A stretch of DNA of 34,358 bases from Halobacteriovoraceae bacterium (lineage in GTDB: Bacteria; Bdellovibrionota; Bacteriovoracia; Bacteriovoracales; Bacteriovoracaceae), in NCBI GenBank assembly GCA_002706205.1, contig PAKC01000059.1:1-34358 (forward strand), read 5' to 3'. Below the pieces are notes generated by a model, which searched no databases, was not told where the DNA came from, and worked only from the letters and a program-made list of their open reading frames with translations. Position numbers and translations under genes: made by a program. This document shows positions 1 through 34,358 of this stretch, in pieces (within the stretch, counting starts at the first letter, position 1; each line of letters begins with the position of its first letter).

Positions 1-72
1 ATCTAAGGCCATCGTTGATGTTGATGTTGTTAACAAACTAAAAAAAACTAGTCTTAATAATAAAGTTTTCAT
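1..72 (-). CDS. 5' part of a secreted protein gene, cut by the window edge
   Basis: Reverse strand reads MKTLLLRLVFFSLLTTSTSTMALD, a signal-peptide-like start, preceded by AAAGGAGACATT-ATG (strong Shine-Dalgarno). Not in the ORF track because it is truncated. Confidence 0.6.
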   Translation of the reverse strand, partial: MKTLLLRLVFFSLLTTSTSTMALD

Positions 73-282
73 AATGTCTCCTTTGTTGATACAAGATTAA
101 GACAATTCCATTATCGAAAACAGTTACTCTTAGATACTTTTTCTCCCTAGTTATAAGTACCTGATAACACATGGTTTTGTTCTAGTAACAGAAGTTACTT
201 TATACTATAACCAAGGAAGAATTTATAAACCGGCTTACTAAATTGATGATAAAGAAAAATAGAATATGAACTAAAGACTAAT

Positions 283-301
283 GAAGGCCTTTCTGGCCTT
301 C
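283..301 (-). terminator. possible weak terminator hairpin just after the stop of the 310-1449 gene
   Basis: GAAGGCC-TTTCT-GGCCTTC, a 7-bp perfect stem; no good U-tract. Confidence 0.3.
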
Positions 302-309
302 CACAAAAA

Positions 310-1449
310 CTAACTCGTTTTCTTGTCTTCTAACTCTTTTATTTCACCCTCTATGGAATACTCTCCATCATGAAATACAATGCTATAGGGAAGTTTTTTT
401 CTGATTCTTACGAGAAGACTTTTAAACCTTCCCTCAAGAGAAAAATAGTCAATATCTTCACCATAGAGGTGTTTAATAATACTCATTTTATCTTTAGGAC
501 CAGAACTTAAAAAATCAACAAGTCGACTCTCCATTTTTCCAAGCTTAGGAGGTTTTTTATTTCGTTTTTCATCTATTCTTCGTTGTTCAAATGTTGGTGA
601 GAAATGAATGTTTGTCGCTGTTTTTTCTTGCCTATATTGAGAATTTTGTTTCTTTTGAATTTTTTCCTTAATCGTATAAGCGGAACTTTTCGCAAAATCA
701 TGCGAGCTTGTTGCTAGTTTTTCTAAAATAAGGAGTGCTGAACTAAATTTTTCGATATCGACTAATAGATCGGCCTTTTGGGCCAGGGCCAAATAGTATT
801 GTGTTGACTCCATTTCCACCTTTTCAAATCCCTTAATGGCCAAATCAATTCTCTCTAAGGCCATCAGTGTCGCTCCAGTCTTTTGATATTCAATCGATAA
901 ATTCAGATTTGCCAATGCTGCTAGCTTAACCGATTTATAGTCAGTAGCCTTTTGTAAAAGATAATGAAAATCAGCAAATTGTCTTTTATCAGGATAAAGA
1001 TTAGCTATTACACTAATGGCATTATGTAGGGCCATAAGACCTTTTTCAATACAGTTGTGTGCCATTAACAATTTATACGACTTAATATAAACTTTATTAG
1101 AGTCATAATATTTTTTTTCTAAATGAAGAGCATAACCAATAGAAAATAAAATTTCTCCCTTCCAAATATTATTATCATCAAACTTCTGTACCTCTCCAAC
1201 CCATCTCTTTATTTCTAATTTTTTATTTTTAAGCCCTGTGCGTATATTAGTTATTAGCTTTAGTTCATTCGAAAAGTTTTCTTTTTGAATATACAGATTG
1301 AGATCATTTAACTTTTTCGCATCTCCTTGTTTATAACTATACTTAACTTGGCAATATAGTTCAGACTCTCTAGATATTTCGGTATGACTTAAGTCAAATA
1401 ACTCACTCATACTTGCCTCAAAGATCTGTCTTAATTCATCTGTATTCAT
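310..1449 (-). CDS. TPR-like helical repeat protein with C-terminal OmpR-type winged-helix-like domain
   Basis: 379 aa, no signal peptide; helical repeat character in the middle; C-terminus KLGKMESRLVDFL...RFKSLLVRIRKKLPYSIVFHDGEYSIE resembles the Trans_reg_C wing/recognition-helix layout. Confidence 0.55.
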   Translation of the reverse strand: MNTDELRQIFEASMSELFDLSHTEISRESELYCQVKYSYKQGDAKKLNDLNLYIQKENFSNELKLITNIRTGLKNKKLEIKRWVGEVQKFDDNNIWKGEILFSIGYALHLEKKYYDSNKVYIKSYKLLMAHNCIEKGLMALHNAISVIANLYPDKRQFADFHYLLQKATDYKSVKLAALANLNLSIEYQKTGATLMALERIDLAIKGFEKVEMESTQYYLALAQKADLLVDIEKFSSALLILEKLATSSHDFAKSSAYTIKEKIQKKQNSQYRQEKTATNIHFSPTFEQRRIDEKRNKKPPKLGKMESRLVDFLSSGPKDKMSIIKHLYGEDIDYFSLEGRFKSLLVRIRKKLPYSIVFHDGEYSIEGEIKELEDKKTS

Positions 1450-1461
1450 TTTATAGTCCCT

Positions 1462-3573
1462 TTAGAACTCTATTGTTAATGGACTCTCTCCCAATACTCT
1501 TTGATATCTTGAATTTCGGCCCTGATAGTTATCTTCATAAACTGAGCTGATCTGCATTTTTATTTTCTTACTTTCATAGTCTTCTTTAAACACCTTCCAT
1601 ACATCCTCATCTGATAGATGTGCAGAGTTTTTGCTAAAAGAATCAATAAACACTGAACTTCCATCGGGATCAGCATTAACTCCCTGCTTTTTGATTTGAG
1701 CTGCATCCACAAAAAAGAGTTGCCTTAGATCAAGAAGATGAGTTACTTGATTTTTATCATTTTTAGCTCCAAACCAATATTGAAAGTTTTCCTGCCCCAA
1801 ATTATTTAAATCAAGTGAAATTTTAGAATCATTTAATCTAAGAATTATTTTATTAGATCCAGCTTCTTTAGTAAGAGCGAAACAATCTTGTCCAAAGTGA
1901 GAATCAAAGCAAATCGTTCGATTAATTCTATCTTCTTTAGTTTTACCCATTTTTTGATAAAAGAGTTCCTTTAAATTTAAATTTTCAATTGGTTCAAACT
2001 CAATACCTGTTTCACAAAAAAGATTTAAAAACTCGCTATTAGCAAAAACAGGAATTTTCCGTTCTCCCTTTTTCATCCAAAAGCCCAATGTTGGCTTACC
2101 TTCGTAGCTTAAACCAACGAGAGGTTTTGTGATTTTCGAAAGTTGCCCACTAAGTGTTATAATTTCTTCCCTCCTAAGCAGCTCGCTTGAAGAATTACAT
2201 GTGTTTGAGTAAAAAACGCTTCCAGATAAAGAATGATCAGAGCGAGATACATTGTCATCGGCTAATTCCCCATCATCAGCAAGCTCTCCGTCATCTGCCA
2301 ATTCGCCATCATCTGCAAGCTCTCCATTATCAGAAAACTCTGCTGAATTAGGACTTGATTCGGATAAAAGTGTTTGTTGTGACAAATATTCGGATAAAAA
2401 GCCATTGCCGACTTCACGATGAGTTACTCCAGTCTCTTCATTAAACTTATAATGAACTTTTTTTCCACGACAATTATTTAAGTTTGATATATCTTCTGCT
2501 CTAGCCTTTTCAATAAGATTATAGACATGACTTGGATGAACAGCACTCGATTCATTCACATATTGATTATGCCCTTTTAAGAGTCCTGTCATTTTAGGTC
2601 CACTTCTCGCAACAAGAACATTTTGTATAATCATTCCTCCACTATTACCGTGGGTAGAACGAGCATCAAACTTTATTTGTCGACCAATAAGACTTGACTC
2701 TGGGACTTGTCCAATATTATTACTACCTCTTAAGCCCCTTCTATAAGGTATAATCTGGTGACTCTGCTTGGGCGATAATAGAAAACTTGCACCTGCTGCA
2801 ACAATTGACTTTTGACCTTGCCTGCTACCTAGACTCATAGGTACGACTGGTAATCTAAAAACTCTCCCCCCCCAAGGTTCATACTCACAAACCTCTCCGG
2901 CTAAACAACTATAAGTACTTGGTAGAGTTCCACCAAAAAAGTCTATCGATGTAAAATCTCCCATTTTGGAGTATCGAGGATGTTCAATATGATGACCTGG
3001 TATAGCATTACTTATATGACCCAGTTTAATAATCCCCACGTCATTAAGATTATCTCTATAAATCTTTTTAGGATCGACCTTAGCTTTTAACAAACCATTT
3101 TCATAATAAACATTTGGATGCTTCAAGCTCTCAAGCTCTCGTTGTATTTCTTGTTTTATTAAATCTCTTTTTTCTTTTCTTTCAGCTACACTTAAATTTT
3201 TATATTTATGTTGCATATAAAAATTTAAAAATTCATCAACATCACCAATAATAACTTCTGGAGATTTAAAAGAACCAGTTAAACCATGTGCATTTGTTAC
3301 CAGTTGTAATTCACATTTTTCAATAACATTTCCCATGCAATTGTCTTTATTTTTATCACGAGGAACATACATCAATGTTCCATGTAAATAACTGGGACGA
3401 CTCGAATTAAAATTTAAAATTTTAGGTTGATAGGCCAGATAACCATGTGTCATTATTTCTTTAAACCACTTGCCATACTCAAAAGGAGCAGGATTACTTA
3501 GACTCTGTGCTTTGCCACAAAAACTGCATAAACAAGTTAAAAGAAAAAGAGTCTTATGAATGAGGTTATTCAT
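1462..3573 (-). CDS. secreted trypsin-like (S1 family) serine protease with C-terminal extension
   Basis: N-terminal signal peptide; plausible triad: TNAHG (His), NDVGIIKL (Asp), STHGNSGGMI (Ser). Acidic GELADD repeats separate it from the C-terminal domain. Confidence 0.75.
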   Translation of the reverse strand: MNNLIHKTLFLLTCLCSFCGKAQSLSNPAPFEYGKWFKEIMTHGYLAYQPKILNFNSSRPSYLHGTLMYVPRDKNKDNCMGNVIEKCELQLVTNAHGLTGSFKSPEVIIGDVDEFLNFYMQHKYKNLSVAERKEKRDLIKQEIQRELESLKHPNVYYENGLLKAKVDPKKIYRDNLNDVGIIKLGHISNAIPGHHIEHPRYSKMGDFTSIDFFGGTLPSTYSCLAGEVCEYEPWGGRVFRLPVVPMSLGSRQGQKSIVAAGASFLLSPKQSHQIIPYRRGLRGSNNIGQVPESSLIGRQIKFDARSTHGNSGGMIIQNVLVARSGPKMTGLLKGHNQYVNESSAVHPSHVYNLIEKARAEDISNLNNCRGKKVHYKFNEETGVTHREVGNGFLSEYLSQQTLLSESSPNSAEFSDNGELADDGELADDGELADDGELADDNVSRSDHSLSGSVFYSNTCNSSSELLRREEIITLSGQLSKITKPLVGLSYEGKPTLGFWMKKGERKIPVFANSEFLNLFCETGIEFEPIENLNLKELFYQKMGKTKEDRINRTICFDSHFGQDCFALTKEAGSNKIILRLNDSKISLDLNNLGQENFQYWFGAKNDKNQVTHLLDLRQLFFVDAAQIKKQGVNADPDGSSVFIDSFSKNSAHLSDEDVWKVFKEDYESKKIKMQISSVYEDNYQGRNSRYQRVLGESPLTIEF
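2255..2326. repeat. four tandem 18-bp units encoding GELADD
   Basis: Units at 2255-2272, 2273-2290, 2291-2308, 2309-2326; in frame inside the protease gene. Confidence 0.9.
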
Positions 3574-3709
3574 AATTTCTTATCGGAAGGTTTGGGTATT
3601 TTCTTTACTGTATTTTTAAGGAGTTAAGCGCTCAACCTTTAATAATTTCGGATGGTTAGCCTGTGCTATTTTTAAAAGTCTCCATGAGTATTTTAGAGCA
3701 CTCCCTTCC

Positions 3710-6244
3710 TCACATCCCCCCATTTTCTTTATAGGCATACATGGAAACATTCGAAACGGTTCCATCGACAAAAGAACAAGTCTCCTCACTAAGACCTCCC
3801 TCTCCTTGGTACGCACCAATATTCGGATGATAGATACAAGCTTCATTGCTTTCACAAAGACCATTATCATTTCCTATATCATCAAAAAATATCTCGCTAG
3901 CATTTTTAAGAAATGTAAGTGGTGTTGAAGCTACCGAGTTTGTTAGAGTTTTATTACCATGAACAGCACTAGGACAAGTCATATTGGCCTGAAAAACTTC
4001 ATTTGCATTTAAGCCATCATCAGAGCGATTTAAAAAATACGTATCCATACTAGAAAGTCTAAAGTCCCAAATCCGACAATCACCAGAAGTACAAGAACCT
4101 TTATTATCCACACTTGGAAATGCTCCTCCATCTTTTCCTAAAGAGCGAAACCAGTTTTCAAAATTAAAAAAATCATTGTCTCCATCATAAGTTTGCAAAC
4201 CATTATTATCTTTGGTATTAGCACTATCTGTTATTGTCACTTTTCCCAAGATGGCAGATGTAATATCCTTATTGGTAATTAATGTCGCATCCGAACTCTG
4301 TCCCGTGTAAGTATTAGAAAGATGAGCTCCACTGTCTGTACAGCTTCCATTAATAATACCAGGACTTGTTCCGCCTATTAAAACACAATCATCAAGAACA
4401 GACGCCGTACCAGCATTATTTCCCACCGCCAAAAATCCAGTTAAGATTGAGTTATTTAAATAAAGACTAAGTCCCGCTGTTTGATTTTCAAACACAGCGA
4501 TATCAGAAAGAATATAATCTGTTGCAATTTGAGAATCATGAGTTTCAATTCCGTATTCGTTTCCTACACTGAGAATATTATGAACTAAATTTTTTGAGCT
4601 TGAGTTTCTTAAATATACTCCGGCATTTTGAGAATTAAAAACCGAGACGAAAGCTAAAATAGACTCATCAGCTGTTGTATTAAAAAAAATACCACGACCA
4701 ATAGAGCTATGTACTAAAACATTGGTGGCAATATTCTCTAAACCGGCCATATTAAAAGCCCCATGATAACCAACTCGAGCACCAACATGTGAACCTTTAA
4801 TTTTTGAAAGGACATGTTGTGAACCTTCAGGATCAAAGCCTATCGTGGAGGTCGTACTCGTTGCATTTGTAAAGGTAATATCATAAAAAAGAAAATGAGA
4901 GACCGTATTATCTGCAGTATAAAAAGAAGCTGCCCCGCCACCATTGGCCCGCATTTTTATATTAATAAAGCGATTGCTATGGGAGTTACCTAAGAAAAAA
5001 GAATCTCCCCCACTTCCAATATTAATATTTTTAATTTTTCTTAATGTTGAAAACGAAGTATTGTGAAAAGCAAAAAGAATAGTACTTGTGGCACCTTCGT
5101 TATCATAAAAGCCTTCTAACCATAAAAAGTTTTTGCCTGATCCAAATGCCATACATGACTTATCGGGTGAGGTCTGAGTCCCATCAGTTGAATTACATAT
5201 ACTCGTATGAACACTCTTATAAACACTAGAAGCTCCAAAAGTTATTAAAGCCGTTTTATCATCTAGGATTTCATATCCATAACCTGTATGGTCACCATCA
5301 ATTAAAAATATTCTTCCAATATCACTTGCATCATCACTAATAGTTTGAACGGCCAGACTGGAATTAGGAGCTTCTTGAATAGAATTATTCCACCATTTAC
5401 TCAAGCTACTTTCAACATAAAGGTCATCGTCTAAAAAAACTCTTAGTTTATTATCTTTAAACACATAAGAACCACCACCTCCATCATATTCAATCAGATC
5501 AGATAAGCCTAGGTGCAATTGTAACCCCAAGGAATAGATCACAACTTCATCATTACTCACAATACACTTCCACCGAAAAGCACTCAGCTGATCTGAAACG
5601 ACTAGACTTTCGCAGCTCTTTAGCCAAGGAATAGTAAAGATCTTTCTTTCTCCAGCATGAAGACAGCTTAAAAAACCTACATCACTACTTGGGTCACATG
5701 AAACATCAGTCTGTTCAAAGACCTCTTTTGTTTTATCAGACCATTTTACATAATCATTCCAGTTGGGGTGATTGGCAAACATAGGATCAACATTAAGGGC
5801 CGGGAAATTAACATTCACTTGAATAAGTTTAGCGTATTCTTTTCCTTGATAGGAAAAACTTATTTTAATTTCATAATTACCATTGGCGGCAGGAAGTGGT
5901 GCCCAATAAAAATAACCGCTAGCGCTAGAGAAATTAGCTGCAACCAAAGTAGAGCAGTCTTGACCACTAGAAACTTGAGAATCGATCACTTGATCAAATT
6001 CACAATCCCAGGACAAGTCTGAATTATCTTGATCGGAAAAAATAATTTCAAAATCAGGCTGTGAAGCATTGATATTATAACTAGTGGTTATATGTGATTC
6101 TATAACGGAATTCGGAGACAGCTTATTGACAGCACCTAATTGATACTCAATCTCTATTTCACTACTACAGCTTGCCAAAAACAAGATAAAAATGAACTGT
6201 ATCGCCGCCAACGTACACCCTCCAGTCACATATGAGTTTAGCAA
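3710..6244 (-). CDS. lipoprotein with right-handed parallel beta-helix-like region
   Basis: 844 aa; lipobox-like LASC near the N-terminus; repeated short N/G/V/S-rich strands (e.g. NLVHNILSVGNEYGIETHDSQ) typical of beta-helix repeats. Confidence 0.65.
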   Translation of the reverse strand: MLNSYVTGGCTLAAIQFIFILFLASCSSEIEIEYQLGAVNKLSPNSVIESHITTSYNINASQPDFEIIFSDQDNSDLSWDCEFDQVIDSQVSSGQDCSTLVAANFSSASGYFYWAPLPAANGNYEIKISFSYQGKEYAKLIQVNVNFPALNVDPMFANHPNWNDYVKWSDKTKEVFEQTDVSCDPSSDVGFLSCLHAGERKIFTIPWLKSCESLVVSDQLSAFRWKCIVSNDEVVIYSLGLQLHLGLSDLIEYDGGGGSYVFKDNKLRVFLDDDLYVESSLSKWWNNSIQEAPNSSLAVQTISDDASDIGRIFLIDGDHTGYGYEILDDKTALITFGASSVYKSVHTSICNSTDGTQTSPDKSCMAFGSGKNFLWLEGFYDNEGATSTILFAFHNTSFSTLRKIKNINIGSGGDSFFLGNSHSNRFINIKMRANGGGAASFYTADNTVSHFLFYDITFTNATSTTSTIGFDPEGSQHVLSKIKGSHVGARVGYHGAFNMAGLENIATNVLVHSSIGRGIFFNTTADESILAFVSVFNSQNAGVYLRNSSSKNLVHNILSVGNEYGIETHDSQIATDYILSDIAVFENQTAGLSLYLNNSILTGFLAVGNNAGTASVLDDCVLIGGTSPGIINGSCTDSGAHLSNTYTGQSSDATLITNKDITSAILGKVTITDSANTKDNNGLQTYDGDNDFFNFENWFRSLGKDGGAFPSVDNKGSCTSGDCRIWDFRLSSMDTYFLNRSDDGLNANEVFQANMTCPSAVHGNKTLTNSVASTPLTFLKNASEIFFDDIGNDNGLCESNEACIYHPNIGAYQGEGGLSEETCSFVDGTVSNVSMYAYKENGGM

Positions 6245-6385
6245 GACATAAGAAAAGAGGCAATAGTGAACGTAATAACAAGCACTTACCCAGTTAAAAT
6301 ATTAAAACTTTCTTTAAAAAAGCCAGTTTTATTGGCAGATAAGGCCAGGTTTTAAAAACTTAGTTAGCCTTTTAGCCATCTCATT

Positions 6386-7129
6386 TTAAGGTAAATATGC
6401 TCCCCCACATACAGGTATATAAGTTCCAGTAATATGAGAACTCTTTTGGCTCGCTAAAAATCCTACAATATTAGCGACGTCTTCTGGAATCGCAATTTTT
6501 TGAGTTGGAGTCATAGACCTAATATATTCTTTAAACTCATCAGGAGCTTGTTTTGTTGCATCTGTAAGAACAAGGCCAGGGGCAACAATATTAGATGTTA
6601 TTCCCAAAGCTCCAAGCTCTACTGCTAAATACTTATTGAGACTATCTAAAGCTCCTTTTGCCGTACCATGTGCGATAAATGTTGGGGCCGGACTTTCAGA
6701 CAAAGTACTAGAGATAAAGATCAATCTTCCGTAGTTTTTTTGCTGCATACTTTTAGCTGCAAATTTTGCAGTCATATAAGAAGCATGAACCTCGTCATTT
6801 AATTTTTGAGAAAACTCTTCCCATGTTTGTTCTAAAAAAGGTTTAGGTGTAAAGCTCATATTAGCATTTGAAACTAAAATATCGACACCACCAAAGTCTG
6901 CTTCAATTTTTCCAAACATAGCTTCTATCTGAGCATCAGCTCTTACATCTGCTTGAATAGCATAAGCTTCTCCCTTATTTTTTTTGATCTCATCAACCAA
7001 ATCCGCTGCCGCCTGAGAACTCTTAACATAGTTAATGAAAACTCTATCTCCATTTGCAGCTAACTCTTTAGCAATTGCGGCACCAATGCCCCTTGCTCCC
7101 CCTGTAATAAGTGCGTTTTTTTGTGTCAT
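6386..7129 (-). CDS. SDR family oxidoreductase (FabG-like)
   Basis: MTQKNALITGGARGIGAAIAKEL (Rossmann TGxxxGIG); NAG-like motif replaced by SNAN; catalytic-region S/Y is unusual (HGTAKGALD in place of YxxxK). Start moved 8 codons inside the ORF (7153) to the MTQK start. Confidence 0.85.
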   Translation of the reverse strand: MTQKNALITGGARGIGAAIAKELAANGDRVFINYVKSSQAAADLVDEIKKNKGEAYAIQADVRADAQIEAMFGKIEADFGGVDILVSNANMSFTPKPFLEQTWEEFSQKLNDEVHASYMTAKFAAKSMQQKNYGRLIFISSTLSESPAPTFIAHGTAKGALDSLNKYLAVELGALGITSNIVAPGLVLTDATKQAPDEFKEYIRSMTPTQKIAIPEDVANIVGFLASQKSSHITGTYIPVCGGAYLP

Positions 7130-7178
7130 TTTTATACTCCAATTAAAGTGCATTGTTATTATCCTAAAAATAAGTTAA

Positions 7179-7209
7179 AGTATAAAACCTCAAGTTAACT
7201 TGAGGTCAA
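7179..7209 (-). promoter_or_regulatory. SoxR box inside a MerR-type promoter driving the SDR gene
   Basis: Perfect 18-bp palindrome CCTCAAGTTAACTTGAGG at 7188-7205. On the minus strand TTGACC (7204-7209), 19-bp spacer, TATACT (7179-7184), the long spacer typical of MerR-family targets. Confidence 0.88.
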
Positions 7210-7217
7210 GGGAAAAG

Positions 7218-7670
7218 ATGAAAAAAACTGACCTTAAAAAAGAATTTCTTTCAGTAGGTGAACTGGCGACAAGAAGTGGTGTCGCCATTTCCGCCATTCA
7301 CTATTACGAATCAAAACAACTTTTGCGATCTTTTAGAAACCAAGGGAATCAAAGGCGATTTCACAGAAGAGAACTCAGAGTTTTAAGTTATATAAAAGTC
7401 GCACAAAAAATTGGACTAAGTCTTGATGAAATTAAACAAGCCTTTAAAACAATTGAAAATAAAAAACGTCCCAATACTGATGATTGGAAAAAGCTAGGAA
7501 AAAACTGGGAGAAAATCCTCACAAAAAAACTTGAAATTATTCAAGAAATGCAATCCCAATTAGATAAGTGTATCGGCTGTGGCTGTCTTTCTCTAAAAGA
7601 CTGCCCTCTTAGAAACCCAAACGATATCCTTTCAAAAAAAGGAAGTGGAGCTCATTTATTAAACTCATAA
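7218..7670 (+). CDS. soxR: redox-sensitive MerR-family regulator SoxR
   Basis: N-terminal MerR HTH (LSVGELATRSGVAISAIHYYESKQLL) and SoxR [2Fe-2S] motif CIGCGCLSLKDCPLRNPND; ATG at 7218 rather than TTG at 7200. Confidence 0.93.
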   Translation: MKKTDLKKEFLSVGELATRSGVAISAIHYYESKQLLRSFRNQGNQRRFHRRELRVLSYIKVAQKIGLSLDEIKQAFKTIENKKRPNTDDWKKLGKNWEKILTKKLEIIQEMQSQLDKCIGCGCLSLKDCPLRNPNDILSKKGSGAHLLNS

Positions 7671-8237
7671 AGCACACGAATTACCAAAACGAATAAATTC
7701 GTCCCAAACTTCTGATGGCGATCTAGAAATATTTTCACAAATTCCAGCGCACCCTTTATTTTCAAGTATTCCCAAAGCCTTTAAAGCAAGTTTTTCTTCA
7801 ATAGAACCTGCTACAAAATCTTCTTGGGCCAATTTATCTGCATATCTTTTTTTAATTATTGCTAAATGCTCAGGATGAGCTTCTAATTTTTTCAGGATAC
7901 TTCGATTGAGTTCTTTAGCTGAAGGAAAACGAATTTGATATTTTTTCATCGTTTGCTCAATCATTGCAAGTTTTTCTAGCTGAGATTTCTCTCCTAAACT
8001 TGCTAGTTCTTCTTGCATCTTAACTTGAGTAGATAAGGGTTGTTGATTAATGCGAGAAATTAAATCTAAATATTTCTCCTCAGGTAATGACTGAGTTAAA
8101 CTTTCAATGAAGTCTTGGTTTTGCCCCAGTCCACTTTTTTGCAATGATCTTTGCCCATGACTGGTTAATTTTTGTATTTTTGCAAATTGACCTAACTTTA
8201 AACCTACGGGTACCAAAGCAATATCTGCTGCAGACAT
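7665..8237 (-). pseudogene. probable C-terminal fragment of a larger protein of unknown function
   Basis: The credible part of the ORF starts at MSAADIALVPVGLKLG (8237); upstream codons are antisense to the lipase fragment. No convincing RBS; reads as if starting mid-protein. Confidence 0.5.
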
Positions 8238-8841
8238 GGCCCATATGTTTATGAACTTATCCGAAGAAGAAAAAGCTGGAAGAAGTTTACGTCGAGTGGG
8301 CTCAATAGGAACACCCCATAGAGGAAGTGGAAAATCAATTCCCGGGATTAACAAAACAACCCTTGATATGGCCAAACCAATTCTCCCTAAAAGTATTCAT
8401 AACTTTTTCAATACAGCTTACGAAATGGATAACAAAGAAATGATAGCCTTTAATCAAAAATATCCCAATATTGATGGTGTTATTTATTTTAGTATAACGA
8501 ATCAACAAAGATCCCCTCTTCCAAGAATTATCCCAACAGCAACAAAAAAAGAGATGACTGATGGTCTTATTGCAGGAGAATCATCTCGCTGGGGAGTTGA
8601 AATTAAAATTGATGGTGATCATCCTAGAGGAAATCATATCAACCAAGTTTATAGTGTTGCAGGCAAAGATAAAGCTGCTACCGATAATGGCTTGGCCATC
8701 GTTGAGTTTCTCAAACAAACAGCTCATGGTGAAGCCCCTAAAGATGGTGTTTTTCATTATCAAGTTCCAGAAAACATTCAGTATCGTAGTCCTTCTAAAT
8801 ATAATCAAATGAAATTTATGCTAAATTGTCTTACCAAGTAG
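8236..8841 (+). pseudogene. C-terminal fragment of an alpha/beta-hydrolase lipase
   Basis: RVGSIGTPHRGS and the Asp/His region (KIDGDHPRGNHINQVY) fit bacterial lipases, but the nucleophile GHSxGG and N-terminal half are absent; an in-frame stop lies at 8188; no RBS. Confidence 0.6.
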
Positions 8842-8883
8842 TCATTTCTCAACTAAACTCTTATTTTTATCCAAGGAAATATC

Positions 8884-9474
8884 ATGAATCACTTTAATCA
8901 AGTTGCTAATGACTGGGATACTCCAGAAAAAACTCAAATGATGAAAGAGCTTGCAAAAAAAACCCAAAAAAGACTCAAGCTTAGTCAAAAAATTGATATC
9001 ATGGACTTTGGAACTGGTACGGGATTATTTGGCTTAGAGTTTCACCCCTATCTTCATACCTTAACTGGAATTGATACATCACAAGAGATGTTAAATGTCT
9101 TTAACAAAAAGACCGAAGCATTTTCTCATATTCAATCGCATCAAATTAATCTTGAGGATCAAAGTCTAGCGAGTAAATTTGATTTAATTATTAGCTCTAT
9201 GGCCTTCCATCACCTCCAAGACCCTAAAAAAGTTCTTATGAAACTCAAAGAAAATCTTAAACAAAATGGAAGAATTGCCATCGTCGACCTCGACCAAGAA
9301 GATGGATCATTTCATCCTGACAATAAAGCCATGGGTGTTAAACATTTTGGTTTTTCAAAGCAAGAACTTCAATATTGGGCCAAACAGGCCAAACTCAATT
9401 TAGACTACCAAATCATCAACACCCTTCATAAAAATGAAACTGAATATCATCAATTTTTAGCGATTTTTTACTAA
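8884..9474 (+). CDS. class I SAM-dependent methyltransferase
   Basis: MDFGTGTGLFGLEF motif I, GIDTSQEML, IISSMAFHHLQDP motif; RBS AAGGAAATATC-ATG. Confidence 0.88.
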   Translation: MNHFNQVANDWDTPEKTQMMKELAKKTQKRLKLSQKIDIMDFGTGTGLFGLEFHPYLHTLTGIDTSQEMLNVFNKKTEAFSHIQSHQINLEDQSLASKFDLIISSMAFHHLQDPKKVLMKLKENLKQNGRIAIVDLDQEDGSFHPDNKAMGVKHFGFSKQELQYWAKQAKLNLDYQIINTLHKNETEYHQFLAIFY

Positions 9475-10583
9475 GACCCAATTCTATTGGTCTTATAATC
9501 TAAAATAAATTGATCAAGAACATCTTTTGTGACATGAGGCATAGTAATAATATGAGCAATATCGCCATGAACAGCTAACTGCCACTTATCAATAATTTCT
9601 TCAGATGGCCTTGGAAACACAACTGTAATCGAACAATCATTTTTCCATGCCTTAACTCCGATAGATTGCAAAATTTCCACCAAATAATCTGCATTGGCCA
9701 AACATTTCTTAATCATTTGTTGGTAACCACTTATCCCATTTTTTTGAATACTATACCATAACAAAAGTGTTGTATGACCATTTCTCGATCCACTTAACGT
9801 TGTATCAAGTCCTCCAATATACTCAATACTATTTCCAACTTTATCTACAAAATCTTTTCTCGCCAAAACAACTCCACAAGGCATTGGAGAGCCCATCATT
9901 TTATGCCCAGAAATAGATAAAGAATGCACTCCATACTTCAAACCTATTTGATCTCTTTGGGAACAAAAAGGAACAATCATTCCCCCCAAAGCTGCATCAC
10001 AATGAATATAGTGATTAGGAAATGATAAAGATGAAAGAGTTTTTTGAATCGCTGATACGGGATCAATTGCCCCTTTCATTGTGGTTCCAATTGTTGCGAG
10101 GATAATTGGTGTTTTAGTTCTATTATACTTTAAGGCGAGAGCTAAATCATCAATACACATTTCTCCCTTTTCATTGGTATTGATAGCAATAGAGTCCATA
10201 TTTAAAAGTTTTAAAATTTTTGGAATAGAATAATGTGACTCTTTAGAATAATAGACTATATTTTTAGGATATATTTCTCGAGCAATATAAAGCCCATACA
10301 TATTACCTTCGGTCCCCCCATTAGTCACGTATCCCCAAAAATTATGATCACTAATTCCTGTAAGTTGAGCAATAAATTCTACAACTTCTTTTTCAAATTG
10401 ATGGGCATGAACTTTATAAAGTCCATGATCTAAAGGATCGCCAATATTGTTAATACTGAATTTAAAAAAATCATATAAGGCTGCATATTGATAATTAAGA
10501 TTAGCCGGGTAACCAATCATATTTTTTGATTTTTCTTCTAAATATTGATAAAAATCACTAAGTCGTTTGAGATGTTGTTCCAT
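9471..10583 (-). CDS. hdc: PLP-dependent histidine decarboxylase
   Basis: 370 aa; GYVTNGGTEGNMYG, YYSKESHYSIPKI, HCDAALGGMIVPF, SISGHKMMGSPMPCGVV, SRNGHTTLLLW, DIAHIITMPH match the bacterial PLP-type Hdc pattern (Morganella-type) as I recall it. Confidence 0.85.
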   Translation of the reverse strand: MEQHLKRLSDFYQYLEEKSKNMIGYPANLNYQYAALYDFFKFSINNIGDPLDHGLYKVHAHQFEKEVVEFIAQLTGISDHNFWGYVTNGGTEGNMYGLYIAREIYPKNIVYYSKESHYSIPKILKLLNMDSIAINTNEKGEMCIDDLALALKYNRTKTPIILATIGTTMKGAIDPVSAIQKTLSSLSFPNHYIHCDAALGGMIVPFCSQRDQIGLKYGVHSLSISGHKMMGSPMPCGVVLARKDFVDKVGNSIEYIGGLDTTLSGSRNGHTTLLLWYSIQKNGISGYQQMIKKCLANADYLVEILQSIGVKAWKNDCSITVVFPRPSEEIIDKWQLAVHGDIAHIITMPHVTKDVLDQFILDYKTNRIGS

Positions 10584-10618
10584 AGGAAAAAAGATAATCT
10601 TTTTTTCCCACTAAAAGA

Positions 10619-10662
10619 ATGATTTAAATCATCAATTCAATTTCTCATTCGATTTATATCAT
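10619..10662. promoter_or_regulatory. two FNR/CRP-family-like boxes in a divergent promoter
   Basis: ATGATTTAAATCAT (10619-10632) and TCGATTTATATCAT (10649-10662), exactly 30 bp apart; each half matches 4/5 of TTGAT-N4-ATCAA. Confidence 0.45.
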
Positions 10663-10699
10663 GTATGGTGAAACTTCGATTTAAAACATAGGATTCAGT

Positions 10700-12496
10700 A
10701 TGCTTTTTATTAAAATAATCTCAAACCTTTCCTTTTTTTTTCTTCTAATGGCTTGCAGCTCATATTCTAACCTCTCCCCCATAAAAGAAAGTAAAAAGCT
10801 TAATCAGTTTTTTGAAGAAGAGTTTGAAAAACAAATCCAACGTTACCCAACAAGTCAGACCTATTTAGGACGAAAAACAAATTATGACAAATTAGATAAC
10901 CATACGATTGAGTTTAAAAACCAGACGTATCAGCTGGCCAACAAGTCCCTTAAACGTCTTAGGAAAATTCATTATAAGATTTTAAATCGTCAGGATCAAA
11001 TCAGTTACAGGATTTATGAATACCAACTCAAGATGACAATAGAGAGTCAAAAATGGATGTATCACTCTTACCCTCTCAATCAAATGTTTGGTTATCATGC
11101 AGATACTCCGGCTTTTCTTATCAATATGCACAGAATTGATAATTTTGATGATGCTCAAGATTATATTTCAAGACTAAAAGAAATAAGGCGTGTTTTTTCA
11201 GAAAAAATGGTCTTTCTTAAAGAACAAAACAAACGTCATATCTTCCCTCCTCATTTTGTTTTTCAAAAAATTTTAAGTGATTCGAAAAATATAATCACAG
11301 GAGCTCCTTTTACTAAAAGCCAAGAGGATAGCCCTTTATTAAAAGATTTTAAAAACAAGATCAGCAAACTTAACATCTCTTCCAAAAAAACGAATCAACT
11401 TATTGAGCAAGCCAAATCCACTCTGATAAAGTATGTTCAGCCTGCCTATAAAGAGCTAATAAGTTACACCCAAAATTTAAATCAAAAAGTCCGCACGAAT
11501 CACGGAGCATGGTCACTGCCCCAAGGAAAAGATTATTATCATTTTAGGTTAAAAAAAATGACGACATCTCACTTATCTCCAGATGAAATTCATAGGCTAG
11601 GCCTCAAAGAAGTAAAAAGAATCCATGCTGAAATGAAAAAAGTCATGCAAAAGACTGGTTTTAAAGGATCCCTGCAAGATTTTTTTCAATATATGAAGTC
11701 TGAAAGATTTCTTTACCCTCAAAATGAAGCAGGAAGAAAAAAGTACATAAATAAAGTTCACTCAGTCATTTCTAAGATGGAAAAGGCACTGCCCAAAATA
11801 TTTAACACCTTTCCCAAGGCAGAACTCAAAGTCAAACCAGTAGAAAGCTTCCGAGAAAAAAGTGCAGGAATTGCTTTTTACAATGGGCCATCACTAGAAG
11901 GAAACCGACCGGGAATTTATTACGTTAATCTTTATAAAATGCAAGATAATCCAAAATACAAATTGGAAGCATTGACCTACCATGAGGCTATCCCAGGTCA
12001 CCACATGCAAATTGCCATCCAAAAAGAATTAAAAGGACTTCCTAAATTTCGCAGGACAAGAGGATTCACAGCTTTTAGTGAAGGTTGGGGACTTTATGCT
12101 GAGCTCTTACCAAAAGAAATTGGTTTTTATTCAAATCCCTATTCTGACTTTGGAAGACTCTCAATGGAACTTTGGCGCGCAACTAGAATGGTCGTCGATA
12201 CTGGAATACATGCAAAAAAGTGGAGTAGAGAGTATGCTATTAATTATCTCAAAGATAAGACTCCTAGTGCAAAATTAGAAATCATGAAAGCTGTGGAAAG
12301 ATATTTTGTGATGCCAGCTCAGGCCACTGCTTATAAGGTAGGGATGCTCAAGATTTTGAATTTGCGCTCCCTTGCGAAAAAAGAACTTAAAGAAAACTTT
12401 AACTTAGCTGAATTTCATGACGTTATTTTAAAAAATGGTTCTGTCCCTTTATTTATCTTAGAAGAAAACATAAAAACATGGATAGAAAATCAATAA
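10700..12496 (+). CDS. DUF885 family lipoprotein, putative zinc metallopeptidase
   Basis: Lipobox LLMACSS; TYHEAIPGHHMQIAIQKEL (HExxxGHH) and GFTAFSEGWGLYAE typical of DUF885. Confidence 0.88.
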   Translation: MLFIKIISNLSFFFLLMACSSYSNLSPIKESKKLNQFFEEEFEKQIQRYPTSQTYLGRKTNYDKLDNHTIEFKNQTYQLANKSLKRLRKIHYKILNRQDQISYRIYEYQLKMTIESQKWMYHSYPLNQMFGYHADTPAFLINMHRIDNFDDAQDYISRLKEIRRVFSEKMVFLKEQNKRHIFPPHFVFQKILSDSKNIITGAPFTKSQEDSPLLKDFKNKISKLNISSKKTNQLIEQAKSTLIKYVQPAYKELISYTQNLNQKVRTNHGAWSLPQGKDYYHFRLKKMTTSHLSPDEIHRLGLKEVKRIHAEMKKVMQKTGFKGSLQDFFQYMKSERFLYPQNEAGRKKYINKVHSVISKMEKALPKIFNTFPKAELKVKPVESFREKSAGIAFYNGPSLEGNRPGIYYVNLYKMQDNPKYKLEALTYHEAIPGHHMQIAIQKELKGLPKFRRTRGFTAFSEGWGLYAELLPKEIGFYSNPYSDFGRLSMELWRATRMVVDTGIHAKKWSREYAINYLKDKTPSAKLEIMKAVERYFVMPAQATAYKVGMLKILNLRSLAKKELKENFNLAEFHDVILKNGSVPLFILEENIKTWIENQ

Positions 12497-12798
12497 ATAT
12501 ACGTTTATTCTCAAGCATTAACTTAAGTATAATTAAAGGTATGTATAGTCTTTATTTAACTATCTGAGTTTATTACACAATGGGCTTTCAACGTGCTAGA
12601 CAATCGCTACAAATTTTTTCCCCAAAAAATTAAAATTGCATTTACTGCTGAAATAGAGTAAAATAAGGATGTATTTGATTTTTTTATAGCTAGTTTCTCA
12701 ATTGTTCCTTTCTATTTTAACTCCAATTACAAGTAAACAGATGCTATTTTAGACAGCCAAGTTGCGTCTATATGTTTTTTACAAATAAGGCTACAAAA

Positions 12799-13272
12799 AT
12801 GACAGAACTTAACTCTTATATCGGACAATATCTTATTACAGTTAATTTTGGTATTGGTGAAATTTCGAATATTGTTGAAATTGATGACGGACAATTCTTT
12901 AAAGTCACCTTTCCCCAATCTAATAATATTAATTATTTTTCTATAAATAACAGTAGTACTTATAGACATCTTTCAGATAAGACTGAAATCTTAAAGGCCA
13001 TTGAGACCTTTAAAAAGAAACATCAAGATACTGAGTTTAACTCTACTCAAGAAAAAATTAATTTTTATAAATCTACTTTCAAAGCTCAAGATATTCAAAC
13101 GATTGCAAAACATCTTTCCATTTTGAACCAAGAAGAGGAAATACATACTTCAATTCTTAAAATTTTTGAAAAAACACTTGATTCATTTGTCCTTGAGATC
13201 CAATTTGTCTTAGGAATAAAAAATGAAGAAGCATGGGAGCTAATAGGACTTTCTCAAGAAAAAATAAAATAA
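12799..13272 (+). CDS. hypothetical protein with CarD/CdnL-like N-terminal domain
   Basis: IGQYLITVNFGIGEISNIVEI...FFKVTF resembles the CarD-like Tudor-type module; helical C-terminal part. Start placed at MTELN. Confidence 0.5.
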   Translation: MTELNSYIGQYLITVNFGIGEISNIVEIDDGQFFKVTFPQSNNINYFSINNSSTYRHLSDKTEILKAIETFKKKHQDTEFNSTQEKINFYKSTFKAQDIQTIAKHLSILNQEEEIHTSILKIFEKTLDSFVLEIQFVLGIKNEEAWELIGLSQEKIK

Positions 13273-13338
13273 CAGTTTGTTGAGTCTTTTTAAGGCTCAC
13301 ATATAATAAAAAAATATCGATTAACTAGGAGTATTAGA

Positions 13339-13536
13339 ATGTCGACAGGTAAAGTAAAATTTTTTAATGATCAAAAAGGATTTGGTTTCATCAAGTCTGA
13401 TAGCGATGAGAAGGAACTTTTTGTTCACGTATCAGCAATCGCTAGCGGAACACTCAATGAAGGTGATCAAGTTCAGTTTGAAATCGGTGAAGGAAGAAAA
13501 GGTCCTTGCGCGATTAATGTCGAAGTTATTTCTTAA
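13339..13536 (+). CDS. cold-shock protein (CspA family)
   Basis: 65 aa; [15 protein letters not shown] and [11 protein letters not shown] motifs; RBS AGGAG. Confidence 0.96.
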
Positions 13537-13570
13537 GTAATTCCTATTATATAAAAGAAATATCATGATG

Positions 13571-13602
13571 CTTAGGAGGGCCAAAATCCTCCTAAGTTTT
13601 TT
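13571..13602 (+). terminator. rho-independent terminator of the cold-shock gene
   Basis: CTTAGGAGG-gccaaaat-CCTCCTAAG followed by TTTTTT. Confidence 0.88.
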
Positions 13603-15100
13603 AAACTGGAAATTCTGTCTCCCCAATTGGATTTTCTGGCCCTTGCTTAAAACAATCAACAACTAATTCAATATCCGCTTTTGACTTCGTCACCACAACA
13701 ACTCTATCACGCTTGAGAAACTTAGTTGAGCCATCAGGAATAAGAAAAGCTCCCTCTCTTTTGATAAAAAGTACTAAACACCCCGTAGGCAGATTCAAAT
13801 CAACAACTCTTTTATCAAGGGCATAGTCATTTAACTGAATCCTTAACTCTTTTATACCATTTTTCGTCTTTTCTATAACTTCAAAATCTATCGGAAAATT
13901 TGGGTCCTCAATAGTTTCATAAAGCAGACCAAGCTTTCTGGCCACAAATTTCAAACTCATTCCTTGTCCTAATGCCGAGATAAGAACAACAAAAAAAACA
14001 ATATCAAATAAAATATAAGCTTTATCACCTATTTTCATTGCTGCTAAACTTGCGAAGACGATGGGAGTTGCTCCCTTAAGCCCTGCCCAGGAAATAAAAG
14101 TCTTTTCTTTCCAGGTGAATTGGCTAAAGGCAAGACAAACAAATATAGTTAGTGGCCTAGCAATAAATATAAGGAAGATGGACACAATTAATCCTTCAGC
14201 TGCAATAGAAAAAAGCCGACTTGGAAAAACCAAGAGTCCTAGCATAACAAAAAGACCAATTTGTGAAAGCCATGAGACACCATCATAAAAGCTATACAGA
14301 AGTTTTTTATGTAATATTTTTTTACTACTAATTAGTAGTCCAAAAACATAAACCGCTAAAAAGCCATTACCTTGAAAATAACTTGCCAAAGAATAATTGA
14401 GAAACACAAAAGATAATGTCAAAGCTGGATACAAACCTACATATTCCAAATGAACAATATTGTTTAAAGAAATAAATAATTTCGCCAAGAACAAGCCTAC
14501 AATAAGTCCAATGAGAGGATTCATTAAAAACTGAAGTCCTAAAGCAGCAGGATCCAACTGAGGACTCTCCATGATTCCCAAGATAATCGTCACTAAAAAA
14601 TACGCCATGGGATCATTACTTCCGGATTCAAATTTCAAGAGATTTTTGTTCTTAGCAGTCACCTGTGCTTTTTTATCTTTAAAAGCTCCAAAAACAGCTG
14701 CTGCATCCGTTGCCGATAAGATTGCTCCTAAGAGAAATGACTCAAGGATTCCCATGCTTAACAATTTGTGGACAAAAAAACCGACAATTATTGTTGTAAG
14801 TAAAACACCTACTGACGAAAGTAAAATCCCCCTGCCAAGGTTTTTTTTGATATTTTTAATTTTAGTTTCAATACCACCTGAAAAGATAATTAAGCACAGG
14901 GCCACCAGACTTAAAGAGTGAGTTAACTCATAGTTTTCAAAATGAATGCCTCCTAAACCTTCACTGCCTGCCAAAATACCTATCAGCATAAAAATAATAA
15001 GAATGGGAAAGCCAAAGCGGCTAGATGACTTGCTCAACAAAACACTCAACAAAAGAATAATTGAGCCAATTAATAAAAAATTATTAAGAAAAATCTCCAT
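13601..15100 (-). CDS. CPA1-type potassium/proton antiporter (NhaP2/CvrA-like)
   Basis: 499 aa multi-TM; FSGGIETKIK, LSATDAAAVFGAF, WAGLKGATPIVFA; C-terminal TrkA_C-like region. Confidence 0.88.
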   Translation of the reverse strand: MEIFLNNFLLIGSIILLLSVLLSKSSSRFGFPILIIFMLIGILAGSEGLGGIHFENYELTHSLSLVALCLIIFSGGIETKIKNIKKNLGRGILLSSVGVLLTTIIVGFFVHKLLSMGILESFLLGAILSATDAAAVFGAFKDKKAQVTAKNKNLLKFESGSNDPMAYFLVTIILGIMESPQLDPAALGLQFLMNPLIGLIVGLFLAKLFISLNNIVHLEYVGLYPALTLSFVFLNYSLASYFQGNGFLAVYVFGLLISSKKILHKKLLYSFYDGVSWLSQIGLFVMLGLLVFPSRLFSIAAEGLIVSIFLIFIARPLTIFVCLAFSQFTWKEKTFISWAGLKGATPIVFASLAAMKIGDKAYILFDIVFFVVLISALGQGMSLKFVARKLGLLYETIEDPNFPIDFEVIEKTKNGIKELRIQLNDYALDKRVVDLNLPTGCLVLFIKREGAFLIPDGSTKFLKRDRVVVVTKSKADIELVVDCFKQGPENPIGETEFPV

Positions 15101-15112
15101 AATATTAATAAC

Positions 15113-15817
15113 CTAAAGACTATAGCTCCAAAAAAGACTCCAAGTAGCGTATCCTTCTTTACTGATGGTGGGTGATTCATAAACGACTTTATCAAATTTA
15201 CGATAAGAGTAATTTAATGATAAAGAATTTTCAGAATCAATAAGATAAGTCACTCCTAAACGTAACTTATCATTCACAGCTGTTTTAGCCTCATAAAAAC
15301 TAAACTCACCAACTTCATCGGCATCGATTCCAAAATAATAATTTACATAGGATTCATTAAGATATTCTTTTGCAAGGCCAGGTATGACAAACCAAGAATC
15401 ACCAAATTTAAATCGCCATCCTATTCCGACCTCGGCCGTATTGCCATTATAAACTTTTGAAATATCAGCACCATACTTTAACGTCAAAAACAAAAGCCTC
15501 AACGAGACTCCTGCATTCACCGCTGTATCTCTTTGAGATAAGTCTCTTGCTTTATAGCGATCGCCAAATGCTTTTGCATTTAAACTAAAACTCACAGGTC
15601 CTCTCAAAAGCACATAACTTATATTAGGGCCATAGACCTGAAGCCTTTGCCCTCGGTAAGCAATCATCGGAATCAAGCTTAAACCAAAAGGAAGGGGATT
15701 TATCTCATTATCAACCCGGTATTCTTCCGGGCCAATATAGCCTATCCCAGAGATGAATTTTGCATATGAATTGTTAATCCCCAAAATAGCCATAAAAATA
15801 ATGAAACAACTTCGCAT
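15113..15817 (-). CDS. MipA/OmpV family outer membrane protein
   Basis: Signal peptide MRSCFIIFMAILGINNSYA; amphipathic beta strands, GPNISYVLL, aromatic C-terminus FWSYSL. Confidence 0.75.
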   Translation of the reverse strand: MRSCFIIFMAILGINNSYAKFISGIGYIGPEEYRVDNEINPLPFGLSLIPMIAYRGQRLQVYGPNISYVLLRGPVSFSLNAKAFGDRYKARDLSQRDTAVNAGVSLRLLFLTLKYGADISKVYNGNTAEVGIGWRFKFGDSWFVIPGLAKEYLNESYVNYYFGIDADEVGEFSFYEAKTAVNDKLRLGVTYLIDSENSLSLNYSYRKFDKVVYESPTISKEGYATWSLFWSYSL

Positions 15818-15941
15818 GAACTTACTCTCCTCCCTTATCAAATTACTATATCAACTCAATAAAAATAAGACTACGAAAGAACACTTTTTCTAAAAGATAG
15901 ACATGTAAAAAATACTTATCCTTAGCTATTAGCTCAAGGAC

Positions 15942-16391
15942 ATGTTACAAAGAAGCATGAAAAAACCGACCAAAAAAACAAATCAGAAAGATTATTGCGC
16001 TAAGCCCAAAGGGATCAGATATAAAAACCTCAATGCGGCAAAAGCTCCTTTTACAAAAATCTATGTTGGTAATTTAGTTTACACGATGGATGAAGCTGAT
16101 ATTCATAAAATATTTTCGCGCTATGGAAAGGTTGGAAAAATACAAATTATTCGAGATAAAAAAACGCAAAAAAGTACAGGCATTGCTTTCTTACAGATGT
16201 TTAATGCAGAACACGCTCAACAAGCAATTTCAAAGCTTAACGGAAAAGAAATAAATGGACGAACACTAAAAGTCAGTGTGGCCATTGAAAACTCAAAATC
16301 TTCAAACTCTGTAAAGGCTCCCAAGTCAGTTAAGCCGGCCCGTTCTTTAAAAAAGCCTCGCTTTAAGGCCAAACCATCATTTCTTATCTAA
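15942..16391 (+). CDS. RRM-domain RNA-binding protein
   Basis: KIYVGNLVYTMDEADIHKIFSRYG and KSTGIAFLQM: RNP2 and RNP1-like; basic Lys/Pro-rich tails. Confidence 0.9.
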   Translation: MLQRSMKKPTKKTNQKDYCAKPKGIRYKNLNAAKAPFTKIYVGNLVYTMDEADIHKIFSRYGKVGKIQIIRDKKTQKSTGIAFLQMFNAEHAQQAISKLNGKEINGRTLKVSVAIENSKSSNSVKAPKSVKPARSLKKPRFKAKPSFLI

Positions 16392-17448
16392 ATCGCAATT
16401 GTTTCCAAAACTCCTTTGGATTTTGATCAGAAATATTTCTCAAATACCTTTTGACCTTTGTTTTTTGAGACTCACTCAAAGAACTTTCGGCCAAGATCAT
16501 AAACGCTTCTTCTTCTCTTGCTGATAACTCTAAGGCGCGAATTAAATAAGCGTAGGCCATTTCAAAATGAGGAAACTCTTCTAATAAACCTTCTGCATCT
16601 TCCACAACTTGATCAAAGTCTTCTCGGGCCAGATTTCTCTTAAAAGGCAATTCTATTAAATCTTGATTCCCCAAGGCCTCCATATCAGCTAAATCATTTT
16701 CCAAAGCAAAACTTATCTCTTCAATTTCTAGCTCTGTTTCTTCAAGTTTTTCATCAATTTCAACTATTCGTTGTTCTAATAAAGTTTTCTCAGCCTCACT
16801 TTCAGAACGAGCAAGATATTCTTCCAATTGTTCTTTGGCCTCACCCATTGAATCAATATTGGCTTCTAACTCTTCAAGCTCGCTATCAGTCTTAGCTATA
16901 AGCAAGGCTTCATCTCTCAAAGTAGAATCACTCACGAGATCAAACTCAGACATTTGCTCCAATGTGGCTTCAAAATTAGCTTCATCAATACTTGTTAAGA
17001 GCTTAAACTCTTTAACCATCAAAAAAATGACCTTTGCTTTATAGGCGGCATAAATATAAGGTTCTCGAAAAATTAATTCCTCTGCTAGCTCTATTCCCCG
17101 ATTAGTCATTGGAAGATTTAAACTCTCCTTATTCTGAATTTTTTCTTCTACTTCTTTCATAAGAGCAATCGTTGTCATATCTTTTACCGAAGAGGGTTTT
17201 TCTTTTTGAGTCGCTAGAGTTTCATTGCTCTCAATTTCCCCCTCCTCAGACTGCTCTACCTGTGTAGATTCAGATGAAGACTTAACCTTTTGCCAAGATA
17301 TTGGCCGTTTTGTTTTTTGTTGTTGATCCTTAAGTTTAAGTTTAAGAACAATATTTTCAGAATCTTTTTTTAAATACAGTCCAAATAAAATAATTGTCGT
17401 CAAACATAATAAAAAAATCACTGTTAATTCAAATTTTTTATCTTTCAT
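16384..17448 (-). CDS. membrane-anchored acidic coiled-coil/helical protein, last gene of the ABC exporter operon
   Basis: N-terminal TM (LTVIFLLCLTTIILFGLYL), long Glu-rich coiled coil, TPR-like C-terminus; 18 bp downstream of the ATPase gene. Confidence 0.6.
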   Translation of the reverse strand: MKDKKFELTVIFLLCLTTIILFGLYLKKDSENIVLKLKLKDQQQKTKRPISWQKVKSSSESTQVEQSEEGEIESNETLATQKEKPSSVKDMTTIALMKEVEEKIQNKESLNLPMTNRGIELAEELIFREPYIYAAYKAKVIFLMVKEFKLLTSIDEANFEATLEQMSEFDLVSDSTLRDEALLIAKTDSELEELEANIDSMGEAKEQLEEYLARSESEAEKTLLEQRIVEIDEKLEETELEIEEISFALENDLADMEALGNQDLIELPFKRNLAREDFDQVVEDAEGLLEEFPHFEMAYAYLIRALELSAREEEAFMILAESSLSESQKTKVKRYLRNISDQNPKEFWKQLRFR

Positions 17449-17466
17449 TTCTCTCTCTATATTTCT

Positions 17467-18129
17467 TTAAAGACTATCTACAACTCGCCCATCACTTAAG
17501 AATATCTCTCTTTGGGCCATTTTAGAATAATCAGGGTCATGAGTCACAAGACATATTGTTGTTTTTCTTTGCTGGTTAATTTCTTTTAATATTTCCATGA
17601 CAATTTCACCATTCACAGAGTCTAAATTTCCCGTAGGCTCATCAGCGAACAAATATTTAGGATCCATAATAAGGGCCCTTGCAATGGAAACTCTCTGCTG
17701 CTCTCCCCCGGACATTTGTGATGGAAGTTTATTCACAACATGAGAAATATTCATTTTTTTTAATAACTCTAAAGCACGCTCATGATATTCTTCATAAAGA
17801 CCAAGATTTCTTGGTGGAAGAAGTATATTTTCTAATGCTGTTAACTCACTTAATAAATAATGAAATTGAAAGATAAAACCGACATGCTTATTTCTAAATT
17901 CATGAATTTCTTTAACATTCATTTTACTGGTAATTTGCCCATCGATGATGACCTTTCCATAAGTAGGATCATCCAAAGAACTAATGATATATAACAATGT
18001 ACTTTTCCCACTTCCAGAACGACCTGATATTGAAACGAATTCTCCATCAGCGATTGATAAATTAATATCGTGTAAAATCCTTTGAGGAGGTTCGCCAAAT
18101 TCCTTACTAATATGTTCACATTGAATCAT
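17467..18129 (-). CDS. ABC transporter ATP-binding protein (LolD/MacB-like)
   Basis: Walker A SGRSGSGKST, signature MSGGEQQRVSIARAL, Walker B YLFADEPTGNLD. Confidence 0.95.
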   Translation of the reverse strand: MIQCEHISKEFGEPPQRILHDINLSIADGEFVSISGRSGSGKSTLLYIISSLDDPTYGKVIIDGQITSKMNVKEIHEFRNKHVGFIFQFHYLLSELTALENILLPPRNLGLYEEYHERALELLKKMNISHVVNKLPSQMSGGEQQRVSIARALIMDPKYLFADEPTGNLDSVNGEIVMEILKEINQQRKTTICLVTHDPDYSKMAQREIFLSDGRVVDSL

Positions 18130-19368
18130 TCATTCTCCTCGAATTATATCTATAGGTGTCATCTTACTAGCAGAAAAAGCCGGAATAAAACTGGCAATAA
18201 GAGAAGCGATAATCGCTGCGATAAATGACGTATAATAAATAGAAAGATCGTAGCTTACTAAAAGATGATTGCTTCCTCCAATTTCTAATCCTAGGTCAAT
18301 TGACTCTACAAGCTTAGTCAGTAAATAACCAAAAATCATTCCAACAATTCCCCCGCTTATTCCCATAAAAATTCCTTGGAATAGAATAAGTTCTAAAATT
18401 TTATTTGGTCCATAACCGATAGAACGTAAAATCGCTATTTCTTTTCTTTTTTGATTAATCATAATTGATAAAACATTATAAATACCAAAGGCTGCCACAA
18501 TAAGTACTGAAAACATAATGAAGTAACGAACCACATCTTGCATACGAATCATTTCCATAAACATTTTATTAGCTGATTTCCAATCTTCAACTTTATCCTC
18601 AGTATACATCCCCCATAAACGAGCAAGTTCTTCAGACTTCTCCATTTGATTAAGTGCCACCGCAATCTCTGAAACCCTTCCGGGAGTCTTATTAAGCTTT
18701 TGAACATCAGTGATATGAGCAAAGGCCATTGAACGATCAGTTCTGTCATCGCCAAACTTTGTCATCCCCACAACTTTAAACGGAATCACTGAGTTTTGCC
18801 CAGCAATCACATCAACAAATTGACCTATTTTTACACCAAGATCATCTGCGACTCCCACACCTAAAATAATCTTGTTTCCCCCCGTTTTCAAGTCTTCAAA
18901 CTGTCCTGCAACCACATACTCTGAGATATTACTGATTCGAATTTGTTTTCTTGGCAAGGAACCAATAAGACTGAGATTAGATTTTATCGGTCCCTTTTTA
19001 ATAATAACATTAGTTGAAAACCGCGGAGAAAAATCATAAACATGTGGATCTCCTCGCAAAATTTTAACCCAACCTTGATAATTTTCAAGCTTTGACTCTT
19101 CTCTTTTTCCAGAAGGTGGAGTGACCCAACCAATCATCTCTTCATATCCAAGACGTTGCTCAATTAAACTCCGATCGACCTCATTTTCAGCACCTGAAAT
19201 AATAATATGAGCAGTATTATTTAAAAGGGCCTTAATCATAAAGGCCCTAAAACCTAATTGCACAGCAGAAATAGAAACAAATAACATGCTTCCAAAGCTA
19301 ATTCCTAATAAAATAAGCAGGGTTTGCTTCTTTTTAGAAAATAACTGCTTTAAGGCTAAATAGAGCAT
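18130..19368 (-). CDS. ABC transporter permease (FtsX/MacB-like)
   Basis: FtsX-type layout: N-terminal TM, periplasmic domain, three C-terminal TMs; INQKRKEIAILRSIGYGPNKI, PAFSASKMTPIDIIRGE. Confidence 0.93.
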   Translation of the reverse strand: MLYLALKQLFSKKKQTLLILLGISFGSMLFVSISAVQLGFRAFMIKALLNNTAHIIISGAENEVDRSLIEQRLGYEEMIGWVTPPSGKREESKLENYQGWVKILRGDPHVYDFSPRFSTNVIIKKGPIKSNLSLIGSLPRKQIRISNISEYVVAGQFEDLKTGGNKIILGVGVADDLGVKIGQFVDVIAGQNSVIPFKVVGMTKFGDDRTDRSMAFAHITDVQKLNKTPGRVSEIAVALNQMEKSEELARLWGMYTEDKVEDWKSANKMFMEMIRMQDVVRYFIMFSVLIVAAFGIYNVLSIMINQKRKEIAILRSIGYGPNKILELILFQGIFMGISGGIVGMIFGYLLTKLVESIDLGLEIGGSNHLLVSYDLSIYYTSFIAAIIASLIASFIPAFSASKMTPIDIIRGE

Positions 19369-20142
19369 TTACTTTTTCCCTTTGATCACGAGTTCATCGT
19401 CCAACGTGATATCACCACTTACAAGCTCGGCCCAAACTCCATCAGTATAGCCGATCTCAACATCTATAACCGCTTTTTTATCTGCTCTCATTCTTACAAC
19501 TCGACCTTCCGAAATTGCTTTTAGAGGAATAAGTATAACATCTTTCTTTTTTCCAACTTCGACGACAATATCAGCAGTCATCCCTGACATAATATTTTCC
19601 GGTATATCCTTAACTTCAATATGGGCAATAAACTCGCCTTTTTTTGGAAATAGGCTTTGAACTTTTCCCTTGAGCTCAATTGATTTTAGACTTTCAAAAA
19701 TAACCTTAGCCGTCTGTCCTGTCCTCACTCTTAAGGCTGCATCCTGCTCTAAAGAAACTTCAATGTATTTATCTTCCAAATCCTCCAAACGCATAATCGA
19801 GATCTGAGGTAAGGCCACCTCGCCTTCCTTTAATTCAATATTTGTAATCGTTCCCTCAAAAGGAGCTCTAAACAAGCTCGCCCCACTAAAAGAGATGAGT
19901 TTTTGATTCTTTTTTACTTTTTCTCCTTCTTTCACATACAACTTACTAATATTCGTCATAATGCCAATTTTCACATCAAAAGTAGAACGAGAACGAACTT
20001 TTCCAAGTCCGTAAATAGCTTCTTGAACATCACCCTTTTTAACTTTGAGATATTGAGTATTCTTTTTTTGATAAAAAAAGGAAAGCAGACCTAAAATAAT
20101 AATAAGTCCTATAATCGTAATAACTAGATATATTTTCTTCAC
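19369..20142 (-). CDS. periplasmic adaptor (HlyD/MacA-like)
   Basis: Lipoyl/barrel-sandwich region YVKEGEKVKKNQKLISFSG, APFEGTITNIELKEGE. Likely GTG start at 20142 behind GGAGGTTAT instead of ATG at 20196. Confidence 0.88.
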   Translation of the reverse strand: MKKIYLVITIIGLIIILGLLSFFYQKKNTQYLKVKKGDVQEAIYGLGKVRSRSTFDVKIGIMTNISKLYVKEGEKVKKNQKLISFSGASLFRAPFEGTITNIELKEGEVALPQISIMRLEDLEDKYIEVSLEQDAALRVRTGQTAKVIFESLKSIELKGKVQSLFPKKGEFIAHIEVKDIPENIMSGMTADIVVEVGKKKDVILIPLKAISEGRVVRMRADKKAVIDVEIGYTDGVWAELVSGDITLDDELVIKGKK

Positions 20143-20299
20143 ATAACCTCCGAAATTTTCTTTAATTAATATAGTTTTTCGATCAAAAAAATTCAATTTA
20201 AAGATCGCTTTTCTTATTTTTTAACAAAAACCTTAAAAAAACATTATTTCTGGCCAAATTTTAGAAAAAAGCATTTTGCTAAGTGTAGGGGAAAAGGAT

Positions 20300-20320
20300 A
20301 AAATTCCATCATGGAATTTT
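20300..20320 (+). promoter_or_regulatory. perfect palindrome across the antiporter start codon
   Basis: AAAATTCCAT-C-ATGGAATTTT; ATG at 20311 is in the right arm; SD AAGGA lies immediately upstream. Confidence 0.55.
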
Positions 20321-21471
20321 TAAATAACCTCACTCTCGAATACCAATATGTCATTGCTGTAAGTTTTTTGCTCTTACTTCCAAAAATTTTACTGCGCTTT
20401 CGCATCCCATCAGGAATGACGGCCCTGGGCTTAGGAATTATCTGTAATTTATTTTTAGGCTGGTTTGAAAATGACGATATGATTACAACTTTAGCTAGAC
20501 TGGGAATAACCTCTTTGTTTGTTTTTGCCGGTATGGAAATTGACTTTGATGATATAAAAAAAAATTACAAACCAATTTCTAAATATCTAGCAAATTCATT
20601 GGCGATTATTGCTTTAACTTCGCTAGCAGTCCATTTTCTCGTTGGACTCTCAATCCAAATTTCACTAATCTTTTCTATTGCCATTTACACTCCGTCTGCT
20701 GGGTTTATTTTGAGTTCCTTAAAAAATTATGAACTTAATGATGAAGAAATATACTGGATTAAGCTTAAGGCCATTTCTAAAGAAATCGCTGCCATTTTCA
20801 CTTTATTTATTGCGCTTCAAATGAATGATATGGGTACATTTTTTAAAACAAAGCTTATCCTGATTGCGATTTTCATTTCTCTTCCATACTTATTCAAATT
20901 ATATTTAAAATTTATAGCTCCCTATGCTCCCAAGTCAGAAGTCTCTTTTCTTGTTATTATGGCATTTTTGACAGGAGTCCTGACTAAAAAACTAGGAACT
21001 CACTATCTTGTAGGTGCTTTTGCAACAGGCTTAGTTGCCGGACAATTTAAGCATTTCAAAGATAGCTCTCATTCCTTACGAATCGAAAACTCTTTATCCA
21101 CTTTTTATAGTATCTTTGTTCCTTTTTACTTTTTTAGTGCTGGACTTCTTATAACTCAGTCTTATTTTAGCTTTGAAGGGCTATTTTATGGAATTATTTT
21201 AATTATCATCTTTGTTCCAATTCGCTTTTTTTCAGTTTTATTCAGTATCAAGTATTTTATAGATAGATTTTGGCAACACCGCTATCGGATTTCAGTCTCT
21301 TTAATGCCAAATCTCATTTTTGGATTAGTTACAATTAGCATTCTTGCGACAAAATTTAATGTTGATGCGGCTATCCTCTCTGGCCTCGTTTTATACACAA
21401 TCATTGCAAGCCTTCTTCCAACTCTTGTTTTTAAAAAAGTACCACCTGAAGACTATCAACTTGGTCAATAA
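20311..21471 (+). CDS. CPA2-type cation:proton antiporter (KefB/NapA-like membrane domain)
   Basis: 386 aa multi-TM; FAGMEIDFDDIKKN, GAFATGLVAGQF, YFFSAGLLI. Confidence 0.88.
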   Translation: MEFLNNLTLEYQYVIAVSFLLLLPKILLRFRIPSGMTALGLGIICNLFLGWFENDDMITTLARLGITSLFVFAGMEIDFDDIKKNYKPISKYLANSLAIIALTSLAVHFLVGLSIQISLIFSIAIYTPSAGFILSSLKNYELNDEEIYWIKLKAISKEIAAIFTLFIALQMNDMGTFFKTKLILIAIFISLPYLFKLYLKFIAPYAPKSEVSFLVIMAFLTGVLTKKLGTHYLVGAFATGLVAGQFKHFKDSSHSLRIENSLSTFYSIFVPFYFFSAGLLITQSYFSFEGLFYGIILIIIFVPIRFFSVLFSIKYFIDRFWQHRYRISVSLMPNLIFGLVTISILATKFNVDAAILSGLVLYTIIASLLPTLVFKKVPPEDYQLGQ

Positions 21472-21494
21472 CATTAATATAAGTTTAAATGAGT

Positions 21495-21531
21495 AAAAAA
21501 TTCCTCCTCTGACCTATTTTGAGGAGGAATT
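21495..21531 (-). terminator. rho-independent terminator of the ahpCF operon
   Basis: 11-bp perfect stem AATTCCTCCTC / GAGGAGGAATT, 11-nt loop, T-run on the minus strand. Confidence 0.85.
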
Positions 21532-21537
21532 AATTTA

Positions 21538-23082
21538 TCACTCAATCATTTGGTCATCAAAAGCTGCTAAGCCTGCTTTGGCCCCTTCACCCATTGATAT
21601 AATAATTTGCTTATAAGGTATAGTTGTTACATCACCTGCAGCATATATACCTTTGATATTAGTTCTATTTTTTTCATCTACAATAATCTCCCCAAACTTA
21701 TTAGTCTCGACTAGATCTTTTATAAATTGACTATTAGGAGATAAACCAATTTGTACAAAAATCCCTTCTAGCTCTAGTTTAATCAATTCTTTACTACGTC
21801 GATCTTCATACTCTAGTCCAACAACTTTTTCTCCATTGGCCAAAACTTCAGTAGTACGTGCATTTTTAATTATTTTTGTATTTGGTAAAGATTCGAGTTT
21901 ATCAATTAAGACTTGATCTGCTCTTAACTCTTCTCCAAATTCAAGTAATGTCACCGATTTAACAATTCCAGCAAGGTCAATAGCGGCTTCAACACCTGAG
22001 TTTCCTCCCCCGATAACAGCGATATCTTTTCCCTTGAACATTGGACCATCACAATGGGGACAATAAGCAACCCCACGTCCTAGATAATCTTTTTCGCCTG
22101 GAACGTTAAGCTCTTTCCATTTTGCACCTGTGGCGACAATTAAAGCCTTTGTTTTTAAAGACTCTCCACTATCAAGTTCAATTATTTTCACAGAGTCATT
22201 AGCAACATTTTTGACTCTTCTATGCTCTAAAATATCAATATCGTATTCATTCATATGTTTGGCCAATTGAGCTGAGAGCTCTGGCCCTTCTGTATAGGGA
22301 ACAGAAATAAGATTTTCAATTCCTTTTGTATCTTGGACTTGTCCACCAATTTTTTCTGCAATCACTGCTGTTTTTAATCCTTTTCTTGCAGTATAAATAG
22401 CACTAGAAGCCCCAGCAGGACCTCCCCCTATAACAACAACATCATAGTGACCAAGTTCTCGATCCTCTTTTTTAAGTTCGTTCACACCAAATTTTTCTTC
22501 TAACTTTGATAAGATATCAGTCACAGACATTTTACCTGCACTGACAAGTTTATCACCATCCATGACACTTGGAACGCCTTGTACTTTCAACTTATCAATC
22601 TCTTCTTGTACAAAAGCTCCATCAATCATTTGGTGTTCAAAGTCATCATGATAAATTGACATTAAATTGAGCGCCTGTACGACCTCTGGACAGTTTTCAC
22701 AAGATAAAGAAATAAAAGTACGTAATTTAATTGGTCCCTTCAGCCTTTGGATTCGCTTGATAATTCCTTGGTCAGGTAACTTCCCCTGAGAGTCACTATT
22801 TAAAATCGCTAAGATGAGAGAGGTAAATTCATGCCCCCCAGGTATTCCTAAAAACGAAATTCCATTTTCTTTTCCTTGATACTTTAGTTTAAACTCAGGA
22901 AACTCACTTTTTTCATTTAATTGTTCAAGTTTAATTTTTTCTGAAGTCGATGCAACCTCCTCCAACATCTCGAGGAGATCTGCAAACTTCTGATGATCAG
23001 ATTGAAAATAGGCCAAAGTAATTTCACCTTTTAAATCTTTATAAACATCTTTAAGTTGATCTATCAATTGTTGCTCTAACAT
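21538..23082 (-). CDS. ahpF: alkyl hydroperoxide reductase subunit F
   Basis: 514 aa; N-terminal glutaredoxin-like domain with [33 protein letters not shown] redox motif. Confidence 0.95.
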
Positions 23083-23127
23083 ATATAACTCCTCTTGTGT
23101 TTAAAGAGAGTGCTCAGCACTCCCTTT

Positions 23128-23694
23128 TTAAATTTTCCCTACTAAGTCAAGACCTGGCTTTAATGTCTCACTTCCTGGCTTCCACTTAGCTGGACAAACT
23201 TCATCTGGATTTTCAGCTATAAATTGCGCTGCTTGAACTTTTCGCATCAATTCATCAGCATTTCGTCCAATTCCATTATCATGAATTTCGGCTATCTTAA
23301 TTTCTCCTTCAGGATTAATTAAAAAAGTTCCTCTATAGGCCAAACCCTCTTCCTCAATATGAACACCTAATGCTCGTGTCAACTGCCCTGTAGGGTCTGC
23401 CAACATAGGATATTTAATTTTTTTAATTGTTTCGGAAGCATCATGCCAAGCTTTGTGAGTAAAATGAGTATCAGTACTGACTGAATAAACTTCTACTCCC
23501 ATCTTTTTAAATTCATCGTATTTGTCGGCCATATCTCCTAATTCAGTAGGACAAACAAAAGTAAAGTCTGCTGGATAGAAAAATAAGACAGACCATTTCC
23601 CCGCAAGATCTTTTTCAGTAACAGTATGAAAATCGTCATTTTGATAGGCTTGAACCTTAAACTCTGGTAATGTTGAATTAATTAATGTTTTCAT
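23128..23694 (-). CDS. ahpC: alkyl hydroperoxide reductase AhpC (2-Cys peroxiredoxin)
   Basis: FYPADFTFVCPTELGD and NPDEVCPAKWKPG; adjacent to ahpF; RBS AAAGGAG. Confidence 0.96.
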   Translation of the reverse strand: MKTLINSTLPEFKVQAYQNDDFHTVTEKDLAGKWSVLFFYPADFTFVCPTELGDMADKYDEFKKMGVEVYSVSTDTHFTHKAWHDASETIKKIKYPMLADPTGQLTRALGVHIEEEGLAYRGTFLINPEGEIKIAEIHDNGIGRNADELMRKVQAAQFIAENPDEVCPAKWKPGSETLKPGLDLVGKI

Positions 23695-23768
23695 TGAATC
23701 TCCTTTGTATCAGATTATTTCTTAAAGCTAGTATCGTTGATTCCCTGATAGATTTCCAATATTAGTTC

Positions 23769-23797
23769 TCTATAGGGCGATAGAAAATAATTATCAA
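23769..23797 (-). promoter_or_regulatory. sigma70-like promoter for ahpCF
   Basis: TTGATA, 17-bp spacer, TATAGA on the minus strand. Confidence 0.5.
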
Positions 23798-23827
23798 AAG
23801 AAAGGCCGTGAAAATCAAAAAGTTGAA

Positions 23828-24136
23828 TTAAATCAATAAATAATCAACAAAATCAGTAAACATATGAAAAAGAAGTGCAATGGCTACAATACGAAAACGA
23901 GGAATAAAAAGACATATAAAGTAGATAAAAATCGCGGGATAGGAATGTAATAAATGATTTCCAACACTTAAACGATAAGGGTCAAAGATAGGCTCCGATA
24001 ATAAATGATCTAGATCCACCAACATCGAAAGGAGAAAAATGCCCCATACTTTCTTCCACTTTTGTGGCCAAAAAGCTTTAGCTAAAAAAGCAGGAAAAAG
24101 AAAATGTAATCCATAATGAATGAAAAATCTTAACAC
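23828..24136 (-). CDS. DUF6122-like small membrane protein
   Basis: MLRFFIHYGLHFLFPAFLAK...DLDHLLSEPIFDPYRLSVGNHLLHSYPA...FHMFTDFVDYL. Confidence 0.8.
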   Translation of the reverse strand: MLRFFIHYGLHFLFPAFLAKAFWPQKWKKVWGIFLLSMLVDLDHLLSEPIFDPYRLSVGNHLLHSYPAIFIYFICLFIPRFRIVAIALLFHMFTDFVDYLLI

Positions 24137-24173
24137 ATTTTTTTATACCAAGTGAGCAAGAAAATGGCCTGAT

Positions 24174-24587
24174 TTATTTTAATTCAAATACTTTTAGCCC
24201 AATTTCAAAGGCGGTAGGAAAAAGGTAACGCTGTACGACCTCGCCTGATTCCAAAACATAGTCTCTCGGAGTGGCTTGACTAGCATAATCCATCAAATAA
24301 TCACGTTCAAATACAGAAAGACTACAACTAAACTCAAATAATTTTTTAAGATTAATACGTGTATAATTATTTTGTCTTATATCTAAGCCACCTAAGCTTC
24401 TTGGAGAAAGTCTTGTTTGCATAGGATCCACACTCGTTCCACTTATATCTGAAATCATATCCGCGATTTCTTCACTTAAAGCTTTAGGTGAAGAGCATAG
24501 CCTAGCATCATTAGCGAAAGCTGAAGAATGAATTAATAAGACCATTAAAAAAATTCGTATAAACATTTTTATTCCTTTATGCATCAA
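24174..24587 (-). CDS. small secreted hypothetical protein
   Basis: Signal peptide MFIRIFLMVLLIHSSAFA; overlaps the upstream gene end by 11 bp. Confidence 0.65.
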   Translation of the reverse strand: MMHKGIKMFIRIFLMVLLIHSSAFANDARLCSSPKALSEEIADMISDISGTSVDPMQTRLSPRSLGGLDIRQNNYTRINLKKLFEFSCSLSVFERDYLMDYASQATPRDYVLESGEVVQRYLFPTAFEIGLKVFELK

Positions 24588-26112
24588 TATTTAAATAAGC
24601 CTGTAAAACATGGCCTGAAAAACTTCTAGAGCCATCTTGTGTGGTTTGTCGAGATAAGTACATAGAGAAATTGGCCAATGTTAAAATTAAGTTTTCCTCT
24701 AGATTCACCTCATATGTTCCCCCATTAATTGTTGTAGGTAGGATCCTTTTATCTTGAGGGCGAAAGAAAATTGCACCGACCCAATCATTTATTCCTAGAG
24801 GGCGCGGATAACTTACCTTATTCTGGCTAAAAGAAGCAAAGTACTTTTGAGTTTGACCAAATTCATTTCTTAGAAGTTGAGCCAAAAAGTCCTCATCGAC
24901 TTCCTCTCCACTATATAAACCTTCACTTTTGAGGTCTGAAATTATGGAACTATAAATGGCCTGAAATTTATGTTTATCCGGAATATTTAGTTCTTGTCCC
25001 TGGGGGTTTCGCAATTTATCTAAATAAAGTATAAAGTTATTTTCATAAAAGCCTTTAACAAAATATTTCAACATACTATTTTGACTTTTTTGTGCCTTAA
25101 CTAAGATGGCCTTAATCATTTCTACATTCTCGGTCGGTCCATACAGAAGAGTTTTACCAAACTGAAATTTCTGCCACGCTTTTGGCAATTGGCGTTTAGG
25201 AAGCTCAAACTCTTTTAAGGTCCCTGATTTGTGGTAAAGCATTTCCATTGTTAAAGCATGATATTTTTTTTGTGCTGCTAAAATTTTTTTTTCCTTTTCA
25301 TTAGCTGACCAATATTCTTTATCTTGAAGAAATTTTTTTGCTTTTTCAACTAAGTCAGGCTTAGATGAGCGATCATAGGTATTTTGCCCAAAACACGCCA
25401 TCTCATAAACCAAAATATCATCCATCATTCCTGGAGCATGAAAAACCTCCGCCCAATGCATCATTTCATGAAAAACAAGCATCGCCGTAGCGTCAACCTT
25501 CTCCCCCGTTTGTCGAGGAGTTCCTCTATCCATTAGTCGTGTTTGAGCATGACGCTTAAACTCAGTCGCGACATCATTTTTCCACCAAGCCAGCTTAGGC
25601 ATAACAAATAATCTTTCTTGGTTGGCCATTAAGTTCGTATTAAAAATAATACCCGGAAAATCTGGTACCAACCCTTTATAATCGCTAAACTCATAGCTAT
25701 TGGGATTAAAATTGGGAAAATTTGAACGAGCAATAGCATTTGTTCCAATACCCGGAAGGCACGCAAAAGTTTTTCTTAGTCGAGTATCACTCAAATAGTC
25801 TAAAACTTTATTGGCCCTTTCAAGATGAATTGGTGCAAAATTATTTTCTGGATTTACCAAACATCTAAGTCCTTTATCAATGGCAGAGTGTATATCTTTA
25901 GCCAATCTTTTATGTCCATTTCTATTCTCAGCGAAAATAATAGAATAATGTGGATAGCTGCGGCAGCCCTCAAGATGAATCCCACTCCCTAAGCTATAAA
26001 AATCAACTCCTTGCTTTTGGGGTGAAGAAAGTTGAGAAAGTAGCTTTTCAACTCCTGCATGAGCACTCAAAATATTAATCAATATTATGCTTAAGCTAAC
26101 AACAGTTTTCAT
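24577..26112 (-). CDS. secreted putative zinc metallopeptidase (HEMMH motif)
   Basis: Signal peptide; TAMLVFHEMMHWAEVFHAPG (HExxH) with downstream DDILVYEMACFG as possible third-ligand region. Confidence 0.6.
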   Translation of the reverse strand: MKTVVSLSIILINILSAHAGVEKLLSQLSSPQKQGVDFYSLGSGIHLEGCRSYPHYSIIFAENRNGHKRLAKDIHSAIDKGLRCLVNPENNFAPIHLERANKVLDYLSDTRLRKTFACLPGIGTNAIARSNFPNFNPNSYEFSDYKGLVPDFPGIIFNTNLMANQERLFVMPKLAWWKNDVATEFKRHAQTRLMDRGTPRQTGEKVDATAMLVFHEMMHWAEVFHAPGMMDDILVYEMACFGQNTYDRSSKPDLVEKAKKFLQDKEYWSANEKEKKILAAQKKYHALTMEMLYHKSGTLKEFELPKRQLPKAWQKFQFGKTLLYGPTENVEMIKAILVKAQKSQNSMLKYFVKGFYENNFILYLDKLRNPQGQELNIPDKHKFQAIYSSIISDLKSEGLYSGEEVDEDFLAQLLRNEFGQTQKYFASFSQNKVSYPRPLGINDWVGAIFFRPQDKRILPTTINGGTYEVNLEENLILTLANFSMYLSRQTTQDGSRSFSGHVLQAYLNIDA

Positions 26113-26234
26113 AGGGCCCCTTCGTTTTGCCGTATAATTACTGATTTACTTAAGCAATTCAAATTTATTGAAAATCTTACACCTGTTAACCAACTTAGAT
26201 ACTCTTTTTCAGACTCCCCCGTACGTAAAATCAA

Positions 26235-26249
26235 TACCCTACCCTACCC
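26235..26249. repeat. TACCC x3 pentanucleotide microrepeat
   Basis: taccctaccctaccc in the intergenic region upstream of the histidine kinase. Confidence 0.85.
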
Positions 26250-26314
26250 TTTTATAAATCTTAACCAAATATTCATCTTTAGTTATTACCAGTAAATGAC
26301 CGATAAATATTTAA

Positions 26315-28099
26315 ATGAAAAATAACTTTGTTGACCATATTTTTTCTCAAAAATATAAGATTGCCTTAGCCATTATTGCAATTTTAGCCTTTTTTAATTT
26401 ACTCATTTCAAATTATATGCTCAACAACCAAAAAAGTTATGATCGACTCATTAATATAAGTGGCCGTCAAAGAATGCTTTCGCAAAAAATTGCTCTCCAA
26501 GTTAAACGCATTATTTATGAAAAAGATAAAAGTGAAACCGAACTTATTGAAAAAAAATTAAAAGCAGATATTGATCTTTTTCTTAACTCACATAATCTTA
26601 TTATCCTTGGTGGATGGGGAGTACAAAAAAGACCCCTTAGTCAAAAATCTTTTCAGCATTATTACAAACCTGGAGGATTAAATGAGCTGGTGCAATCCTA
26701 TATAACAAGAGTCAATAAGATTCTTAAAACTCAGGATGATACACTTCTTTCTTCCCAAGTTTCAGATAAAATTTTAAAAGAACTAGATAAAGCGGTCCAT
26801 ATTTTTGAAAACGAAAGTAAGAAAAAAATTAAAAATTCAATTATGACTCAGTTTATTCTTTTTGTTATGACATGCCTTGTTCTTATTTTAGAATCTTTTT
26901 ATATTTTCACTCCCCTAAGAAAAAAATTAAGATCTCTTATTACATTACTTAAGCAAGAAAAAGACGAAGCCATACAGGCTAAAGAAATTAAGTCACGTTT
27001 TGTAACAAATATAACTCATGAACTAAGAACTCCTCTTAATGGAATTATTGGTGCTCTCGAACTCATGAATATCAATCAACTCAATCAAGACAATTTGAAA
27101 TATTATGAAATCATAGATAGCTGCGCAAAAACCAATTTAATCCTGGTCAACGATTTTTTAGATTTTGAAAAAATTCAAGAAAACAAGTTTAACTTTGCTC
27201 CCAACTGGTCCAATATTGAAAAGGCTATGGACGAACTCAAAAACCAGTTTCATCCTATTTCTCAAAGAAAAAAAATCCCTTTAATCGTAGAAACTGAACT
27301 TAAAAGCAATTATATTTATACAGATATCACAAGACTTAAACAAATTTGTTCTAATATTCTTTCGAATGCTTTCAAATTTACTGATGAAGGTGAAATAAAT
27401 CTTAAACTTAAACAAGAGGAGGATCAATTTACTATTATTATTGCTGACACAGGGAAAGGGATAGCTAAATCACAGCAAAAAGAAATCTTTTATGCTTTCA
27501 CCCAACTCTATCAAGATGCCAAAGAACAAGTCTCCGGAACTGGGCTTGGCTTAAGTATTGCAAAAAGTCTCACCGAGCTATTAGGGGGCCAAATTTCTTT
27601 ATACTCTAAGCCAGGTGAAGGAAGTAAGTTTTATCTACACTTTCAATTTGAACATAAGCTTATTCATGAAGACTCTGTTGCTCAAAAAAGCCAAGGCACC
27701 TTATCAACTCTAAATAAACAAAAAAAGTCATATAAAATTCTATTACTTGAAGATAATAAGACGAATCAAATTATTTTTGAAAAATACATACAAAGACTTG
27801 GTTATGAAATTACCATCGTCAATGATGGTGAGGAAGGCCTTGCGATTCTCAAAGATCATAGTTTTGATCTTATTTTTTCAGATATTCAAATGCCCAATAT
27901 GAATGGAATCGACTTCTTACATGAGTTTAAGCGCCAATATCCCCATCTCAAAACCCCCATCATTGCTTTTACGGCCAATGCTCTTAAAGCTGACCGTGAG
28001 CAATATTTAAAAGAAGGTTTTGATTTTATCTTAGCAAAACCTTTAAAACTTAATGAATTGAAGGAATTTTTCAAAGAGTTTGGCCAAGCCAAAGAATAA
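26315..28099 (+). CDS. hybrid sensor histidine kinase with PilJ/NarX-type N-terminal domain and C-terminal receiver
   Basis: ISGRQRMLSQKIA sensor motif; TM; H-box ITHELRTPLNGIIG; ATPase ADTGKGIAKS and GTGLGLSIAKSL; receiver with SDIQMPNMNGID. Confidence 0.94.
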   Translation: MKNNFVDHIFSQKYKIALAIIAILAFFNLLISNYMLNNQKSYDRLINISGRQRMLSQKIALQVKRIIYEKDKSETELIEKKLKADIDLFLNSHNLIILGGWGVQKRPLSQKSFQHYYKPGGLNELVQSYITRVNKILKTQDDTLLSSQVSDKILKELDKAVHIFENESKKKIKNSIMTQFILFVMTCLVLILESFYIFTPLRKKLRSLITLLKQEKDEAIQAKEIKSRFVTNITHELRTPLNGIIGALELMNINQLNQDNLKYYEIIDSCAKTNLILVNDFLDFEKIQENKFNFAPNWSNIEKAMDELKNQFHPISQRKKIPLIVETELKSNYIYTDITRLKQICSNILSNAFKFTDEGEINLKLKQEEDQFTIIIADTGKGIAKSQQKEIFYAFTQLYQDAKEQVSGTGLGLSIAKSLTELLGGQISLYSKPGEGSKFYLHFQFEHKLIHEDSVAQKSQGTLSTLNKQKKSYKILLLEDNKTNQIIFEKYIQRLGYEITIVNDGEEGLAILKDHSFDLIFSDIQMPNMNGIDFLHEFKRQYPHLKTPIIAFTANALKADREQYLKEGFDFILAKPLKLNELKEFFKEFGQAKE

Positions 28100-28241
28100 T
28101 GCCACAAAAAATGTGCTTTCGAATAAAAAGGGAGCAGCAAGATACTGAAATAACGAGAGCTTAACAAAAGACAAGCTTATAACATTGAAAGAGATGTTAA
28201 TCTGTTTCACATAAAACACACCTAAATAACAAAGGAAGTGA

Positions 28242-31145
28242 ATGTTCTCTATACTTAATTTGGCCATAGTTTTTCTTATTGCGACTTCTTGTGTTGATGT
28301 ACAAGAACAAGAAATATCCCCCCTTGAGTTTTCAAAACAAAATGCCCAAACAAAGTATTCTTATGAAGACATCAAATCTCAAATACTTATAAGTAAGTGC
28401 CTAAATTGTCATGGACCAAGTCATGCTATAAATCTCAGTTTATCTCAAAAAGAATTGATACAAAAAGGCTATGTCATCCCGGGCAAGCCAATTGAGTCTC
28501 CATTATTTTATAGACTTAAAAATGCCGGAGCTAAACCTGATAAAGAAACCATGCCCCTCAATCAAGCCCTTGAAGCTGATGAAATTAATAAAATTTCAGT
28601 TTGGATCAAAAGCTTAAAAACATCATCCTTACCTGATGAAGTTGTTGAGTCACCACCTCCAGAGAATAATAACTCAGAAGATAATGAAAATTCCCCCCCT
28701 TCAACTGTTGATTTTCAAACATTAGAATTAAGTTTTAATAATGTTAAAGAACATATTCTTAAAAATAATTGTCTTAACTGCCACTCAGCTCAAGGGAGTG
28801 CTTCGCACTCAAATTTTGATGTCACGGACTATAATGACTTAGTCACTCAAGGCTACATCACAAAAGGTAAGCCCGCCGAATCACCACTACTCTACAGAAT
28901 TAAAGATGCTCAACTAAAGCCGAACCTCGAAAATATGCCCATCACGGGTGAAACACTCACTGTTGAAGAAATAGATTATATGAAAAGATGGATATCCTCA
29001 CTTAAAACTGAATCCCCATCTCAGCCAAATCAACCCGTCCCTAAGACTGCAAGTTATGTCATCGAATTGGAAGATTTCGACACGAACTCTTTTTGGGAAA
29101 AATGTAGTCAGAATATTCAATGTGAAAGTAATCAAAATAATTATTCCGGTCATGGCCATTTAATCACCAAAGAGTCTGCCGCTCCCACAATTGCTGAAAG
29201 TGAAATCGTTGGAAAAGTCACAATACAAAAGGGCGGAACATATCATTTATGGGCGATGTCGGCCAGAACAGGTCAACAAAGACAATGGGGTTTTAAAATT
29301 GGAAGCTTTACTTCACAGGACATAGGGACACAAAATACATTTGAATTAGTTGGCAGTATGACTTTAGAGGCTAAAGAATACAATTTGATCATTCAAGATA
29401 GATCTCCAGATGCTTATTGGTCATATCCTGACGCTATTTTTTTAACACAAGAGAGTCAATTTGATCTTTCAAAAGCAACAAGTGCTACAACCTTAAAAAT
29501 TTATCATCCAGATGAAATCCTCAGTCCAAAGGTCATATCTAGATATTCATGCCAAGAAACAGATATTAATAGCAAACCCGCCAATGATATCAAAAGACTA
29601 ACTCGAATAGAGTATATAAATACACTAACTGACTTATTTGGCACTGAACTGGTGAACAAAGAGGTCATACAAACTCAGCTAAGTCTCTTTCCAAATGATT
29701 ATGATCAAGGAAAACGAATACCAAAAACTGTCAATCAAAACCTATTAGAGACAACACTTGCTGTTGCCCAAGAGCTTGCAAGTTTTCTAGGAAATGATAG
29801 TTCCCTTAGGTCTCGTGTTTTTAAAACCACATGTACACAAGATCTCAATTTAAGCGATAATTGTTTTGATGAGCTTTTTAATAATTTTTTCGAAAAAGTT
29901 TATAGAAGAACGCTTGCTTCCGAACATAAAAATAAACTGAGAACAATATTTTCAGCAACCCAAGGTGATAATATTGCAAAGTTTAAATCAATGATCATTT
30001 ATGCACTAAACACACCTCATTTTTTCTATCATCTTGAATTATACGGAAAAGACATTGAACAACGGGATGATTATTTTGAAATAGATCAATTTTCGTTAGC
30101 CTCAAGACTCTCATACTCTCTTTGGGGAAGTATGCCAGATGAAGAACTTTTAACTGCAGCTAAAAATAATCAGCTCATAGGATATTCGAACCTTAAAACG
30201 CAAGTCCAACGTATGTTAAGCTCAGAAAAAGCACAAAATTTTTTAAAAAGGTTTTATAAAGACTGGTTTGAAATTGATCAAATTGAAAACTTTTCTTTTA
30301 AATCTTATTTTTTAGGAAATGTATCCACACAAAACCTCAAAGAATCGATGATTAAAGAATTGGAAGACTTCCTTCACTATATAACCTGGGAACAAAAACA
30401 AGGCTTTCAAGAACTTTTAACTTCAGAAACGACTTATATAAATGATTTAAACCTTGCAAAAGTTTACGGAAAAAGCCAAACAGGTAAGGTCTCCTTAAAC
30501 ACATCTCAAAGAGCAGGATTACTTGGAAAAGGTATCATTTTGGCCAGGAATGCTCACAGAAATACTTCAGTTCCTATTCACAGAGGTGCTTATATCTTAG
30601 AAAAACTTTTCTGTTCAGTCCCTCCGGCACCGAATCCTGCTGACTTTGAGGATGGCGAACTTGATCCGGTTTTTAACGAACATGAACATTTATCAACAAG
30701 ACAAATTGTTCAAAATAAAACATCTGCTCCTGCATGTATTGGGTGTCATGCTAAAATAAACCCTGCAGGTTTTGTACTAGAAGGCTACGATGCTATTGGA
30801 CGCTTTCGAAATTTTGAAAAAAAGTATGACGAAAACGGTAATATCATCACTCAAATTCCTATTGATACTAATGTCAGTTTAGATATTCAAGGTAAAACAA
30901 TTGCAGCCTCATCGGCGGTAGACTTCGCCACCAAAGTATCTAAAATTTCAGCAGGCTATGATTGTATGGCAAAAACATATCGTGAATATACAATGAAACG
31001 ACAAATAGCATCAGTTGACTCATGTGCCATAAAAAAAATGTCGAACCATCTTGTTGGAGATGAAACTATCCAAGGAAGCATTATCAAAATGATTGAACAA
31101 AACGCATTAGATGAAACGCAGCGATTTAGAAAAATTGGGAGATAA
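28242..31145 (+). CDS. lipoprotein with two cytochrome c modules, CBM-like domain, and DUF1587/1595/1592/1588/1585 domains
   Basis: Lipobox IATSC; CLNCH at two sites; RLTRIEYINTLTDLF (DUF1587), RLSYSLWGSMPDEELL (DUF1592), GLLGKGIILARNAHRNTSVPIHRGAYI (DUF1588), CxxCH near the end (ACIGCHAKINPAGF), C-terminal DUF1585-like. Confidence 0.85.
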   Translation: MFSILNLAIVFLIATSCVDVQEQEISPLEFSKQNAQTKYSYEDIKSQILISKCLNCHGPSHAINLSLSQKELIQKGYVIPGKPIESPLFYRLKNAGAKPDKETMPLNQALEADEINKISVWIKSLKTSSLPDEVVESPPPENNNSEDNENSPPSTVDFQTLELSFNNVKEHILKNNCLNCHSAQGSASHSNFDVTDYNDLVTQGYITKGKPAESPLLYRIKDAQLKPNLENMPITGETLTVEEIDYMKRWISSLKTESPSQPNQPVPKTASYVIELEDFDTNSFWEKCSQNIQCESNQNNYSGHGHLITKESAAPTIAESEIVGKVTIQKGGTYHLWAMSARTGQQRQWGFKIGSFTSQDIGTQNTFELVGSMTLEAKEYNLIIQDRSPDAYWSYPDAIFLTQESQFDLSKATSATTLKIYHPDEILSPKVISRYSCQETDINSKPANDIKRLTRIEYINTLTDLFGTELVNKEVIQTQLSLFPNDYDQGKRIPKTVNQNLLETTLAVAQELASFLGNDSSLRSRVFKTTCTQDLNLSDNCFDELFNNFFEKVYRRTLASEHKNKLRTIFSATQGDNIAKFKSMIIYALNTPHFFYHLELYGKDIEQRDDYFEIDQFSLASRLSYSLWGSMPDEELLTAAKNNQLIGYSNLKTQVQRMLSSEKAQNFLKRFYKDWFEIDQIENFSFKSYFLGNVSTQNLKESMIKELEDFLHYITWEQKQGFQELLTSETTYINDLNLAKVYGKSQTGKVSLNTSQRAGLLGKGIILARNAHRNTSVPIHRGAYILEKLFCSVPPAPNPADFEDGELDPVFNEHEHLSTRQIVQNKTSAPACIGCHAKINPAGFVLEGYDAIGRFRNFEKKYDENGNIITQIPIDTNVSLDIQGKTIAASSAVDFATKVSKISAGYDCMAKTYREYTMKRQIASVDSCAIKKMSNHLVGDETIQGSIIKMIEQNALDETQRFRKIGR

Positions 31146-31146
31146 C

Positions 31147-32655
31147 ATGTTAAAAAACACTAAAAACAGAAGGCAATTCTTAGTCGGAATGGGGGGATGC
31201 TTAGTTGCTATTCCTTTTCTTCCCTCTATGTTATCACGGAAAGCATTGGCCCAAATTCAAAATGATCCCGTTAATAGACTTATCACGTTTTTAACTCCTC
31301 ATTTTACAATTGCAGAAAATTTTCATCCCCAAAACTTGAACTTATCTCATATCCCCCATAGCTATTATGATATTTCAGAAGCAATGTTTAAAAATATCAG
31401 TGGTCCTTTCAGTAAGTCGTTAAATGAAAGTATCTTTCATCAATTACGAGAAAAAATCCTTATTATTGATGGTGTTCATTATCCTGTGCGAGTTGGAAAT
31501 GATAATCATCCAAAAAGTTTTGCACTAGGTGCTTCTGGTTCAGATAATGGAATCCAAGAGACCAGCCTAGATGCCCAGTTGATGAAAAGTAATCTCTTTT
31601 ACCCTTCAGGTTACACTGGAAGAAAGTTTACAGGCATAGAAATTTCTCCCTATGAAAGCACCACTAAAAACAATATGAGTTATATTTGGACCGGCTCACA
31701 AGTTGAAAAACTCTCTCAGTTTAGAGACCCAAAGGCTATCTTTAATTATCTCTTTGGAGGTGTGACTAATAAATCAGTTGTTGTCAATCAACAGACTGTA
31801 GACCTAGAATTAAGTAATAAAAAACTACTCGTTGATAATATTTTAGACAGCTATAAATCTGTTAAGTCACATAAAAGGATTGGAACTGAAGACAAAAGAA
31901 AGCTTGACCAACATGTCCAATCCCTCTTTGAAATTCAGACAAAAATACAATCCAAAATTGATAACAACTCTAATCAAGCACCTCAAACAATTTCGTGCCA
32001 ACCGCCTAATGAGCCACAAAGCAATATCAGTGTAAATGAAAAGATTGATATTGTCGTGGATATGCTGGCCCTGGCGATTGGCTGTGACTTAACTCGAGTG
32101 GCTTCGGTATACTTTAATTGTGGTATCAACGAAGGATATGGAGAATTTCACTCTAAAGTTCACCCCAGTGTAGAAGACAGAAAAAACAAAGCGCAAACTG
32201 ATGCCAGAGGGGATTTCCTCATGGGACTCATGGTTGATTTTGATCGTTATTTTGCCAAGTATGCTGGAAAACTACTACAAAAACTTGATAGTATGCAAGA
32301 TCCCCTTAATGAAGGAAGTTTATTAGACAATTCTCTTTTTTATTGGACTTCTATGCATGGACATAATGATGTTTATCAAATTTGGGATGATTCTCATGAT
32401 GGAGAAAGACTCAGAACGTTTATTGCTGGAGGAGCGGGAGGAAAAATTCAAACTGGAAAGTATATTAACTACGGACACACCTTTCAAAATCAAGTGCTAG
32501 TCACGATGGCAAAGGCTCTCGGACATCCTGTGGGAACGAAAGGTATTGGTGATTATGGAGAAACAGCTGAAAAATATAAACTAAAAAACTATGATAAATT
32601 TACTAGTATTGTTGCGAACAAATCGACGCCATTACCACGTATTTTGAAGCCATAA
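31147..32655 (+). CDS. DUF1552 family protein, Tat-like signal
   Basis: KNRRQFLVGMGGCLVAIPFLPSMLSRKALA; typical partner of DUF1592 proteins; start after the upstream stop. Confidence 0.88.
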   Translation: MLKNTKNRRQFLVGMGGCLVAIPFLPSMLSRKALAQIQNDPVNRLITFLTPHFTIAENFHPQNLNLSHIPHSYYDISEAMFKNISGPFSKSLNESIFHQLREKILIIDGVHYPVRVGNDNHPKSFALGASGSDNGIQETSLDAQLMKSNLFYPSGYTGRKFTGIEISPYESTTKNNMSYIWTGSQVEKLSQFRDPKAIFNYLFGGVTNKSVVVNQQTVDLELSNKKLLVDNILDSYKSVKSHKRIGTEDKRKLDQHVQSLFEIQTKIQSKIDNNSNQAPQTISCQPPNEPQSNISVNEKIDIVVDMLALAIGCDLTRVASVYFNCGINEGYGEFHSKVHPSVEDRKNKAQTDARGDFLMGLMVDFDRYFAKYAGKLLQKLDSMQDPLNEGSLLDNSLFYWTSMHGHNDVYQIWDDSHDGERLRTFIAGGAGGKIQTGKYINYGHTFQNQVLVTMAKALGHPVGTKGIGDYGETAEKYKLKNYDKFTSIVANKSTPLPRILKP

Positions 32656-32658
32656 GTT

Positions 32659-34041
32659 TTATTTTACGACCCTCTGATTTTTTGTGGGTACATGGACTTC
32701 AATTTTATCTTCAAAGTTATTAATTTTATCTGCAAGATCTAATCCAGCTAACAAACTTAGGTCTTGGTTGTTATATTGAAAGCTGCCACCTCGTCCTAAT
32801 GTATGAAGCTGTGAATATTGCTGTATATATTTTTTTAATACTTTAAAGTCTTCTCGATAGCCTGGGTAATAGATCGGATAGGTTTTTCCCGCTTTATAAA
32901 CCTGCATATCTAAAATTGTTATATTTTGAAATAAACGTATGTTTTTCAATTCATTTTTTATATTTTCAATTATAGTTTCATCAGAGGAAATCCATAATTG
33001 ATCTTTATCATGACACCATTGCTCTAAACATAAACAAGTTCCTTTCTCTCCTTGAATATCTTTAGACCAATTTGAAAAATTGGTGAGTCGTCCGACACTT
33101 AAACTTTCATCGTTAATATAAATCCACTGGTCTGGAAAAAGATCCTGCTCATCGATATACAAATACGTTAAAATCGTATTACGAAATTTTAATTTATTGA
33201 TAATGTTTATAATCATCAAGGGATGGCTTCCCTCTAAATACTGAAAGAAATCAGAAAGCGGTGCTGTTGAAATAACTCGATCAAAAAATTCGTCCTTATT
33301 GACTTGCCATTTGTCCTCAGAAAAGCTTATAGAAAAAACAGGTGCCTTGAATAAAACTCTCCCCCCGAGTGCTTCGAATTTTTTCACCAAAATCTCATAA
33401 AAACTTCCCGTCCCCTTTTTAGGGTAGAAAAATTCTTCATATTGTCCATTCTCTTTACCGGCTAAATTTAATATTGAGTTTAATACAGAAACTCCGCGTA
33501 TTCTTTCCTTTGCAAAGTCTTCACTTAATTGTGAACATTGACATCCCCAAAGTTTTTCTGTGTACCCCTTAAAAAAAGCTTTGTAGAGTTCATTACCAAA
33601 TCTTTTGATAAGCCATGTCTCCATATTTTTTTTCTTAGGAGAATAAAAAAACTGACTATACGAATAAGAAGTAAAAAAAGAAAACAACCTTTTCAAAGAA
33701 AAAGATTGTATTAGACTTCTTACCTTTAAGGGATAATCTAAGAACTTTCCTTCATATAGAATTCTCGTTTTACGTTGAACTTTGACATAATCTTCTCCGA
33801 TAATTTTTAACCAAAAACTCTGTACAATATCAGACGAAGTTAAAAAACGATGTGGCCCTACATCAACAGTAAATCCATTGAACTTAAAACTTTTACAAAG
33901 CCCACCAGGAAGACTAGATTTTTCATACACGACAACTTCATGTCCATTTTGTTGTAAGGCATAAGCACAGCTTAATCCCGCAGGACCTGCACCTATTATA
34001 GCAACTTTCTCTTTTCTTTGACCTTTCAAATATCCATCCAT
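32659..34041 (-). CDS. FAD-dependent oxidoreductase (protoporphyrinogen oxidase / UDP-galactopyranose mutase-like)
   Basis: [68 protein letters not shown]. Confidence 0.85.
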
Positions 34042-34087
34042 CGTTTTTATTTACTTTATTTTAATAAAGCTGGTATTATACTATATC

Positions 34088-34358
34088 ATGTCATTTATTT
34101 CATACGAGTATCTTTTTATTCTCCTGGGAACATTTATTATTTTATATAATGTGTCCTTTCAGTGGCAAAGAGTTCTTTTACTTGCTGCATCCTATATTTT
34201 TTATGGTATGGTGGATGTACAATTCATACTCCTTATTCTGATATCAACTGTAGTAGATTATTTCTGTGCAATTAAAATTGAAAATAACAATCTTCCTCAA
34301 AAAAGAAAAGATTTCTTAATATTGAGTTTAGCCGTAAATTTGGGTTTACTTGGATATT
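34088..34358 (+). CDS. 5' part of an MBOAT family O-acyltransferase, cut by the window edge
   Basis: Own translation MSFISYEYLFILLGTFIILYNVSFQWQRVLLLAASYIFYGMVDVQFILLILISTVVDYFCAIKI... matches MBOAT N-termini. Confidence 0.8.
   Translation, partial: MSFISYEYLFILLGTFIILYNVSFQWQRVLLLAASYIFYGMVDVQFILLILISTVVDYFCAIKIENNNLPQKRKDFLILSLAVNLGLLGY

Follow-up and report, generated by a model that had tools for sequence, protein, structure and literature searches.

How did two open reading frames on opposite strands come to overlap at their first codons? In the window (the whole stretch of 34,358 nucleotides analysed here, contig C71 of G000, the assembly of a Halobacteriovoraceae bacterium related to marine predatory bacteria), one frame occupies 8236-8841 on the plus strand and the other 7665-8237 on the minus strand, with overlapping ATGs at 8236 (+) and 8237 (-). 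A sequence-only reading had given these coordinates, which hold, and had seen in the pair two N-terminally truncated genes joined at a near-palindrome by inversion, decay or a chimeric join. The host assembly is a draft of 2.9 Mb in 104 contigs and is 92% complete. The features on which the argument turns are as follows.

6386-7670: SDR gene (minus strand) and divergent MerR regulator gene (plus strand), left flank, both intact; a syntenic pair in the relative G013
7665-8243, minus strand: 3' remnant of gene A, ~193 codons of a gene for an exported protein of ~700-740 aa, without start region and signal peptide
8221-8237, no strand: near-palindrome ATATCTGC-T-GCAGACAT, 17 bases, inside gene A
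8236-8841, plus strand: 3' remnant of an alpha/beta-hydrolase (lipase-like) gene, with IGTPHRGS and DG/H motifs, without the oxyanion and GxSxGG nucleophile half
8239-8250, no strand: most likely breakpoint
8884-9474, plus strand: methyltransferase gene, right flank, intact, with a Shine-Dalgarno sequence

Both frames are C-terminal remnants of longer genes

The minus-strand stub aligns to the last ~190 residues of three full-length relatives (blastp and L-INS-i), which come from Bacteriovorax/Halobacteriovorax-type MAGs. One is a 740-aa exported protein of the congener G003, 31% identical to the stub; the others, of 702 and 703 aa, are from G096 and G097, members of the window genome's family. 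The three align with one another over most of their length, and a profile built from them (A4) finds the stub with E=4.5e-38 at model positions 506-688 of 703. The invariant W-A, D, A, P, G, G series common to the three is complete in the stub. Compared with this uncharacterised exported family of 702-740 aa (UBA1852, ARS37, SI075_bin7), the window copy is alike in its C-terminal domain, including W-A, D, P, G, the GILENKGCAGIC stretch and an end of the G-C-x-G-x-C type, but it lacks the ~510-545 N-terminal residues and the signal peptide.

Members of the gene A family occur in a few Bacteriovorax-type MAGs (L006:1512-3734, minus; L026:5340-7448, plus; L027:5163-7274, minus). They have conserved cysteines and a G-C-A/T-G-x-C end, and the G003 member has no Pfam match. 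In G096 and G097, gene A is adjoined divergently by a gene for an exported protein of ~210 aa (L026:4636-5274, minus; L027:7359-7985, plus; 56% identity), possibly a functional partner. The neighbours in G003 differ from those in this pair: there, gene A is divergent from a gene for a 1149-aa exported protein (L006:3828-7277, plus) whose collagen-like stretches are rich in glycine and which matches DUF7932. A neighbour of the DUF7932 type was not found in G000, G001, G002, G096 or G097 and therefore gives no anchor. A match to gene A in G002 lies across other genes, and we set it aside as a chance match.

The plus-strand frame is homologous to the C-terminal half of a hydrolase family. Profile A3, built from six distant full-length relatives, matches 8290-8622 (E=1.6e-11, model positions 109-234 of 265). 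All of the aligned relatives (~254-310 aa) carry the nucleophile half, with G[HQ]SxGG ~20 residues ahead of the IGTPHRGS strand; as had been noticed from the sequence, a GxSxGG elbow is absent from the plus ORF, and it is also absent from its frame upstream to the stop. Alpha/beta-hydrolase lipases such as L003, which matches PF00561, PF02089 and PF07819, align with the stub in the IGTPHRGS strand and the DG, SxxWG and H motifs, but their nucleophile and oxyanion half has no counterpart in it. Lacking this half, the stub is not expected to have the enzyme activity of that family. Order- and phylum-wide genome searches returned only distant homologues, and no close relative was matched in genome contigs, plasmids or viral contigs. 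A PDB sequence search gave one weak unrelated match only, and NCBIfam offered no usable family for either stub. With relatives that are full length and profile matches that are C-terminal only, both proteins are indeed truncated at their N-termini.

No Shine-Dalgarno-like sequence precedes ATG 8236 or ATG 8237, in agreement with the sequence-only reading and unlike many genes of the window (AAGGA before 8884; AAGGAG before the gene starting at 23694). The minus frame remains open as far as TTG 8375, where a GGAG 7 bases before the codon could open it; the 46 codons that this start adds are antisense to the hydrolase and have no convincing match except W-A. Searches for relatives of gene A and of the hydrolase found none that encodes a short form of either protein. 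Both stubs are still stop-free over ~190-200 codons, and the event is therefore either recent or an artefact.

The joint lies beyond the near-palindrome

The invariant W-A of gene A is encoded at 8238-8243, past the palindrome and past ATG 8237. An ATG does stand at 8237, but the minus-strand fragment does not begin there, since its homology extends to the W-A. On the other side, hydrolase homology is clear from 8278-8290 and plausible from 8239, where A-H-M-F can be set against A-R-x-x. Codon-usage log-odds give a modest signal: the minus frame is preferred immediately left of ~8239, the plus frame to its right. The W-A of gene A, the onset of hydrolase homology and the switch in codon usage place the breakpoint most likely at 8239-8250, with outer limits of 8244-8290 if the estimate is restricted to clear homology on both sides. 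A search of the joint found no further repeat, direct or inverted.

Gene A homology runs on as far as the W-A, and the palindrome is therefore internal to the gene and off the joint. Its 8-bp arms with one mismatch are as first described, but such structures are common. The window contains 137 near-palindromes (arms 8+8, at most one mismatch, spacer 0-4) against 94-161 in five first-order Markov shuffles, ~0.44 are expected per 111 bases (the 8190-8300 stretch), and strand folding at this one is ordinary (RNA fold, z = 0.16). The near-palindrome is a chance feature. That SAAD is encoded on both strands, as had been pointed out, follows directly from the palindrome. We therefore rejected the palindrome as the joint: gene A homology crosses it and its density is that of chance. 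A rearrangement mediated by it would place it at the joint and make it rarer than chance, and it is neither, which leaves palindrome-driven recombination, and the template switching initially proposed, without support.

The N-terminal halves are absent from the assembly

An inversion should have left the two N-terminal halves joined head-on elsewhere in the genome. Neither half was found in the 92%-complete assembly by full-length single-sequence and profile queries, and no head-on joint of the two was seen there. As a positive control, the same profiles recovered both C-terminal stubs. Apart from these stubs, the searches returned only unrelated hydrolases and one weak chance match. The nucleophile-half matches that we opened as possible reciprocal products (C69, C19 and C77 of G000) are self-contained unrelated hydrolases of 251-338 aa. 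The match of C96 to the N-terminus of gene A (E=0.0255) is an unrelated peptidase-like ORF with a HEMAH motif.

The flanking genes are collinear in one relative

In G013, the SDR/MerR pair (at ~235 kb; ~70% identity) and the methyltransferase gene (at 248 kb; 57% identity) have the same order and orientation as in the window, which makes it probable that the two sides of the contig belong together. This collinearity was seen in G013 only and not in the ~10 other relatives examined. The gap between the two anchors is 12 kb in G013 and 1.2 kb in the window. The G013 interval holds about a dozen other genes, none of them gene A or a hydrolase similar to the one here. Since the content is wholly different, the interval appears to have turned over, and it is probably a place of gene turnover. 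In none of the relatives did we find gene A paired divergently with such a hydrolase. Tetranucleotide composition on either side of the joint is uniform with that of the remaining genome.

Origin of the joint

Taken together, these results suggest that the joint is probably a deletion scar: one deletion within a variable interval would have cut away the 5' half of each of two divergent genes, so that only two pseudogene stubs remain. In the ancestor, gene A (minus strand) and the lipase-like hydrolase gene (plus strand) would have pointed apart between the conserved SDR/MerR pair and the methyltransferase gene. A single illegitimate deletion, non-homologous or with short microhomology, may then have taken the segment from ~193 codons before the gene A stop to just past the hydrolase nucleophile elbow, so that each gene lost its promoter, its start region and its N-terminal half. 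The two C-terminal stubs that remain would be non-functional, and their first ATGs would overlap by accident. We infer both the former adjacency of the two genes and the single deletion from several observations: the truncations relative to full-length relatives, the absence of the N-terminal halves, the G013 flanks, the lack of Shine-Dalgarno sequences, the codon-usage switch at ~8239 and the uniform tetranucleotides. A gap that goes from 12 kb to 1.2 kb with no change in orientation is expected if intervening DNA was lost without flipping. Against a deletion stand the lack of a relative with the divergent pair, the collinearity with one relative, the open frames of the stubs and the 92% completeness of the assembly, as an N-terminal half may lie in the rest.

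Deletion-derived pseudogene pairs arise in bacterial chromosomes by illegitimate (microhomology-scale) recombination. The window shares with them two unrelated genes cut at a common point, no reciprocal product and no start signals, but it differs in that the event itself is a reconstruction. Decay was among the origins offered by the sequence-only reading, and the meeting of C-terminal remnants of two unrelated genes at one point supports it.

A chimera of assembly or amplification, in which two intact loci were misjoined or an MDA template switch occurred while the organism keeps both genes whole, is unlikely, although the draft state of the assembly and the open frames in both stubs are compatible with it. 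MDA makes mostly inverted chimeras (PMC3842359), but the G013 flanks are collinear and unchanged in orientation. In MDA data, moreover, the main effect of inverted read pairs is reported to be shorter contigs, not misassembled ones (PMC3842359). Intact loci should also have left N-terminal halves on other contigs, where none was found, and the composition is uniform. A real inversion, with one end here and the two N-terminal halves facing each other at the other end, is improbable. Back-to-back C-terminal halves fit one product of such an event, but the assembly yielded no N-terminal half, the nucleophile-elbow matches that we opened are complete other hydrolases, the palindrome supplies no mechanism, and the relative orientation of SDR/MerR and methyltransferase is kept in G013.

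Decay in two steps, by separate 5' losses such as would follow if a mobile element inserted between the genes and was lost imprecisely, would accord with the turnover of the anchor interval; with no repeat seen at the joint and a single deletion being simpler, we regard it as quite improbable. It is hardly credible that the short ORFs are functional, for instance as expressed C-terminal domains, with the minus gene possibly starting from TTG 8375 behind its GGAG. The frames are open, but both ATGs stand without a Shine-Dalgarno sequence, the region of the catalytic serine is missing from the hydrolase, and the gene A stub has no signal peptide, unlike its relatives. In addition, no short-form relatives were found, and 8244-8375 is antisense to the hydrolase frame. 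We likewise give very little credence to a phase-variable or programmed rearrangement, in which intact and truncated alleles of the two genes would switch by recombination within the living population, in a variable island of these predatory-type bacteria.

The result matters mainly for annotation: both ORFs should be entered as pseudogene remnants rather than as two short genes, one for a lipase and one for a hypothetical protein. Biologically, the locus would be a further example of gene loss by deletion in a variable chromosomal interval, an ordinary feature.

The MerR gene (plus strand) and the gene A stub (minus strand) are convergent, with a 6-base overlap at their stop codons (7665-7670). 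The MerR protein ends in a cysteine-rich CIGCGCLSLKDCPL motif, which suggests that it regulates the SDR gene in response to redox state or metals.
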